A DNA stretch of 64,000 nucleotides from Methylocapsa sp. D3K7 (lineage in GTDB: Bacteria; Pseudomonadota; Alphaproteobacteria; Rhizobiales; Beijerinckiaceae): positions 1,116,001 through 1,180,000 of the forward strand of contig NZ_CP123229.1 of assembly GCF_029855125.1 (NCBI RefSeq), in the 5' to 3' direction. The position numbers and the translations under genes are program-made. Within the stretch, counting starts at the first letter, position 1. Each line of letters opens with the position of its first letter. Shown here piece by piece: positions 1 to 64,000 of this stretch. Under the pieces are notes generated by a model. It was not told the origin of the DNA, made no database searches, and saw only the letters and a program-made list of their open reading frames with translations.

Positions 1-794
1 ATTCAATAATTCCCGTCCCATCATCGCGGCCGAAAAGATGAGTTAGCGCCCAGACCGCGGCGTCGGCATGGTCGGGACTTCCTCCGCCAGTGAAGCCAGC
101 ACCGGAAAAAGCACAAAGCTGATCTTCAAGCTTGCCAAACCTTCCGGCGTGATGAACTTGACCCTGTGCGTAGCGCACAGAAATCGGTTCGGCTCGGACC
201 GCCTTGCCGCGGCTGGCCGTCACAAGCCGTACCGGCACGTTCCTGTCGGCGGCATGAATAGTGGCGCGTACCATTTCACCACCAAAGTTGCTTTCTGCAA
301 CGATGCAATCGGCGCTATACTCGTGGAAGGCGGTAACCGCTCGCCTCCCCCATCCCAATGGCGTATCCCGGCAAGACAGATCCGCAAGTATGTAACAATC
401 TCCATCAAATCCTCTCGCGGCGACGACGATTCCTATTTCGTCGGCGCCCAAATCATCTCTCCCAGCTGCACCGGAAGGATCAAGTGCGACGACCACAGCC
501 GCGCGTTTTTCTGTTGGAATATCTTCGATTTTACAACGATATGATTCAATTATCTCATAGTTCCACAGAGCATCATCGACTTCATCAACGTAGACGCCTT
601 CGTAAAATCGTTTGCGCTGCTTCTCCGGAAGATTCTCAAGGCTTTCCAGAAATTCTTTGGAGAGATTTGCTTCGTTGTCCGGAGGATTCAGGAATGCACG
701 CTTATAGTTCTCCGGGTCCTTCAACATCTGCATAGAAACTGGATCACGTTTTTCACCAAAGAGAACGTTGGTCCAATGCAACTTACCAGACGGG
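1..794 (-). pseudogene. phage terminase large subunit, C-terminal fragment (split by IS)
   Basis: On the minus strand one frame stays open from base 793 to the left window edge. It begins KLHWTNVLFGEKRDP, followed by RAFLNPPDN, NLPEKQRKRFYEGVYVDE and then VVVALDPSGAAG, AESNFGGEMV and PDHADAAVWAL. This is the second half of a TerL protein: the end of the ATPase domain and the RNase H-like nuclease that cuts concatemeric phage DNA, with acidic residues in ALDPSG and DHADA. The N-terminal part lies at 2306-2582 on the same strand, beyond the IS. The join is incomplete: the segment normally between Walker A and KLHWTN is missing. The frame continues past the edge, so its true end is unseen. I infer a prophage remnant that cannot make a working terminase. 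Confidence 0.85.
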
Positions 795-879
795 TGTCCG
801 GCGTCAGCACCTGTGAGACAGATTTAGCGGGTTGAATAACGGAGGATTTCTGGCTCATCGTAACCATCGAGGAGTGGAG

Positions 880-1254
880 ATGAGCCAGAAATCCGGAACT
901 GCCAAGTCGTCCTCCGAGCGGATCGTGAAGGACATTCGCCGAGCAACGCGCAAGCAATATTCGGCGGAGGAGAAGATCCGCATCGTGCTGGACGGCCTGC
1001 GCGGCGAGCATAGCATCGCGGAACTCTGCCGGCGCGAGGGCATCGCCGAGAGCCTGTATTACACCTGGTCGAAGGAGTTCCTGGAGGCTGGCAAGCGGCG
1101 CTTGGCGGGCGACACGGCGCGTGCGGCGACCAGCGGCGAGGTCAAGGACCTGCGCCGGGAAGCTCAGGCACTGAAGGAGGTCGTCGCCGAGCAGGCGCTG
1201 GAATTGCGCCTGCTCAAAAAAAGCATGATCGCGGATGGGGAAAGCGAGGAATGA
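880..1254 (+). CDS. IS3-type transposase OrfA (copy 1)
   Basis: A 124-residue helix-turn-helix protein of the transposase-8/IS3 OrfA type. Residues about 25-65 (YSAEEKIRIVLDGL, SIAELCRREGIAESLYYTW) form the HTH that binds the element ends. The C-terminal third (LRREAQALKEVVAEQALELRLLKKS) is a leucine-zipper-like coiled coil typical of OrfA oligomerisation. I chose ATG 880 because it starts MSQKSG; an upstream in-frame start at 832 lies too close to the terminal repeat. The stop codon overlaps the orfB start (ATGA at 1251-1254), so orfB is probably translated by coupling. A poly-A stretch (CTCAAAAAAAGC, about 1214-1225) near the end of orfA could also support slippage to an OrfAB fusion. Confidence 0.9.
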   Translation: MSQKSGTAKSSSERIVKDIRRATRKQYSAEEKIRIVLDGLRGEHSIAELCRREGIAESLYYTWSKEFLEAGKRRLAGDTARAATSGEVKDLRREAQALKEVVAEQALELRLLKKSMIADGESEE

Positions 1255-2231
1255 GATATCCGGCTTCCGAGAAACTGGAGATCATCCGGCTGGTCGAGCA
1301 ATCCCATCTGCCGGCGCGCCGGACGCTGGAGAAACTCGGCGTCTCTCGCGCCACCTTTTATCGATGGTGCGACCTTTGCCAGACTGGCGGGCCAGAGGCC
1401 CTGGAAGACCGATCTCCCAGGCCCGACCGCGTCTGGAACCGAATTCCTGACAATGTGCGGGGCCAGATCGTGCAACTGGCCCTGGACGAGCCGGAGCTGT
1501 CGCCACGGGAACTGGCGACACGCTTCACCGACACAAAAAGCTATTTTGTTTCGGAAGCTTCGGTTTATCGCCTGCTGAAGGAGCACGACCTAATCGCCAG
1601 TCCCGCCTACATCGTCATGAAGGCCGCCGATGAGTTCAAGGACAAGACGACGGCGCCCAACCAGCTCTGGCAGACCGACTTCACTTATCTCAAGGTGATT
1701 GGTTGGGGTTGGTTCTACCTCAGCACGATATTGGACGACTTCTCGCGCTACATCATCGCCTGGAAGCTCTGTACGACGATGAAGGTCGGGGACGTCACGG
1801 AAACACTCGACCTGGCGTTGCAAGCCGCGGGGCTTGATCACGCCAAGGTCGTCCATCGTCCGCGATTGCTCTCGGACAATGGCCCTTCCTACATCTCGGC
1901 CAATCTGGCCGAATGGCTGGACAAACGCAACATGGATCACGTGCGCGGCGCGCCCTGCCACCCGCAAACACAGGGCAAAATCGAGCGCTGGCATCAGACG
2001 CTCAAGAATCGCGTCTTGCTTGAGAACTATTATCTGCCCGGCGACCTGGAAGCCAGGATCGACACCTTCGTCGATCACTACAATCATCGCCGCTATCACG
2101 AGAGCCTGGACAATCTCACGCCGGCTGACGTCTACTTCGGCCGAGGACAAACCATTCTGCTGCAACGAGAAAGGATCAAACGAGCCACCATCCAAAATCG
2201 TCGCTTGCAACACCAATTGAACGCCGCATAA
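1251..2231 (+). CDS. IS3-type transposase OrfB, DDE catalytic protein (copy 1)
   Basis: This 326-residue protein has an N-terminal HTH (LPARRTLEKLGVSRATFYRW), then an rve integrase core. The DDE triad is visible: Asp in QTDFTYL, Asp in LLSDNGPSY and Glu in QGKIERWH. It cuts and joins the element ends. It follows orfA with a 4-nt overlap and ends about 75 bp before the right terminal repeat, so the unit looks intact. Copy 2 (45005-45985, minus strand) encodes the same protein, residue for residue as far as I can compare. The HTH-plus-rve layout also resembles IS481-family transposases, but the separate OrfA favours IS3. Confidence 0.93.
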   Translation: MRYPASEKLEIIRLVEQSHLPARRTLEKLGVSRATFYRWCDLCQTGGPEALEDRSPRPDRVWNRIPDNVRGQIVQLALDEPELSPRELATRFTDTKSYFVSEASVYRLLKEHDLIASPAYIVMKAADEFKDKTTAPNQLWQTDFTYLKVIGWGWFYLSTILDDFSRYIIAWKLCTTMKVGDVTETLDLALQAAGLDHAKVVHRPRLLSDNGPSYISANLAEWLDKRNMDHVRGAPCHPQTQGKIERWHQTLKNRVLLENYYLPGDLEARIDTFVDHYNHRRYHESLDNLTPADVYFGRGQTILLQRERIKRATIQNRRLQHQLNAA

Positions 2232-2305
2232 AATCAAACATCAGATGAGCCGCGTCCTCCATTAAATCACGCCGCCATCTGTCTCAAATTATCTGACGAC
2301 GGACA

Positions 2306-2582
2306 AATATCCATCTTGACGATGTTCTTTTAGTACCATGCCAGGAAAGCAGAGGCTCGCTACTTGAGGGAGCGTCCCGAGAGCAATTGATGCACGCGCG
2401 GCATTGGCACGGAAGCGCAATATAGCATGACGGGAGTCTCTCTCTTCAAGTGCGCGCATCAGGATAGTGCGAACGATAAGAAATGTTTTCCCAGAGCGTG
2501 TACCACCTGCTAGACAAGTATAACGCTGCGGGCCATTGAGGAGGAGACGACCCGCCTCCTGGCCTGCGCTAAATATTACCAT
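2306..2582 (-). pseudogene. phage terminase large subunit, N-terminal fragment
   Basis: About 92 codons on the minus strand starting at ATG 2582. They encode NGPQRYTCLAGGTRSGKTFL, the Walker A ATPase motif of TerL, then RFRANAARASIALGTLPQV, and end at KEHRQDGY where the IS begins. The last few codons before the apparent stop (LSVVR) belong to the IS end. The C-terminal part resumes at 794. The region holding Walker B and the coupling motif is absent from both fragments. No small terminase or portal gene was recognised between this fragment and ftsY. Confidence 0.82.
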
Positions 2583-3445
2583 GCGTGGTCCCGGGCGCGA
2601 TATTATGGGGACGTGCGACCTTATTAAGCGCCGGAAGCCCCTGCTTCATTGAGGACAGCGCAGCAGCCTAGCGCATCGCTGAAAAACTTCGGCAAGCCAC
2701 GGTGAGCCCAAGATACTTGCTAAAGTGTGCCATTTTTTAAGATGACGGGCGTGTAACCGGCGGCTATTCTGCAACCACCAAAAAAGGCGCAGGCCGTGCT
2801 CGGTACCCGCGCATATGGCGCTGACAATTGCTCACATGTCAACGTATCTGCAAAACAGTGAATAGCACGTTCGTACATTTTTGCCTTCAACAGTCTGGTT
2901 TGCGAGAAGTAGTTAACATGCTGACCGAAAGCCTAAGCACGTTGAATGAGCTAAAATGTTCTCGGGTGATGCCTCAGTATTTTTCCAATGGCTTTCGTTG
3001 GATTGGCGCGATACGACACAAATTCATGGATGGAGGATTGGGGCAGGAGCCAACATCGGAGTTCGTGCTTGGTACCCGCGCATATAACGCTCACATCTGC
3101 TTGCATGTCAACGCAACTGCGTCGCACGCAATTGCACGTTCTTACACAAACATTAGCAAATCTTTTGACGGATTGCCCCAAAAAATTGCTCGCATCGGCA
3201 CCATTCCAAATCATTCTGACAGTTATCGCTGGAAATTGGAGGTTGAGCGCATGGGCACGTAATGCCGTCTTTGATCTAAAGCGACGCTCTCGAATAATTC
3301 CTGATTCCTTGGACAAAATTGTACGACACGTCATATAAAGCTAAGGACTATTAGAGGATTGACTACCCTGGATGCCCCGAGGGGCGGTCCGCAGATGCGT
3401 GGTTACAGGGTCCGGATGTCAGAGTTTATGTGATAGGATTTTAAA
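2583..3445. other. gene-poor stretch between phage remnant and ftsY
   Basis: About 860 bases with no recognisable gene. A plus-strand open frame (2828-3262) has no familiar motif and overlaps a diverged direct repeat, so I treat it as non-coding. The stretch is plausibly decayed prophage or mobile DNA. The ftsY promoter should lie at its right end; I cannot point to a clear -35/-10 pair. Confidence 0.5.
2796..3150 (+). repeat. diverged direct repeat pair (about 80 bp, 270-bp offset)
   Basis: Copy A at about 2796-2880 and copy B at about 3066-3150 share GGTACCCGCGCATAT, then CATGTCAACG and GCACGTTC in the same order and spacing, with scattered mismatches and a small length difference. In one frame both read VLGTRAY at the start, and copy A runs into a stop after about 20 codons. 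This suggests an old duplication of a once-coding or mobile segment now decaying. Confidence 0.6.
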
Positions 3446-4570
3446 GTGAGCAAGGACCGCGGTGCCGATAGTAGAGATTCCAGGCTGAAATCCGGACTGT
3501 TCAAACGAATGTTCAGACGAAGGGAAGATTCGGCCGAAGCCCTCCCCCCAAATCCCACTGATGATGATGTCGCGAAGGAATTTATTGCGGTAGAGAACTC
3601 CATAGAAGAGCTGCAAACAGCCTTCAGTGAGGCACACTCCCCTGAACCGGAGCGGAGCTGGTGGGTCCGATTGCGCCATGGGTTATCTCGCTCTTCCGGT
3701 TCGATCGGGGAAGGTCTCACCTCAATTTTTACCAAGCGTAAACTTAACACAGAAATGCTGGACGACCTCGAAGATGTTCTCGTTCGCGCCGACCTCGGGG
3801 TTGCGACCGCGGCACGGATATCAAAAGTGATCGGCGAAAGCCGCTATGACAAGGATATCGGGGTCGAAGAGGTCAAGGCAATTCTCGCTTCTGAAATCGA
3901 GCGCGTTTTGATTCCCTGTGCCCAGCCACTGAATATCGATGTCAGCAAAAAGCCATTTGTCATTCTCGTGATCGGTGTGAACGGATCTGGCAAGACTACG
4001 ACCATCGGTAAGCTCGCGGCGCAATTCAAGGCAAAGGGTTTGAGTGTCCTCCTTGCTGCTGGCGATACATTTCGAGCGGCCGCGATCGAGCAATTGCGGA
4101 TATGGGGAAAACGCCTCGATTGTCCGGTGATCGCGCATGAACAAGGTGGCGATGCTTCGGCACTGGCTTTCGATGCAATGAAGGCTGCTCGGGAATGTGG
4201 TACCGAGGTCATGATGATGGACACAGCAGGCCGGCTACAGAACCGGGTCGAACTCATGGCGGAACTCGAAAAAATCATACGCGTCATGAAAAAGATCGAT
4301 CCCGAGGCGCCGCACGCGGTGCTTCTCGTGCTCGATGCAACAGTGGGCCAGAACGCAATTAGCCAAGTCGAGATTTTCAGCCGTTTCGCCGGAGTCACTG
4401 GTCTGGTCATGACCAAGCTCGATGGAACCGCGCGCGGAGGCATACTTGTTTCGATCGCGGACAAGTTCAAACTTCCAATTCATTTTATTGGCGTCGGCGA
4501 GAGTGCAAGCGACCTTGAAGCTTTTGAGGCACGGGAATTTGCCCGCGCCATCGCGGGAATGGAAATCTAA
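3446..4570 (+). CDS. ftsY: signal recognition particle receptor FtsY
   Basis: FtsY is the membrane-associated SRP receptor GTPase that hands ribosome-nascent chain complexes to the Sec translocon. The 374-residue product has a basic and acidic A region (1-95), an N domain (about 96-165) and a G domain. In the G domain G1 is GVNGSGKTTTIGKLA at about 177-190, followed by AAGDTFRAAAIEQL, MDTAGR, TKLDGTARGG and the C-terminal GVGE..SDLEAF. The start is GTG 3446. An in-frame start further upstream is not supported. yciB follows 40 bp later in the same direction, a common alphaproteobacterial pair. The radical-SAM gene mtaB often found before ftsY is missing here; phage-derived DNA takes its place. 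Confidence 0.97.
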   Translation: MSKDRGADSRDSRLKSGLFKRMFRRREDSAEALPPNPTDDDVAKEFIAVENSIEELQTAFSEAHSPEPERSWWVRLRHGLSRSSGSIGEGLTSIFTKRKLNTEMLDDLEDVLVRADLGVATAARISKVIGESRYDKDIGVEEVKAILASEIERVLIPCAQPLNIDVSKKPFVILVIGVNGSGKTTTIGKLAAQFKAKGLSVLLAAGDTFRAAAIEQLRIWGKRLDCPVIAHEQGGDASALAFDAMKAARECGTEVMMMDTAGRLQNRVELMAELEKIIRVMKKIDPEAPHAVLLVLDATVGQNAISQVEIFSRFAGVTGLVMTKLDGTARGGILVSIADKFKLPIHFIGVGESASDLEAFEAREFARAIAGMEI

Positions 4571-4610
4571 ATTTAAGCTCGTCGCCCCGAAGTACAGAAA
4601 GGTCAAGATA

Positions 4611-5297
4611 ATGAATGAAATAGGTGCCCGGGCGGTTAGGCAGAATGAAGGGCAACGCGAAAAACCATCCCCTTGGGTCAAATTTGGCATCGAAATGGGG
4701 CCGTTGATGCTATTTTTTGTAGCGAACGCATACCCGAAATTGTTCGCCCCTGCTGCCGCGCTATTTTTGGCGCCCTCCGTTTTGAACGGCCCCAACGCTG
4801 GTCTCTTCACCGCGACCGCCGTCTTAATGGTTGCCGTCGCTGTGGCGCTCGCAGTCTCATTCGTTGTGGCACGCCGGCTTCCGGCCGTGCCACTTATGAC
4901 CGCGGTGCTTGTGCTCGTCTTCGGAGGACTCACGCTTTATTTACAAAACGCAACCTTCATTAAAATGAAACCGACCGTGCTTTATGCCGGTTTCGGCACG
5001 GCACTCATTGGCGGCCTCGCAATGAACAAGTTAATACTGCCGATCATTTTCGATCATGCCTTGGCCTTGAGCGAGCGCGGCTGGCGGCTTCTCACCTTAC
5101 GCTGGGGAAGCTTTTTCTTTTTGCTTGCATTTCTGAACGAAATCGTTTGGCGCAGCCAGTCGAACGATGTCTGGGTCGCATTTAAATTCCCCGGGATTTT
5201 CGTTTTAATTTGTCTTTTTTCAATTGCCCAGATGCCACTCATTGGGCGACACAAATTACCAGACGCAGAAGCTGCAAGCGCGCCTGATCATTTTTAA
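4611..5297 (+). CDS. yciB: YciB/IspZ-family inner membrane protein (septation protein A)
   Basis: This 228-residue polytopic membrane protein has the family N-terminal pattern PWVKFGIEMGPLMLFFVANA, then about five to six hydrophobic segments. The middle carries the family signature FIKMKPTVLYAGFGTAL, and NEIVWR lies near residue 180. YciB proteins influence cell division and envelope synthesis, and Brucella and Rhizobium homologues are called IspZ. I set the start at ATG 4611, which follows AAAGGTC and gives the normal family length. A longer frame reaching back into ftsY has no support. The gene is probably co-transcribed with ftsY. Confidence 0.92.
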   Translation: MNEIGARAVRQNEGQREKPSPWVKFGIEMGPLMLFFVANAYPKLFAPAAALFLAPSVLNGPNAGLFTATAVLMVAVAVALAVSFVVARRLPAVPLMTAVLVLVFGGLTLYLQNATFIKMKPTVLYAGFGTALIGGLAMNKLILPIIFDHALALSERGWRLLTLRWGSFFFLLAFLNEIVWRSQSNDVWVAFKFPGIFVLICLFSIAQMPLIGRHKLPDAEAASAPDHF

Positions 5298-5368
5298 ACG
5301 TGCGCTCACAGACCGCCGTAGCTTTTACCTCACCCAAGCGTCCATTTGGGAGATCACCCGAGCCACTC

Positions 5369-5650
5369 TTAAAGCCTATATTGCTGGATTCGGGTCGTCC
5401 GTAGTCCAGCAAGCCCATATTGATCAATCGATAATTGCCAGGATAGAAATTCGTCTACGGTTAATGTGTAGCGGCTGCAAGCTTCGTCCAAAGACAAAAG
5501 GCCCCCTCTTACCGCTGCCACGACTTCGGCCTTGCGGCGGATGACCCAGCGCTTTGTAGTGGAAGGGGGTAAGTCGGCGACGGTCAAGGGACTACCGTCT
5601 GGCCCGATAACATACTTGGTCCGCAGACGGCTTGATTCAGACATGCTCAT
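5369..5650 (-). CDS. sciP: CtrA inhibitor SciP (DUF1153)
   Basis: A 93-residue protein with the nearly invariant SciP sequence: KYVIGPDGSPLTVADLPP, RWVIRRKAEVVAAV, RGGLLSLDEACSRY, DEFLSWQ and GLAGLRTTRIQQYR. In Caulobacter SciP binds the master regulator CtrA and blocks its activation of target promoters during G1. It has an HTH fold and occurs only in alphaproteobacteria. Starts at GTG 5653, ATG 5650 and ATG 5644 are all possible; ATG 5650 is used here. It is convergent with yciB and divergent from mnmA. The presence of flagellar genes in this window fits a CtrA-controlled motile life style, though no CtrA box was identified with confidence. Confidence 0.93.
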   Translation of the reverse strand: MSMSESSRLRTKYVIGPDGSPLTVADLPPSTTKRWVIRRKAEVVAAVRGGLLSLDEACSRYTLTVDEFLSWQLSIDQYGLAGLRTTRIQQYRL

Positions 5651-5653
5651 CAC

Positions 5654-6085
5654 TCACGCATCAGGATGATCTTACAAATATGTACAATAGGTGCGGTGTT
5701 TTAAGATTTGCCTAAACCGAAGCCACGCTATTTCGAATGAAATTTTGGTCAAGAGCCATCTATTATTTACTGCCAACACGGCGTTTCATATATTATGTCT
5801 CTAATTGAGACGATCCATTTGCAGAATGTTAAGAAAATAGCCACGGGAACCATCAGAACTGGAGGACCGTGGTATCGAGCAATTTGCTTTTGAGATAGAG
5901 AGGTATTAAATGGCGGGGCTGCCAGTCGGCGTGATAAGCATGATATTTCTGTTCGGACCCGGCTAAGCATGGCGTATATTGTAGTATGTGCGCCACTGTT
6001 ACCTAGAAGCGCCGACACCGGTTCAATCCGGCACGTGGTGCAATAACTTGTTGCGAGCCAAGAGAGTGAGCATTGGGCGACGGCC
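5654..6085. other. intergenic region upstream of sciP and mnmA
   Basis: About 430 bases, rather AT-rich, without a convincing gene. It must contain the divergent sciP and mnmA promoters. A TTCAATCC stretch near 6020-6035 looks like a tRNA T-arm, but the surrounding arms do not fold. Nothing else seen. Confidence 0.5.
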
Positions 6086-7309
6086 ATGAATCAAGACCGT
6101 GCTCCGGGAGGGATCTTTGATCCCAAAAGTCTCGGCTTCCACAAATCCGCAGCGCAAACGCGAATTGTCGTGGCGATGTCAGGCGGAGTCGATTCCTCTG
6201 TCGTGGCTGCTTTGCTCAAGGAACAAGGTTTCGATGTTATTGGCGTAACGTTGCAGCTTTACGACCACGGGGCTGCGGTTCACCGCACCGGATCGTGTTG
6301 TGCCGGACAGGACATTCATGATGCCCGTCTAACTGCCGCCCGCCTCGGCATACCGCACTATGTTCTAGATTACGAGGAGCGGTTTCGAACTAATGTTATT
6401 TCTCCTTTCGCAAAAAGTTATGCGGAAGGTCAAACGCCGATACCCTGCGTTGCCTGTAACAGTGAAATTAAATTCGCCAATCTGCTGGGGACAGCGCTGG
6501 AGCTTGGCGCTGACGCTCTTGCGACCGGCCACTACGTATCCTCAGCCCTTGATGCCGCAGGCGAGCGCGCCCTCTATAGGGCACATGACCTTTCCCGAGA
6601 TCAAAGTTACTTCCTCTTCTCCACAACCAAGGCCCAGCTCCAACTTTTGCGGTTTCCACTTGGCGAGATGGAAAAAGTGTACGTTCGTGGTCTCGCGCGG
6701 CGGTTTGGGCTTCCGGTTGCCGAAAAAGCCGACAGTCAGGATATTTGCTTTGTTCCAACTGGCAATTACAGTGAACTTGTCGAACGTTTGGCACCCGGCG
6801 CTGCCCGGCCCGGGGACATAGTAGATCTTGACGGCCACCTGCTCGGACGCCATCCTGGCGTCATCCATTATACAGTCGGTCAAAGACGTGGACTAGGTCT
6901 TGGAGGCTCCATCGCCCGCGAACCGCTTTTTGTTATAAAACTTGATGCGGCTCGAGCGCGAGTTGTGGTTGGGCCGCGCGAAGCGCTGGCCACTCGCTCG
7001 GTCCGTTTGCGGGGGCTTAACTGGATTGGACCCGGTCAACTAGGGGATCTTGCGAAGGGTAAGGAAGTCTTCGTACAAGTTCGCTCGTCCCGGCCACCTG
7101 TTCAGGGCTTTCTTTTTATTGGCGCCGAAGAAACATCTGTGGAATTCGCCATTCCTGAAGAGGGTGTTTCGCCCGGCCAAGCCTGCGTCTTTTATGCTTC
7201 AAACCAGCCCCGCGCACGGGTTTTAGGCGGCGGATTTATCACATCAACGGAATCGTCTCAGCCGCCGAAGCTAAATCAATACCAGCCAGCTGAGTCGATG
7301 CCACTTTGA
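6086..7309 (+). CDS. mnmA: tRNA 2-thiouridylase MnmA
   Basis: MnmA adds sulfur to U34 of tRNA-Lys, -Glu and -Gln using ATP and persulfide from the TusE/IscS relay. The 407-residue product shows the PP-loop SGGVDSS at 32-38, the TPIPCVACN motif with nucleophile Cys121 and the second catalytic Cys220 in SQDICFV. It also has the tRNA-recognition stretch TGHYV and the beta-barrel domain with [11 protein letters not shown]. Length is normal with a short N-terminal extension. The start ATG 6086 follows only weak ribosome-binding sequence. An IS701 element lies 20-odd bases downstream, so any gene formerly co-transcribed with it has been displaced. Confidence 0.96.
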
Positions 7310-7330
7310 TGGCCTAACTCTACCAGGACC

Positions 7331-8780
7331 CTAGCACTACTTTGGCAGTTTAGGTTTGACGGCTTCTGCGAGGAGTTTCTCACAGTGGGGGCATCGCCTG
7401 GGTGGAGGCCGAACAAAGAGGTCGAGGATGGCTTGCCTGATGGCCGGCAAGCTTGGTTGTGGCGGCGGTCCCCCGACTCTTTTTTTTCCGTCCCGCTGCT
7501 TTGAGGCGGCGGGATTGGAGAAAGACGTAGGTGATCATTGTCATCAGAGCATGTCGATGTAAGCCGGTCCAGGAGCGACCTTCGAAGTGGTCGAGGCCGA
7601 GCTCTTCCTTGAGCTGCTGGTGGGCCTGCTCACAGACCCATCTGGCTTTAATCGTGGCGGCGAGCATCTTGAGGCTCGCATCGGCTGGTAAGTTCGGCAC
7701 GTAGTATTTTTGCTCGCCAGTCGACCGGCGCTCGCCGACGAGCCAGACCTCGTCGCCCGGCATGCACTGCATACGATTATCGAGCATGCGGTGCTTATGG
7801 CCATCCGCAACGCGGACACGGCGGGCCGCGAAGAGACATGTCAGCCGGCCTTTGGTGTCCCGCCGCCAGCTGACCTTTTGCCATTTGCCACCGGCCAACA
7901 ACGCTTCAGCAGAGACCGGGGGCTGATCAGGGATGTGGTATTTGCGGGGTCTTCCCGCCTTCATGGCGGGGAAGATCAGGGCAACGTCGGCGGGATAGAC
8001 GTTCTGGCGTCGCGACAGACCCACCGCCCACAGCAGACCGCGCTCGCTCAGAGCCTGGCGGAAAGGCCCGCTGGAGCCGTACCCTGAATCGGCAAGGACG
8101 CAGCCAAACCACGCCCCAGAGGCGATGACGCGATCAATCTCCGCGATCGCAATTTCCGTCTTTGTCAGAGCAGTCTGTCTATCCTTCGGCACACCGGCCC
8201 GCGCCATGCGCTCAGGATCATCTGTCCAGCTCTCGGGCAGGAATAGCCGCAGGCCCACCATCACCGGCACCTCGCGCGACGCCAACGTTAGCGAGACCAG
8301 CGACTGACAGTTGGCAGTCTTTCCAAGCGATGAGGCATATTGTGGCGCGACGCCAACCGAATGCTCGCCCTTTTTCGACAATGCGGTGTCGTCGACGATC
8401 AGCCACGCGTCGGCGCCGCCAACCATCCTGTCGGCTTCGGCGAGCAAAGCCTTCTCGAGCGGCGCGGCCTCCCACACGCCACTGGTGATGAAGTGATGAA
8501 GCTGGTCGTAGCCGACTTCGCCATCACGCGCCGCAATGGGCTGGACACTCTTGCGATCACCCGCGCCGATGAGTCCCGCGACATAAACCGGGCACATCCG
8601 TGCCCGCGCCTTGTGTCGAAAAGCACTGAGAAAAGGTAGGAGCCACCGCCCCAGGTCGGATTTCCAGCCCTCGTCCATGGTCGGCCCTCCGTGAGGTCGA
8701 CCACCCATGAATCACGCAACACGAAACTCGGGAATCCCAAAAACGATAGATCCCACAAAAATCTGCCAAAGTAGTGCTAA
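7331..8780 (-). mobile_element. IS701-family insertion sequence
   Basis: The element is bounded by inverted repeats that begin CACTACTTTGGCAG at 7335 and, on the other strand, at 8776. The first 14 bases are identical and similarity then fades. The adjoining tetranucleotides are CTAG (7331-7334) and CTAA (8777-8780). IS701-type elements are known to prefer YTAR targets, so both fit that consensus but are not identical to each other. The single transposase gene lies on the minus strand and is frameshifted near its end. The element separates mnmA from pmtA. Confidence 0.85.
7380..8708 (-). CDS. IS701-family DDE transposase (frameshifted near C-terminus)
   Basis: The 442-residue reading frame has the IS701/DDE_5 pattern. 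WLIVDDTALSKKG and ADSGYGSSGPFRQAL carry two catalytic Asp residues, and the C-terminal helix WVCEQAHQQLKEELGLDHFEGRSW supplies the Glu. At plus-strand 7480-7487 there is a run of eight T (eight A in the coding sense), after which this frame reads SRGTAATTK. Skipping one base gives GGPPPQPSLPAIRQAILDLF and the zinc-ribbon-like CPHCEKLL, ending at a stop inside the left terminal repeat (about 7337). That is the usual family tail. The homopolymer therefore marks an indel, a slippage site or a sequencing error. The main catalytic core is unaffected. Confidence 0.88.
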   Translation of the reverse strand: MGGRPHGGPTMDEGWKSDLGRWLLPFLSAFRHKARARMCPVYVAGLIGAGDRKSVQPIAARDGEVGYDQLHHFITSGVWEAAPLEKALLAEADRMVGGADAWLIVDDTALSKKGEHSVGVAPQYASSLGKTANCQSLVSLTLASREVPVMVGLRLFLPESWTDDPERMARAGVPKDRQTALTKTEIAIAEIDRVIASGAWFGCVLADSGYGSSGPFRQALSERGLLWAVGLSRRQNVYPADVALIFPAMKAGRPRKYHIPDQPPVSAEALLAGGKWQKVSWRRDTKGRLTCLFAARRVRVADGHKHRMLDNRMQCMPGDEVWLVGERRSTGEQKYYVPNLPADASLKMLAATIKARWVCEQAHQQLKEELGLDHFEGRSWTGLHRHALMTMITYVFLQSRRLKAAGRKKKSRGTAATTKLAGHQASHPRPLCSASTQAMPPL

Positions 8781-8860
8781 GTGGTTGAATCAAATATTTG
8801 ACCCGGGCGACGGCCCGTGGGAATGGAGACTATTGTTACGAAGTTTGGAGGTTGGCGCCG

Positions 8861-9556
8861 ATGCAAGACGAATCATTTCTCGGCGATACCTTGCACCAGA
8901 ATTCGGCTTCAGCCGGAGGTCCCATGGTTCTTGATAGTACACATATCAAAAAATCATATGCTCGCTGGGCGCCTATTTACGATCTCGTCTTTACATTCGT
9001 ATTGAGACCCGGACGCAAAGCCATCACCACGGCTGCCAACCGACGCGGCGGAAGAATTCTCGACGTCGGGGTAGGAACCGGCCTTGAATTACCAATGTTC
9101 GACTCCCAAACTCAATTGATCGGCGTTGATCTTTCTGAGCCCATGCTACTGCGTGCGCAGCAGCGTGTGAATGCCAAGGCTTTAGGTAATGTCGAAGGCC
9201 TAGTCGCCATGGACGCGGCGCGCCTCGGGTTCCCAGACGCCCATTTCGATGTCGTGGTTGCCCCCTATGTCTTGACGGTCGTGCCCGAGCCGCATGCCAG
9301 CCTCGATGAATTTGTGCGAGTCGTGAAACCAGGTGGCGAGATTATCCTCGTCAATCATGTCGGTAGCGGCAAAGGCCCGATATCCTGGATCGAATCCACT
9401 CTTGCCAAATGCAGCGCTGAACTCGGCTGGCGGCCGGAATTCCCCTGGTCGGTTTTGGGTGACTGGATCGATTCCACCCCTTCCGTCCGCCTCGTGGAAC
9501 GACGCAAACTGCCGCCGTTTGGGCTGTTTACACTTGCGCGGATCGAAAAGCTTTGA
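8861..9556 (+). CDS. pmtA: phosphatidylethanolamine N-methyltransferase (PmtA-type SAM methyltransferase)
   Basis: A 231-residue class I methyltransferase. The SAM-binding glycine motif is ILDVGVGTGLELP, with acidic GVDLSEPML at the end of strand 2 and the later motifs AMDAARLGFPDAHFDVVVAPYV and VVKPGGEIILVNH. The N-terminal YARWAPIYDLVF is characteristic of Rhodobacter-type PmtA, which methylates phosphatidylethanolamine stepwise to phosphatidylcholine at the inner membrane. I chose ATG 8861, preceded by a GGAGG-like site. The stop TGA is one base before the ATG of the dead pyruvyl transferase gene, so the two were once adjacent genes in one transcript. The IS701 element ends about 80 bp upstream. 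Confidence 0.82.
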   Translation: MQDESFLGDTLHQNSASAGGPMVLDSTHIKKSYARWAPIYDLVFTFVLRPGRKAITTAANRRGGRILDVGVGTGLELPMFDSQTQLIGVDLSEPMLLRAQQRVNAKALGNVEGLVAMDAARLGFPDAHFDVVVAPYVLTVVPEPHASLDEFVRVVKPGGEIILVNHVGSGKGPISWIESTLAKCSAELGWRPEFPWSVLGDWIDSTPSVRLVERRKLPPFGLFTLARIEKL

Positions 9557-9557
9557 A

Positions 9558-10573
9558 ATGGAGCTTTTTTACCACAAAGATCCTTCACGGTTATTTTGAG
9601 ACGATCTAAACGCACTGCTCTGGCCCAAAATCCTCTCCCCCAAGGTGCTGGAGGCTGATGATCTAGTCCTGGTCGGGATTGGCAGCAGCCTCAATGAAAG
9701 GCGGTTGAAGCCGCTTTATAGTTCCGGCAAGTGCGTGGTTATATTTGGCACCGTCGCCGGCTATTGCGTCGTTCCCCGAAAGATCGACGGCTTGTATATT
9801 AAGGCGGTCAGGGGTCCGCTCACCGCGGCTGCGATTGGCCTCTGCCCCGAGCCGCGATTACCGATGGTGCAGCGCTGCTCGCTGGGGCTCCAGAACTACA
9901 CCCGGAGCGGCAAGAGACGGACGAGATTTTGTTCATCCCACATCATGGTTCATTGAGGCCTGGCCGCTGGGAGCTCGCCTCCAATGCGGCGGGGATGCAA
10001 TTCGGCGACCCACGCTCACCGGTACCCAAAATCCTCAGCCAGATCGCGCGAGCAAAGCTGGTCGTGACCGAGGCGATGCACGGCGCGATCTTGGCCGATA
10101 CGCTCCGGGTGCCATGGATACCAGTACCACACCACCGGTCATTATTGTATTCAAATGGCGCGACTGGACTATGTCCCTTGGGCTTGATTATGGGCCTATT
10201 TTGCTGGGCACGAGCACACGCAGCGAGCGCTTCCGCTATGAACGCATAGCCCGCGAACTCAGGGCCGATGGCCTGCGTCCACCCGCCGATATCGCTCCCA
10301 ACGCGACAGTCCGATGAGCTGATGGAGGATTTCCGTGCACGCTGCCGAGTGGAAGACGTGGGTCGGCTGCCGCCTGAGCCTCCCTCCTATCCGCCAGTCC
10401 GAGCAGCGGCGAAGCGGTTTCAGTCGCTCCTCGACGGCCCAATCATTGTCAGCGCCGCGCGCGATCTTGTCGTCGCATCGAAATCCCGGCTTTTCCTAAG
10501 CAACGACGGACTATTCCGAAACAGGCTTGAACGGCTGCAATCGGCTGTCGCCAGCCTCGATGAACTGGTGTGA
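9558..10573 (+). pseudogene. polysaccharide pyruvyl transferase (ExoV-like), inactivated
   Basis: A plus-strand gene broken several times. It starts MELFYHKDPSRLF at ATG 9558 and meets TGA at 9597, where the family has Gly in NFGDDLN. It then continues in frame as DDLNALLWPKILSP and LVGIGSSLNE through YIKAVRGPLTAA. A shift near 9855 leads into AITDGAALLAG, FIPHHGSLRPG and LVVTEAMHGAILADTLRVPW. A second shift near 10130 gives FKWRDWTMSLGLDYGP, and a third near 10310 gives the C-terminal AARDLVVASKSRLFLS. The family transfers pyruvate ketals onto exopolysaccharide sugars. The order of motifs is intact, so this is decay in place, not rearrangement. The sugar transferase at 18266 may belong to the same lost pathway. 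Confidence 0.8.
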
Positions 10574-10599
10574 TGGACAGGGGATCTCCATTGACGGGA

Positions 10600-11055
10600 T
10601 TGTCCTAGTGGAGCGTAAATGGGGTAAAAGCGTCACTCGCCAACCAGCGCTATGAGGGCGCCTATCTGTTCGGGGCGATCTGCCCGGCGGCGTGGAACCG
10701 GCGCCACGCTCGCAATGCCCTATGCCGACACAGGGGCGATGCAGCTCCCCTCGACGAAATCTCCCGCAGCGGCACCAAAAGCGCGAACGCTGTTCCCGCT
10801 GCTTGACCGCGCCCACTGGCATACGACGGGCGCGCTTAACGTCCCCAGGAACATGACCCTTTCTGCACTCGCGCTCCCCGGGGCTGAACCCCGTCGAGAA
10901 TATGGCAGTTCATGCGCGCCAACAGGCTCTCAAACCGCCTCTTCGACACCTATGACGCCATCATTGACGCCGCCCGCGAGGTTTGGCGAAACGTAATCGC
11001 CCAGCCAAAAACCATCACCTCAATCTGCGGGCGGGACCGGGCCCATATCTGTTAA
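10600..11055 (+). pseudogene. IS630-family transposase remnant
   Basis: Translated in shifting plus-strand frames, this stretch gives RYEGAYLFGAICPA, then a piece resembling LPSRCPELNPVENIWQ, then WQFMRANRLSNRLFDTYDAIIDAARE and RNVIAQPKTITSI. These are in the order of an IS630-type DDE transposase C-terminal half, with internal stops and frameshifts. No terminal inverted repeats were identified. It sits directly after the dead ExoV-like gene, so an IS630 insertion may have contributed to that gene's loss. Confidence 0.7.
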
Positions 11056-11153
11056 TTATAATGACCGTTGGTATAAGCTGAAAATTACTATTTCGTAGGT
11101 ACAAATTAAATTTTTTAACGAAATTACTTGAGTTAATTCAAACATAGCAACCA

Positions 11154-11183
11154 CATAATTTGGTAGTGTCTCAGTTTGAAATT
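11154..11183 (+). repeat. left end of transposon: target duplication and terminal inverted repeat
   Basis: CATAATTT at 11154-11161 is the left copy of the 8-bp target duplication. GGTAGTGTCTCAGTTTGA and four further bases (11162-11183) form the left terminal repeat, identical over 22 bases to the complement of 15133-15154. This fits the GG-starting tips and 8-9 bp duplications of IS1-family elements. Confidence 0.93.
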
Positions 11184-11256
11184 CTGCCCCATTGATGATT
11201 CTCTCGCCGTCTCCATCTGCTTCCTATATGCTTGCCGACAAGCAATGGAGCGCTGA

Positions 11257-11421
11257 ATGGAAGCCGATCCAATGGAGGAAGGGAAGCTGGCCGCTGCGGA
11301 CGGCAAACCGTTATCAGATAACCCATATCCAGCAGGCTCTGATGCTCATGAACAATGGGCAAAAGGCTGGTACTACTTCCATTCTATCGTTGAAGACAGG
11401 GAACCGCTGGACGATGCCTAG
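11257..11421 (+). CDS. small Rmf/CrpP-like protein, transposon passenger
   Basis: A 54-residue open frame, ATG 11257 to TAG 11421. Its sequence contains EEGKLAAADGKPLSDNPYP, then GSDAHEQWAKGWYY. The pattern G-x-x-A...G....NPYP.GS..H..W..GW is that of ribosome modulation factor-like (Rmf/CrpP) small proteins common in Rhizobiales and their phages. Rmf proper dimerises 70S ribosomes, but the function of these phage- and transposon-borne versions is not established. It overlaps the next gene by 8 nt, implying coupled translation. The first gene inside the left transposon end, it is too short for routine ORF calling but has a convincing domain pattern. Confidence 0.72.
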   Translation: MEADPMEEGKLAAADGKPLSDNPYPAGSDAHEQWAKGWYYFHSIVEDREPLDDA

Positions 11422-11644
11422 AGGCCCCAAAGGCGAAAAGCGCCCCGCCGACGTTATCGGCAATGCTGTCCATGTCATGCGTATTGCCACTGGCGAGATT
11501 GAAGACACCATCCCTGACGATGGTAAAGACCCTGCCGCGAAAGCGCTTGGCAAAAAGGGCGGCGCGGCGAGAGCCAAAAGCATGACGCCGGAGCGGCGGG
11601 CTGAGATAGCGAAGAAAGCGGCTGCTAAGCGATGGGAGCGCTAA
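11414..11644 (+). CDS. small basic protein, possible nucleic-acid binding, transposon passenger
   Basis: A 76-residue Lys/Arg-rich protein that starts MPRGPKGEKRPADVIGNAV, with ATGE near residue 27. It ends in the AT-hook-like or histone-tail-like run KALGKKGGAARAKSMTPERR followed by AEIAKKAAAKRW. Proteins with this GKKGG..RA..MTPE.R..IA.KAA..RW tail are widespread in Rhizobiales and are often labelled RNA-binding, without experimental basis that I know of. I chose ATG 11414 because the family starts at MPRGPKGEKRPADVIGNAV. It overlaps the Rmf-like gene by 8 nt, and its stop overlaps the stop of the convergent ATPase gene by 4 nt. Confidence 0.8.
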   Translation: MPRGPKGEKRPADVIGNAVHVMRIATGEIEDTIPDDGKDPAAKALGKKGGAARAKSMTPERRAEIAKKAAAKRWER

Positions 11645-13131
11645 GCCAGCGCATCACCGACACTATCGGCGATGTATTGGACATCGCGAACTAATGTGAC
11701 CTCTGCCCATTCGCAGCACATGGCTTGCCAGAGAACATCCCCGCCGCACATCAATTGATTCGCTGCTGATCGTATCCATTCATGATGATCGGCCAGTGTC
11801 ATAGCGCGCTCACAGGCATCCGAAACCAAAGCAATGTCTCGACCAATTCTCGTCCAAAGATGACGCCATTTTTCGCGCTGTAATTTTTCAAAGACGACCC
11901 TTTCTGGGGCATCTCCTCCAGGTAAGAGCAGACAACCAACCGCCGCACCCTGATCGCCATCTAGAAAAACTCGCGTTGGCCGAGGAAACCTATTTGCTTG
12001 AACCATCTGACCAAGTGCTACACCAAGATTAGCAGCTCCATATGGAATAATTGAGCATCGAACAAATAGCTCGCGAGCGTGCCTGCTAAGTATTTCACTT
12101 AAAAAGACAGCTGCGCGACCGTCCTCAACATAAAGTTCACATTCTGGATGCTGTTCATCATCCATTTTCGTCATTGCAAACTGAGGGCTAACTCCATTAA
12201 CAATTTCCTTTGTTCTACCCGTTTCCAGAATGTAGATCCGTGCTGAAAGTGGCAATTCTTCTAGGATATAAGGTGAATGCGTACTGACAATTATTTGGCA
12301 TTCACGGTCGCGCGCGGCAACCGCTAAGTCTCGTATAAGTCTGCGTTGTGCCCTCGGGTGCAGAGACGATTCAATTTCATCGATTAGGATCAGTCCATAT
12401 TGAGGAAGCGGAGTCCCAAGCAATTCCGCAACTGTAGTTTCGCCTGAGCCTTGGTGGAAACCGGAATATGGCTGATTGGCTTTTGAAAGTACCGGTATTT
12501 CCCGACTTGCATCGATCGTTGATATTGCCATCCTAGCGTTATCGTAATCTCGTCCCATGATCTGTGAGAGGCGCGAGACTTGATCATCGGTGAATGGCGT
12601 TGCTGATTGCTCAAGATGTTTGTTTTTGGCGATTCTGGCGTACCCAACGCGCGTGCTTACAGGCTGGAGCCGACTAAGATCAATATAGGCTACCCTTCGC
12701 TCCGGGCGCTCTGGTTGACCGAGCCAGCGAGTAGTTGGTTTACGAACCGATGACACATTGTGCTCAACGCCCTGTTTGTAACCGAAGGTCAGCCGGACAT
12801 CCGAAAGATTATCCCAGGCTGTCTCAGGGAAAAACTCAGATGGGAACCAAGTAACGCCCCCTTGCTCCTGATTCTGGTATACGCATGCCGCTGATTGCAA
12901 CACGGTGCTTTTCCCTGATCCATTTTCTCCGACAATGGCAACGATTGGAAAGTCAAACGTGATCCGCTGATCAGACCAGCCTCGTATGCGTTGGATTTGC
13001 AGCCATTCTAGCCATTTCGGCCACCCGTTTCCTGTTTGCCATTTTGTTTCCAAACGGCGCATTTCATTGCTTAAAGCCATCTCTGCCTCCGGCGATCCCG
13101 TCGCGATAGCGGAGACTCGCGCTTCGCCCAT
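11641..13131 (-). CDS. AAA ATPase with OLD-like TOPRIM region, transposon passenger
   Basis: A 496-residue ABC/AAA-type ATPase. Walker A is VGENGSGKST at about 67-76. A signature-like HQGSGETTVAELL is followed by Walker B LILIDEIESSLHPRAQRRL (about 250-270) and the H-loop IIVSTHSPYILEELP. The C-terminal third begins CELYVEDGRAAVFLSEIL and contains RVFLDGDQGAA, matching the Glu and DxD acidic clusters of a TOPRIM nuclease as in OLD (overcoming lysogenization defect) proteins. OLD-family and related ATPases act in phage exclusion, but this one has no assigned role and is shorter than classical OLD. It lies inside an intact transposon and overlaps the convergent 11414 gene by 4 nt. I infer a candidate defence or competition function. 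Confidence 0.8.
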   Translation of the reverse strand: MGEARVSAIATGSPEAEMALSNEMRRLETKWQTGNGWPKWLEWLQIQRIRGWSDQRITFDFPIVAIVGENGSGKSTVLQSAACVYQNQEQGGVTWFPSEFFPETAWDNLSDVRLTFGYKQGVEHNVSSVRKPTTRWLGQPERPERRVAYIDLSRLQPVSTRVGYARIAKNKHLEQSATPFTDDQVSRLSQIMGRDYDNARMAISTIDASREIPVLSKANQPYSGFHQGSGETTVAELLGTPLPQYGLILIDEIESSLHPRAQRRLIRDLAVAARDRECQIIVSTHSPYILEELPLSARIYILETGRTKEIVNGVSPQFAMTKMDDEQHPECELYVEDGRAAVFLSEILSRHARELFVRCSIIPYGAANLGVALGQMVQANRFPRPTRVFLDGDQGAAVGCLLLPGGDAPERVVFEKLQREKWRHLWTRIGRDIALVSDACERAMTLADHHEWIRSAANQLMCGGDVLWQAMCCEWAEVTLVRDVQYIADSVGDALA

Positions 13132-13299
13132 CTTAGAGCGATAGACAAAGCCAATTAATTTGTCTATAAGAAAATTAAATGCTGTTTTGCCTCGTCCAGG
13201 CGCCGTGCGAGAGCGACATTTTCCTCGCTATAGGAGACTATCTGCGCAAACAGAAATTATTTACTTGACGGTAAGTATAAAAGTTCATATACAGGAGCT

Positions 13300-14175
13300 A
13301 TGAACAAGCTCCCTGTTGCCACGCGCGCCAAAATGCTTTCGATGTTCTGCGAAGGCACCTCGATGCGTTCTGTCTCGCGCCTCACGGATACGAGCATCAA
13401 CACAGTTTCGAAGCTCTTGGAGGATGCCGGGCGCTTTTGTGCTGGCTTCCACGATGAGAAAGTTCGCGGCGTGAAAGCAAAGCGTGTGCAGGTGGACGAA
13501 ATCTGGTCATTCACCGCTGCCAAACAAAAGAACGTAGCCGCGATGAAAAATCCGGTCGATGGCGCCGGCGATACTTGGACTTGGACGGCAATCGAAGCCG
13601 ACACAAAGTTGCTGATTTCGCATTTCGTTGGCGGGCGTGATGGCGAATGCGCCAAGTGGTTTATCGAGGATATGGCCTCGCGGATCGCGAACCGTATCCA
13701 ACTGACTTCAGACGGCCACAGAGCCTATTTGGAGGCCGTTGAAGGCGCGTTCGGCGCAGATGTTGATTATGCCATGCTGAACAAGATTTATGGGGCGTCC
13801 CCTGAGAGCGCCAAAGGCCGCTATAGCCCAGCCGAATGCGTTGGCTGCCGGAAAGACATTATCGAAGGCGCGCCGGATATGAAGCATGTCAGCACGTCTT
13901 ATGCTGAGCGCGCAAACCTCACAATGAGAATGCACAATCGGCGGTTTACAAGGCTTACGAACGCTTTCAGCAAGAAGTTCGAGAACCATGCTCATATGGT
14001 CGCAATCTATGCTGTTTGGTACAATTGGATGCGCATTCACAAGAGCTTGCGCGTCACCCCAGCAATGGCCGCTGGCCTAAGCGAGACGGTCATGGATTGG
14101 GCGGGAATTGTCGAGGCGATGGATGCGGACGCACCGTCCAAGAAACGCGGTACCTATAAGAAGGGTGAGGCATAG
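13300..14175 (+). CDS. IS1-type DDE transposase
   Basis: A 291-residue transposase of the long IS1-like group. The N-terminal HTH reads MLSMFCEGTSMRSVSRLTD and TSINTVSKLLEDAG. The catalytic region has RVQVDEIWSF, AIEADTKLLISHFVG, LTSDGHRAYLEAVEGAF and the IS1 signature STSYAERANLTMRMHNRRF followed by TRLTNAFSKK. The acidic residues are in VDEIW, TSDGH and the AERANL helix. It should mobilise the 4-kb unit between the 22-bp repeats. The gene looks intact and there is a plausible promoter-bearing gap of about 170 bp upstream. The longer protein, without zinc-ribbon or frameshift, distinguishes it from classical IS1 InsAB. Confidence 0.9.
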   Translation: MNKLPVATRAKMLSMFCEGTSMRSVSRLTDTSINTVSKLLEDAGRFCAGFHDEKVRGVKAKRVQVDEIWSFTAAKQKNVAAMKNPVDGAGDTWTWTAIEADTKLLISHFVGGRDGECAKWFIEDMASRIANRIQLTSDGHRAYLEAVEGAFGADVDYAMLNKIYGASPESAKGRYSPAECVGCRKDIIEGAPDMKHVSTSYAERANLTMRMHNRRFTRLTNAFSKKFENHAHMVAIYAVWYNWMRIHKSLRVTPAMAAGLSETVMDWAGIVEAMDADAPSKKRGTYKKGEA

Positions 14176-14190
14176 TGCCCACCCCGCATA

Positions 14191-14745
14191 CTACATTGGT
14201 GCCGGGCATTTTATATTTAAGGCGATGGGATTCGTCAGTCTAACTTCTTTCTGAACGGCTCTTGAAAATCTCTCTATCCGCCTCCTTTTATGTTCAGCGA
14301 ATATATCGGCCATAGCAGCGCGTATAATACCTCCCCAAAACCAATGTGAGTAACCAATTGTCATGAATGCATTCAACGAAGTATTGATATATTTTTCTTC
14401 AAACTCGGGATTTTGCTGAATAAATATACGCTCATCATCACTGTTGATGGCAGAGGTTCTTTCTCCATTAAGTAACTTCTGTCTTTTTACACTTATAGCT
14501 ATTGCAAAAAGAAATGGGAACTTTTTGTCTGCGACAGCCCCATTCCAGAATGCAAGATCGTCAATGATCGATGCCGGCAAACACCCAGTAGTTGTCAGTA
14601 AATCTCGTGCCGATGACGCATATTTCCTCGACCACTTGTCGAGATTTGCCAAGCGTTCAAGGTCACGCTTCACTGCTAACGACGCCACCCACACGGCCGC
14701 CAAAGAGACGGGAATGAGGATAGCCAACGCCAATGATATACTCAT
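14191..14745 (-). CDS. unknown membrane-anchored protein, transposon passenger
   Basis: A 184-residue protein with one clear N-terminal transmembrane segment (about 3-24, SISLALAILIPVSLAAVWVA). A soluble, mixed-charge domain follows, rich in aromatic residues around 135-150 (YSHWFWGGIIRA), and the protein ends with a basic stretch (EHKRRRIERFSRAVQKEV). I do not recognise a family. Its start overlaps the stop of the upstream 93-residue membrane gene (ATGA, 14742-14745), so the two are translationally coupled. It lies inside the IS1-type transposon, between the transposase and the right end. The AT-rich base use differs from surrounding core genes, which fits horizontal transfer. Confidence 0.7.
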   Translation of the reverse strand: MSISLALAILIPVSLAAVWVASLAVKRDLERLANLDKWSRKYASSARDLLTTTGCLPASIIDDLAFWNGAVADKKFPFLFAIAISVKRQKLLNGERTSAINSDDERIFIQQNPEFEEKYINTSLNAFMTIGYSHWFWGGIIRAAMADIFAEHKRRRIERFSRAVQKEVRLTNPIALNIKCPAPM

Positions 14746-15023
14746 TTGCCGGGTTTCCTCTCGATACGTTTGACTACCTGCTCGTGCTTGCGAGCAATTT
14801 CAAGACCAATAGCGTCAGAATCTCGTTTGATGCGATGATCCAGCTCCCGACTTTTGCGAGAATGATCATGAAAGTCTTTGATAATTCCTTTAACAATCAG
14901 CCCTAATTTATCGATTTTAATTGCGATCCCTATTGTTATTATTAGCAAAGCCGCCCCAGGCACGCCAAAAGCAGAAGCTAAGCTGGATACGGCATCGATG
15001 GTTTCTTTATCTAAGAATGACAA
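14742..15023 (-). CDS. small membrane protein with charged coiled tail, transposon passenger
   Basis: A 93-residue protein with one hydrophobic segment (about 20-36, VPGAALLIITIGIAIKI). A strongly charged, helical C-terminal half follows (DFHDHSRKSRELDHRIKR, then a KHEQVVKRIERK end). I do not recognise the family. The layout of one membrane span plus a charged tail resembles small phage or toxin-type membrane proteins, but this is only an analogy. It is the upstream gene of a coupled pair with the 184-residue protein (4-nt overlap). It starts about 110 bp inside the right transposon repeat. Confidence 0.68.
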   Translation of the reverse strand: MSFLDKETIDAVSSLASAFGVPGAALLIITIGIAIKIDKLGLIVKGIIKDFHDHSRKSRELDHRIKRDSDAIGLEIARKHEQVVKRIERKPGK

Positions 15024-15132
15024 TCCCGCGCCTCTATCACGAACGGCGCGGGAGGCTACATCGTCACTGAAATTTCAGCAATGGCCACGCATCCGTCATG
15101 CGATTGTGGCAGCGCTTTAATTGACGGCAGTC

Positions 15133-15162
15133 AATTTCAAACTGAGACACTACCCATAATTT
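15133..15162 (-). repeat. right end of transposon: terminal inverted repeat and target duplication
   Basis: 15133-15154 is the exact complement of the left 22-bp tip. CATAATTT at 15155-15162 is the right copy of the 8-bp target duplication, identical to 11154-11161. Confidence 0.93.
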
Positions 15163-15624
15163 CATGATAATATGATAATATTTTATATAGACCAAGTTAT
15201 TAAAAATTATTTGATTCATTTATCGTGGCAATCTGTCTATCTGTTAATGTACAAACAAACTCATCAATACTAATGATTATCATAATTATTAATTATATAC
15301 AGTATTTAATGGAAATAATTTCAGATAACTTGCAATTAAAGTCTTCTTGCGCCAATAGTTAAAAGAATTTACAGAATAATGTAGCGCAGTTACTTGGGGC
15401 CGCAAACGTTTGAACCTAATCAGTCTGACTCTGCACGAAAATCGATAATACCCCTTGTTTTGCCTCCCGTTAGCACATACATTGTGGAGTGTCGTGTTTT
15501 TGCCGACGGTTTGGCCTCGCATTTTTGCGTCTGCTGACGACCTCCTCCTCAAAACCCCGATACAACGTCCGGCGTCCCCATGAACGGACGCCTGTTTTTC
15601 TCTACGACTCTAAGGATAGCTTCT
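15163..15624. other. AT-rich intergenic region and cspA leader
   Basis: About 460 bases without a supported gene. The left part (15163-15400) is very AT-rich and is probably the original insertion neighbourhood of the transposon. The part before ATG 15625 should hold the cspA promoter and an untranslated leader of unknown length; cold-shock mRNAs typically have long leaders. A minus-strand open frame at 15289-15552 shows no domain and is rejected. Confidence 0.5.
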
Positions 15625-15834
15625 ATGACTACGGGAACTGTGAAGTGGTTTAACCCGGACAAAGGATACGGCTTCATACAGCCGGACGACGGTGGCAAGG
15701 ATGTTTTCGTCCACATCAGCGCCGTAGAACAATCAGGATTGCGCAATCTGCAGGAAGGTCAGAAAATCGCCTACGAAGTCATTGCCGATAAACGCACCGG
15801 CAAATCTGCAGCGGGAAATCTTCGCGCGGCCTAA
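15625..15834 (+). CDS. cspA: cold shock protein, CspA family
   Basis: A 69-residue single cold-shock domain. RNP1 is KGYGFIQPD and RNP2 is DVFVHISAV, with the conserved start TTGTVKWFNPD and the later DKRTGKSAAGNL. These proteins bind single-stranded RNA/DNA and melt mRNA structure after a temperature drop or during growth transitions. I chose ATG 15625 (after AAGGATAGC) because it gives the exact family length; the frame extends 45 bases further upstream. A rho-independent terminator at 15859 follows, so it is monocistronic. Confidence 0.96.
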   Translation: MTTGTVKWFNPDKGYGFIQPDDGGKDVFVHISAVEQSGLRNLQEGQKIAYEVIADKRTGKSAAGNLRAA

Positions 15835-15858
15835 GAGCACGACCGTACATATGCAAGG

Positions 15859-15885
15859 GCCCTGGCGTTAAGCTGGGGCTTTTTT
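15859..15885 (+). terminator. rho-independent terminator of cspA
   Basis: GCCCTGGC (15859-15866), loop GTTAA, then GCTGGGGC (15872-15879) followed by six T. The 8-bp stem includes two G-T wobble pairs. It sits 24 bases after the cspA stop. Confidence 0.85.
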
Positions 15886-16242
15886 ATGAAATGGTAGTTG
15901 GTCGAACTCCGTTGTCGACCCCCTAAGCCAAGAATTCAAGTGCTCAGTATAGATCAAGTTATGAGAATTCCCCCGGTTTTTGATCATATCCCGCTTGAGA
16001 GGCTGTTAACGGTGCGGATGGTCCCTGAAACAGTCTTTGCCTTCTCATACCAAGACATTTCGTAATAAGCCATCGCAGTAACATCGAATAGTGATGCGTG
16101 ATTCAAAGTCTCGGTTGGAGGCTTTTGATTATACGTCTATTTTTGCTGATCGAGCGCCAGATGGCGCAAAATTCTCCTTATTTTCCGTTGTCACGGCGTT
16201 CCGCGGGGCGACAACCGGCGTGTGACCGGCTTGCCTCGTTGC
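15886..16242. other. intergenic region between cspA terminator and cdd
   Basis: About 355 bases between the cspA terminator and the end of the convergent cdd gene. No gene, repeat or structured RNA was recognised here. Confidence 0.5.
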
Positions 16243-16707
16243 TCATGTCTGGCTGGCTTTCTTTATGCTGTGGCCAAAGGCTACAGGAAGAAGCGCTCCC
16301 ATAGTATAGGCAGCTCGAATGCCAACAATTCCAGCGACATATATCTTGGCGTCCGCCTCGGCGAATTCGTAAATACGCTGGCGGCAGGCCCCGCATGGTG
16401 TGACCAATGCATTGCCTTCTGCGACGATCAGTACCTCGGCAATTCGTCGTTCACCGGCAACAATCATGGCGGCAATAGCTGCGGCTTCCGCGCAAGTGCC
16501 GACAGGAAAAGCGGAATTCTCGACATTCGCGCCTGAGAAAATTACGCCCGACTGGGTACGGACAGCGGCGCCGACAGCAAACCCCGAGTAAGGAGCGTAA
16601 GCCCTCGATCGGGCTTTGACCGCCGCAGAAAAAAGTTCCCCAATTGGAACCGTATCGAAATATACCGATTCTCGACTGGGGACTCCTAAAGGAACAATCA
16701 TGAACAT
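16243..16707 (-). CDS. cdd: cytidine deaminase
   Basis: A homotetramer-type zinc cytidine deaminase that converts cytidine and deoxycytidine to the uridines in pyrimidine salvage. The product shows RAYAPYSGFAVGAAV, the substrate and zinc motifs SGANVENSAFPVGTCAEAAAI (with Cys-Ala-Glu), and PCGACRQRIYEF, which supplies the other two zinc cysteines. The frame can extend to GTG 16746, but the conserved domain begins later. I placed the start at ATG 16707 (ATG 16701 is also possible), giving about 154 residues. The carbonic anhydrase gene lies just upstream on the same strand, so the two may share a transcript. Confidence 0.92.
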   Translation of the reverse strand: MFMIVPLGVPSRESVYFDTVPIGELFSAAVKARSRAYAPYSGFAVGAAVRTQSGVIFSGANVENSAFPVGTCAEAAAIAAMIVAGERRIAEVLIVAEGNALVTPCGACRQRIYEFAEADAKIYVAGIVGIRAAYTMGALLPVAFGHSIKKASQT

Positions 16708-16754
16708 CAATTTTGTCCCATTCTCCAGCGCGCCCCAAGCCGCCACACTTGAAG

Positions 16755-17480
16755 TCAGCGTGGCCGGTCATGGGCGAAGCGCTGCGCCTCCGTAGCCACA
16801 GCCTCGAAATGTCCAGTCACCTCGTCTAATGCAAACAAAGTTCCCTTCGCGATTCCGAAAAAGGCACCATGCAGACTAAGTTTTGCCTGTTGTTCGAGTT
16901 CCAAGATCCAAGGAAAACTGCGTAAATTGTTGAGCCCTTCGACGATCGACGCGAGTGCCAAATGCTCGACATAATCGTCGCCCGAGAAGTTTTCGGGAGC
17001 AATGCGAGCCGCTGCGGGACCCAGCAGACTTATCCATTTTCCTATGAAATCACCAGGCGAGAGCGGCACCTGACCGGCACTCGCCTCGTTGCGTGCGAAG
17101 GCCCGCACACCACCACAGTTAGCATGTCCCATGAGCACAATATGCTCGACCCCCAAACCCATCACCCCGAATTCTAACGCGGCCGAAGTCCCGTGCAACC
17201 CATCGCTGGGGCCATACGGTGGGACAATGTTCGCTATGTTACGTACAACAAAAAGCTCGCCGGGCCGAGCATCGAAAATTACCTCCGGTGACACGCGAGA
17301 ATCGCAGCAGCCGATGAGCATGATCCGGGGATTTTGCCCCGCTTCAGCTAGGTGATGAAATCTTTCTTGTTCATAAGCAAAACGCCCGCCTAGGAAGGCT
17401 TCGTAACCGCTGACGAGGCGATCCGGCAGCAGCGGATGGCCACTGGCGCGTCTGATTATCGGTGAAGTCGTTTCAGTCAT
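16755..17480 (-). CDS. beta-class carbonic anhydrase
   Basis: This zinc enzyme interconverts CO2 and bicarbonate. The 241-residue protein has the beta-class metal motif: Cys in IGCCDSRVSPE with its Asp-Arg dyad, then His and Cys in GHANCGGVRAF. LFVVRNIANIVPPY lies between them, and the length matches plant-like bacterial beta enzymes. In an autotroph or methylotroph it would supply bicarbonate for carboxylases and CO2 for RuBisCO. It is upstream of cdd by a few bases on the same strand. The start ATG 17480 is preceded by GGAGG-like sequence (rc of TAGCCTCCGGG). Confidence 0.95.
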   Translation of the reverse strand: MTETTSPIIRRASGHPLLPDRLVSGYEAFLGGRFAYEQERFHHLAEAGQNPRIMLIGCCDSRVSPEVIFDARPGELFVVRNIANIVPPYGPSDGLHGTSAALEFGVMGLGVEHIVLMGHANCGGVRAFARNEASAGQVPLSPGDFIGKWISLLGPAAARIAPENFSGDDYVEHLALASIVEGLNNLRSFPWILELEQQAKLSLHGAFFGIAKGTLFALDEVTGHFEAVATEAQRFAHDRPR

Positions 17481-17613
17481 GGAATAGCCTCCGGGAATTC
17501 GCGCGGACCGCGTGTCCGGCTTACGGCGACCATAGATCGCCTTAATACCAGGCCCAGGAAAGACGAGTGTGCTACCAGCTATTCCAACTCAATGCTGTAG
17601 CTTGGACAGAATT

Positions 17614-18192
17614 ATGGGCCTCTTTGTCATTCGGCCTTTTTTGGATGCTGGCTTGAGCCTATTCGTTGGTACCACTATTTCGCTATTTTCGTATGCCGCA
17701 TGCTTCGCTGATCCTGAACCCGCTATCCACTATTCTCCGGTGGAAAATTTGGAGTGCACTGATAGCACGCTGATCGACCGGGCGGAGCACAATATCGACT
17801 TCGCGGTGTATGTGTTAACGGATTGGCCAGTTATGCGAGCTTTGATTAGAGCCGCCAAAAGAGGAGTCAAAGTGCGCCTATATTTAGATGGAAGAAGAAT
17901 AGGCGAGCGGGAGCCCACGCTACTTTTTCAGGAATTGCTCGCGACACCTCAAATCGACGTACGTTTCAAGCGGCCAAAATCTCCTTTGATGCACCTAAAG
18001 AGCTACCAAATTGACGGCCGATGGTTGCGCACCGGCGCCGCAAACTTTTCTGCCTCGGGGCTAAAGCAGCAAGACAATGATCTTCTTATCATCGATAGCG
18101 AAGCAGCGGCGAAGTCATTCGAGTATCGCTTCGAGGCGATCTTCGCGGAAGGGGAGACACTACAATTGACTCCCAAAGGGGACCTTCCTTAG
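17614..18192 (+). CDS. secreted phospholipase D-like (HKD) nuclease-family protein
   Basis: About 192 residues with an N-terminal hydrophobic signal (about 12-32, ending near YAACFADPEP). A single PLD domain of the Nuc/EndA type follows: IDFAVYVLTDWPVMRALIRA, GVKVRLYLDGRR and the catalytic HxK segment MHLKSYQIDGRWLRTGAANF with SGLKQQDNDLL. Single-HKD members act as dimers and often cut DNA or phosphodiesters in the periplasm. The motif is HLK...GAANFS, so His and Lys are present and the family Asn is in ANFS. ATG 17614 was chosen to give a sensible signal peptide; GTG 17569 is possible. It stands alone between divergent and convergent neighbours. Confidence 0.85.
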   Translation: MGLFVIRPFLDAGLSLFVGTTISLFSYAACFADPEPAIHYSPVENLECTDSTLIDRAEHNIDFAVYVLTDWPVMRALIRAAKRGVKVRLYLDGRRIGEREPTLLFQELLATPQIDVRFKRPKSPLMHLKSYQIDGRWLRTGAANFSASGLKQQDNDLLIIDSEAAAKSFEYRFEAIFAEGETLQLTPKGDLP

Positions 18193-18265
18193 CCACTTAG
18201 GCTCGGCATCAATCGATTTCGCCTAAAGTCGCAATTGCACCATAGCAGCCACATGCTTTGGACCG

Positions 18266-19732
18266 TCAATATGCCCGGTCGCGTAAAACCTCAAAACAAG
18301 TCCGCAACATAATATTGAGGTCAAGCCCCTGCGACCAATTGTTAATATACCATAAGTCGAATTTCACACGCTCGGCCATTTGCTCGAAGCTTGCGGTTTC
18401 ACCCCGCAGTCCATTCACTTGTGCCCATCCCGTCATTCCCGGTTTAACATGATGACGGAAGCTATAATCGGCGATATGCGTCCTATATTCATCATCATGA
18501 GCAAGTGCGTGCGGCCTTGGGCCGACCAAGGACATGTCACCCTTAAGTACGTTAAAGAGTTGCGGCAGTTCGTCGAGACTGGACCGGCGCAAAAATCTAC
18601 CAATGCGAGTAAAGCGTATATCGTTACGGCAAGCCTGTGTGACTACTGGTCCGTCTTCTAAAACCGTCATCGTCCGGAATTTATAAATGACGAATTCCTT
18701 GGCATTGAAACCGCTTCGACGCTGACGGAATATGACTGGGCCAGTGCTATCAAGCTTGACAGCGATCGCAGCGACCAAAAAAAGCGGCAAGAAAAAAATT
18801 ATAGCGGTCGCCGAAACCACAATGTCGAGTGCCCGCTTGAGTGCTCTCTCGAAAGAAGTCAAAGCCAATCTTTGGATTGTAACAGGCAGAAGCAATGCGT
18901 TCGTAAACTCGCTACGCTGCCCAAGAAGGGTTCTCATGCTATGATCAGGCAAAAGCCGGACTGGCAGCGGAGACGCGCGAAGGCGGGAACGAACCGTTTC
19001 GAGCAGTTCCTGACTGCACCAGCGAATCACGATTAAGAATTCCTCGGCACCCTGTTCCGTAGCTGCGGCGATTGCGCCGTCGAGGTCGGCAAGCATTTCA
19101 TCTGAGCGGCAGCCTCTTTTCGTAGCTAAAAAAACACGGGAGACTTCTTTGCAGCCGAAGCACTGCAACAAACAATCTGCGCTCAATCCCATCAATTCCC
19201 CTGTTTCCCCGATCGACACAACACGGCGTCCGTCGAGGTTTCCCGCTGCAAGAATGGAACGCGTTACATTGGCAAATGACCAGCGGGAAATGATCAGGAA
19301 AATGAGTTGGAGCAATAAAGTTGAACCCAAGGGCCACAAAGACGACTCGATATTTCCTCTCAGTAACGGCACGGACGCGATCGCCAGAAGAGCCGTTGAG
19401 GCAAAGATCGCGATGAGCCGGCTAAAATAGGGAAGAGGCACAAGCAGTACTGGCAGGCGATATAGTCCACGCATGTTGACCGCATAAATGTATAGCAAGC
19501 CATTCATGAGCCCAGCGCCGAGACAAACTCCAGCAGCCGCGAAGTCATTGTGCCAAACGTGTTGGCAAACGCTTCGTCCAATAACACTAGCAAGGCCAAC
19601 AAGCATCAAATCGACGATTCGAGCGGCGATTTCAATTTTTTGGTAGGAGATATTTAAATGGGTAAAAATTCGCGATTTTTTTTCGGTGCGATGCAAAGGT
19701 TCTATAATATCACTCAATCGGCTTAAAAACAT
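18266..19732 (-). CDS. polyprenyl-phosphate hexose-1-phosphate transferase (exopolysaccharide initiation)
   Basis: A 488-residue membrane enzyme of the WcaJ/ExoY family that moves a sugar-1-phosphate from UDP-sugar to undecaprenyl phosphate, starting exopolysaccharide repeat assembly. Four or five N-terminal membrane spans (about 35-170) are followed by a soluble region. Then comes the catalytic domain: RALDIVVSATAIIFFLPLFL, KLDSTGPVIFRQRRSG, FVIYKFRTM, RIGRFLRRSSLDELPQL, GDMSLVGPRP and PGMTGWAQVNGLRG. All core residues look present. No other polysaccharide assembly gene lies nearby apart from the dead pyruvyl transferase at 9558, so its partners must be elsewhere or lost. Confidence 0.93.
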   Translation of the reverse strand: MFLSRLSDIIEPLHRTEKKSRIFTHLNISYQKIEIAARIVDLMLVGLASVIGRSVCQHVWHNDFAAAGVCLGAGLMNGLLYIYAVNMRGLYRLPVLLVPLPYFSRLIAIFASTALLAIASVPLLRGNIESSLWPLGSTLLLQLIFLIISRWSFANVTRSILAAGNLDGRRVVSIGETGELMGLSADCLLQCFGCKEVSRVFLATKRGCRSDEMLADLDGAIAAATEQGAEEFLIVIRWCSQELLETVRSRLRASPLPVRLLPDHSMRTLLGQRSEFTNALLLPVTIQRLALTSFERALKRALDIVVSATAIIFFLPLFLVAAIAVKLDSTGPVIFRQRRSGFNAKEFVIYKFRTMTVLEDGPVVTQACRNDIRFTRIGRFLRRSSLDELPQLFNVLKGDMSLVGPRPHALAHDDEYRTHIADYSFRHHVKPGMTGWAQVNGLRGETASFEQMAERVKFDLWYINNWSQGLDLNIMLRTCFEVLRDRAY

Positions 19733-19899
19733 CCGATAGCCTCTCGTAAATTGACAATTGAAGACTTATCTCACTTCCAGACAAGCCCTGCCCTCGCAAC
19801 GATTCAATTCGTTTACATTTTTGTTTCTTCTATCATCAAATTGGCGCTTTCTCAAGCCTCGCTCGCACCCACGACCCCTGGTCGCTGACATAGGTTACG

Positions 19900-20619
19900 A
19901 TGTTGATGCGTAATATGCGCCGTGGTTGCAGTAGTATTAAACAGAATTATGAATGTGCCTTTTCCGAAGATTGCGCAACGTTGGTAATTCTAAAATTTCT
20001 TCTCCAGTTCTATGTTTCAAGTCCTCGGCCAATCCGTTTTAGCCTTTGGCTTCTACTTGTTATAGCTGCTAATCTTTTCGACAGTCCCGTCTCGGCGGCT
20101 GAATTTACTGATGTACCCGGTACTAACACCATCAAAGATACGGCTCCCGTCAGTGAAAATTCTAGGCCAAGCGAACAAACAAATGCCGCAAGTACGGGTC
20201 CTTCTTGGCGCCTCGTGAGAAGCACAGGACCAAATGGTGAGCCAGGAGCATCCGCAATCCTGCATACGATTGATTTTGAGCGATCCGATCCACGTTTGGC
20301 AGGCCTCATGTTGCAATGTGGAAAGCAAAACATCGAGATTATCATCGTGGTGGTCGAGCCTTTTCCTCCTCGCGCACGACCGCAAGTCACCCTACGGACA
20401 TCTGGGCAGGTGTTCCAATTTGAAGGATCCATAATTTCTACAGGCGCCGGAATACTTTTACCCAGCGATGCTACTGTCTCGCTGCTAGGTCCGTGGCGAT
20501 CAGCATCAGAGCTTGAAATAAAGGTAGCCGACAGAGAAACTGTGTTGGACGGTGTTGTCCCCTTATCTGGTCTTTCCACGGCCCTCGATTCGCTCAATGC
20601 TGAATGTGTCCTAAAATGA
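19900..20619 (+). CDS. unknown exported protein
   Basis: A 239-residue frame with a hydrophobic segment at about 45-67 (FSLWLLLVIAANLFDSPVSA) that ends in a signal-peptidase-like AAEF, so the mature part is probably periplasmic. The mature protein has a Ser/Thr/Asn-rich linker and then a compact domain (SWRLVRSTGPNGEPGASAIL, RLAGLMLQCGKQNIEIIIVV, with Cys near residue 147 and in the C-terminal NAECVLK). I do not recognise a family with certainty. The long N-terminal extension before the signal suggests the real start may lie downstream of ATG 19900. It is divergent from the sugar transferase. Confidence 0.6.
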   Translation: MLMRNMRRGCSSIKQNYECAFSEDCATLVILKFLLQFYVSSPRPIRFSLWLLLVIAANLFDSPVSAAEFTDVPGTNTIKDTAPVSENSRPSEQTNAASTGPSWRLVRSTGPNGEPGASAILHTIDFERSDPRLAGLMLQCGKQNIEIIIVVVEPFPPRARPQVTLRTSGQVFQFEGSIISTGAGILLPSDATVSLLGPWRSASELEIKVADRETVLDGVVPLSGLSTALDSLNAECVLK

Positions 20620-20707
20620 GACTTTACGTGAGCATGTATTTCGGTGGATAGTGAAAGAAAAACATAAGCCTTAAATAAGAAAAATAGCCAGGAAGGAAGG
20701 CATCAAA

Positions 20708-21001
20708 ATGGAAATTCTGATCACGGGAGGAGCCTTTTTGGGGGCTCTATTGGGCAGATTTTTTAAGGTGCTGATTCTCATTCCTGCCAGTGCACTCATC
20801 TTTGCGATTATCTTGATGAAGGCGGGGTTTGCCGGGTACCCTATGTTAAATTCGATAACGAAAGTCGCCCTACTTATCGCAAGCCTTGAACTAGGTTATA
20901 TAGCGGGTCTGATTTCGACCGACATCTCCTCTGCCTCGCAAAGTTTTCGCAGTTTTTGGACTCGTCCGAGCCGGACTCCCACATCGCGCCCCTTAAGATG
21001 A
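20708..21001 (+). CDS. small inner-membrane protein, unknown
   Basis: A 97-residue protein with two or three hydrophobic stretches (about 5-18, 19-38 and 50-72: FKVLILIPASALIFAIILM and KVALLIASLELGYIAGLI) and a basic tail. The start ATG 20708 follows a strong AGGAAGGAAGG ribosome-binding site, which supports it as a real gene. The pattern GAFLGALLGRFFKVLILIPAS recalls small membrane proteins seen often in Hyphomicrobiales with no known role. It follows the unknown exported gene after about 90 bp, possibly in the same transcript. Confidence 0.6.
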   Translation: MEILITGGAFLGALLGRFFKVLILIPASALIFAIILMKAGFAGYPMLNSITKVALLIASLELGYIAGLISTDISSASQSFRSFWTRPSRTPTSRPLR

Positions 21002-21125
21002 TCAACCTTCGATGTGTCTCTCACCGGCCCAAGTGGAAAAAACCAGAAGACTTTTAAAATAGCATCAGTCTACGGTTAGCGAGGGTCGACTTCCGGCGGC
21101 CTCGCGGGACCATCGGAATCGACAA

Positions 21126-22115
21126 ATGACCCTTGCAGAAACCGGCCAGTTTTTTCGCCATGATTGGACCACCGATGAAATCGTCGCGGTTCACGATTTG
21201 CCATTGCTTGACCTGATCTCGCGGGCAAACAGCCTTCACCGGAATATTCACGCAGTCAGCGATATCCAGAAGGCGAGTCTTCTCAGCATTAAAACCGGTG
21301 GCTGCCCTGAGGATTGCGCTTATTGTCCGCAATCCGCGCATTACCGCGAGGTGAATCTCGACAAGATCGATATGATGACAACCGATGCCGTGCTCGGCAT
21401 CGCCGCGCGCGCGAAAGCGGCCGGAGCTGACCGCTTTTGCATGGGAGCGGCCTGGCGCAACGTCCGCGATGGCGTGGCTTTCGACGCGGTGCTCGATATG
21501 GTGCACGGCGTCAGAGCGCTCGGGCTGGAGGCCTGCGTGACACTCGGCATGTTGAACGAGAACCAAGCGCGGCGGCTTCAAAAAGCGGGGCTGACCGCCT
21601 ATAATCACAATCTCGACACAGGCCCAGAATTCTACCCAAATATCGTGACGACCCGTACCTACGAGGACAGGCTCGCGACCTTACGAGCCGTCCGCGCCGC
21701 CGGGCTTCAAATGTGCTGCGGCGGTATTATAGGGATGGGCGAAAGCGTCAGGGACCGCGCGTCCATGCTGCAAATATTGGCGGGGTTCGATCCGCATCCT
21801 GAAAGCGTGCCGATCAATGCGTTGGTTCCCGTCGAGGGAACGCCTCTTGGGCAGGAATCGAGAATCGACCCGATCGAGTTTGTGCGGATGGTCGCAACTA
21901 CGCGTATTGTTTTACCGGCGGCAAGGGTTCGTCTTTCGGCCGGCAGATCCGTGTTGAGCCGCGAAGCGCAAATCCTTTGCATGGTCGCCGGAGCAAATTC
22001 GATTTTTTATGGTGAAGCGTTGCTCACGACGCCCAATGTCACCGAAAACGAAGACGACGCTCTGTTTGCGACGCTCGCGCCGGTCCAGCGCACGAACGAG
22101 TCCGTTCATACGTGA
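21126..22115 (+). CDS. bioB: biotin synthase BioB
   Basis: A radical-SAM enzyme that inserts sulfur into dethiobiotin, the last step of biotin synthesis. In the 329-residue protein the [4Fe-4S] cysteines are Cys60, Cys64 and Cys67 in [13 protein letters not shown]. The [2Fe-2S] ligands are in MGAAWR, LGML and [10 protein letters not shown], with Arg in RLSAGR. The family N-terminus ([20 protein letters not shown]) is complete. Other bio genes are absent, so it is a solitary gene, convergent with trpB. No BioR-type operator was spotted upstream. Confidence 0.97.
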
Positions 22116-22314
22116 ACATCTCGCACTCATGATCGCCGCGAAGTGTCCTATCGAAACCGCCAACCAGACCAAAATCATTGCTTGAAATTGTTCGTCAATA
22201 TCGGCCTGCGTTCTCGACGGAACGCGCGACTATCCAATTTGCAGGATCCTTAGCTCCTCCTCAAACCGATTATCGGTGCGGACAAAAAGGGAGCTTTCAT
22301 GGACGACCGCGGTT

Positions 22315-23571
22315 TCATTGCTGAGGGGAAGCCGCCATCCCGCCCAGATGATCGGCGACCGTGAAAATATCCTTGTCACCGCGCCCTGAAATATTGACGA
22401 CCAGCAAATGATCCTCGGGCTTTGTTGGCGCGATGTCCAAAATTTTGGCCAGCGCATGCGCGGGTTCAAGAGCCGGGATAATCCCCTCCAACTGCGCGCA
22501 AAGCTGAAACGCCGCAAGTGCTTCCGCATCGGTGGCGGAGAGATAAGTGACTCGGCCGCTTTCTTTCAGCCAAGAATGTTCAGGACCAATGCCCGGATAA
22601 TCAAGGCCAGCCGAGATCGAATGCCCCTCCTCAATCTGCCCGTCAGCATTCATCAACAAATATGTCCGGTTGCCGTGCAAGACACCCGGCCTGCCGCCAG
22701 CAAGCGACGCTGCGTGTTTTTTGTCGAGCCCAAAGCCCGCAGCCTCGACTCCATAGATTTCCACGGAGGGATCGTCGAGAAAGGGATGAAACAAGCCGAT
22801 GGCGTTGGAGCCACCCCCGATGCAGGCAAAAAGCGAATCCGGGAGCCTCCCCTCGGCGGCCTGCATCTGCACTTTTGTTTCCTCACCGATTACACATTGG
22901 AAATCGCGGACCATGGCCGGATAGGGATGCGGGCCAGCGGCCGTCCCAATGCAATAGAATGTATCCGCGACATTGGTGACCCAGTCACGCAACGCCTCGT
23001 TCATCGCATCCTTCAAGGTCTTTGCCCCAGATTCGACCGGCACGACCTTGGCACCGAGGAGGTTCATGCGAAAGACATTTGGCTTCTGCCGCTCGACATC
23101 GACCGAACCCATGTAGACGATACATTCGAGCCCAAATCTGGCGCAAGCGGTCGCCGTCGCGACGCCATGCTGGCCAGCGCCTGTCTCCGCGATGATCCGC
23201 GTCTTGCCCATCCGCCGGGCGAGGAGAATCTGGCCGAGCACATTATTGATCTTATGCGCGCCGGTATGGTTCAGCTCTTCGCGCTTGAAGTAAATCTTGG
23301 CGCCGCCTGGCCGCCCTGCGGCAGCAGCCTTTTGGCGGACGAAGTCAGTCATGCGTTCGGCGTAATAGAGCGGACTCGGCCGCCCGACATAATGGGTCAG
23401 AAGATTGTCAAGCTCGGCCTTGTATGCCGGATCCTGCTTGGCTGCGTTGTAATGTTTTTCAAGGTCGAGGATCAGCGGCATCAAGGTTTCGGCGACGAAC
23501 CTGCCGCCGAACAAACCAAAATGGCCACGCTCGTCGGGACCGGAGCGAAACGAATTGAGTGCGACGGGCAC
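22315..23571 (-). CDS. trpB: tryptophan synthase beta subunit
   Basis: A PLP enzyme that joins indole and serine to give tryptophan. It has the PLP-Lys motif [18 protein letters not shown], then [20 protein letters not shown], and the phosphate-binding [15 protein letters not shown]. The C-terminal part has [24 protein letters not shown] 23571 was chosen because it gives [19 protein letters not shown], matching family N-termini, and is preceded by AGAAAGG. A longer frame to 23676 would overlap trpF. It follows trpF as expected, but trpA, normally next, is absent: the downstream gene is convergent bioB. Confidence 0.95.
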
Positions 23572-23641
23572 CGCGTTTACCTTTCTCGCTTGATATTCGA
23601 TCAGTACGTGATCCTGCCGGGCACCACGGGCCGCCGCAGCA

Positions 23642-24316
23642 TTAACAGCTCTGCGTGGCCCTACCAAACATTGCATCCGCCCGCCGTACCGCAGAGACGA
23701 ACGCCGCTATTTTACGCCGGTCTTTTTCACCTGGCGCACTTTCGACGCCGGAAGATACATCGACACCTTGCGCATGGGTCTGGGCCAACGCATCCGCCAC
23801 ATTGGCTGCATTAAGACCACCGGCCAGCAGCCAAGGTTTCTTCGTTTCGATCAACTCAAGTAAGCTCCAATCGAAAATCTCTCCATTGCCTCCAGGCTGT
23901 CCCATAGGCCGGAGCGGTTTTGCATCGAACAGCAAGTAATCGGCGACGGCGTCGAAACGCGGAACATCAGACAGATCCTCGGCTCGCCAAATTGCCATCG
24001 CTTTCATCACAGGCAGCCCGAAACGGGCGCGAATTGACGCGACCCGTTCTGGCGTTTCGCTCCCGTGCAATTGAAGGAGGCCGGGATCAAGCGCGGCGAT
24101 GGCCGCCGCGAGCGTTGCGTCGCCAGCATCGACCGTCAGCAGGACCTTGCACGCCCGCTTCGCGGTTCGCCGGTTGAGAGTAGCAGCAAGCTCTAACGAG
24201 ACATGCCTTGGACTTTTGTCAAAAAACACAAAGCCGACCATATCGGCGCCACACGCAAGCGCCGCGTCAAGCCCCGCCTCCGTTGTAAGACCGCAGATTT
24301 TGACAAGGACGCTCAT
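23642..24316 (-). CDS. trpF: phosphoribosylanthranilate isomerase
   Basis: A TIM-barrel enzyme of tryptophan synthesis that isomerises PRA to CdRP. Its 224 residues include [27 protein letters not shown] with the catalytic Cys, [27 protein letters not shown] with the catalytic Asp, and [17 protein letters not shown] and [15 protein letters not shown], which form the phosphate site. Start ATG 24316 gives the exact family N-terminus [10 protein letters not shown]. It lies in the usual Rhizobiales order ihfB-lapA-trpF-trpB on the minus strand. Confidence 0.96.
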
Positions 24317-24402
24317 GCTACGTTACCGGCATCAATATAGCGAAATATATGATTATAAAGCCCGCGCAGAGTTAGCGACCGCCTGAACTCGACCCTGCAA
24401 TT

Positions 24403-24729
24403 TTACGAGATTTTCTGTTTTTCAGTCGGGCGTCCCGAGGATAAACGCGCGAGATCCCCACGCAAAGCGTTCACTTCGCTCCGGGCCCGGCGCGCCGCAC
24501 GACGGTACATTCCTTGTTCCAGCCAGGTCGTCACACCGCCAAGTACTATTCCGAACATCGCCGCAAGAAGCATGACAATGTACAGTGGCACCACGATTTG
24601 GGTTCCTTCCGACGTGTGGCCAGCGAAAGGGTCTAGAAATATTGTCACCGAATGCCGGTTGGCGGCTGACAATGCCAACACAATGAGCGCGACAGGGATG
24701 AGAAAAAGGTATTTTAAAAAACTCTTCAT
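24403..24729 (-). CDS. lapA: LapA-domain inner membrane protein (DUF1049)
   Basis: A 108-residue protein with two transmembrane helices (about 5-22 FLIPVALIVLALSAANR and 42-65 IVVPLYIVMLLAAMFGIVLGG) and a basic coiled tail (RRAARRARSEVNALRGDLARL). The layout is that of LapA/YciS proteins, which in enterobacteria help control LPS synthesis. I chose ATG 24729, which gives MKSFLKYLFLIP, the usual N-terminus. The frame extends upstream to 24837 without support. Position between ihfB and trpF is conserved in this order. Confidence 0.82.
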   Translation of the reverse strand: MKSFLKYLFLIPVALIVLALSAANRHSVTIFLDPFAGHTSEGTQIVVPLYIVMLLAAMFGIVLGGVTTWLEQGMYRRAARRARSEVNALRGDLARLSSGRPTEKQKIS

Positions 24730-24921
24730 TTGCGGCGGCCCTCGGATTCGTCCCATACCGCGCGCTTCTAAAGGATTTTTCACCGGTTGGTAAGGTGCCT
24801 GTAGCGGAAACCGTAGCAAGTGCGGCGACTGCTGCAAAATAGGGCGGAATTCTTCTTGGCCCTGACATATGTTTGTTCCGGACGCCCATTCTCAAAGCGT
24901 TGCCGGTGCTATGAATGAGGC

Positions 24922-25212
24922 TCAGATACCCTGAGTCTTATTTAAGCGTTCCCGCATTTCCTTGCCGGTCTTAAAAAATGGAACGGTCTTTTCGTTCACC
25001 GGCACATGCGCTCCCGTGCGCGGGTTGCGGCCGACTCTCGCATCCCGGTGTTTGACGGAGAAAGCCCCAAATCCGCGCAATTCGACACGATCGCCTCGAG
25101 ATAGCGCATTCGTGATCTCATCAAGAATAGCATTGACGATTTTCTCGACGTCGCGAAGGTAAAGATGCGGATTACGATTGGCAATCCGCTGTACAAGCTC
25201 GGATTTGATCAT
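24922..25212 (-). CDS. ihfB: integration host factor beta subunit
   Basis: A 96-residue HU/IHF-family DNA-bending protein. Family motifs are [41 protein letters not shown] and the beta-arm [20 protein letters not shown] with its minor-groove Pro. The start at ATG 25212 gives the normal length. It pairs with IhfA (not in this window) in replication, transcription and site-specific recombination. It is immediately downstream of sppA and upstream of lapA, the conserved block. Confidence 0.95.
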
Positions 25213-25244
25213 GGGCCCCGTCCAGAAAAATTTTCTTCGTAGTT

Positions 25245-26222
25245 TCAATTGGTCCCGTTAACTTGCCAAATCGACAATAGACCGTCAAGCATACGCTCTT
25301 GTGCGCTCTTCGCGGCATGGTCAAGAACGACGCTCAGACCGCCAAGACCCAGGGCTTCGGCGGCGCGTGCTGAAAAGCTCAAGATGCCCAAACGTTCCAA
25401 TGTGCGGTCCTGTTTCCAGTCCCGTACCGGCAAATCTTTCGTTACATTTTTCTCTTTTTGAAGCCAATCGATGGCCTCTCGCTCTCCGCCGAGACGATCG
25501 ACGAGATGCACTTCCATTCCCTGCCGGCCAGTGAATACCCGGCCATCCGAGACGACCTGCAGTTGCTCGTCCGACATCGCCCGGCGCTCCTTTACGAGCG
25601 CCTTGAACCAAGTAAAACTATCATCGACGAGCGAGGCGAGTGCGGCCCGCGCTTCGGGGCTCGTTGGCTCAAACCCGTTCGGCGACGCCTTGAGCGGTGA
25701 GGATTTCACATCCTCGACTTTCACCCCCACCGTGTCGAGCAATTTGGTAAAATTCGGATATTGCACCAGCACCCCGATGGAGCCAACGAGAGCATTGCCG
25801 AGCGCAAAAATTTGATCAGCCCCAATAGCAGCGATATAGCCGCCGGAGGCCGCCATGCTGCCGACCACAGCAACCGTTGGTTTCTTGGCCGTGAGGCGAC
25901 GGATGGCATCGTAGAGCCGTTCCGCTCCCGAAGTGGTGCCGCCCGGGCTGTCAATTGTAATCAGAACCGCCGCAACGCTCTTGGAATCCTCTATTTTTTG
26001 AATCAATTTCAATGTTTCGCGATCGCCCGTGATGATTCCTTCAATCGCAAGTCTCGCAATATGGGGGGTGAAGCTCAAGGACGCATCCGTCCCAAAAAGG
26101 CGAAGACCCGAAACAATAAGGGCCACGATCAGCGCCGAGAACGCAGCAATGCGCCAATAGGACACTCTGCGCTGCAAACTCCGGCGCTCCGCAAGGTAAT
26201 CCGCAAAAAAGGGTGATGCCAT
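25245..26222 (-). CDS. sppA: signal peptide peptidase SppA (S49 family)
   Basis: A 325-residue membrane-anchored serine protease that degrades signal peptides left after secretion. One N-terminal membrane span (about 27-45) is followed by the crotonase-like fold: [16 protein letters not shown], then [20 protein letters not shown] with the catalytic Ser. [13 protein letters not shown] contains the Lys region typical of the short SppA36-type enzymes, and [19 protein letters not shown] is also present. It is the short, half-size form. It lies between rpsA and ihfB on the same strand. Confidence 0.93.
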
Positions 26223-26484
26223 AGCAATTCACTGGTCGGGGATTTTCCGGCGCCGCCGGGCTCGAGCCAGCGGCTTACTCTTGGATCGTAACTAAAGCAG
26301 GTTTGCGTTGATCGGACAACCCGCCGGAGATAATTCCACCAGAGCCTGTCTCTTTAGCCCCTGCTTAGCACCCTACCCTCTTCCTAGCGCGCCAAAACGC
26401 ACCCAAGCAGAGGAACGAGACGACTGAAACGCGGCCTCGGCTTCCGCAACAAAGCCATCAACCTCGGGAACCTCTTAAAATCAC

Positions 26485-26513
26485 AAAAAACCCGCGCGAA
26501 ATATCCGCGCGGG
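26485..26513 (-). terminator. rho-independent terminator of rpsA
   Basis: Read on the minus strand: CCCGCGCG, loop GATATTT, CGCGCGGG, then six T. The stem is a perfect 8-bp GC-rich hairpin, 35 bases after the rpsA stop codon. Confidence 0.92.
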
Positions 26514-26547
26514 CCAGGAGCCGCTAAAACTCTAACCGCACGAATTT

Positions 26548-28320
26548 TCAATCGTCCGTCTTTGCCTTCGTGTCTTTTTTAGGCGCGTCCTCTCGCGCCT
26601 TTAGCGCGGCACCGAGAATATCGCCAAGTGAGGCACCGGAATCAGCGGATCCATATTGCGCAATCGCTTCCTTTTCCTCAGCCACTTCCAGGGCTTTGAT
26701 CGAGACAGAAATCTTGCGGGCGCGGCGGTCGAAAACGGTGACCCTTGCATCGACCTTCTCACCAACAGCGAAGCGCTCGGTCTTCTGATCGGCCCGGTCC
26801 CTGGCGAGTTCGATACGTTTGATGAAGGCGGTCAAATCTGTCCCGATAATCTTGACATCGATTCCGCTCTCTTTCACTTCCAGAACCTCGCAAGTGACGA
26901 CCGACCCTTTCTTAATGTCCGGGCCCTCATCTCCGGGTTTCACGCTCGTGTCGCCAGGCGGCTGCACCGCGAACGGATCGGAGGTGAGCTGTTTGATGCC
27001 AAGCGAAATGCGCTCTTTCTCAACATCAACATCGAGGACTTTGGCTTTGACGGTATCACCCTTCTTGAAGGCCTCAATAATTTGTTCGCCGGGTTTGGTC
27101 CAATCCAGGTCGGAGAGATGAACCATGCCATCGACATCGCCGTCGAGACCGATGAAAAGACCAAATTCAGTCTTATTCTTGATCTCGCCCTCGACTTCCG
27201 AACCGGCCGGATATTTCTCGGCGAACGCTTCCCAAGGATTGACAAGGGTCTGCTTCAAGCCGAGCGAAATACGGCGCTTGACGGGATCAACTTCGAGAAC
27301 CTGAACCTCAACCTCCTGGCTCGTCGCAACGATCTTGCCGGGATGCACGTTCTTTTTGGTCCAGGACATTTCCGAGACATGGATAAGCCCTTCGATTCCC
27401 GGCTCAAGTTCAACGAACGCACCGTAATCGGTGATGTTCGTCACCCGGCCTTGGAACCGCGCACCGAGCGGGTATTTCGCCTCGATGTTCTGCCAAGGAT
27501 CTTCGAGGAGCTGCTTCATGCCAAGCGAGATCCGATGGGTGTCGTGATTGATCTTGATGATTTTGACACGTACCGTCTGGCCGATGGACAGGACCTCGGT
27601 TGGGTGATTGACACGCCGCCAGGCGACGTCCGTCACATGTAGGAGCCCATCAATGCCGCCGAGATCAACGAAGGCGCCATAATCGGTGATGTTCTTCACG
27701 ACACCGTCGATCACCTGACCTTCGGCGAGATTTGCGACGATTTCATGCCGCTGTTCGGCGCGGGATTCCTCAAGTACGGTTCGGCGCGAAACGACGATAT
27801 TGCCACGGCGGCGATCCATCTTCAAAATTTGGAACGGCTGCGGCGTTTGCATCAACGGCGTCACATCGCGGATCGGACGGATGTCAACTTGACTGCGCGG
27901 CAGAAACGCGACGGCGCCATCAAGGTCGACGGTAAATCCGCCTTTCACCTGATTGAAGATAATGCCCTCGACCTTCTCTTGTTTCTCGAAGGCCTTCTCG
28001 AGTTTGACCCAGCTCTCTTCGCGCCGCGCCTTGTCACGCGAGATGACGGCCTCACCAAGCGCGTTTTCGATCCGCTCAAGATAAACCTCGACCTCGTCAC
28101 CGACAGCGAGCTTGCCCTCGCGCCCAGGGCCTTGAAATTCCTTTAGCGGGACACGGCCTTCCGTCTTTAGACCGAGATCGATGACGGCAACGTCTTTTTC
28201 TATCGCAACGACGAGGCCCTTAATAACCGACCCCTCGAAGGCTTCGTTCTGGCCGTAGCTTTCATCGAGAAGTGCCGCAAAATCCTCGCGCGAAGGCGCG
28301 TAGGTATTGGTGGAAGTCAT
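26548..28320 (-). CDS. rpsA: 30S ribosomal protein S1
   Basis: A 590-residue S1 protein that binds mRNA leaders and helps start translation. It carries six S1 (OB-fold) repeats, visible as recurring ITDYGAFVDLGGIDGLLHVTD, YGAFVELEPGIEGLIHVSE, FGLFIGLDGDVDGMVHLSD and related segments. ISLGMKQL, ISLGLKQT and ISLGIKQL close the repeats. Length is normal for alphaproteobacteria. The acidic/Lys tail (APKKDTKAKTDD) is lineage-specific. cmk, the usual upstream neighbour, is absent; an rlpA-like gene lies 370 bp upstream. A strong terminator follows. Confidence 0.97.
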   Translation of the reverse strand: MTSTNTYAPSREDFAALLDESYGQNEAFEGSVIKGLVVAIEKDVAVIDLGLKTEGRVPLKEFQGPGREGKLAVGDEVEVYLERIENALGEAVISRDKARREESWVKLEKAFEKQEKVEGIIFNQVKGGFTVDLDGAVAFLPRSQVDIRPIRDVTPLMQTPQPFQILKMDRRRGNIVVSRRTVLEESRAEQRHEIVANLAEGQVIDGVVKNITDYGAFVDLGGIDGLLHVTDVAWRRVNHPTEVLSIGQTVRVKIIKINHDTHRISLGMKQLLEDPWQNIEAKYPLGARFQGRVTNITDYGAFVELEPGIEGLIHVSEMSWTKKNVHPGKIVATSQEVEVQVLEVDPVKRRISLGLKQTLVNPWEAFAEKYPAGSEVEGEIKNKTEFGLFIGLDGDVDGMVHLSDLDWTKPGEQIIEAFKKGDTVKAKVLDVDVEKERISLGIKQLTSDPFAVQPPGDTSVKPGDEGPDIKKGSVVTCEVLEVKESGIDVKIIGTDLTAFIKRIELARDRADQKTERFAVGEKVDARVTVFDRRARKISVSIKALEVAEEKEAIAQYGSADSGASLGDILGAALKAREDAPKKDTKAKTDD

Positions 28321-28693
28321 TTGTTCTCCTGATTGCCCGAATGCGGGCGGCGCCGGGGGTTTGGGTTGGTTGCGCTTCTATCCGCCATCGTTTGTCGGCA
28401 TTACGACAAACCACCGCTCAAGAGCGGGCCGGCGCTGGGACGGCGGAAGAAACAGGGTTTAGGGCTGCTATGTAGCAAGCAGCAGCTGCGGCGGCAAGGG
28501 GAGAGGCCAAGTTTCCGTAGTATTAGGTCTGTCTGGGCCGACCCGCGATAACTCATCGGTTTGGATGTTCGGGCAGCTTTTGGTTCAAGGGGCGGCTTGA
28601 ATGCCGCCCCCGAAATCGGTCGATCACTGAGATCAACGGCTCAATACGACGATTTCCCCGGCGATGGGCGCCGTGGCTAATTTTCTAAGGATT
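28321..28693. other. intergenic region upstream of rpsA
   Basis: About 370 bases without a gene. It contains a perfect hairpin at 28589-28610 and should hold the rpsA promoter and leader. S1 mRNA leaders are often autoregulated by S1, but no specific structure could be assigned. Confidence 0.5.
28589..28610 (-). terminator. possible terminator hairpin after the RlpA-like gene
   Basis: GGGGCGGC (28589-28596), loop TTGAAT, GCCGCCCC (28603-28610): a perfect 8-bp stem. On the minus strand it follows the RlpA-like gene by about 85 bases, but the T tract is weak (TTGAACC), so it may be only a partial terminator or another RNA structure. Confidence 0.45.
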
Positions 28694-29077
28694 TTAGAGG
28701 TCGGTTGCAGCGGACTCGCTCAGCCGAATGATCTTCAAGGTTGCCGTCCCTTGTTCAATCATTCCGATTGCGGCTGCGGCTCCCTTCGCGAGGTCGAGAT
28801 CACGCCCCCGTACGAAGGGGCCTCGATCGTTAATACGCACGATCACCGAGCGGCCTGTTGCGGGATTGGTCACCTGAAGCCGCGTGCCAAATGGCAAGGT
28901 TCTGCTCGCGGCTGTAAACCCATGTTGATCGAATCGCTCTCCCGAGGCCGTTCGGCTACCGGACGAATAGAACGAGGCTTTGATGAAAGTTCCCTCATGA
29001 GAACTGGCATGAGAAACCGTGGAGAATAGTGATATAAACGAGAATGCGATAGTTGTTACACTTGATAATCTCAACAC
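28694..29077 (-). CDS. rlpA: RlpA-like double-psi beta-barrel lipoprotein-family protein
   Basis: A 127-residue secreted protein with a signal peptide (about 1-24, ending VSHASSHE). An RlpA double-psi beta-barrel follows: KASFYSSGSRTASGERFDQH, LPFGTRLQVTNPATGRSVIV and RINDRGPFVRGRDLDLAKGAA with the catalytic-type Asp. RlpA cleaves naked peptidoglycan glycan strands at the septum in some species. The C-terminal SPOR domain is missing, and there is no lipobox Cys, so this is a short soluble variant. It stands alone with AT-rich DNA upstream. Confidence 0.9.
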   Translation of the reverse strand: MLRLSSVTTIAFSFISLFSTVSHASSHEGTFIKASFYSSGSRTASGERFDQHGFTAASRTLPFGTRLQVTNPATGRSVIVRINDRGPFVRGRDLDLAKGAAAAIGMIEQGTATLKIIRLSESAATDL

Positions 29078-29511
29078 ATCTGCCCTTTTCTGTGAACGAC
29101 AGGGTGCAGATACATTGAGATTGTGACCAGAAAGAGATTTACAAAATACAAGATAGTTCTAGTTAATAATAATATCTGACGTTGTTCTACAGTAAAGCTT
29201 ACAAACGTAACAAAATTTGTAAATCTATTGGTATATTCATTATTTGTTCTAATAGAAAACTTACTTATTTCAACCAATTAGACAAATAGGACCCCGTTCT
29301 TCACGGAACCCTTTAGCTTTAGCTTTCTGAGGGAGCTTTTCATAAAAAACGCATTGAATAAATCTTAGCAGGTATCCGGTCTGACTTGCCGAGCCATGGC
29401 CGCATCCACGAATTGCGGCAACGCTCTCACCCCTCGACACTCGGCAGGTCGAAAATCGCCCGCACTGCGCGCTTCGCTCGTAAGAAATTTTCGCCGGCAA
29501 GCGCGGTAGGG
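29078..29511. other. AT-rich intergenic region
   Basis: About 430 bases between the RlpA-like gene and the Fae homologue. The left half (29100-29280) is markedly AT-rich; it probably includes the RlpA promoter. Open frames on the minus strand here show no domain, and no gene is supported. Confidence 0.5.
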
Positions 29512-30051
29512 CTAATCCTCGAACATGCCTTCCAAGGCGTAATGGTGAATGGTCTTCCGGTTGGCGATTAGTTCCGTAACGGTGGGTTCGCCTTTCATGG
29601 CGCGGGCGATCGCGAGTTTCGTTGCTTCGTAATTGGTGCGATAAAGATCGTGCCTATCGAGGTTCTTGTCTGTGGCGCAACGAGGATCGAGCCAGAGCAT
29701 GATAATCATGCAAAGCTCATCCGCCCGGTCCTGCGGCAGAACCCCTTCCGCTAGGCAATCCACAATAGCATCGCCGGTCGCTGCCTGCACGATCCCGCCG
29801 AGCAATTCGACATAGTCCTCGGAACGCACCGTCATTTTGGTTGTCATCATTGTCGCTGGGCGTACCATTTGGTTGAGATCGCGGATCACAAACATGCGCG
29901 GATGACCAGCCACCTGTCCTGCCATCGCGGCGAAAGCGTGCCCCACGGGACCATTGACATGGCCGATCATCACCTCGGGCATGGCATCAGTGAATTGCCC
30001 CTCCGAAGCTAGAACCGTCGCTTCGCCTGTACGCAGCCAAATCTCGCTCAT
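29512..30051 (-). CDS. fae: formaldehyde-activating enzyme (Fae) homologue, paralogue lacking the catalytic His
   Basis: This 179-residue protein aligns along its length with Fae, which condenses formaldehyde with tetrahydromethanopterin. Shared features are the IG..(G)P...AF strand, RPATMMTTKMTV, the AVxDxxAEG-like DAIVDCLAEGVLP, DELCMIIMLWLDPRC and the near-invariant YNYEATKL counterpart TNYEATKLAIARAMKGEP. The C-terminus is RKTIHHYALEG. The Fae segment HIDLIIG reads MPEVMIG here, so the His reported as catalytic is Met at about residue 24. It therefore resembles the Fae2/Fae3-type paralogues of methylotrophs, whose roles are uncertain. It lies downstream of rpe on the strand of the Calvin genes. 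Confidence 0.85.
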   Translation of the reverse strand: MSEIWLRTGEATVLASEGQFTDAMPEVMIGHVNGPVGHAFAAMAGQVAGHPRMFVIRDLNQMVRPATMMTTKMTVRSEDYVELLGGIVQAATGDAIVDCLAEGVLPQDRADELCMIIMLWLDPRCATDKNLDRHDLYRTNYEATKLAIARAMKGEPTVTELIANRKTIHHYALEGMFED

Positions 30052-30216
30052 GTTCTCTCCTCACGCTTGAAATGCTGCGCTCGCATAACATCTAGAAAAG
30101 CCTAGAGAAAGGGTGTGAGAGACCACGGCCGCGGCGTAAGGACGCCTGTTTTTACAAAATTTCATACTCTGCCGCGCCACGCGATGTACTTTTGGCTCAT
30201 GACAATCGTACCAAAG

Positions 30217-30232
30217 TGTTTCACGTGAAACG
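30217..30232. promoter_or_regulatory. parS-like centromere site
   Basis: TGTTTCACGTGAAACG matches the bacterial parS consensus TGTTNCACGTGAAACA at every position except the last. ParB binds such 16-bp palindromes near oriC and spreads to organise chromosome segregation. It lies in the gap between the Fae homologue and rpe. The strong match to a rare palindrome makes chance unlikely, but the parAB genes are not in this window. Confidence 0.75.
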
Positions 30233-30250
30233 TTTTTGTAAGATGGCCAC

Positions 30251-30934
30251 TTACGCCGCATCACGTCCGTTTTGTTGAGCGGCTGCCGCGCGAATCGCTG
30301 CGATGTTTGATGCGTATTGGCTTGGACCGCCCTTGAAGATGGCGGATCCCGCAACCAGCGTGTCGGCACCCACTGCCGTGACCAGACCAGCTGTTCTTGG
30401 AGCAATTCCGCCATCGACCTCGATGCGGACCGGCCGGGCACCTATCATTGCCTTCAGTTCGGCGACCTTGTCTACAGTCGAACCAATGAAGGCCTGGCCA
30501 CCAAAGCCGGGATTGACCGACATAACCAGCACCAGATCGACGAGATCGAGGACGTGTTTGAGGCTTGACACTGGCGTCGCCGGGTTGAGCACAGCACCAG
30601 CTTTTTTGCCAAGCACTCGGATCGCTTGCAGCGATCGATGAAGATGCGGCCCCGCTTCGACATGGATCGAGATCGAATCCGCCCCGGCTTCCGCGAAGGC
30701 GGCAAGATAGGGATCGCAAGGTGCGATCATAAGGTGCACGTCGAATGGGATCTTGGTAAACGGGCGCAAAGCGCGCACGATGGCCGGTCCAACCGTGATG
30801 TTGGGGACGAAGTGGCCATCCATGACGTCAATATGAATCCAGTCGGCGCCAGCTTCCACGATGGCACTGATTTCCTCGCCGAGCTTCGCGAAATCAGCGG
30901 ACAGAATCGACGGGGCGATGACAAGAGGTGTCAA
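30251..30934 (-). CDS. rpe: ribulose-phosphate 3-epimerase
   Basis: A TIM-barrel metalloenzyme that interconverts ribulose-5-P and xylulose-5-P in the Calvin and pentose phosphate cycles. Motifs in order are [36 protein letters not shown] with metal His and Asp, [44 protein letters not shown] and VAGSAIFKG. The start is TTG 30934, which gives the family N-terminus [15 protein letters not shown] and follows GAAGGG. ATG 30991 would add an unconserved extension. It is the last Calvin-type gene in the run fbp-prk-fba-rpe, about 195 bp after fba. Confidence 0.93.
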
Positions 30935-31128
30935 TTTAGTCCGGCCCTTCAGTTGCCTGATCCAAGTCGAAGACGCGGCCCGCGAGCACATCCAGCGCGT
31001 CTATCGTCATTAGATCTCACGCGACACCGACGGTGTCCCTTGGCTCATAGTCGGGCTGCCAATCGCCCTGCCTAGCCTCTCCGGCTTTTTTGGGTTCTCA
31101 CTGGCTATGTTCATCAAAGCTCTCCGGC

Positions 31129-32214
31129 CTACTCCGCTGCGCTGCGCCGTAAGTTCACTTGGGGATCGAGGCTGCCAGATGCATAGCGCTTGGCCATGAC
31201 GGACATTGGCAGGACCTTGATCTTCGAGGCATTTCCGGCAGTCCCGAATTGCTCAAACCGTAGCCGGCAAACCTCCCGCATGGCCTCCATCGCGGGTTTC
31301 AGGAATTTTCGGGGATCGAACTCGCCCGGCGTTTCTTGAGCAACGCGGCGGAGCTCGGCGGTCATTGCGATACGACAATCGGTATCGATGTTCACCTTAC
31401 GCACGCCATGTTTGATCCCCCGCACAATCTCCTCCACGGGCACACCATAGGTCTGCCGCATGGCGCCGCCATAGGCATTGAAACGATCTTGCAGTTCTTG
31501 TGGAACCGATGACGATCCGTGCATCACGAGATGAACATTGGGAAGTTTAGCATGGATCGCTTCGATGACCCGCATCGATAGAATATCACCGTCAGGTTTA
31601 CGGGTGAACTTATAGGCGCCATGCGAGGTGCCCATCGCGATCGCTAGCGCGTCCACCTTTGTCCTTGTCACGAAATCAACGGCCTGATCAGGGTCGGTCA
31701 AGAGCTGGTCGCGATTGAGCTTGCCTTCGGCACCATGCCCATCTTCTTGCTCGCCTGATCCATGTTCAAGCGAACCAAGGACACCAAGCTCACCTTCGAC
31801 CGAAGCCCCGACGGCATGCGCCACTTCGACGACCCTGGCCGTAATCCCCGCATTATAATCATAGCTGGCTGGCGTTGTGCCATCAGCTTCGAGCGAGCCA
31901 TCCATCATGACTGATGAAAATCCGTATTGAATTGCCGTGAAGCAGGTCGCTTCGCTATTTCCGTGATCCTGGTGCATGCACACGGGTATGTCCGGATATA
32001 ACTCGATCAATGCGTCGATCAACTTCGCCAGTACGATATCGTTCGCATAAGAACGGGCTCCACGGCTCGCCTGGATAATAACCGGGGAATCGGTGGCGGC
32101 CGCCGCCGCCATGATCGCCAAGCCCTGCTCCATATTGTTGATATTAAAGGCTGGAACGCCATAGTTATGCTCGGCCGCGTGGTCAAGCAATTGGCGAAGA
32201 GTGATACGGGCCAT
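31129..32214 (-). CDS. fba: class II fructose-bisphosphate aldolase, Calvin-cycle type
   Basis: A zinc aldolase (CbbA type, 361 residues) that makes fructose-1,6-bisphosphate and sedoheptulose-1,7-bisphosphate. The zinc and substrate residues lie in [68 protein letters not shown] and [17 protein letters not shown]. The insertion [14 protein letters not shown] and the C-terminal extension are those of the Calvin subgroup. Start ATG 32214. It follows prk by about 200 bp on the same strand. Confidence 0.95.
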
Positions 32215-32419
32215 GGAATATACTCCGTCAAGTATTAGGCCGCGCCTGGGGCTCCTGGCGTCAAGCCCTCCAAAATTTGCTTTACCGGTTCATGCATAAT
32301 TCACGCCGGGCATGGGGCCGGTAAAACCTTGAGCGATGCCGCGATTTCCGGCAGCTGCAAACATTTGCCCTTGTCTTACTTTTCAATACACCGAGCAAAT
32401 GTTTAATCACCATCCTCCG

Positions 32420-33298
32420 TCACGGGTTCGCGCGGCGGCGCCTTTCGACAAGTTGAAGAACGAAAGGAGTTAAAATCAACTGCATCGCCAGATCGAGCTT
32501 GTTGCCCGGAATCACGATCGAATTTGCGCGCGACATGAAACTGTCACGGATCATCGAATGGAGATACGGAAAATCAATCCCGCGTGGTTTTGCAAACCGG
32601 ATAATGACCATCGATTCGTCAGCAGTGGGAATCCAACGCGCGGCGAAAGGATTTGAAGTGTCCACCGTCGGAACCCTCTGGAAATTAATGTCCGTTTCGG
32701 TGAACTGCGGACAAATGTAACGGATATAATCGGGCATTCGCCGCAACATCGTTTCCATGACCTCTTCCGTCGCGTAGCCGCGAGCGGAACGGTCTCGATG
32801 AATTTTTTGTATCCATTCCAGGTTTATGACAGGGACCACCCCGATTTTCAGGTCCGGATATTGAGCAATATTCACTTTGTCTGTTTTAACCGCGCCATGC
32901 AGACCTTCATAAAATAGAAGATCGTTGTTCCGGGGCAAAGCTTCCCACTCGGTAAAGCTTCCGATCGGGCAATTATAGCGCAATGACTCTTCACTATCAT
33001 GGACATAGTGCCGGGTCTTGCCGGTCCCGGAGTCATTATAGCTACGAAATACCCCCTCGAGTTCCTCGAGTAAATTGGCATTTTCACCGAAATGACTGAA
33101 ATGCCGGTTGCCGTTCATTTCCTCTCTGGACATAACGGCCTCCATTTCATCACGATCGTAGCGATGAAACGCGTCCCCTTCGATAAATGCCGCCGTGATA
33201 TTTTCACGACGAAAAATTTGTTCAAAAGTGCGCTTGACAGAAGTCGTTCCCGCTCCCGAGGATCCGGTTACCGAAATGATCGGATATCTCGCTGACAC
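32420..33298 (-). CDS. prk: phosphoribulokinase
   Basis: The Calvin-specific kinase (CbbP, 292 residues) that makes ribulose-1,5-bisphosphate from ribulose-5-phosphate and ATP. It shows the P-loop ISVTGSSGAGTTSVKRTF, then EGDAFHRYDRDEM with the catalytic-type Asp, and HFGENANLLEELE, SFTEWEALP and LLFYEGLHGAV. The C-terminal region has DKVNIAQYPDLKIGVVPV and RIIRRMPDY-like LRRMPDYIRYICPQF. This is the proteobacterial octameric type, and its presence is strong evidence for a CO2-fixing organism. It begins 29 bp after fbp. Confidence 0.97.
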   Translation of the reverse strand: MSARYPIISVTGSSGAGTTSVKRTFEQIFRRENITAAFIEGDAFHRYDRDEMEAVMSREEMNGNRHFSHFGENANLLEELEGVFRSYNDSGTGKTRHYVHDSEESLRYNCPIGSFTEWEALPRNNDLLFYEGLHGAVKTDKVNIAQYPDLKIGVVPVINLEWIQKIHRDRSARGYATEEVMETMLRRMPDYIRYICPQFTETDINFQRVPTVDTSNPFAARWIPTADESMVIIRFAKPRGIDFPYLHSMIRDSFMSRANSIVIPGNKLDLAMQLILTPFVLQLVERRRRANP

Positions 33299-33327
33299 GT
33301 GATCCTCTTATTTCAGCCCCGCATTTC

Positions 33328-34386
33328 TTAAATGCGCATGAGCCCGCGTTTGCCAAATAACGGCGCGTGCTCAGCTGAAAATTGCGGATCGCTATGATAG
33401 CGGGTGACGAGTTCAACCGTGTCTGAAGAACCAAATACGAGCGGCACGCGGGCGTGGATGGCGGAAGGCACAATGTCAAGTATAGGATGTACACAATTGG
33501 TCGCCCGCCCTCCCGCGCGTTCGACGACAAATGCAACCGGATTGGCTTCGTAAAGAAGTCGAAGGCGCCCGTCTTTATAACCGGTCCTTTGATCGCCGGG
33601 ATAAAGAAAAATTCCCCCCCGTAGCAAAATCCGATAGGCATCGGCGACAAGAGAGCCCGTCCATCGCATGTTGTAGTTGCGCTTCAACGGGCCGTCAGTT
33701 CCTTGTACGCAGTCGTCGATAAATGCCTGAACCGGCGGGTCCCAATATCTGTAATTCGAAGAATTAACCGCGTATTCGGCGTACTCCGTGCCGACGACGG
33801 GACCCGATACTGCGCGGATAAAGCGGCGGGCGCGATGATCAAGGATGAAGATCTGAGTAGGTCCGCTCTCGAAGGCGCAGACAAGTGAGGTCTGTGGCCC
33901 ATACACAACAAAGCCGGCGGCGAGTTGCATTCGCCCAGTTTGCAGGAAATGGGCCTCGGGTCCATTTGCATCCGCAATCATAGGAAGAATCGAAAAAATG
34001 GTGCCGATCGAAATATTGGCGTCGATATTCGACGAACCGTCGAGAGGGTCCATCGCAACCACGAGGTGCCCTGCAGGATCCAATACTAGGGGTTCACTCA
34101 ATTCTTCGGAAACAACCGCCGCGACTGGCGACCCTTTGAAAGCGTCAATGAACAAATCATTGGCCAGGACGTCGAGTTCCTTCTGAACATCGCCGTCCGT
34201 GTTCGTGCTGCCGCGGCTTGCCCCAAGTTGACCGTACAAACGTCCAAGGCTGATCAGATCGGACATTTCAATGGCAGCCGCCTCAATCGCGCGAAGAACG
34301 CAGGCAGTCCCGCTTAGACGCGGGTCCAGCGTCACCATCTGATCGAGGTAGCTGGCAAAATCCTCGGTCTCAGCGATTTTCTGCAT
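33328..34386 (-). CDS. fbp: class 1 fructose-1,6-bisphosphatase
   Basis: A metal-dependent phosphatase (CbbF, 352 residues) that hydrolyses fructose- and sedoheptulose-bisphosphate. It shows VVSEELSEPL, the metal site VVAMDPLDGSSNIDANISIGT and the substrate region NYNMRWTGSLVADAYRILLRGG. YPGDQRTGYKDGRLRLLYEANP and ERAGGRAT follow. All catalytic Asp/Glu are present. First gene of the Calvin run fbp-prk-fba. No divergent cbbR regulator is adjacent, and no CbbR box was identified in the 250 bp upstream. Confidence 0.96.
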   Translation of the reverse strand: MQKIAETEDFASYLDQMVTLDPRLSGTACVLRAIEAAAIEMSDLISLGRLYGQLGASRGSTNTDGDVQKELDVLANDLFIDAFKGSPVAAVVSEELSEPLVLDPAGHLVVAMDPLDGSSNIDANISIGTIFSILPMIADANGPEAHFLQTGRMQLAAGFVVYGPQTSLVCAFESGPTQIFILDHRARRFIRAVSGPVVGTEYAEYAVNSSNYRYWDPPVQAFIDDCVQGTDGPLKRNYNMRWTGSLVADAYRILLRGGIFLYPGDQRTGYKDGRLRLLYEANPVAFVVERAGGRATNCVHPILDIVPSAIHARVPLVFGSSDTVELVTRYHSDPQFSAEHAPLFGKRGLMRI

Positions 34387-34636
34387 GTGGGAACTTTATC
34401 ACGGTTGAGAGGTCGGCAATGTGGCGCAAAGCTACCAAAATTATAAAGTGAATAATAGTGCCATTTGGCTTAAAGGCATTTTCCCTGGTCAAAGGTGGGC
34501 ATTCAATTTGCTAAAAGATTTTCACTGGTCATGGTCACGATTAAGCTAAATAAGCTGCAAAGGAGAAGGACAGCCGCATGGGCAGAAATTTGGCAAACAA
34601 AATATATCAGGAGATAATCAAACGGAGATCTCCGCA

Positions 34637-35080
34637 ATGACACCAAAGAAACACAGGGTGACCCTCGCAGCGAAGCCAGCTAAACCCGAGATCAACCGCA
34701 CCTGTCGCCACGAAGCACGACAAAGCGGCAGATCTAAAATATTGCTGCACGCCGGCGCAAGCCTTCTGATCTTTACTGCCTTTACTTCGTTTGCTCCGGC
34801 GGATACAAACGACTATCCTACGGAAGTTCGCGCTGACTATGTTTTTGTCTGCATGAAAACCAATGGGGAAACACCTGATACACTGAAGCGTTGCTCTTGT
34901 TCCATCGATGTGATCGCTTCGATGTTGCCTTATAACCAGTATGTGGCCGCGCAGACCGTGGCGAGTATGGATCAGGTGCAAGGACAAATCGGAACGATGT
35001 TCCGCGCCAGCGAACAATCTAGAGCTATGCTGGGTGATCTCCGCCGTGCGGAGGCCGAGGCCGAAATTCGTTGCTTTTAG
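34637..35080 (+). CDS. unknown exported protein with CSCS motif
   Basis: A 147-residue protein with a basic N-terminal part and a hydrophobic segment (about 36-52, ILLHAGASLLIFTAFTSFA), then a mature domain. That domain has YVFVCMKTNGETPDTLKRCSCSIDVIASMLPYNQYVAAQTV and ends RAMLGDLRRAEAEAEIRCF. The four Cys (VCM, CSCS, RCF) in the mature part suggest disulfides or metal/haem contacts in the periplasm. I do not recognise a named family. It is divergent from the Calvin operon. ATG 34637 lies after a weak GGAG-type site (ACGGAGATCTCCGC). Confidence 0.65.
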   Translation: MTPKKHRVTLAAKPAKPEINRTCRHEARQSGRSKILLHAGASLLIFTAFTSFAPADTNDYPTEVRADYVFVCMKTNGETPDTLKRCSCSIDVIASMLPYNQYVAAQTVASMDQVQGQIGTMFRASEQSRAMLGDLRRAEAEAEIRCF

Positions 35081-35299
35081 TGTTCTTATAGCGGAGGCGG
35101 CTTACTACCATAACGAAGCCGGTTAATCTCGAATGCAGGCGTTATCCGCAGCATTCACCAACGCTATCTCCCCTCGTTCCTAGCGATCACTGCTCAATCT
35201 TAGCGGAACGCGCAAATCCTAGAAATGATATTGCCCTGATAGAGGAATGAAATGCCAGCGGGATGGTGGCCGAACGACAGCATATCAAACGATATAATC

Positions 35300-35995
35300 C
35301 TAAGGTGTGTCGTCCTTAATTCGAGTGAAAGTCTGTGTCGTCGTTACGACCCTCCACTGATTACCCCGCCTTTCGACCGACAGAACCCTCCCCGCTTTAG
35401 GGAGCCTCGTCCCGCGCCGTGCAACATACAAATCATGATTGATCTGCAGCAAAGCAGTTTCCTTGTAGACGAACCGCAATATATAGGTATTGTACTTGCT
35501 CGCATCTGCTGATGGAGGGCTTTCGTTGTTTGCGAAATCGGACGCAATTTTTTGACCCGTAACTCCATCGCCGCTCTTCGAAATCGAGCCGGTGATATCG
35601 TAGTCGATGGTCGAATAGGTTGCCGGCCTATGATTGGATTTGCTGGCCGATCCAGCCGATGTATGGGGCTTGCCGAGAAATCCGCGCGCGAAAGATCTAG
35701 AAATTTCTCGCTTCTTCAGCCTTTCTAGGCTGTTACCTTCACCAATCATGAAAGCGGCGAAAGCGACTGAGCCGAGCGCCGCAACAACACCCATAGCGAC
35801 CAGCCCTCGATCCGCCATGAAAGTAAGCTTCTTCGCAAGAACAGCATCTATATCCCTCGACTGGCCGCTTCCCAAAAAAGATTGATTCACCGGACCAGCA
35901 AGGTTTGCCCTGTACTGTCGCGGCATCTGCTGTAGGAGCGTTCCAGTACCACCGCTTGGTCTATGCCGTTTTTTTCTTTCCATGTCTAATGCCAA
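35300..35995 (-). CDS. unknown membrane-anchored protein of the flagellar gene cluster
   Basis: A 231-residue protein with one transmembrane segment (about 65-84, GLVAMGVVAALGSVAFAAFM). A long polar, Ser/Lys-rich linker (ATYSTIDYDITGSISK) follows. The compact C-terminal domain, YILRFVYKETALLQINHDLY followed by RRGTRLPKAGRVLSVERRG and QWRVVTTTQTF, looks like an SH3-like or SPOR-like small beta domain. I do not recognise it. It is the last gene of a minus-strand run that starts with flhA. A role in motility is only inferred from position. Confidence 0.6.
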   Translation of the reverse strand: MALDMERKKRHRPSGGTGTLLQQMPRQYRANLAGPVNQSFLGSGQSRDIDAVLAKKLTFMADRGLVAMGVVAALGSVAFAAFMIGEGNSLERLKKREISRSFARGFLGKPHTSAGSASKSNHRPATYSTIDYDITGSISKSGDGVTGQKIASDFANNESPPSADASKYNTYILRFVYKETALLQINHDLYVARRGTRLPKAGRVLSVERRGNQWRVVTTTQTFTRIKDDTP

Positions 35996-36050
35996 CTAAC
36001 TCTCGTGCCCACAACCACCAGCACTTGCATATTCTGGAAAGCCAATCACC

Positions 36051-36482
36051 TCACGCGATGAACTCCTGTGCATCCTGAAGTGATGGAAAGAGACGCCGGC
36101 CCAACATCGTCTCGATTTCGACGCTCCCATCCATGAAGAGTAAGTAAGCGCGATCCTTCACCCAGCCCCGCTCAATGATCTTTTTTGGTTGCGATGGACG
36201 GACGGAAAGGACATTCCCGCCGGATCGCGCGTTTCTCTCAAGCACCGAATCAAAAAATCTATTCAATGCGCTAAACCCCGACTGCAACGCTCCTACAATA
36301 GCTATTCCAAATCCGGTAAGTACTGTGCATAGAGCAATGATCAGCAGGTTGAGATGGTCTGCATTCATGGTGTGTCCGGCCAGGTTTTCGACGAGTTGAC
36401 TCACCTGAGGCGCTGAAATTAGAAATGCCCAACCCAGGGCCACAAGCATGTAACCAATCCATGTAAGCCTATCAAGAAGCAT
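36051..36482 (-). CDS. unknown two-span membrane protein, flagellar cluster
   Basis: A 143-residue protein with two hydrophobic segments (about 8-24 and 45-67, LNLLIIALCTVLTGFGIAIVG) and a C-terminal soluble part (ERGWVKDRAYLLFMDGSVEIETMLGRRLFPSLQDAQEFIA) likely on the cytoplasmic side. No family recognised. It sits between the unknown membrane-anchored gene and the FliL-like gene, same strand. The last 40 residues look well ordered, so it is likely a real protein. Confidence 0.6.
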   Translation of the reverse strand: MLLDRLTWIGYMLVALGWAFLISAPQVSQLVENLAGHTMNADHLNLLIIALCTVLTGFGIAIVGALQSGFSALNRFFDSVLERNARSGGNVLSVRPSQPKKIIERGWVKDRAYLLFMDGSVEIETMLGRRLFPSLQDAQEFIA

Positions 36483-36627
36483 CGAATCGACCTTTCATCC
36501 GGTTGATTTTTCCCATCCGAATTCGATAATTGACGACATAACCTTATTCCAAATTGAATCGAAAGAGCCTAATAAAATACAACTACAATTCCACGTATTG
36601 GCAATGCTTTCGCTCACATCGATTAGG

Positions 36628-37077
36628 CTATCTTGAAATATCCTGTTTCGGTACATAGGTAAATTCTTCCACGAGAACTTCTTTAATGATTTCCTTCCCA
36701 AAGCGAAGATTGATCTTTTGAGCGAGTGACGTTGTCAAATTCTGCAAATCATATTTTTCAAGATGCGCAAAATCCACTTTGCTGGAATAAAGAAGCCGAA
36801 ACGCCTCGTCGGTAATAAAATCGTCGGGAGGCATGGCCAATTCATTTAGATTCCGTGCATCTGCAAGATATATGAACTGTGCCACGATATAGCCTTCGAG
36901 AACCCCATTCGAGATCATCGGAACATTAAGCGGGATCGTCTTCCGCCGTTCGAGATTTCCTTCCCATTTGATCGGCGCTTTGCTGTCGGTGTTCCGCGAC
37001 ACCCAGCTTGAACTTACATATGCGGCTGCCGAAGTAACGGCCATTATCCAAATCCCGATTGCAATTAACCGATTCAT
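36628..37077 (-). CDS. FliL-like or unknown membrane-anchored protein, flagellar cluster
   Basis: A 149-residue protein with an N-terminal span or signal (about 4-22, LIAIGIWIMAVTSAAAYVS) and a periplasmic domain (TIPLNVPMISNGVLEGYIVA, ITDEAFRLLYSSKVDFAHLE, INLRFGKEIIKEVLVEEFTYV). The pattern of a small membrane-anchored protein ending in a domain that predicts a conserved helix-strand core is like FliL but without its signature, so the name is tentative. Its start overlaps the FlgN-like gene stop by 4 nt (37074-37077), so it is translationally coupled to that gene. Confidence 0.5.
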   Translation of the reverse strand: MNRLIAIGIWIMAVTSAAAYVSSSWVSRNTDSKAPIKWEGNLERRKTIPLNVPMISNGVLEGYIVAQFIYLADARNLNELAMPPDDFITDEAFRLLYSSKVDFAHLEKYDLQNLTTSLAQKINLRFGKEIIKEVLVEEFTYVPKQDISR

Positions 37078-37574
37078 CGCGACCTGCCATTGCGGCCAAG
37101 TTCTCGTGCATACGTACCATCCGAATCGTGCTCTTGAATTGCGCCGGCGATAATTGCGGCAATCGTACCCACTGCATCCAGATGCATTTGAAGCATTACG
37201 AGATTCTTTTGTAGTTTTGCTCGCAAACCTGCTAGAATCAACTTTGGATCGTTTGCAGAGCGATTGTGATCAGTCCCGCGCATCGCATCCATCGCTCGGC
37301 TCAATTCGAGAAGCCCGTGACGCTTCTTGTGATTAAACTCTTCTAGCGCAATCGTCCGATGCTCGATCAACATCGTGGTTTCTTTTTCGAGTATCCCCTC
37401 AAGTCTCCCAACAGCGCTGACGAAGGCATCAAAGATGATTGCCATGTCGGCACCCGTTCCAGATTCATGAATATTTATGCACTGTGGCAACCGTCGTAGC
37501 GGTACGGCGACTGCGCGATCTCCGGAATCAAGCGTTTGTTTTTCGGGGAGCACTGACGCGAATTCACTTTCCAT
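37074..37574 (-). CDS. FlgN-like flagellar export chaperone (tentative)
   Basis: A 166-residue, largely alpha-helical protein. The central part (VSAVGRLEGILEKETTMLIEH, then EEFNHKKRHGLLELSRAMDA) and the C-terminal helix LAGLRAKLQKNLVMLQMHLDAV resemble FlgN. FlgN escorts the hook-filament junction proteins FlgK and FlgL to the export gate. The N-terminal 40 residues are unconserved, and an internal start near residue 44 (MAIIFDAFVSAV) is plausible. It lies between the FlgJ-like and the next unknown gene, with a 4-nt overlap downstream. Confidence 0.55.
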   Translation of the reverse strand: MESEFASVLPEKQTLDSGDRAVAVPLRRLPQCINIHESGTGADMAIIFDAFVSAVGRLEGILEKETTMLIEHRTIALEEFNHKKRHGLLELSRAMDAMRGTDHNRSANDPKLILAGLRAKLQKNLVMLQMHLDAVGTIAAIIAGAIQEHDSDGTYARELGRNGRSR

Positions 37575-37580
37575 AGTAAA

Positions 37581-38093
37581 TCACATCGATTCAGAATGCG
37601 GCACGCGGTGAGCCGTGAGTTTTTGAACACTATTGCGGGGGAATAGCTGTCTCGAATCTGAGTTAGAGGTCGGTATTGACTTTGGGACAACACCGAGATC
37701 AATGGATTTTCCGACTTGAGTCGCCAATTGGTCCGCCAGAAAAGATCGCCAAATATCACCCGCTGTACCGTTTCCATAAAGGACACCAGAGTCCTTGGGA
37801 AGCATAGTTTCCACAAGGTTTTTTAATACAAGTTGTTCTAGAGCTTTGTACGCTTTCATCTGGGACCCTCCGCGCGGGAGTATTTCGAAATGCCCCCTGC
37901 TATCAACCGCATAGCTATTCCTCGACGCTTCCCGCATCGCATTAACTCTGGCCAACGTCTGGTCGAAACCCTTCATAGGGATTCGGAGGGTGGGGCTACC
38001 TTCCGAAAGTTTCTCAGTCGCCACTCTGAATCTTATTGGATCCACCGCTTTTGCAACATCAAGCACGATATCCGAAGCGGGATTTATTGACAC
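37581..38093 (-). CDS. flgJ: FlgJ-like rod-binding protein
   Basis: A 170-residue protein with the rod-binding domain in its middle: KAYKALEQLVLKNLVETMLPK, GNGTAGDIWRSFLADQLATQVGKSIDLG. In alphaproteobacteria this domain appears alone, without the muramidase half of enteric FlgJ. It is thought to cap and assemble the flagellar rod in the periplasm. The N-terminal half is variable and there is no obvious signal peptide. It is in the usual place for the alphaproteobacterial flhA-fliR-...-flgJ run. Confidence 0.75.
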   Translation of the reverse strand: MSINPASDIVLDVAKAVDPIRFRVATEKLSEGSPTLRIPMKGFDQTLARVNAMREASRNSYAVDSRGHFEILPRGGSQMKAYKALEQLVLKNLVETMLPKDSGVLYGNGTAGDIWRSFLADQLATQVGKSIDLGVVPKSIPTSNSDSRQLFPRNSVQKLTAHRVPHSESM

Positions 38094-38154
38094 CGTATAT
38101 TTCCCCAGCTGACTGAATCTCAGTAGACAGTAGCTAACCGGGCTTACGGGAGGC

Positions 38155-38541
38155 TTATGTACTGCGCGGTTGAGCAGCCTCTATTGTTTCGCAGAGTTGA
38201 CGCACCAGAGCCTTGCATCCCACTTCATATTCGAGATCCGCGCAAACCTTTTCCGCGCGGCGCAGACGTCTACGCTCGTCTAGATGACGTCCTCGCTGTA
38301 ATTCCTCTTCATTTGCAAGAACCGCAAGATTCTCCGCTATAGCCTGTAGTTTACGCATTATCACCGAAGAAAATGTTCCCGCGACATCAGAGCCTTCGTA
38401 CATAATACGATGTAACACGTACTGTTGCTTTGTAGAGGCGGCAGTCTGTGATTGGAGGTCGATGAGACTCCATTCCGCCAGTCTGTCGAGCTTCAATTGC
38501 AAGGCAAGGACACGCCGGGACCTGCGCAGACGTTCGTTCAA
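38155..38541 (-). CDS. FliJ-like coiled-coil flagellar protein (tentative)
   Basis: A 128-residue, highly charged helical protein (RRSRRVLALQLKLDRLAEWS, ENLAVLANEEELQRGRHLDERRRLRRAEKV) with heptad-like Leu spacing. FliJ is the coiled-coil stalk of the flagellar export ATPase; length and position fit, but sequence resemblance is weak and other small coiled-coil proteins would look the same. It sits about 105 bp downstream of fliR. Confidence 0.45.
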   Translation of the reverse strand: MNERLRRSRRVLALQLKLDRLAEWSLIDLQSQTAASTKQQYVLHRIMYEGSDVAGTFSSVIMRKLQAIAENLAVLANEEELQRGRHLDERRRLRRAEKVCADLEYEVGCKALVRQLCETIEAAQPRST

Positions 38542-38648
38542 TTATCACCTTGTTTAATAAGGTGGCTCTAATCCAAAATGATGGATCCCAACCTCAGTGC
38601 AATTAACAATCAAGAGATAGCTCGTTCAAGATCGCGGCTCGGACAATA

Positions 38649-39404
38649 CTATCCATCTCTGATCCACTTCGAAAAAGCTAGATTGAATATTTGCATGAAT
38701 GGCGTGCAGATAATATAGAACAAGAATATTCCACCAATGATCATCGCTGGAACCGTGATGAAATACAGTGGAATTTGAGGCGCCAATTTGCCGGCGAGAC
38801 CAATCACGAAATTGGTCATCAAAGCAAAGGTGATGAAAGGGCTGCTAATTCGCAACGAAACGAGGAACGATTTCGTCAAACAATCGGTCACTTGAACAAG
38901 ATCGAATCGCGCATCGAATATTCCAGCCACCGGCAGTGCCGCATAAGAAAGTACAATCCCACGCAGAATCTCCCAATGCAGATCCATAAAAAAAATAGAA
39001 GCTGTCGCAGTAAGAGTAATCAAGCTGGTGATCGCGGGCAATGGCTCGCTTTCATCGATGGGACCAGCGAGTGCGCTGGAAAGCCCGATAGACATCGCAA
39101 TAACTCCTCCCAACGTTTCGAGTGCCCCGTAAAAGCTACGGCCCAGAAAGCCAATCATCGCCCCAACCAAGGTTTCCGAAATGAAAATCTTAGTCAAAGC
39201 CATTGGCGCGAGACCCGATAGGCTTTTTTCGATGTCCCTGGCTAACAATGGAGTCAATGCAAGTGTGATCGAAAAAGCAATGAACAAACGAACGTTGAGG
39301 GGAATACGTACGTTTGAAAATCCCGGCATAAGCATCAAGCAGCCGCCTATCCGGCAAAACAAAACAAACGCAATCAAAACCGCGTCGGATCCAACCATTG
39401 TCAC
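38649..39404 (-). CDS. fliR: flagellar export protein FliR
   Basis: A 251-residue polytopic protein of the flagellar type III export gate. Features are the FliR start ([32 protein letters not shown]), the [25 protein letters not shown] block, and [20 protein letters not shown] [20 protein letters not shown]. Hydrophobic segments run throughout. It overlaps the flhA stop by 4 nt, so the two are translationally coupled. Alphaproteobacterial gene order places flhA directly upstream, as here. Confidence 0.93.
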
Positions 39405-41491
39405 GAAATCGTTCCAAGTGATTTGACTTCAATTCCACGCGCGATCTCAAGATGGGACAGGACCGGAAGCGTGGCGAACAGGCGTTCGATAACCATTCGG
39501 ACATAAGGTCGCGCTTCTGGGGTTGCCACAATAGCGAAATTGTGGCGTTGATCCATACGCTCCCGGATTGCGAGCGAGGCCTCTTTGCCGAAACTTTCAA
39601 TTAGCGCCGGATCGAGATCAAACTCGATAATATCTCCCTTTCCATCTCGTTTCAGGCTTTGATGAAAAGCAAGATCCCATCGATTCCCAAGACGGAGGAT
39701 TTTTAGGACACCAGCGTCTAGAAGATCACCACAAATTTGTTGGGCCATCCGCATGCGTACGTGTTCGGTAACTTGCTCAGCGCGTCGTGCATGTGGAACA
39801 ATCTCGGCGATTGCTTCGAGGATAAGATGCAAATTCCTGATTGAGACGCGCTCTGATAGCAAGAGCTTTAGTACGGCCTGCAGACCTGAGTATGAAATCT
39901 GAGAGGGACAGATTTCATCCATCAACCGCTTATATTCCGGCCCTAAGCGATCGATGAGTATTCGCATGTCTTTGTACGAGAGGAGCTGAGCTAGATTGCT
40001 GCGAATGACTTCACTCATATGGGTTAGCAACACCGATATGTTGTCGATGGGAGCGAACCTTTCGCGTATCAGTTCGTTCATGAAAACCTCGGAGATCCAT
40101 ACGGCATTCATACCGAAGGCCGGCTCACGGACCTTCTCTCCAGGTAAGTCTGGCTGGCGCCCGTCCCCCAAGACAACAAGCAATTCTCCCGGCCTAAGTT
40201 CATGCTCAGCAACGATCGTGCCGTGCATCTTGATCTGATAGGCCTTCGGAGGAATGGCGAGACTATCCGAAAGTTTAATATCGGGAACAACAAAGCCGTA
40301 TTGCTTAGCAAACTTTCTCCGCATTTTGGTCACTCGGCTCGCCAGCTCATTATGCGATGAAAGCAGTCTGGCGGAGATTTGTTTGCCCAGACACAACTCG
40401 ATTTCCGCAGACTTCATCGACTCTTTAACTGATTCCCGCGCTTCTCGTTGCTGACGCATCTCCGCTTCAGCGGCCAGTCTTGCTTGCTCATCGAGTTGTT
40501 TCGAGAGTTGCTTAGGAACCGAGTAGCCCAAAAAGGCCAGAACTCCTCCGAGAAAAGCGAAGGGGAACATCGGAAGTCCTGGCATGATCGAAAATAGGAA
40601 CATCAGCAAAGCAGCGACCCACAATGCGCGCGGATATTTGACGAGTTGATTGAGAACCGCCTTTTCTGTTGCGCCTCTCGTTCCACCTTTCGACACAAGG
40701 AGCGCCGCCGCCAGCGATACGATGAGCGCAGGGATTTGAGATACCAGGCCGTCCCCGACAGACAATTTCGTAAATACATCCCCCGCTTCGCTAAGGGGCA
40801 TATTGTGGCGAGTCGCACCAATGACGATCCCTCCGAAAATATTCACCGCTAGGATGACGAGGCCCGCGACCGCATCGCCGCGCACGAACTTCGATGCGCC
40901 GTCCATCGACCCAAAAAAAGAGCTTTCCTCTTCCAGTTCACGCCTGCGGCTCTGCACCTCTTTATCATCAATCAGCCCAGCCGAGAGATCTGCATCGATG
41001 GCCATCTGCTTGCCTGGAATGGCATCAAGCGTAAATCGCGCGCCGACCTCAGCGATACGCGTCGCGCCTTTGGTTATCACGACAAAATTGACTGTGATTA
41101 GAATTGCAAACACAACCAGGCCGATGACAAAATCACCGCTCATTACAAGCTTCGAAAAGCCGCCGATGATGTAGCCAGCGGCCGTTAAACCTTCTGATCC
41201 GTTGGCAAGGATTAATCTCGTCGTCGCGATGTTCAGCGCCAAGCGTAACAAAGTGGCGACAAGGAGAACCGTCGGAAAGGCGGAAAAGTCCAAGGGACGC
41301 TCGATCCAAAGAGCGACCATGAGAATAAGAACTGACAATGCGATCGAAAATGCAAGACCAATATCGATTAAGAACGCCGGAACCGGCAAGAAAAAAATCG
41401 AGAGTATCGTGATGATGCCGCAGGCAAACCCGATATCGCGCGCGCTCTTGCGATCGGCACCCGCGGTACCCGGTAATAAGATATCGGTCAT
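39401..41491 (-). CDS. flhA: flagellar export gate protein FlhA
   Basis: A 696-residue protein: eight predicted N-terminal membrane helices (about 20-310), then a large cytoplasmic domain that docks chaperone-substrate complexes. Motifs are [70 protein letters not shown] and IIGRTDIDLS-like [32 protein letters not shown] and [20 protein letters not shown] mark the cytoplasmic part. Start ATG 41491. It is divergent from hrcA. No clear CtrA or sigma-54 promoter was identified in the gap. Confidence 0.95.
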
Positions 41492-41708
41492 TCAGCTCGC
41501 TCCGGTACGATAGCGGCGTTATCATAGATGTCTAAACTTGCGTGAAGGAGGACTTTCATCGACAACTAAAGAAAATGCTTTGACGTTGGGTTGCATCAGA
41601 TATTTCCGCAATGCACTTTTTCCAGGGTGCCCAACAGTCGCTGTCCTGTATTCATTCTATGACCTTTGTAAGCTTGCATCTTTGGCTGCTTCCGGGCATG
41701 TTACCTGT

Positions 41709-42815
41709 ATGGCAATTCCAGTGGAACACATGCGCGATCCGACACAGCTTGGAGCCAATGGCGTGGCCCGGCTCAACGAACGCTCGCGAGAAATTTTTCG
41801 ACTTATCGTTGACGGCTACCTTGCGCATGGCGAGGCGGTTGGATCACGCCATCTTGCTCGCCTCCTTCCCACACCATTGTCGCCAGCCTCGGTTCGCAAT
41901 GTTATGCAAGACCTTGAAGAGATCGGTTTGATCTATTCGCCGCACACAAGCGCAGGGCGGCTTCCAACGGAGCTGGGTCTTCGCTTTTTTGTGGATGCGC
42001 TACTAGAGTTGGGTGACGTGAGCCAGGGCGAACGAGAGCAGATCGAGGCGCAAGTGAAAGCCGCGTCACAAGAACAGACCCTAGAAGCCTTGCTAGGCGA
42101 CGCTATGATGATGCTATCAGGACTAACTCGCGGCGCCGGTGTCGTTGTCACCACCAAGGATAACGCGCGGCTCAAGCATGTAGAGTTTGTCCGTATTGAG
42201 CTGGAACGCGCGCTTGCCGTTCTTGTCGCCGAGGATGGTTCGATCGAAAATCGAATCCTTCAAATTCCAGCGGGTCTCCCGCCCTCCGCCTTGAGCGAAG
42301 CCGGGAATTACCTCAATGCACGTATCAGAGGCAGGACATTGCTGGAGGTCAGAGCGGAAATCGAAGCCTCGCATGCATCGGCTGAAAAGGAACTCGGCGA
42401 ATTGACCGCCCGACTCGTCGACGCAGGCCTCGCTGGATGGGCCGAATCGGCCGGACATGCTTCCCAGCTGATTGTTCGTGGGCAAGCCAATTTGTTGCAA
42501 GACCTCACCGCAATCGAGGATCTTGAGCGGATTCGTTTGCTTTTTGCCGACCTTGAAACAAAGAAGGACGTGATTGACTTGTTAACCAGGGCCGAAGGCG
42601 GTGACGGCGTCCGCATCTTCATCGGCTCGGAAAACAAGCTCTTTTCGCTATCTGGCTCATCGATGATTGCCGCGCCATTTCATGACCGGGAACAGCGCAT
42701 TGTCGGAGTCCTCGGAGTCATTGGTCCGACCCGGCTGAATTACGCGCGGATTGTGCCCATGGTCGATTTCACGTCCAAAGCCGTCGCACGTTTGCTACAA
42801 ACTAGATCGCCATAG
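41709..42815 (+). CDS. hrcA: heat-inducible transcription repressor HrcA
   Basis: HrcA represses groE and dnaK-type operons at CIRCE operators. The 368-residue protein has the N-terminal winged HTH ([61 protein letters not shown]) and a C-terminal GAF-like domain ([40 protein letters not shown]). I chose ATG 41709 (MAIPVEHM); ATG 41730 is close and equally plausible, and the frame extends upstream to 41538. The usual downstream grpE is absent, and no CIRCE element was found next to it. Confidence 0.94.
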
Positions 42816-43261
42816 CAAATCCGTTGTTAAGAGTCTTTGAACCTTTCCGGAAGCCGTTGCCTATTGAATTGTTTTTATCACGCGGGATAAGCCAGTTTCA
42901 GGCCGTTCCCACAATTCAACGCCGCTAATACCTCCCCTTCCTATGACTTTTCCTCTAATTTCAACTGGCGCTTCTTTGATCAACATGGTCAGACTTTCTT
43001 CGATAATTCCCCCAATTCTGCGCAACGAAGAACCAATCTTAGAGTGGTGCCTCCTTGGTTCTTATCGCCTCTCGCCCAAAATTGCGGTGAATGTCAGGTC
43101 CAGGAAAGGTCCATTGTGTTTAATCCTAGCTGAATGTTTCACCAGGGTCCTTACCCGATAGCGCCGGCGGAATTTTTGGCGGCCGTCACGCGGCCAACGA
43201 GCCTCAAATAGAATGCAGGACAGGTGAGATGTTCTGCCCGCGAGATAATGAGCATGGGCGA
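42816..43261. other. intergenic region upstream of the TPR gene
   Basis: About 445 bases without a supported gene between hrcA and the TPR/glycosyltransferase gene. Small minus-strand open frames (43062-43405) show no domain. Promoter of the TPR gene presumably lies near its right end. Confidence 0.5.
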
Positions 43262-44930
43262 ATGAGCGTTTCCCAGTTTGAACAATTGGATCGCTCCGAA
43301 GCAGACGAACCAAATAGCAGGTCCCTCCTTCGGACGGCGATCACTGAGGCATTCGCACTGCTCAACACCGGTGCGCGGCAAGAGGCAATCGACCGAATCA
43401 CGCAATATCAGTCACTCGCTGCCGAGAGCGCTGCCGGATGTTATATCTTCGGATTGATCTATTTCAATGCCGACGATTTACGCCAAGCGCTCATATGGTT
43501 TAATCGTGCGCTAGCGTTACGCTCCGCATTTCCAGAATCGCTCTCCGCCCGCGCAATTGTTCTTCAACGGGTAGGTAAGCCGGAAGATGCACTCGAGTCG
43601 TTTGAGGCAAGCCTAAATCTTCGGCCCGGTGATGCCGAGACCTTGTTCAACAAGGGTGTTGTCCTACAGAGCGTTGGACGCGTCGCCGATGCTCTCGTTG
43701 CCTATGAGGATGCGTTACGGTGTAAGCCAGTCCATTCCGAAGCACTGACGAATCGTGGCGTTTTGCTTGAACGATTTGGACGCCTCGATGAGGCTCTCTC
43801 TTGCTTCGTTGCGATTGAGTTGATAACGCCTCGCGACAATTTAAACTTGTTTAACATTGGCTCTGTGTTGCAAAAACTCGGACGGCACGAGGAGGCTCTC
43901 GCCGCTTATGAGAAAGCCGCCCGGTATGGTCCACCGGACGCAGAAACAGAGCTTAACCGCGGCAATGTTCTCCAAAAGCTTGGACGCCTCGAGGAAGCCC
44001 TCACCGCCTATGATCTATCTTCGCATTACCGCCACGGTTACCCGCAGGCTCTCTACAATAAGGGGATCGCGTTACAGGGGCTTAGCCGGCCGCGCGCGGC
44101 CCTCGAAGCATATGACGCGGCACTTACCCTCGACCCTTGCTATTACGAAGCGGCCTGCAATCGAGGCAATGTCCTTTACGAACTTGGTCACCTGGATGAC
44201 GCGCTTGCCGCATTCACATACACACTAAAAATTCGTCCGGGATTTATAGTGGCTTTAATCAATCGTGCCAACGTCTTGCTCCAGCTCGGCCATGCCGAAG
44301 AAGCAATTCAATCGTGTGCCGAGATCTTGCGGCGTGATCCAAATCATCCCCAGAGCCTAGGGATTGCCGGAGCTGCGTATCGTAAGCTCGGACGTCTGGA
44401 TGAAGCGTTGACTAGTCTCGAAGAAGCCATCCGTCTAAATCCCGCAGCTGCGGATACTTGGCTAAATCGCGGCAACGTCTTGCAAGAGCTAGATAGGTGT
44501 TTGGACTCAATCCCGTGTTACAAGGAGGCCTTGCGCATTAAACCGAATTATCCAGAGGCCTTATCAAGTCTTGGCGTGGCTCTCAAAGAGACGGGAGAAA
44601 TCGATGAGGCCCTATTCTATTTCGATGCAGCACTCAAGTATAAACCCGGCTTTCCGGATGCCCAAAATAATCGCGCTGGCGCGCTTCTTTTGAAAGGCGA
44701 TTTAAGAGCAGGATTCGCGGATTTCGAGAGCCGGTGGGATCGTTCGAATGCGCCACCCAAGTCTCTCATCTTGGATTTGCCAGAGTGGGCTGGCCAAGAT
44801 TTAGAGGGAAAATCAATCGTTGTTTGGGATGAGCAAGGTCTTGGGGATTTAATTCAATTTTCGCGGTATCTCCTCTTGCTTGTTGATGCAGGCGCCGATG
44901 TGACTCTGCTGTGCCGCAAAAATATGCACC
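43262..44930 (+). pseudogene. TPR-repeat glycosyltransferase-like protein, 5' part (split by IS)
   Basis: The intact N-terminal 556 codons of a large protein. At least ten tetratricopeptide repeats of 34 residues follow one another from about residue 40 (EALFNKGVVLQ, LTNRGVLLERFGRLDEALSC, ELNRGNVLQKLGRLEEALTAY, NNRAGALLLKGD and others). They run into LPEWAGQDLEGKSIVVWDEQGLGDLIQFSRYLLLL, the first part of a GT9/heptosyltransferase-like domain. The frame then reaches KNMH, where the IS starts. Joining 43262-44930 to 46451-47562 (removing IS plus one copy of the 9-bp duplication) restores one frame of 926 codons plus stop. Proteins of this layout usually act on polysaccharide or protein glycosylation. 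ATG 43229 is an alternative start. Confidence 0.88.
44922..44930. repeat. left 9-bp target duplication of IS3-type copy 2
   Basis: ATATGCACC at 44922-44930 is repeated at 46442-46450 right after the IS. One copy was created on insertion. Because the IS ends in A, the duplication could be read as 10 bp, but 9 bp fits the restored reading frame of the interrupted gene. Confidence 0.88.
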
Positions 44931-45004
44931 TGTCCGTCGTCAGATAATTTGAGACAGATGGCGGCGTGATTTAATGGAGGACGCGGCTCATCTGATGTTT
45001 GATT

Positions 45005-45985
45005 TTATGCGGCGTTCAATTGGTGTTGCAAGCGACGATTTTGGATGGTGGCTCGTTTGATCCTTTCTCGTTGCAGCAGAATGGTTTGTCCTCGGCCGAA
45101 GTAGACGTCAGCCGGCGTGAGATTGTCCAGGCTCTCGTGATAGCGGCGATGATTGTAGTGATCGACGAAGGTGTCGATCCTGGCTTCCAGGTCGCCGGGC
45201 AGATAATAGTTCTCAAGCAAGACGCGATTCTTGAGCGTCTGATGCCAGCGCTCGATTTTGCCCTGTGTTTGCGGGTGGCAGGGCGCGCCGCGCACGTGAT
45301 CCATGTTGCGTTTGTCCAGCCATTCGGCCAGATTGGCCGAGATGTAGGAAGGGCCATTGTCCGAGAGCAATCGCGGACGATGGACGACCTTGGCGTGATC
45401 AAGCCCCGCGGCTTGCAACGCCAGGTCGAGTGTTTCCGTGACGTCCCCGACCTTCATCGTCGTACAGAGCTTCCAGGCGATGATGTAGCGCGAGAAGTCG
45501 TCCAATATCGTGCTGAGGTAGAACCAACCCCAACCAATCACCTTGAGATAAGTGAAGTCGGTCTGCCAGAGCTGGTTGGGCGCCGTCGTCTTGTCCTTGA
45601 ACTCATCGGCGGCCTTCATGACGATGTAGGCGGGACTGGCGATTAGGTCGTGCTCCTTCAGCAGGCGATAAACCGAAGCTTCCGAAACAAAATAGCTTTT
45701 TGTGTCGGTGAAGCGTGTCGCCAGTTCCCGTGGCGACAGCTCCGGCTCGTCCAGGGCCAGTTGCACGATCTGGCCCCGCACATTGTCAGGAATTCGGTTC
45801 CAGACGCGGTCGGGCCTGGGAGATCGGTCTTCCAGGGCCTCTGGCCCGCCAGTCTGGCAAAGGTCGCACCATCGATAAAAGGTGGCGCGAGAGACGCCGA
45901 GTTTCTCCAGCGTCCGGCGCGCCGGCAGATGGGATTGCTCGACCAGCCGGATGATCTCCAGTTTCTCGGAAGCCGGATATCTCAT
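45005..45985 (-). CDS. IS3-type transposase OrfB, DDE catalytic protein (copy 2)
   Basis: Same 326-residue product as at 1251-2231, with HTH (LPARRTLEKLGVSRATFYRW) and rve core (QTDFTYL, LLSDNGPSY, QGKIERWH). The start overlaps the orfA stop by 4 nt. The identity of the two copies implies recent duplication of the element, or gene conversion. Confidence 0.93.
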   Translation of the reverse strand: MRYPASEKLEIIRLVEQSHLPARRTLEKLGVSRATFYRWCDLCQTGGPEALEDRSPRPDRVWNRIPDNVRGQIVQLALDEPELSPRELATRFTDTKSYFVSEASVYRLLKEHDLIASPAYIVMKAADEFKDKTTAPNQLWQTDFTYLKVIGWGWFYLSTILDDFSRYIIAWKLCTTMKVGDVTETLDLALQAAGLDHAKVVHRPRLLSDNGPSYISANLAEWLDKRNMDHVRGAPCHPQTQGKIERWHQTLKNRVLLENYYLPGDLEARIDTFVDHYNHRRYHESLDNLTPADVYFGRGQTILLQRERIKRATIQNRRLQHQLNAA

Positions 45986-46356
45986 TCCTCGCTTTCCCCA
46001 TCCGCGATCATGCTTTTTTTGAGCAGGCGCAATTCCAGCGCCTGCTCGGCGACGACCTCCTTCAGTGCCTGAGCTTCCCGGCGCAGGTCCTTGACCTCGC
46101 CGCTGGTCGCCGCACGCGCCGTGTCGCCCGCCAAGCGCCGCTTGCCAGCCTCCAGGAACTCCTTCGACCAGGTGTAATACAGGCTCTCGGCGATGCCCTC
46201 GCGCCGGCAGAGTTCCGCGATGCTATGCTCGCCGCGCAGGCCGTCCAGCACGATGCGGATCTTCTCCTCCGCCGAATATTGCTTGCGCGTTGCTCGGCGA
46301 ATGTCCTTCACGATCCGCTCGGAGGACGACTTGGCAGTTCCGGATTTCTGGCTCAT
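45982..46356 (-). CDS. IS3-type transposase OrfA (copy 2)
   Basis: Same 124-residue HTH and leucine-zipper-like product as at 880-1254. The start is ATG 46356, the same codon chosen for copy 1. Coupled to orfB by the ATGA overlap at 45982-45985. Confidence 0.9.
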   Translation of the reverse strand: MSQKSGTAKSSSERIVKDIRRATRKQYSAEEKIRIVLDGLRGEHSIAELCRREGIAESLYYTWSKEFLEAGKRRLAGDTARAATSGEVKDLRREAQALKEVVAEQALELRLLKKSMIADGESEE

Positions 46357-46441
46357 CTCCACTCCTCGATGGTTACGATGAGCCAGAAATCCTCCGTTAT
46401 TCAACCCGCTAAATCTGTCTCACAGGTGCTGACGCCGGACA

Positions 46442-46450
46442 ATATGCACC
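46442..46450. repeat. right 9-bp target duplication of IS3-type copy 2
   Basis: ATATGCACC, identical to 44922-44930. Confidence 0.88.
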
Positions 46451-47562
46451 GTCTTCTTCGTACATTGCCGAAGCCCATTCGAGTGGTCGACACGCTAAAC
46501 CCAAAGGAACCCTTTGCCTTTCAAAGTGCCCTCATGAGCCTTCCTTACCGCTTCAAAACCAGCATGGAGACGATTCCAGCGCCAATTCCTTATTTATATC
46601 CAGAACCAACCCTTGTTTCAAAGTGGAGAACACAACTCGGAGTTGATGGCTTTTGCGTGGGCGTTGGCTGGCAAGGCAATAAATTCATCAACCTACAAAG
46701 GTCTATACCCTTGGAATGTTTCGCGCCGCTCTCAGCAATAAAAGGCGTCCGTTTGATTAGTCTCATGAAGGATCAGGATTCTCTCAATGTAAAAGCGGCA
46801 GGGAGAGAATTTACGATCGAGGGCTTGGGAGTTCATTTTGATTCAGGCACAGACTCTTTCGTGGATTGCGCTGCGGTAATGAAAAATGTCGATCTCGTGG
46901 TTACCTCCGATACTTCGATCGCCCATCTTGCCGGGGCGTTGGGAAGGCCAGTCTTCCTTGCCCTGAAATACGTCCCAGATTGGCGGTGGCTTATGCACCG
47001 GACTGATTGCCCTTGGTACCCCACGATGAGACTTTTCCGACAGCCTGAAAAAGGGGATTGGACGTCCGTGTTTGAACAGATCGCATCATCCGTCGAGAAA
47101 CTTGCAACCAAATGCGCCCCAAACACTCCGTGTCAAACGGCGACCCTTGCAATTCCCGCCGCGGTTGGAGATCTTATTGACAGGATCACGATTCTTGAAA
47201 TTAAAGAAAACCAAATCGCTGAACCTGCGAAGCTGGCCAATATCCAATTCGAACTCGCTATGTTGCGGAAACTTAAAACTGAATATGGCTACGAAGGTAA
47301 GCTTGTGAAACAAATCGAAGCTGACTTGAAGGCCACCAATTTTCTTCTCTGGAAGGTCGAGGATGCGCTGCGGGAACATGAAGCCAGGGCCGATTTTGGC
47401 GAAAGCTTCGTTTGCTTGGCGCGCCAAGTTTACGTAATTAATGACCGGAGAGCTAGCCTAAAAAATAATATTAATCGGATATTTAATTCCGCAATTACCG
47501 AGGAAAAGTCCTATCCAAGATATGAGACAAGTAATGTTTCTGGATATCAACGTATAGTCTGA
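46442..47562 (+). pseudogene. TPR-repeat glycosyltransferase-like protein, 3' part (GT domain and DUF6165-like tail)
   Basis: Continuation of the gene interrupted at 44930. After the duplicated 9 bases the frame reads RLLRTLPKPIRVVDTL. The second half of the GT9-like domain follows (GVGWQGNKFINLQRSIPLEC, VVTSDTSIAHLAGALGRPVF, LKYVPDWRWLMHRTDCPWYP), with the family signature TSDTSIAHLAGALG. A C-terminal domain follows (IPAAVGDLIDRITILEIKEN, WKVEDALREHEARADFG, LARQVYVINDRRASLKNNIN), which matches the DUF6165-type module and is here fused to the transferase. No start codon or promoter precedes it, so the fragment is probably not expressed. Confidence 0.85.
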
Positions 47563-47731
47563 CACGCACAGCCATATATGTAGTTGGGAGGAGAGCCTCT
47601 TTTGAGTTAACTTAGGCCTCATCGATCGTCAATTCTAGTGAAATTCGTGAGTAAACTTTTCAAACAGAACACGGCCTGTGCTAATGGTCTAGACCGCCAG
47701 CGCGGAATGAATATGTTCGTGGTGTCCTTTT

Positions 47732-47767
47732 CCCCTAGTATGGACCGGTTCCCCTAATATGGACCGG
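47732..47767 (+). repeat. two tandem copies of a 17-bp motif
   Basis: CCCCTAGTATGGACCGG (47732-47748) and CCCCTAATATGGACCGG (47751-47767), differing at one base and separated by TT. Similar CC(T)...TATGGACCGG motifs occur at tips of some insertion sequences, so this may be a scar, or a binding site in front of the transglycosylase gene. Function not assigned. Confidence 0.6.
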
Positions 47768-47870
47768 CGTTCTCGCGGTTTCGATCTTATCATTGCTTGG
47801 AGACCAGTGTTTTCAAGGAGGTATTGCGATCGGCTATTGGTCCAAATTCTTCTCTGCGGGAGAAACTTTC

Positions 47871-48680
47871 ATGCAAGCGACTTTGCATATTGCAGGCCTC
47901 ATATTATGCCTCCTTGGATTTGGCCCAGCAGAAGCCGCGACCTGTCGTGATCCAGCGGGATTTGACAGGTGGCTCGATGACTTTAAGAGGCAAGCTGCGG
48001 CCGAGGGCATTTCACCGCCCGCGATCAGCGCACTCGATGGAATCAGTTTCGATCCAGGGATCGTTGCTAAAGATCACGGTCAACATGTTTTTCAGCAAAG
48101 CTTTGAGCAATTCTCGGGCCGGATGGTAAATTCCTATCGTCTCCACAAGGGCCACGCGCTGATGAAACAATATGCAGCGACCTTTGACAAAATTGAAGAA
48201 GACTATGGAGTGCCGACCCCTGTGATCGTCGCGATTTGGGGCCTTGAAACAGACTTTGGTGCTGTCTCCGGCAACACACCGACGCTGCAGGCACTGGCAA
48301 CACTTGCTTACGACTGCCGGCGCTCCGACAAATTTCAAGCCGAACTCATGGATGCCTTGCGGCTTATCCAGAGTGGTGATCTTTTACCCAGTGCGCATGG
48401 TGCATGGGCCGGCGAAGTCGGCCAGACTCAGTTTATGCCGTCGTCCTATCTTAAATTCGCAGTCGACTTTGACGGCGACGGCCACCGAGATCTCATGCTT
48501 AGCGTCCCTGATGTTTTGGCTTCGACCGCCAATTTCCTTCGTGGTTACGGTTGGCAACGCGGCGGATCCTGGGAACCGGGAACGGCTAATTTCGCCGTCA
48601 TAAAGGAATGGAACAAGGCCGACGTTTATTCCCGGACGATTGCTTTTTTCGCAACGAGGTTGACTGGCGGCAATGAGTAG
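47871..48680 (+). CDS. mltB: lytic murein transglycosylase (MltB-type)
   Basis: A 269-residue periplasmic muramidase that cleaves peptidoglycan with formation of 1,6-anhydroMurNAc. The signal peptide is about 1-22 (LHIAGLILCLLGFGPAEA). The SLT_2-type domain contains YGVPTPVIVAIWGLETDFGA with the catalytic Glu, LATLAYDCRRSDKF, GAWAGEVGQTQFMPSSYLKF and DFDGDGHRDLMLSVPDVLASTANFL. The C-terminal peptidoglycan-binding domain seen in some homologues is missing. I chose ATG 47871, which follows GGGAGAA and starts the signal peptide. It is convergent with tolB. Confidence 0.93.
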   Translation: MQATLHIAGLILCLLGFGPAEAATCRDPAGFDRWLDDFKRQAAAEGISPPAISALDGISFDPGIVAKDHGQHVFQQSFEQFSGRMVNSYRLHKGHALMKQYAATFDKIEEDYGVPTPVIVAIWGLETDFGAVSGNTPTLQALATLAYDCRRSDKFQAELMDALRLIQSGDLLPSAHGAWAGEVGQTQFMPSSYLKFAVDFDGDGHRDLMLSVPDVLASTANFLRGYGWQRGGSWEPGTANFAVIKEWNKADVYSRTIAFFATRLTGGNE

Positions 48681-48839
48681 GGCACGCGGCGGGGACCTGG
48701 TTGGAGGTCACGAACATTTGCGCTTCCTCTCGCAGACATCACATTGCAAGGAACCGGTTTAACCAGTTGCTTGGCTTAGACAGAAGATAGGCAATAAAGT
48801 TGGAATCGACAGCCCCTTGTTGAACACGCCTCCCGCCAT

Positions 48840-50207
48840 CTAATTTAGCAGCGGGCTCCAGGAGGGATCAGAACCATAATTGGGCGTTGGCACGGGAAAT
48901 TCACCGCGCCCAAATATGTCGATCATAAAAATCTTAGCTCCCCCTTGGCCTCCGGGATCACGAAAGAACATGAGATAAAGCCCGTTCGGTGCCCAAGTTG
49001 GCCCCTCGTTGTGATAACCTTCGGTGAGGATACGTTCGCCTGATCCGTCGGGGTGCATCACTCCGATCGCGAAGGAACCGCTTTTTTGCTTGGTGAAAGC
49101 GATAAAATCCCCTTTTGGTGACCAGACAGGCGTCGAGTAGCGTCCTTCGCCAAACGAAATGCGTTTCGGACTTCCACCGTTTGCCGACATTATATAAAGC
49201 TGCTGACTGCCGCCGCGATCCGACTCAAACACGATTTGGGTTCCGTCTGGTGAGTAGGACGGTGAAGTATCGATTGCATTGGAATCAGAGAGCCGCGTCG
49301 TCGTACGGGTACGCAAATCCATTGTGTAGAGATTTGAGGACACACCCTGCGCAAGTGACATCGCGACCTTTTGCCCGTCCGGCGAAAACCGCGGCGCGAA
49401 TGTCATGCCGGGGAAATTGCCGACAACTTCTCGCTGGCCCGTCTCGATATTCAAAAGCAGCACCTTGGGGTCTGAGGCGCCAAACGACATATAGGTTACA
49501 TCCTGCGACGAAGGAGAAAACCTGGGAGTCACGACAAGATCATCGCCCCTCGTCATATAGCGCAGATTGGCGCCATCTTGGTCCATAATTGCAAGCCGCT
49601 TGCGGCGGTGTTCTGGCGGGCCTGTTTCATCCACGAATGCTATTCGGGTGTCAAAAAAGCCCTTCTCTCCTGTTATCCGTGAATAGATCGCATCCGAAAT
49701 TATATGCGCGACCCTGCGTGCGTTGTTCGCGTCCGTGACATATTGGCTCCCAGCAATCTGCGCGCCCGTCCCCACGTCCCAGAGGCGAAATTCGGTTTGC
49801 AGCCTCCCATCGGCGGCACGGCTGACACGGCCTGTCACGACAAATTGCGCATTGATGATACGCCAGGAGTCCATCTGGGGAGCCTGATCGGGATTGCCAA
49901 TCGTCTCGACAAAGGTCTTTGGATCGAGCGGCATCAAGACCACGGAACGCTTAAAGTTATTCGTGATAATCCCGGTCAGTTGGGTGCCCGATCCAGCGTC
50001 GCCAGTAAAAGCTGTCACAGCGATCGGGATAGGCTTGAATTCCCCGCCATGCACATTGAGGTAGCGATCCTGCTGGGCATCTGCGACCGGCGCGCAAGCC
50101 AGACCATAAAGCAAGACCGAAACCGCGATAGCTGGAGCAAAGATTTGACGGACGGATGGAAGTTTGTGACACGCAGCGCGTTGAATCACGGAGAAGCAAG
50201 ATATCAC
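48840..50207 (-). CDS. tolB: Tol-Pal system protein TolB
   Basis: A 455-residue periplasmic protein with a signal peptide and a beta-propeller. Its repeats include [59 protein letters not shown] and [16 protein letters not shown]. The N-terminal domain contains [17 protein letters not shown]. TolB links Pal to TolA and OmpA-type partners during division. GTG 50207 overlaps the tolA stop (GTGA, 50204-50207) and is preceded by GAGGAA, which supports it over the longer ATG frame. pal, normally next, is not present; convergent mltB follows. Confidence 0.96.
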
Positions 50208-51295
50208 AGCATTTCCTCTGGATCGAAACGAACGATCCGGCCTTTCCATTGGTCATAGTACGGCTGATATTGAGCGGGTATTCGAAGTGGATCGCAACGC
50301 CGCACGGCCCGTATAGCACTCTCCGCCAGACCGCGCAGGTTAGGATCGGAAGGAGGATTGAGAAGCATCGGCTGGCCTACGAGAGACCCTTCTGGTGTAT
50401 ACTGAACATGGATCTCCGGGATATATTTTTGTTGACCGCCCAGTCCCGCGTAGGCCCAACACCGCTTGTACTGCTCTTGCAGCAACCCGTCGAGTTGATC
50501 CCAAAGGGAAGGCGACATTTTGGCGGCACTTGCCGTGGGTGAACCAAGCGAGGCCAATTGGCTCAGTTCATGGCCACTCGATTGTTTCCTCTGCGGCGTA
50601 TCCTTGCTTAAAAATTTAGCAATGTCGCTCAGGTCAAATTTTTGCTGCGACTCGACCGCCTCATCTCCAGATTTAGGTCTGGGCGTGGCCTTTGGTTTAT
50701 CCTTTTGATGATTTCGCTCAAGCAATTTGGCCAATTCATCTGGCTTGAAATTAGGCTCTACCTTTTTTGGTGGCTCAACCGGTGGTTTTGGTTTTGGCGG
50801 CGGAGATTTTGACGCTACGGGTTCCGCTCCTTCATCAGACGGCGGCTTTGGTGGCAGCACGGCCGACTGCTTGGTTACCGGCGGCTTCGTCGCGGGCGTC
50901 ACGGTTTCCTGTGGGGGGCGTTGGGCTGGCACAGCCGCGCTGTGCTCTGGCGGCTTCGGCGTCACTTGGGGATCGGCTGTCCCGGGGTCCGTTTGATGTT
51001 TCATCGGCGACGGTGGCGCGAGAACCTGCTTTGTGGAGTCAGTCTCCGACTGCTGCGGGTTGAGCTCCGCAATTTCGGCAATTTTCTCACTTCGCTGGCG
51101 TGGCTTCACCTCAGCTGCCGACTTTTCCCCCTTCATGATTTGACTGAACTGCTCTCCGGTCACCACCGCGACTGGAATGCTCTCTTGCGAATTATCGATC
51201 TGTGGCGTTCCGGAAAACGAAAATAAAGCGAGGCCGAGCAAGCAGAGATGCACGCTGCCCGAGACCGCGAGGCCAGGATTTTCCGGCACCGACAT
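50204..51295 (-). CDS. tolA: Tol-Pal system protein TolA
   Basis: A 363-residue protein with one N-terminal membrane anchor (about 8-27, [19 protein letters not shown]), a long Pro/Lys-rich periplasmic linker and a C-terminal TolA domain. The linker ([41 protein letters not shown]) is rich in PP and KP motifs. The C-terminal domain has [20 protein letters not shown] and [15 protein letters not shown]. It transmits the TolQR proton-motive force to TolB-Pal. It starts 6 bp after the tolR stop. The central linker is shorter and more Pro-rich than in enterics. Confidence 0.9.
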
Positions 51296-51301
51296 GATAG
51301 T

Positions 51302-51748
51302 TCAATTCTTGTTAGGGTCGGTGACCAACGCAACCTTCTTGTAGCCAGCTGCCGTGATGATCGACATGACCTCGGCAATCTTGCCGTAATTTACTTGGTT
51401 TGCGCCGCGCACGTAAATTCGTTCGTCCACACCAGCGGCCGCCGCCTCCTTCAGCTTATCTGCGAGTTCCCCGACTTGCACAGGCTGGTCCATTACGTAA
51501 ACCGAGCCCTTGTCGTCAACGGCGACAGAAAGAGGCTTTTGGTCGATGTTCAGTGCCGCAGCCTTGGTTTTTGGCAAATCGATCGCAACGCCCGTCGCGA
51601 GCAGCGGTGCCGCGACCATGAAAATGATCAGCAGCACGAGGATGACGTCGATAAATGGCGTCATGTTGATTTCGGCCATGGCGCGGTAGCGAGGTACTCC
51701 CCGCCGCCCGCGTCCGCCTTTGCGCACTGCTAAGCCCGACATGCCCAT
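51302..51748 (-). CDS. tolR: Tol-Pal system protein TolR
   Basis: A 148-residue ExbD/TolR-family inner-membrane protein. One transmembrane helix carries the proton-channel Asp in EINMTPFIDVILVLLIIFMV. The periplasmic domain includes VAIDLPKTKAAALNIDQKPL and DERIYVRGANQVNYGKIAEVM. It works with TolQ as the proton-driven motor that energises TolA. Gene order tolQ-tolR-tolA-tolB is conserved, with the gap to tolA only 6 bp. Confidence 0.96.
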   Translation of the reverse strand: MGMSGLAVRKGGRGRRGVPRYRAMAEINMTPFIDVILVLLIIFMVAAPLLATGVAIDLPKTKAAALNIDQKPLSVAVDDKGSVYVMDQPVQVGELADKLKEAAAAGVDERIYVRGANQVNYGKIAEVMSIITAAGYKKVALVTDPNKN

Positions 51749-51815
51749 CTTTTAAATCTCCAGCGCGTGGTTTAAATGTTCCCGGCGGTCACGACACCGG
51801 AAATCTAACATGTAA

Positions 51816-52547
51816 TCAGGCCGCCCTGTCATGCACGGTGTGCTGATCGATTTGACGCGACAAAATCGCCGAAAACTCATCTGCAAAGCCTTCCAGCCGG
51901 GCCTGTTTCTTAGCGACGTCCCCTTGGAACTTGTTATAAGCGATCAAAGCTGGGATCGCCGCAAACAACCCTATCGCCGTTGCGAACAAAGCCTCCGCGA
52001 TCCCTGGCGCGACGATCGCCAGCGAAGTATTGCGCGATGCGGCGATCGAGCGAAACGCCGTCATAATGCCCCAAACCGTGCCGAACAGCCCAACGAAAGG
52101 ACCCGCCGACGCAACCGTCGCCAATACCAGCAAGCTCGATTCGAGCTTCTCCACCTCGCGAGCGATCGAAACGTCCAGAACCTTCTCGATGCGCGCCTGC
52201 AGGCCCATGAAAGACGAGGTAGCTCCCTGCACGGACCGCCGCCATTCCCGCATCGCAGCCACGAACAAGGCTGCCATACCAGATGCCGGGCGCGATGATA
52301 AGGTCGTATAAAGTTCGTCAAGTGAAGCGCCGGACCAAAAAACATCCTCGAATTGCGCCATCGCACGATTCGTTTTTGAAAACAGCAGAACTTTGTTGAT
52401 GATGATTGCCCAACACCAGACCGAGGCCGCGAGCAAGCCTATCATAACGAGTTTCACCACAAAATGGGCGGACCAAAACATGCCGAGAAGAGAGACTTCC
52501 ATAATGGGTGGCGCCAAGCCGGAAGCTGCAATATCGGCAGGGTTCAT
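51816..52547 (-). CDS. tolQ: Tol-Pal system protein TolQ
   Basis: A 243-residue MotA/TolQ/ExbB-type inner-membrane protein with three transmembrane segments (about 20-45, 135-165 and 180-205). Key stretches are LATVASAGPFVGLFGTVWGIMTAF and NTSLAIVAPGIAEALFATAIGL with the conserved Thr and Pro of the proton path. The N-terminus is MNPADIAASGLAPP. It heads the tolQRAB run, with ybgC about 175 bp upstream on the same strand. Confidence 0.96.
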   Translation of the reverse strand: MNPADIAASGLAPPIMEVSLLGMFWSAHFVVKLVMIGLLAASVWCWAIIINKVLLFSKTNRAMAQFEDVFWSGASLDELYTTLSSRPASGMAALFVAAMREWRRSVQGATSSFMGLQARIEKVLDVSIAREVEKLESSLLVLATVASAGPFVGLFGTVWGIMTAFRSIAASRNTSLAIVAPGIAEALFATAIGLFAAIPALIAYNKFQGDVAKKQARLEGFADEFSAILSRQIDQHTVHDRAA

Positions 52548-52723
52548 TCCATTATTCCTTCTGAAATAGATTAGGCGAAGCGCTCGCGGTGGGTCAAAAC
52601 CCGTTTCAGTTATGGCTTGCCCGGGAAATCGGTCATTTCTGGGGCTTTAAATACCCCCGTCAATCCGAGCGCGCATAGGCTAGATCACCGCTAGATTTGG
52701 CCATGATCGTGGTTAAGATCTTG

Positions 52724-53194
52724 TTACTTGCGTGACCCGCCCTTTAAGGCCTTGAACTTTGCCAGAATTTCTGCGGGGATACGCCGAGCCTTTCCTTCTG
52801 CTACCACGGCTATCTTAACCTTTGCCGTTAGCAGAATATCATCGCGGCGCCGGATTTCCTGGTCCATCTCGATCGAAGCGCCCTTCACCGCCGAGATATT
52901 CGTCGTGACGGAAATCATGTCATCCATCAGTGCTGGCCTGAGAAATTCGATGGTCATCGCGCGCACCACGAAATGGAACCCGTTGTCGCCCCCGTCCGCA
53001 AAAATTCCCCGGTGCTCGATACCACGCGCGCGCAAAAACTCCGTGCGGCCACGTTCGAGAAACCGCAAATAGGAGGCATGATAGACAACACCGGAAAAGT
53101 CGGTGTCCTCATAATAGACCCGCACGTCGATTCGTCCGGTTTCGGCTACGAAGGTGAACTCTTCGCTTGCCCGCCCGCTTTTGTATCCCGCCAT
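52724..53194 (-). CDS. ybgC: acyl-CoA thioesterase, YbgC family
   Basis: A 156-residue hotdog-fold thioesterase. Its active-site Asp and surrounding motif lie in VYYEDTDFSGVVYHASYLRFLERGRTEFLR, and strands FVVRAMTIEFLRPALMDDMI follow. It commonly precedes tolQ in the Tol-Pal operon, where it acts on short- or long-chain acyl-CoA or acyl-ACP, probably in phospholipid turnover. The normal upstream ruvB is absent; a truncated membrane-protein remnant lies there instead. Confidence 0.94.
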   Translation of the reverse strand: MAGYKSGRASEEFTFVAETGRIDVRVYYEDTDFSGVVYHASYLRFLERGRTEFLRARGIEHRGIFADGGDNGFHFVVRAMTIEFLRPALMDDMISVTTNISAVKGASIEMDQEIRRRDDILLTAKVKIAVVAEGKARRIPAEILAKFKALKGGSRK

Positions 53195-53258
53195 GCTTAG
53201 GAAACCGCGTCCAAACCCGTAGGCCCCAAATAAGTATCAAAGATACCGCCGCGACCAA

Positions 53259-53534
53259 TCATAGGCGGTTCCATGCACCCCATAAATAAGCAAACTTAAT
53301 GATCCACGGAGTGCTCCAAATAGCCGCCAGAGCAGCGGCTATGAATACCGAGGCAACTGCTAACTCGGTCGCAATTTGGAAACGGCTCCATTTTTGGAGT
53401 CCAAATCCGATGTAAATCGCGCCAATGACCGCAAGGAGTACGGCGGCGAATTGTTCCGACTGTGGCTTTCTAAGAAGTAAATGAAGCGGAATCGTGGCTA
53501 CGGCAAGCGGGGCGCCGATGCCGGTAGAGATCTC
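53259..53534 (-). pseudogene. truncated DUF6010-like membrane protein remnant
   Basis: A minus-strand frame open from 53534 to the TGA at 53259 has no start codon near its beginning. It reads APLAVATIPLHLLLRKPQSE, AAVLLAVIGAIYIGFGLQKW, IATELAVASVFIAAALAAIW and SPWIIKFAYLWGAWN-like STPWIIKFAYLWGAWN. The pattern of IY.GF then an AVA..F....L hydrophobic block matches the C-terminal part of DUF6010-type membrane proteins, but the N-terminal part is missing. It lies where ruvB is usually found upstream of ybgC, so it marks a break in synteny. Confidence 0.55.
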
Positions 53535-53765
53535 TCAAGTGAACTTGTCATGGCAAGAAAATCCGCCGAGTTGACGAAAAAATATTTTATCCCTTCTTCG
53601 CCGCGGCAATGATGTGCCGTAAACACGGCTTGGCGCCACAAGATTGCATTCCGATCCCCGGAGGGACTATGTCCTATCAGGCAGCTTGAATTGCAAGTCG
53701 CTAGTCCCGCGAAGATGTGAGTTAACGCGAAAAAAAGAGTCACACGTAAAGAGGATTATGAGACG

Positions 53766-54791
53766 ATGCCGCCAAGTCCTACACGGCGGATTGCCGTTCT
53801 CGGTGCTGGCGCCTGGGGCACCGCACTTGCTAATCTTGCTGCACGCCCAGGCCGTGGGGATGATGTCGAAGTTGCACTCTGGGCGCGCGATCCCGCCCAC
53901 GTCGTTGAGATGATGGCCACTGGAATTAATGCCCGGCACTTGCCGGGCGTTCCCATTCTTTCAAATGTCCGTCCCATCTCGGAGCCCGCCGAGGTTCACG
54001 GCTGTGAACTCATCCTCGCCGTGATACCAGCACAGGCGCTGCGGCCAGTCCTGGAACTTTTCGCCCCATATTTGGCAAACGGCGTTCCAATTGTCGTTTG
54101 TGCCAAAGGTATCGAGAATACCACCGGACGATTCCTCAGCGAGGTCGCGGCCGAGATATTGCCGGATAATCCGCCAGCTATTCTTTCGGGACCGAGCTTT
54201 GCCACGGAGGTGGCGCAAGGCCTACCAACTGCGGTCACCGTGGCATCGTGGGATGGAGAACTCGCGGCCAAGATTGCAGGGATGCTCGCTGCGCCCACTT
54301 TCAGGCTCTATTCGTCACCGGATGTGCGAGGCGTTGAGATCGGCGGCGCGGCAAAAAACGTTCTCGCCATCGCAAGCGGAATCGCAGCCGGACGTGGCCT
54401 AGGTGCCAGCGCGGGCGCCGCTCTCATCGCCCGTGGGTTTGCGGAACTCAGCCGTTTCGGCCGTGCCCATGGCGCAAAACCGAGTACCCTAGCTGGACTT
54501 TCGGGGCTCGGTGATCTGGTTTTAACTTGTACATCCGCGATTTCGCGGAATTATGCGTTCGGTGTCGCGCTTGGCAGGGGATTGCCGATTTCTGAGGCCG
54601 TCGAGCGAAGTGGCCTTTGCGAAGGCGTTCATACTTGCGGAGTGCTCGTTGACCTCGCCCACGCGAAGGAGATTGACATGCCGATCGCGGCGGCCGTGGA
54701 TGCGGTGCTTGCGGAACGGATTTCGATCGAGGAAGCGATCACGCTTTTGCTCGCACGCCCCTCGAAGGCCGAATTGGACAAAGACGATTAA
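53766..54791 (+). CDS. gpsA: NAD(P)-dependent glycerol-3-phosphate dehydrogenase
   Basis: A 341-residue enzyme that makes sn-glycerol-3-phosphate from dihydroxyacetone phosphate for phospholipid synthesis. It shows the Rossmann motif IAVLGAGAWGTALANLAARPG and VPIVVCAKGIENTTGRFLSE. The catalytic Lys lies in GVEIGGAAKNVLAIASGIAAG, followed by LGDLVLTCTSAISRNYAFG and SEAVERSGLCEGVHT. ATG 53766 gives the normal length. tsaD, its usual upstream neighbour, is absent; the EVE-domain gene follows downstream as is common. Confidence 0.96.
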   Translation: MPPSPTRRIAVLGAGAWGTALANLAARPGRGDDVEVALWARDPAHVVEMMATGINARHLPGVPILSNVRPISEPAEVHGCELILAVIPAQALRPVLELFAPYLANGVPIVVCAKGIENTTGRFLSEVAAEILPDNPPAILSGPSFATEVAQGLPTAVTVASWDGELAAKIAGMLAAPTFRLYSSPDVRGVEIGGAAKNVLAIASGIAAGRGLGASAGAALIARGFAELSRFGRAHGAKPSTLAGLSGLGDLVLTCTSAISRNYAFGVALGRGLPISEAVERSGLCEGVHTCGVLVDLAHAKEIDMPIAAAVDAVLAERISIEEAITLLLARPSKAELDKDD

Positions 54792-54849
54792 TGTCTACCC
54801 CGAAGGCCGAATGTAAAAATTGTTTCTCTGTCGAGCGGAGGGCATACCC

Positions 54850-55272
54850 TTGGCGTACTGGTTACTTAAGAGTGAACCTGGCAGCTGGTCCTGGCAAGAT
54901 CAGGTCAAGGCCGGCGAGAAAGGAACGTCCTGGAACGGTGTCCGCAATCATAGCGCCAAGCTAAATTTGATGGCAATGCGCGTTAGCGATCACGCTTTCT
55001 TTTATCACTCAAATGAAGGCAAGGAAATCGTCGGGATCGTCGAAGTCACCAAATCCTATTATCCCGACCCCACAGATGTGAGCGGTAAGTTCGGCATGGT
55101 TGACGTTCGCGCGGTCGAAACACTGAACAATCCGGTTTCCCTCGACAGCATCAAAGGCAATCCACGCTTGAAAGACATGGTCCTGGCCAATAATTCACGT
55201 CTATCCGTGCAACCAGTGACGGCTTCTGAATGGAAGATCATTCACACTGAGGGGGCGAAACATAGTAAGTGA
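54850..55272 (+). CDS. EVE-domain protein
   Basis: A 140-residue EVE (PUA-like) protein with LAYWLLKSEPGSWSWQDQVK, WNGVRNHSAKLNLMAMRVSDHAFFYHSNEGKEIVG and IVEVTKSYYPDPTD. EVE domains bind modified bases in DNA or RNA, and bacterial family members are linked to translation or modified-DNA defence. TTG 54850 was chosen: it gives the exact family N-terminus and is preceded by GGAGGG. An upstream TTG at 54820 adds an unconserved leader. It sits directly after gpsA, a common pair in this group. Confidence 0.9.
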   Translation: MAYWLLKSEPGSWSWQDQVKAGEKGTSWNGVRNHSAKLNLMAMRVSDHAFFYHSNEGKEIVGIVEVTKSYYPDPTDVSGKFGMVDVRAVETLNNPVSLDSIKGNPRLKDMVLANNSRLSVQPVTASEWKIIHTEGAKHSK

Positions 55273-55345
55273 AAACTCACAACGAAGTGCAAGGGACGCG
55301 GAGCTTGCATCACTCCTATCCCCTGCGGATAAAATAGGCAGAAGC

Positions 55346-55501
55346 CTATAATCGGCCCATGAGTGCGAGGACCACAACGACGACAAGCACAGTGCCGAGC
55401 AGCCCGCCTGGCGCATAGCCCCAACTTGCACTGTATGGCCATGTCGGCAAGGCTCCGATGAGCAGCAAAATAAGCAGAACAACCAGGATTGTTGAAAGCA
55501 T
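55346..55501 (-). CDS. small membrane protein, DUF3309 family
   Basis: A 51-residue protein from ATG 55501 to TAG 55346: MLSTILVVLLILLLIGALPT, WPYSASWGYAPGG, LLGTVLVVVVVLALMGRL. Two hydrophobic segments flank the WPYS..WGY.PGG signature of DUF3309. The start has a strong ribosome-binding site (AAGGAGACAATAAA). These small proteins are common in Hyphomicrobiales and often sit near stress genes, but their function is unknown. The CsbD-like gene is upstream on the same strand. Confidence 0.88.
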   Translation of the reverse strand: MLSTILVVLLILLLIGALPTWPYSASWGYAPGGLLGTVLVVVVVLALMGRL

Positions 55502-55709
55502 TTTATTGTCTCCTTCACTCTTCCCGGCTCCTTAATTACGATCCTTCCGCAAGGTTCCATGTCAGGCACAATCGCGATCAAAACCCACAAACTTCAACTG
55601 GACACGCGCAGCTTGCGCGGTCGCTTCAGACTGACGTCCAAGCTCTGTTTCCGCTTCATCTTTGGCTGCAATAGGCCATTCATAGATCAATAACGACTGG
55701 AGCCCATTA

Positions 55710-55739
55710 GGGCCGCATCGCCACATGGCGATACGGCCC
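55710..55739 (-). terminator. hairpin downstream of the CsbD-like gene
   Basis: Perfect arms GGGCCG and CGGCCC flank a near-perfect inner stem (ATCGCC and GGCGAT, loop ACAT). It lies about 30 bases after the CsbD stop on the minus strand. There is no T tract, so it may be a weak terminator or mRNA-stabilising hairpin. Confidence 0.55.
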
Positions 55740-55767
55740 TGACGGATTATCGAGATTTAGACACCAA

Positions 55768-55965
55768 TCACTGGTTCTTCAGCCAATCGTCCACGTCTTT
55801 TCGAACCATATCTTTACCGATGCCGTAGCGCTCTTGAATCTTGCCCTCAAGCTGCTCACGCTTGCCGGCAATCTTATCGAGATCATCGTCCGTGAGGTGG
55901 CCCCATTGTTCCTTGATTTTACCCTTCAATTGCTTCCAGTTTCCTTCAATGCGATTCCAGTCCAT
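55768..55965 (-). CDS. CsbD-family stress protein
   Basis: A 65-residue helical protein: MDWNRIEGNWKQLKGKIKEQ, WGHLTDDDLDKIAGKREQLEGKIQERYG and a VDDWLKNQ end. It has the full CsbD signature (NWKQ.KGK..E.WG.LTDDDL..I.GKR..L.GKIQ..YG). CsbD proteins are induced by general stress in several bacteria and have no known activity. ATG 55965 is preceded by AAAGGAA; a GTG two codons upstream also fits. Confidence 0.93.
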   Translation of the reverse strand: MDWNRIEGNWKQLKGKIKEQWGHLTDDDLDKIAGKREQLEGKIQERYGIGKDMVRKDVDDWLKNQ

Positions 55966-56215
55966 TACCAATTCCTTTCAATGGCGCGGCTCGATCGGAG
56001 CCACGTTTGATCCCGCGATAATGCCAGTGTGCCGAATGGGTTCCACAACGGACGACACAACCTGAACACGCGCAATCCGACATCGGCGAAAGGACTTAAG
56101 GCGTATCTGTCGCTTCTCTTAATGGCCAGAGCGAGGTTCACATTAGGAAGCAGGAATTGAAACGAAATCCATTGCCGGGCTGATAGCAGCGGCCAGGCGA
56201 TTCTGCGGGTAGCCC

Positions 56216-57001
56216 TTACTCGGCCGTCCAGCCGCCATCGATCGAATAATTGGCTCCGGTTATTTGTGCTGCCGCATCCGAGCACAGAAAGACGAAAAGC
56301 GCGGCAACCTGTTCGGCGGTTACGAATTGCTTGGTCGGCTGCGCCAGCAAAATCACATCGTGAATAACCTGCTCACGCGTCAGTTTGCGGGCTGCCATCG
56401 TGTCAGGTATCTGTTTTTCCACGAGAGGCGTCCAAACATAGCCCGGTGAGACACAATTGGCCGTGATCCCGAAGGTCGCGAGTTCAAGTGCAGCCGTTTT
56501 GGTAAGTCCGGCGAGTCCATGTTTTGCCGTGACATAGGCGGACTTGAACGGCGAAGCGACCAGGGAATGGGCTGAGGCCGTGCTGAGAATCCGGCCCCAT
56601 TTGCGTGCCTTCATGCCAGGAATCGCGGCCGCCATCGCATGGAACGCGGCACAAAGATTGATGGCGATGATCATATCCCAATTTTCGCGCGGAAATTCCT
56701 CGATCGGTGCAACATGCTGCACGCCGGCGTTGTTGATGAGAATGTCGACCGAACCAAGCTTCGTTTCGGCTTCCTTCACCATGGCGTGGATTTCATCTGG
56801 CTTCGTCATGTCAGCGCCGGAATAAATCGCCGTGACGCCAAACTCCTTCTCGATTGCGGCCCGTTCGGCTTCAATTGCAGCGGCATCACCCATTCCATTG
56901 ATCATGACGTTGGCACCCTCTTTCGCAAGGGCCCGGGCGGTGGTGAGACCGATACCGCTGGTTGAACCGGTCACGATGGCATTACGCGTTTTTAGGGACA
57001 T
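56216..57001 (-). CDS. bdhA: 3-hydroxybutyrate dehydrogenase (SDR family)
   Basis: A 261-residue short-chain dehydrogenase that oxidises 3-hydroxybutyrate to acetoacetate, typically in poly-3-hydroxybutyrate turnover. The cofactor motif is AIVTGSTSGIGLTTARALAKEGANV and NNAG occurs in ILINNAGVQHVAP. The active site is Ser in STASAHS and Tyr-x-x-x-Lys in AYVTAKHG. It ends TGANYSIDGGWTAE. ATG 57001, with GAGGAACAG upstream, gives the full family length. The longer frame to 57355 is an overlap artefact. It is divergent from the Zur-like gene. Confidence 0.93.
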   Translation of the reverse strand: MSLKTRNAIVTGSTSGIGLTTARALAKEGANVMINGMGDAAAIEAERAAIEKEFGVTAIYSGADMTKPDEIHAMVKEAETKLGSVDILINNAGVQHVAPIEEFPRENWDMIIAINLCAAFHAMAAAIPGMKARKWGRILSTASAHSLVASPFKSAYVTAKHGLAGLTKTAALELATFGITANCVSPGYVWTPLVEKQIPDTMAARKLTREQVIHDVILLAQPTKQFVTAEQVAALFVFLCSDAAAQITGANYSIDGGWTAE

Positions 57002-57116
57002 ATCTGTTCCTCGAGTAGGCGAGGACCAGGCCCCGCGCCAATTGCTGCACCGCCATGCTACAACGGCACGGCGATGAACGGTCGCCTTAGGCATGCAACC
57101 GGAGTATGATGTCCAC

Positions 57117-57617
57117 ATGAATGTTTCGCGCGAAACACGCCGGGAACCGATTGGTAGAGCAGGCCAACCAGAGAGTCCCACCAAGGACACGCTGGCCGTC
57201 GCGCTGGCATTGTGCCGCCGTGACAAGATAAGTCTAACGCCGGGCAGGCGGCGTATTCTTGAGATTCTTGCCCGAGAAGGCCGCCCTCTCGGCGCGTATG
57301 ACTTGATCGACAGGGTTGCGAACGAGACCGGTAAACGCCCGGCACCGATTTCCATCTACCGGGCGTTGGACTTCTTGCTCGAACACAGCCTTGTCCACAG
57401 ACTCGCGTCCCGCAACGCCTATCTTGCTTGCGGCCACGGTCACGCTGCGCGAGAACCGATCGTGTTCCTTATTTGCGATGTATGCGGCGAGGTCGTCGAG
57501 GCGACTTCCCCCGCGATTCGGGGAGCGTTGGGGGATCTCGCGGCGGAAGCCAAATTTTCTCCCCGGGCGCAAGTCATGGAATTGGCGGGCCGGTGCCAGG
57601 CGTGCCCGGCGGATTAA
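57117..57617 (+). CDS. zur: Fur-family regulator, Zur-like
   Basis: A 166-residue Fur-family repressor, most like the zinc sensor Zur. The winged helix is LAVALALCRRDKISLTPGRR, ILEILAREGRPLGAYDLIDRVANE and PISIYRALDFLLEHSLVHRL. Metal-site residues are ACGHGHAAREPIVFLICDVCGEV with its CxxC and the C-terminal CQACPAD. The Fur iron-sensing HHDH pattern is replaced. I chose ATG 57117, preceded by GGAG; ATG 57093 is also in frame. A 16-bp palindrome close to parS overlaps its first codons (57122-57137). Confidence 0.82.
   Translation: MNVSRETRREPIGRAGQPESPTKDTLAVALALCRRDKISLTPGRRRILEILAREGRPLGAYDLIDRVANETGKRPAPISIYRALDFLLEHSLVHRLASRNAYLACGHGHAAREPIVFLICDVCGEVVEATSPAIRGALGDLAAEAKFSPRAQVMELAGRCQACPAD
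57122..57137. promoter_or_regulatory. possible second parS-like palindrome
   Basis: TGTTTCGCGCGAAACA is a perfect 16-bp palindrome that differs from the parS consensus TGTTNCACGTGAAACA at two central bases (CG...CG instead of CA...TG). It lies within the first codons of the Zur-like gene. It could be a weaker ParB site or only a coding coincidence. Confidence 0.4.
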
Positions 57618-57644
57618 GGGTTGAGAAGGGGATATCCGGCCGCC

Positions 57645-59642
57645 TTAAGCAACAGATTTTGTTGAGAGATTCGTGGCTTCGCGCGGCACCTCGATTTCGT
57701 CCCCGACCCCTTCCTGACCGCAAAAAGCTAGCGCCTGCTTGAATGTCGTCGCACAAGAGTCGGCTTTCGTCTCCGCGCACAACTCACGGCCTTGCTTGGA
57801 TTCATCTTGCCAGAAACCCGCCAAAATTTCGATCGGGCCAAGGTACCGGCGCATCCGCCGTATCGCGAAACGGGCGCCAGCCGTGCTCGATTCCGCATCG
57901 AAGTAGGATAGGCACACGAGTCGCACGCCCTCGGCTGAAAGCCGCGAGATCCGACCCGCGGTCAACGCGCCTGCCGGCTCGACTTTCGCCTCCATGCCAT
58001 GTTTTTCCAACAGTTGCGCGAATAGTGAAGCTGCAGCTTCATCAAGAAAACTGCGGCCGGCGATACAAAGAACCGGCCCTTCACGCATTTGCGGCAAGGT
58101 TGGGGAAGGTTCTTTGGTGTCCGGCAACGCACCTGGCGCAGTTGGCGACGAAATGTCGCGCGGCTCCGCCAACGCAGTAGGCTTGGGTGTTTGGGCCTTT
58201 AATGGTGAGTCCTCGCTATGGTCGGAAAGATCCTCGATGACCTCGCCGATCGTTTCCATGATTCGCTTGTGCCTGAGCTCATCGAGTACGCCACGGCGAA
58301 GATCGGCCTGCGCCATCAGCAAAGCCTTAAGCGCCACATTGTCATAATAATCGACCAGCGAATGGGTTTTTAAGTATCCCTCGGCTTGGTCGACCACCTC
58401 CGAAGCATCGCCTGCAAGCATTCGTTGATAAAAGGTTTCAACTGCCGTAAGCGGCGGCGCGTCCCCGAAAATGATATCGAGAAAAGCTAACCGTTCTACG
58501 TGCCGCCCAAGCACGACCAAACAGACGGTTAACGGAGTCGACAAGACAAGGCCGACCGGCCCCCACAACCAGGTCCAGAAGGTCGCTGACACGACGACGG
58601 CAATCGGCGAAATCCCAGTTTGGTGGCCGTAAAGCCAAGGCTCGACCGCCTGGCCGATAATGAATTCAACAATGAGAAACAAGGCCACGGTTTCAAGCGC
58701 GATCCCCCAGCCCGGATCGATCGCTGCCGCCAACGCGATCGGAAACCCAGCGGCGATAAAAGCGCCGATGTAGGGAACAAACCTAAGTAGAAACGCGGCG
58801 ATGCCCCAAAGGATTGGACTTGGGAGGCCGATTAAATAGAGGCCTACAGCGATGATGATGCCGAAACATGAATTCACAAGAGTTTGAACCAAAAAAAATC
58901 GGCTGAGCCGTCCCGCGGCATCATTCATTGCCATTGTCGTGCGCTGCAAATCGCGCGACCCGGCAAGCCTAATGAAGCGGTTACGCAAATCCTCGCGTTG
59001 CAAAAGGATGAAGACGACAAAAATGATGACAATGAAAATTGTCTCGAGAGGCGAAAATGCCGTTCCCGCGATAGTCTGCGCAATGGCGAAAGGTCCTGGC
59101 GCCGGTTCATGAACTTCAACCGGAATCGGACGTTCGCTTCCTTGCTCTCCCGTCAATTGATTCTTAGGTTTGCCCGAAGGCGCGGGCGCGCTCGGAGCTG
59201 TTGGCCGGCGAGGATTGATTTCCCCGAAGCTTTTCAGCGCAGTCGAAACTTTTGCAAATAGCGCGTTATCGGCCGCAGCATCGCGTACCCTATCGATCTT
59301 GGCATTTATGGTCAGTTGATACTTCGGCAGATCAACGGCCAATTCGGAAACCTGCCGGGTCAAAACGGCGCTGACCACGAATGCAATGACCAGCGCCGCG
59401 AACACGACTGTTAAGACAGAGGGCACGCGTGCCAATCCCCAGCGCCGTAGAAGGAGAATCGGAGGGGACAATACAAAACTAATCAGAATGGCGATGGCAA
59501 TGGGGATAAATACGTCGCGCCCAATGTAAAGCGCCGCCAAAACGAGCGCTGCCAAAACGAGAGTGGCCAGCATCTCGAGCGTTCGGGCTTGATCGGGTTC
59601 CGGCCTAGGACGAGCGTTGGGACTTCCTAAAAATTCGCTCAT
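57645..59642 (-). CDS. AI-2E family transporter (PerM type) with C-terminal extra domain
   Basis: A 665-residue protein. The first 370 residues are an AI-2E/PerM-type permease with paired N-terminal spans (MLATLVLAALVLAALYIGR, FIPIAIAILISFVLSP), then LFLIVEFIIGQAVEPWLYGH and TGISPIAVVVSATFWTWLWG. After about residue 380 comes a helical region and a linker rich in Pro, Ser and Thr. The C-terminal fold of about 150 residues (GPVLCIAGRSFLDEAAASLF, LLEKHGMEAKVEP, VRLVCLSYFDAESSTAGARF) resembles a response-regulator or B12-binding-like domain. Typical AI-2E proteins end near residue 370. Substrate unknown. It is convergent with the Zur-like gene. Confidence 0.82.
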   Translation of the reverse strand: MSEFLGSPNARPRPEPDQARTLEMLATLVLAALVLAALYIGRDVFIPIAIAILISFVLSPPILLLRRWGLARVPSVLTVVFAALVIAFVVSAVLTRQVSELAVDLPKYQLTINAKIDRVRDAAADNALFAKVSTALKSFGEINPRRPTAPSAPAPSGKPKNQLTGEQGSERPIPVEVHEPAPGPFAIAQTIAGTAFSPLETIFIVIIFVVFILLQREDLRNRFIRLAGSRDLQRTTMAMNDAAGRLSRFFLVQTLVNSCFGIIIAVGLYLIGLPSPILWGIAAFLLRFVPYIGAFIAAGFPIALAAAIDPGWGIALETVALFLIVEFIIGQAVEPWLYGHQTGISPIAVVVSATFWTWLWGPVGLVLSTPLTVCLVVLGRHVERLAFLDIIFGDAPPLTAVETFYQRMLAGDASEVVDQAEGYLKTHSLVDYYDNVALKALLMAQADLRRGVLDELRHKRIMETIGEVIEDLSDHSEDSPLKAQTPKPTALAEPRDISSPTAPGALPDTKEPSPTLPQMREGPVLCIAGRSFLDEAAASLFAQLLEKHGMEAKVEPAGALTAGRISRLSAEGVRLVCLSYFDAESSTAGARFAIRRMRRYLGPIEILAGFWQDESKQGRELCAETKADSCATTFKQALAFCGQEGVGDEIEVPREATNLSTKSVA

Positions 59643-59689
59643 TCCGATGCGGCGGATTTTGTAACCAATGGCTGGATCCTATGCGACAT

Positions 59690-59947
59690 CTACTGCGCAT
59701 CGCCCGACCGCCGCGGCGCGTAGCCTGAGCGTCCATCGCGCAAATTGTCTCGATCGTATTCGTTTCGACGGTGTATGCCATATGCACATCCCGCAGCCGC
59801 ACCCACCCCTCCATGCCCGACGAAATGACCGGCTATTCCGCCGACAATCGCCCCCTTGATGCAGCCACCCGACCGCGCGTCGGCGGGAACCGCGAACGCA
59901 ATGGCCGCAAATGCGCCTATCACCGGAATTATAAATTTCCTTTTCAT
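59690..59947 (-). CDS. small exported glycine-zipper protein, unknown
   Basis: An 85-residue protein with a signal peptide (MKRKFIIPVIGAFAAIAFAVPADA). A Gly-rich segment GCIKGAIVGGIAGHFVGHGG, a glycine-zipper-like membrane or oligomerisation stretch, and a basic, Arg-rich tail follow. Similar small exported proteins are widespread in Hyphomicrobiales, without known function. ATG 59947 has a strong AGGAGG site just upstream, which is decisive for the start. It lies between the permease and ispG. Confidence 0.75.
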   Translation of the reverse strand: MKRKFIIPVIGAFAAIAFAVPADARSGGCIKGAIVGGIAGHFVGHGGVGAAAGCAYGIHRRNEYDRDNLRDGRSGYAPRRSGDAQ

Positions 59948-60189
59948 GGAATCCTCCTGGCTATTCTCGTTAACGGACAAGGGTGCTGTTGGTTCACGGC
60001 GACTTTGCAATTGAGGCTGCGTGGCTCTGCAGAGTCGACGCACCGAATTTGCCGTCGCGGCGTAACCTTCCTGGAAACTTGACGGCCTAAGTGTTTTTGG
60101 TCACCATTCTTTGTTGTGGTTCCTGTCACAGCCGCGACACGCCCGTACGACATCTCCGTCGGTGCCTCTTTTCGAAAGCCCGAGATCTC

Positions 60190-61488
60190 ATGACACGCTC
60201 AGCCCCTGCGGACTTTTCCGGGCCTGCCGGCCCAGACGAGGCGGGTCCCCTGCCCCGCCGCCGCTCCATCGGCGTACGGGTTGGCTCCAGCGAAGCCGCG
60301 ATCAAAGTGGGCGGCGGTGCCCCAATCGCCGTGCAATCTATGACCAATACGGACACGGCCGACATCGAGGGGACAGTGACCCAGGTTGCGGCGCTCGCCC
60401 GCGCTGGGTCCGAACTTGTCCGGATCACCGTCGATCGTGATGAGGCGGCGGCCGCTGTGCCTCATATCCGCGACCGCCTAGCGAAAACCGGCTGCCACGT
60501 TCCTCTCATCGGTGATTTCCATTATATTGGCCACAAGCTCCTTGCCGATCATCCCGCCTGCGCCGAGGCCCTCGACAAATATCGAATTAATCCGGGCAAT
60601 GTGGGGTTCAAAGACAAGCGTGACAAGCAATTTGGCCTCATCGTCGAAATGGCGATCAAATTTGGCAAGGCAGTCCGGATCGGCGCCAATTGGGGATCGC
60701 TCGATCAGGAGTTGCTCACCGCCCTGATGGACGAAAATGCCCGGGCGCCGCAGCCGCGGCCGGCCGGTGCCGTCATGCGCGAAGCGATGGTGCAATCGGC
60801 TCTACACTCCGCCGCACGGGCGGAAGAAATCGGGCTTGGTCGGGACCGCATTATTTTGTCAGCGAAAGTCTCAGATGTGCAGCATCTTATCGCGGTCTAT
60901 CGCACGCTCGCGCGTCGCAGCGATTACGCACTGCATCTAGGCCTCACCGAAGCAGGTATGGGCTCGAAGGGCATTGTTGCCTCTTCCGCTGCCATGGGAA
61001 TTTTGCTTCAGGAAGGTCTCGGCGACACGATAAGAGTTTCCCTCACTCCCGAGCCTGGTGGCGACCGTTCGCTCGAAGTCAAGGTGGCACAAGAGCTATT
61101 ACAGACGATGGGATTTCGTACCTTCGTGCCCCAGGTTGCCGCCTGCCCCGGCTGTGGACGCACCACATCAACCGTTTTTCAAGAGCTGGCACGAGATATT
61201 CAAACCTATCTCCGGGATGAGATGCCGCTTTGGCGCACTCGCTATCCCGGCGTAGAGACTCTGAATGTCGCGGTGATGGGCTGCATCGTCAATGGACCCG
61301 GCGAATCGAAACACGCCAATATCGGGATTTCCCTGCCTGGCACCGGCGAGACACCGGCCGCCCCGGTATTCATCGACGGTCAAAAGGCGATGACCCTGCG
61401 TGGCGCCAGCATTGCCGCCGAATTCAAGCAAATTGTCGAAGATTATATCGAGCGGCGGTTTGGCGGAGCTAAGAGCGCGGCGGAATAA
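60190..61488 (+). CDS. ispG: 4-hydroxy-3-methylbut-2-en-1-yl diphosphate synthase (flavodoxin)
   Basis: An iron-sulfur enzyme of the MEP isoprenoid pathway that makes HMBPP from MEcPP. The 432-residue product has [70 protein letters not shown] and the cluster ligands in [20 protein letters not shown] and [26 protein letters not shown] 60190 is the first start that gives the family N-terminus; the frame extends upstream without conservation. Monocistronic in this arrangement, divergent from the glycine-zipper gene. Confidence 0.96.
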
Positions 61489-61507
61489 TGCAAGCATTCA
61501 TTTAGAG

Positions 61508-61750
61508 CTAGGCAATAATGTCCGGCGTAAGCTGATCTTCAAGGAAAGCCAGACGATCACGCAGGAGTAGCTTACGCTTCTTAAGTCTCTGAATTTGCAA
61601 CCGATCTCCTGCGCCCACATGAAGCAGCGCCTCAATGGCTGCGTCGAGATCCCGATGCTCCTGACTCAGCCGCTTAAGTTCCGCCCGAAGCGCGGCGTGA
61701 TCTTCCTCGCTCGAATTTTCCGCCATGAGCCGCCGGTTCTCCGCCTTCAT
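61508..61750 (-). CDS. YdcH-like small coiled-coil protein (DUF465)
   Basis: An 80-residue helical protein with RAELKRLSQEHRDLDAAIEALL and LQIQRLKKRKLLLRDRLAFLEDQL. This is the YdcH/DUF465 pattern HR.LD..I..L......L...LKK.KL.LKD....L. No activity is known. It is convergent with ispG, separated from its stop by about 20 bases. A second homologue lies about 330 bp to the right on the other strand. Confidence 0.85.
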   Translation of the reverse strand: MKAENRRLMAENSSEEDHAALRAELKRLSQEHRDLDAAIEALLHVGAGDRLQIQRLKKRKLLLRDRLAFLEDQLTPDIIA

Positions 61751-62081
61751 ACAACTTAGCTGTTATTTTAGCTCAAAATCCGGGCCGGCTAAACAATGCA
61801 CACGTCTAAATTATCCCCATTCTTGCGTCTTGTTGCATTTCGCACGGTTTCACGCGAATAGCGGGCCGATGGCACTTGCCAATGTTTCGGGCGAGGCTTC
61901 CGGCCAGCCTCGTCCAGAGAAGAGTGCATTTTCCGTTGAGACAAGGTTGACTAAATTTAGCATTTGCCAACGCCGTTCGCGATAGCGAAACATTTGATCA
62001 AGTTGATCGCCAAACCGGCTTCGCGAATTGAACTTCTTGTGTCATGATTATGACTGTATGAGCCTTAAAAAGGAGTTCTGC

Positions 62082-62270
62082 ATGTCACGTGAGACTCACT
62101 TAAGCGCGCTCGGACAGCGTCATGAGGCGCTGGATAAGGAAATTGAGAAGGAATTGGCTCACCCCGCCAAGGACGAGTTGAAATTGGCTGAAATGAAACG
62201 CCGTAAGCTTCAGCTTAAGGATGAAATCACGAAATTGCGATCCGATTACGCGAGTCCCACTTTGCATTGA
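62082..62270 (+). CDS. YdcH-like small coiled-coil protein (DUF465)
   Basis: A 62-residue protein: MSRETHLSALGQRHEALDKE and IEKELAHPAKDELKLAEMKR, RKLQLKDEITKLR. It is the compact DUF465 form. ATG 62082 is preceded by a strong AAGGAGTTCTGC site, which fixes the start; an upstream start at 62028 has none. The gene is divergent from the other DUF465 protein across a 330-bp gap. Confidence 0.88.
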   Translation: MSRETHLSALGQRHEALDKEIEKELAHPAKDELKLAEMKRRKLQLKDEITKLRSDYASPTLH

Positions 62271-62459
62271 GTGCGGGGCGTCTCGTGCTTAGGCAAGAGC
62301 GTATAATCCATTGAACATATTGTGGTGAGTGCCCGTACTTTAGGTTTGTGGGGCTACCATAATTCTTAGGGTACGCTCCCCGTGCTGCAAGTTTTTGGTT
62401 GAGCCGGCTTGGCATGTCCTATTATCCTAAGCTAGGTTAGCATCGTCGCGAGCAAAGGC
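62271..62459. other. gap before tRNA-like sequences
   Basis: No gene seen between the DUF465 gene and the degenerate tRNA copy. Confidence 0.4.
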
Positions 62460-62533
62460 ACCCGTAGCTCATTGGATGGAGCGCTGCCTCCGAGCGCAGA
62501 GGCAAGCGAGTTCTGCAGTGCTGTCGGGTGAAA
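62460..62533 (+). pseudogene. degenerate tRNA-Arg copy
   Basis: CACCCGTAGCTCATTGGATG, GAGCGCTGCCTCCGAGCGCA and TCGGGTG follow the order of the intact tRNA-Arg at 62743, including acceptor strand, D-arm and CCG anticodon. The anticodon loop is 8 nt instead of 7, the 3' acceptor end is GGGTGAA without CCA and the T-arm lacks GTTCGAATC. It is a decayed or partial duplicate, or an attachment-site relic. Confidence 0.65.
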
Positions 62534-62742
62534 GCAGCCGGGTTAAAACATTGTTTTGTTGAGGCTTCGGCGAGCTCACGTTATTTTCTTCTGTGTCGTC
62601 AGAAGCAAACGAGAAGGAGGTTGCGGACGGCGAAGAACGGCAAAAAGGTTGGTTCGTAAGTAAGCCTTAATGTTGTTCGAGTCGATGAGGAACTACGTTT
62701 GATGTTGACCGTCTCACGGGTCACACACTATCCCTTTTAGAT

Positions 62743-62819
62743 GCACCCGTAGCTCAGCTGGATAGAGCGCCACCCTCCGAAGGTGGAGGCCACACGTTCG
62801 AATCGTGTCGGGTGCGCCA
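62743..62819 (+). tRNA. tRNA-Arg (anticodon CCG)
   Basis: A full cloverleaf with acceptor GCACCCG and CGGGTGC, D-arm GCTCAGCTGGATAGAGC and anticodon stem CCACC/GGTGG with loop CTCCGAA (CCG, arginine). The T-arm is ACACG TTCGAAT CGTGT, followed by the discriminator G and encoded CCA at 62817-62819. It reads CGG codons. Confidence 0.96.
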
Positions 62820-63156
62820 TTTCGGTATAAAACTGCGAACGTCAGAATCCGCCGTTTCTGCGCTCGCAGCAGCCGCGAGTATTGGCAGCGGTTCGGTTTT
62901 TTGTGCCGAGGATACAGATCTCTCTCGGACGGCCTCAACTCGCTGCCTGACGGCGCGCAAATGGTCCCCCCGGTATGTTCTGTCTTCGTTTCTCAGATTG
63001 CGTCGTACGCTCAGCGCGGACCTGCGAAGACTATCCGGCGTGATCGCCGATCCAAGACGTTCGAGCGCTGTCAATCAGCAACGATGGGGGACCCCAGATT
63101 TGCAGGCAAGGAGCCGAAACACAGCTTCTTCTCAGCCGCCGTGATCGCCATCATTA
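62820..63156. other. region after tRNA-Arg
   Basis: About 340 bases with no supported gene. An open frame opposite the tRNA (62754-63074) contains [12 protein letters not shown], a peptide produced whenever a tRNA gene is translated in reverse, so it is not a gene. Confidence 0.5.
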
Positions 63157-64000
63157 TCATCTGGTGGACTTGATTGAGTCCCGAACCCAAGGCCTCAGTG
63201 TCAAACCGTGCACGATCTCTTCGTTTGAAAATTTTGCCGGCTGTCCTTTCACCCAGCTCTCCTGCTGGTCGGAATAGTGAGGCGAGGCTGGCTGACCAGA
63301 TTGTCCTCCCGGCATGTGAAGTATGCCAGCGCTTTCCCTGCCAGGAGCAACGACCATGCGTTCGCTGGCACCATATTTTCCATCGGCAAATCGCACGCAG
63401 TGACCGCAACCTGGGACCGCCACGCGAGGCATGTCGAGAAAAGAACGGAGGACAGGGACTCCTTCCGTCAGCGGGTGGCGGACATCCACTTCGTTCACAC
63501 TGCCCCAAGTCAGCCCCTCCAAGACCGTCACGCCATGACGCTTTGCCAATTGCGATGCGCTTTGGAGAAGCCGCGCTCTGAGAAATCCATGCCAGTCATG
63601 AAAACTCTGCCTATCAGGCACAAGTTCGGGCCGGCCGCTTTCAATCATGCGCTGGACAGGAACGTCGGCGCTGCTCCAATTGTAAGAAAAACCTGGTTCG
63701 ACATTGCGGCACTTGGCAAGCAGCGGCGCGAGCACGGCCTTCACAAGTTCCTCGCGAAATTCCACCAGCAAAGCAATCCCCTCGGAATTTGTTTCTGCGC
63801 GGCCGTCCCAGGCTTCAAGATAGCGGCGCAGATCGCCCGCCGGAAACGGGCCTAAAGCGTTTTGCCCTTCCAAGACCCGCAAAGCCAGCTTCTGATAATA
63901 GCGGTAGAAATCTGTATCAGTATCAAGTTGCAAGGCTAGCATGTCGGGCTCACTGATACCGTTGAGCTGGTTAAGCCGCTCCGAGATTCGCCAGGCGCGA
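63157..64000 (-). CDS. penicillin acylase family protein, C-terminal part (continues off the right edge)
   Basis: The minus-strand frame is open from the right edge to the stop at 63157. It begins RLNQLNGISEPDMLALQLDT, then SYNWSSADVPVQRMIESGRP, WGSVNEVDVRHPLTEGVPVL and GCGHCVRFADGKYGASERMV, ending VAPGRESAGILHMPGGQSGQ with SPHYSDQQESWVKGQP. These are the C-terminal motifs of N-terminal-nucleophile penicillin/acylhomoserine-lactone acylases of about 800 residues, which hydrolyse amide side chains in the periplasm. The nucleophile Ser, alpha chain and signal peptide lie outside this window, so substrate class cannot be judged. An internal ATG at 63942 is not the true start. Confidence 0.9.
   Translation of the reverse strand, partial: RAWRISERLNQLNGISEPDMLALQLDTDTDFYRYYQKLALRVLEGQNALGPFPAGDLRRYLEAWDGRAETNSEGIALLVEFREELVKAVLAPLLAKCRNVEPGFSYNWSSADVPVQRMIESGRPELVPDRQSFHDWHGFLRARLLQSASQLAKRHGVTVLEGLTWGSVNEVDVRHPLTEGVPVLRSFLDMPRVAVPGCGHCVRFADGKYGASERMVVAPGRESAGILHMPGGQSGQPASPHYSDQQESWVKGQPAKFSNEEIVHGLTLRPWVRDSIKSTR

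Follow-up and report, generated by a model that had tools for sequence, protein, structure and literature searches.

How small immunity genes travel among chromosomes, plasmids and prophages is a largely open question, and one segment of the window (a 64,000-nucleotide stretch of the Methylocapsa sp. D3K7 genome) raises it directly: a transposase lies there beside an ATPase gene of defence-like type, within a single pair of repeats. Examination of the sequence revealed that positions 11162-15154 constitute an intact IS1-type transposon of 3993 bp. Its left (11162-11183, plus strand) and right (15133-15154, minus strand) 22-bp terminal inverted repeats are complementary at 22 of 22 positions, and the 8-bp sequence CATAATTT flanks the element on both sides (11154-11161 and 15155-15162) as a target-site duplication. 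The perfect repeats and exact 8-bp direct repeat reported in the initial annotation were thus confirmed, as were its open frames, with an intact transposase gene (13300-14175, 291 aa) and five open non-transposase genes. The empty site that it had proposed to look for was not recovered exactly: in three genomes (G003, G005 and G010), sequence from the two flanks occurs at short distance with no element in between, yet strong divergence next to the insertion point prevents placement of the junction. The host genome contains one full copy and one diverged second element (L160, G000:C1:726374), with a 54% identical transposase and terminal repeats without a matching duplication.

Loci encoding related transposases (n = 163) yielded 118 distinct elements, of which 115 were kept once L227 in its tandem double form and two remnants (L074 and L075) had been removed. 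For 37 transposase matches no end pair was accepted; 25 of these lay within 2.5 kb of the end of the fetched sequence and 12 did not. The 115 elements are mainly alphaproteobacterial, the group searched deepest, some of them on plasmids, and viral contigs hold 42 further distinct elements. An exact 8-bp duplication flanks 103 of the 115. In 94, both ends are of the same type as those in the window, lying within 3 mismatches of its repeat; when the nearest such ends were chosen blind to the duplication, 82 of the 94 showed an exact 8-bp duplication, and at the recorded boundaries the count was 83, falling to 0 upon shifts of 1, 2, 3, 10 or 20 bp. These elements present a common core order (left end, a basic protein that we term BP, transposase, right end) around which three cargo slots are arranged: A before BP, B between BP and the transposase, and C after the transposase. 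A BP homologue of about 76 aa is present in 113 of the 115 elements, so that the basic protein, originally listed among the five passengers, is a core component and not a passenger. The alternative of a one-off composite, in which genome rearrangement caught two unrelated modules between chance repeats, draws on the fact that each module also exists alone elsewhere. It is already contradicted by the family, with its recurrent BP-transposase core and with the duplication found both here and at ends selected by repeats alone, and we consider it extremely improbable.

The transposase (plus strand) matches the Pfam DDE_Tnp_IS1 domain (PF03400) with 25.0 bits, above the cut-off of 24.1, and its best NCBIfam model is transpos_IS1 (NF033558; E 2.2e-13), at 50.6 bits and thus under the cut-off of 100. 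Of its three putative DDE residues, D66 and E203 do not vary among 21 aligned relatives, and D138 is at least 90% conserved. Three of the four plasmid relatives are annotated as 'IS1 family transposase'. Members of the IS1 family have ends starting with GGnnnTG and generate duplications of 8-9 bp, both of which are found in the window element. Classical IS1 elements are under 1.2 kb (about 0.7-1.2 kb) and carry no cargo, whereas the 115 elements span 2.2-4.7 kb (2172-4708 bp), with cargo, a conserved BP and a single-ORF transposase, which is of 291 aa in the window. None of these genome elements has the length of a bare IS. A cargo-free element of bare-IS length (L376, 1323 bp) was detected in a viral contig, so cargo is not strictly obligate. 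For five distant IS1-like records with 24-32% identity, a de novo scan of restricted depth did not find ends flanked by an exact 8- or 9-bp duplication, and we therefore claim the cargo habit only for relatives with at least about 46% identity. Among IS1 members, the single-ORF ISMhu11 group reaches about 4.6 kb, and the elements described here may hence be partly catalogued already. The ISNwi1 and ISNha5 groups of IS1595, named after Nitrobacter species, are passenger-carrying IS1 relatives with 8-bp duplications; the elements resemble these groups, as generally described, in both traits, but no ISXO2-like (IS1595) domain appears among the Pfam matches of the transposase at E up to 1.

Slot B of the window element holds a 496-aa OLD-like ATPase with a TOPRIM-like C-terminal part (11641-13131, minus strand), which matches the PADLOC HEC-04 profile (E 1.9e-51; residues 23-427 on profile positions 10-413 of 494) and Pfam AAA_21 (E 1e-20). 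The original reading of an IS1-type cargo transposon with a defence-like passenger was supported. Across five aligned proteins, the Walker A motif (G68-x-N70-G71-x-G73-K74-S75-T76) is invariant, as are I250, E252-I253-E254 and L257-H258, in agreement with an ABC-type motif; among the candidate TOPRIM acids (E...DxD), E336 and D391 are invariant and D393 is present in four proteins, with E in the fifth. Foldseek on a low-confidence model (pLDDT 54) returned OLD, Eco8, PtuA and GajA chains as best matches, with TM-scores near 0.3, led by the OLD nuclease 6p74 (E 2.4e-11, 460 columns, TM-score 0.31). The ATPase resembles OLD, Gabija GajA, retron Eco8 and PtuA in its ABC-type ATPase and putative TOPRIM-like part, and differs from them as a single gene, the element containing no recognised partner of nuclease, helicase or reverse transcriptase type. 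It would most likely act as an OLD-family ATPase-nuclease that stops phage growth.

The remaining passengers occupy slots A and C. The 54-aa Rmf/CrpP-like protein of slot A (11257-11421, plus strand) falls short of the curated cut-offs of both Pfam RMF (25 bits, cut-off 27.9) and NCBIfam Rmf_CrpP_fam (27.7, cut-off 28), and has a single weak relative among the ORFs of other elements (L063, E 7e-4). Slot C comprises two genes on the minus strand that overlap by 4 bp, encoding a 184-aa protein with an N-terminal hydrophobic helix (14191-14745) and a 93-aa protein with one hydrophobic helix (14742-15023), both helices being assigned by eye. In genome G179, a locus without the transposon (L415) encodes a 55% identical relative of the former adjoined by a 66% identical relative of the latter. 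A relative of the ATPase likewise stands alone, without this transposon, in G008, and an element in a viral contig (L330; end repeats with 0 mismatches, duplication GGGAAAAC) carries an 83% identical ATPase next to an only 66% identical transposase and lacks the slot-C pair. The initial annotation had viewed the cargo as a chosen set; these separate occurrences speak against that view and suggest that the ATPase is one module and the membrane-protein pair another. The pair would then form a second, independent module, probably also devoted to defence or toxin-antitoxin function. In a blastp comparison (1e-4) with the ORFs of the 114 remaining elements, neither the ATPase nor either slot-C protein had a relative.

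The cargo of the family, as typed through cluster representatives, includes PADLOC matches to RmrA, RmrT, PD-Lambda-2, PD-T4-5 and HEC-06 and Pfam matches to HigB, Panacea, Fic, HipA and GmrSD, other representatives remaining untyped. PADLOC, via the cluster or the element's own scan, types 50 of the 115 elements and a conservative toxin-antitoxin/defence list types 59; at 1e-10, 8 of 20 scanned cargo proteins match PADLOC and 12 do not, and 17 of 40 have no Pfam match at 0.01. A passive IS1-type transposon that takes any neighbouring DNA, with random passengers among which immunity genes are merely common because mobile regions abound in them, would account for the 22 of 115 elements without typed cargo (L207 has no called cargo ORF at all), and for a SPOR-domain (L056) and a ParA-like (L226) protein, which are not defence-like by name; the defence excess also rests on asymmetric typing. 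We nonetheless deem this explanation unlikely, given that PADLOC matches among 80 flanking ORFs are few (18 profiles, each matched by one ORF, under six system names), that the position of cargo with respect to BP and the transposase is fixed, that the same families (two M78-peptidase types, P63C, SDH protease and nSTAND) recur in many elements, and that no drug-resistance or metabolic gene was recognised among the typed representatives. A second alternative is that the cargo serves the element itself, as toxin-antitoxin-like addiction or stability modules for the transposon, plasmid or phage. HigB, Panacea, Fic, HipA and the antitoxin-like M78 genes are of toxin-antitoxin type and agree with it, but the PADLOC matches to known or candidate anti-phage systems given above, HEC-04 included, speak against it, as does the ATPase of the window, which lacks a slot-B partner and occurs singly in G008; we consider this explanation less likely than not. 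Addiction and defence roles of the cargo are compatible with each other.

Because relatives keep the core and carry different genes, often of defence or toxin-antitoxin type, the elements appear to form a family of small immunity-gene shuttles. The reading that we favour, and consider probable, is that of a clade of compact IS1-type transposons that normally carry cargo and act as a cassette-exchanging vehicle for putative immunity genes. Transposase identity reaches at least 90% in 14 pairs, not every pair being independent; five of them share a gene family in slot B, the main slot, and nine share none, and at 95% identity or more one of five pairs shares a slot-B cluster. The DNA of L001 and L161 (transposases 93% identical in amino acids) can be aligned at the ends, in BP and in the transposase but nowhere else, and L219 and L220 differ by a DNA-level replacement of slot B alone. 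The initial annotation had taken consistently different neighbours of the same transposase as a sign against a cargo transposon; neighbours do differ, but within the same repeats and with 8-bp duplications, which therefore indicates cargo exchange and not a falsely delimited element. Elements meeting in one cell, phage or plasmid would recombine via the shared stretches (left end, BP, transposase and right end), trading cargo, and the transposase would then move the new combination. If the core stays while cargo changes faster than the transposase diverges, this would provide, for one lineage, a direct and testable answer to how such genes travel.

Other transposons also carry such genes, namely toxin-antitoxin genes in the Tn3 family and defence cargo in Tn7-like elements. 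The elements share with them immunity or toxin-antitoxin cargo, but one small transposase is here the sole mobility gene recognised, accompanied by BP. The shared core with exchangeable genes resembles integrons in way of working only, since no integrase was recognised and exchange would proceed through homologous recombination at core stretches. The ends and slots offer a route to new defence genes, with candidates in the recurrent slot-B clusters c2, c3, c4, c14 and c15, which lack a PADLOC match, slot-C cluster c9 and the membrane pair of the window.

For BP (11414-11644, plus strand), the ATG at 11414 is the most probable start, and the gene then overlaps the end of the Rmf-like ORF; the resulting 76 aa are the stretch common to relatives, and a start at a far-upstream TTG is less likely. 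No Pfam family was matched at E 0.01 by any of 43 BPs scanned, and a BP profile found no PDB match at E up to 1; the predicted fold consists of three helices (pTM 0.35). BP matches occur in 15 of 60 relatives' genomes. Among loci fetched around extra copies, four (L289, L290, L292 and L293) contain BP without a family transposase nearby, three of them with one family-type end near BP, and we read them as remnants of elements.

A palindrome, TGCTT-N6-AAGCA, occupies 11229-11244 in the left operon's leader. Allowing one mismatch, it recurs within the leftmost 400 bp in 56 of 115 elements, where base shuffles predict 0.6. Its consensus form also precedes the transposase in 54 of 115, a count that leaves out the window's degenerate copy (TACTT-N6-AAGTA, 13262-13277) with more than one mismatch. 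This copy overlaps the -35 box (TTGACG, 13265-13270) of the transposase's sigma-70-like promoter, whose -10 box is TATACA (13288-13293), and both palindromes are probably operators keeping the two transcripts down. At least one palindrome is present in 65 of 79 elements with type I BP versus 1 of 32 with type II; this association is confounded with ancestry, and BP as reader of the palindromes was not upheld. A more ambitious reading, which we regard as tentative, envisages a widespread cassette platform in which a fixed core (ends, BP, transposase and paired palindromes) and three slots circulate anti-phage and toxin-antitoxin modules among chromosomes, plasmids and phages; BP, which co-varies with end and palindrome type, would then serve specifically in cassette exchange or in transposase control. 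The end motif (CAAACTGA) is also found internally, upstream of the transposase, in 27 of 115 elements, versus 2.9 expected, and this copy is a possible binding site.

The element at positions 11162-15154 of the window (C1:1116001-1180000 of the single-contig, 4.15-Mb Methylocapsa sp. D3K7 genome) is bounded by inverted repeats matching at 22/22 positions and flanked on both sides by the 8-bp duplication CATAATTT. From its left repeat, it encodes an Rmf/CrpP-like ORF (a sub-threshold match), the ~76-aa basic protein (BP), which overlaps the end of that ORF, an OLD-like ATPase on the strand opposite to BP, the transposase and, before the right repeat, two overlapping minus-strand genes with hydrophobic segments. 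Among named organisms, the transposase has its closest relatives in a Hyphomicrobiales MAG, where the frame is split and the best segment is 91% identical, and in Methylocapsa sp. S129 and a Methylocystis MAG (87%). Left of the element, at ~10638-11080, lies a repeat that recurs at 12 further sites of this genome with 71-72% identity and is perhaps an insertion-sequence remnant.

IS1-type elements and passenger-carrying relatives are already known. A pattern-based scan with each species represented by a single genome gave 58 loci, and whole-genome searches for the transposase (E ≤ 1e-60) returned matches in 45/397 genomes of the same family, 37/397 of the order and 28/385 of the class; this taxonomic restriction accounts for part of the predominance of Alphaproteobacteria in the sample. 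Stretches were fetched around 100 places and four plasmid loci were added. The total of 163 loci includes some instances of the same DNA from two collections, and where a record is a MAG contig, the organism name depends on correct binning. These loci yielded 130 elements (118 distinct) with accepted ends, of which 115 were kept, and 37 transposase matches without accepted ends. Kept elements span 2172-4708 bp (median 3344), with an exact 8-bp duplication in 103, one mismatch in 3 and more than one in 9. Because the duplication was used to accept elements with diverged ends, a fairer test leaves it out: when nearest ends within 3 mismatches are taken regardless of duplication (n = 94), it is exact in 82; at the recorded boundaries it is exact in 83/94, and shifted boundaries give 0. 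None of the 115 has the size of a bare insertion sequence (flanks of the transposase match under 300 bp on the left and under 100 bp on the right), and L207 has no called cargo ORF. One locus (L227) holds two elements in tandem with the same end duplication, a 2795-bp element and a double form of 5598 bp.

The family shares a core of left end, BP, transposase and right end, interrupted by slots before BP (A), between BP and transposase (B) and after the transposase (C), which by our slot rule are occupied in 41, 114 and 53 of the 115 elements. BP is present in 113, usually between slots A and B; in 109 of them it has the orientation of the transposase and in 4 the opposite one. The two elements lacking it, L197 and L198, have in common another small protein (c34). 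The transposase stop codon lies within the right repeat in 46/114. Several P63C-cluster cargo proteins (c2; L023, L025, L045, L058 and others) repeat the C-terminal motif of BP at their own start, which may point to a module common to BP and this cargo. A second family element in D3K7 (L160 4039-7601; about 724412-727974 of C1), whose ends have no matching duplication, carries a 163-aa gene on the right side of its transposase and a 358-aa gene that combines an N-terminal BP-like motif with a match to P63C-cluster proteins. We know of no earlier description of the slot architecture, BP or recurrent immunity cargo.

The palindrome TGCTT-N6-AAGCA occurs within the left 400 bp of 56/115 elements and within 150 bp upstream of the transposase in 54/115, versus about 0.6 expected in each case from base shuffles. 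The latter copy lies mostly at -38, with TTGAC in its loop. At least one palindrome accompanies 65/79 type I BPs, 1/32 of type II and 0/4 of neither type; the 11162-15154 element has a perfect palindrome on the left and a degenerate one before the transposase. We read these sites as putative operators.

In pairs with close transposases, DNA similarity is limited to the first ~100 bp on the left, BP, the transposase gene including its promoter, and the right end. The left end, BP and the transposase of L047/L048 are 93% identical, the transposase and right part of L242/L243 91%, and the transposases of L065/L066 and L001/L161 94% and 85%. In L219/L220 the alignment covers slot A, breaks off in slot B and extends into slot C, so that slot B alone was replaced. 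L038/L072 differ in slot B yet have a slot-C cluster in common, and L215/L216 show the converse; this sharing is at protein level only, so separate acquisition is possible there. A slot-B cluster is common to 5/14 pairs with transposases ≥90% identical (L197/L198 via c34) and to 15/37 pairs at 85-90%, and slot-B class (five states including 'other') requires at least 55 changes on a quick 114-tip transposase tree (raw count). Together, these results demonstrate defined ends, duplication, a common core and cargo replacement. Transposition would follow the DDE chemistry of IS1, and cargo would be exchanged by recombination within core stretches.

The ATPase of the window element matches PADLOC HEC-04, has sequence matches to retron PtuA and OLD chains over short stretches and resembles, by fold, OLD nuclease, retron Eco8, PtuA and GajA, with low TM-scores (model pLDDT 54); as an ATPase-nuclease, it would restrict phage. 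It is rare (4/248 family genomes at E 1e-30, query included). A congeneric relative (G008, 69% identical) adjoins an IS5-like transposase ORF (by eye), and the 17 kb retrieved there contain neither family ends nor BP nor a family transposase. Another (L330, 83%) is carried on a 50-kb viral contig, in an element whose end repeats and duplication are perfect; this element is surrounded by integrase-, HNH- and peptidoglycan-binding-like ORFs and bears an Abi_2-like gene in its right slot (all by eye), and its transposase is 66% identical. The ATPase thus occurs on different cores. The 93/184-aa pair has neighbouring counterparts in G179 (66% and 55% identical), where family ends are absent, and so looks like a separate module.

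Pfam searches of 40 cargo proteins (representatives or single proteins) left 17 without match at E 0.01; matches include HTH with Peptidase_M78, HigB, P63C, nSTAND/AAA, SDH_protease, DUF6941, SocA_Panacea, DUF4760, Bro-N, Fic (two), Schlafen AlbA_2, GmrSD N and C, HipA_2 (two), Clp protease, ParA-like and SPOR, a list that is not exhaustive, with Abi_2 at 25.3 bits against a cut-off of 25.6. By cluster, M78 is of forward type in 18 elements and of reverse type in 22, the latter with c1 alongside in 20 and HigB in 9. PADLOC matched 8 of 20 cargo proteins at 1e-10: RmrA (L032, 2.7e-59), RmrT (L247, which also has an M78 gene, 2.2e-88), PD-Lambda-2_B (5.5e-39), PD-T4-5 (6.3e-19), PDC-S13 (1.1e-88), PDC-M66A (3.3e-73), HEC-06 (1.8e-72) and a pAgo profile (1.9e-38); L210 gave a weak RmrT match (2.2e-8). 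At the limits used, PADLOC matched neither c6 (in L066), the commonest partner of the RmrA-like gene, nor c1 (in L206), that of the PD-Lambda-2_B-like gene, nor the HigB, Panacea, P63C, nSTAND and SDH representatives. To gauge the background, 80 ORFs out of 112 flanking candidates (a single ORF per element, at most 700 aa) were scanned; 18 PADLOC profiles, belonging to six system names, were hit by one ORF each. The comparison with cargo is asymmetric. On Methylocapsa polymorpha plasmid pRX1 (L081), a gene annotated as Shedu immune nuclease (1455-2633) ends ~0.14 kb outside a family element's left end.

Family elements reside on chromosomes and on plasmids, with exact duplication in Hoeflea, Mesorhizobium and Acidiphilium; the M. 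polymorpha plasmid relative has the repeats and no matching duplication. Among viral contigs, 196 relatives were recovered by alignment and 80 of them kept; 43 have ends and duplication (≤1 mismatch), the duplication belonging to the acceptance rule, and of these 42 are distinct, 40 exact and none identical to the genome set. Because IMG/VR contigs may include host flanks, carriage by a phage is secure only for elements embedded among phage genes, a context that we examined in L330 alone. One 1323-bp viral-contig element with exact duplication (L376) is a cargo-free form, encoding nothing besides the transposase and a truncated BP-like ORF. Brevundimonas phage vB_BpoS-Gurke (L419) encodes an IS1-like transposase (31%), unannotated in the record, between annotated DNA polymerase and helicase genes and near ArsR-, ArsC-, Acr3- and ArsH-like ORFs (by eye).
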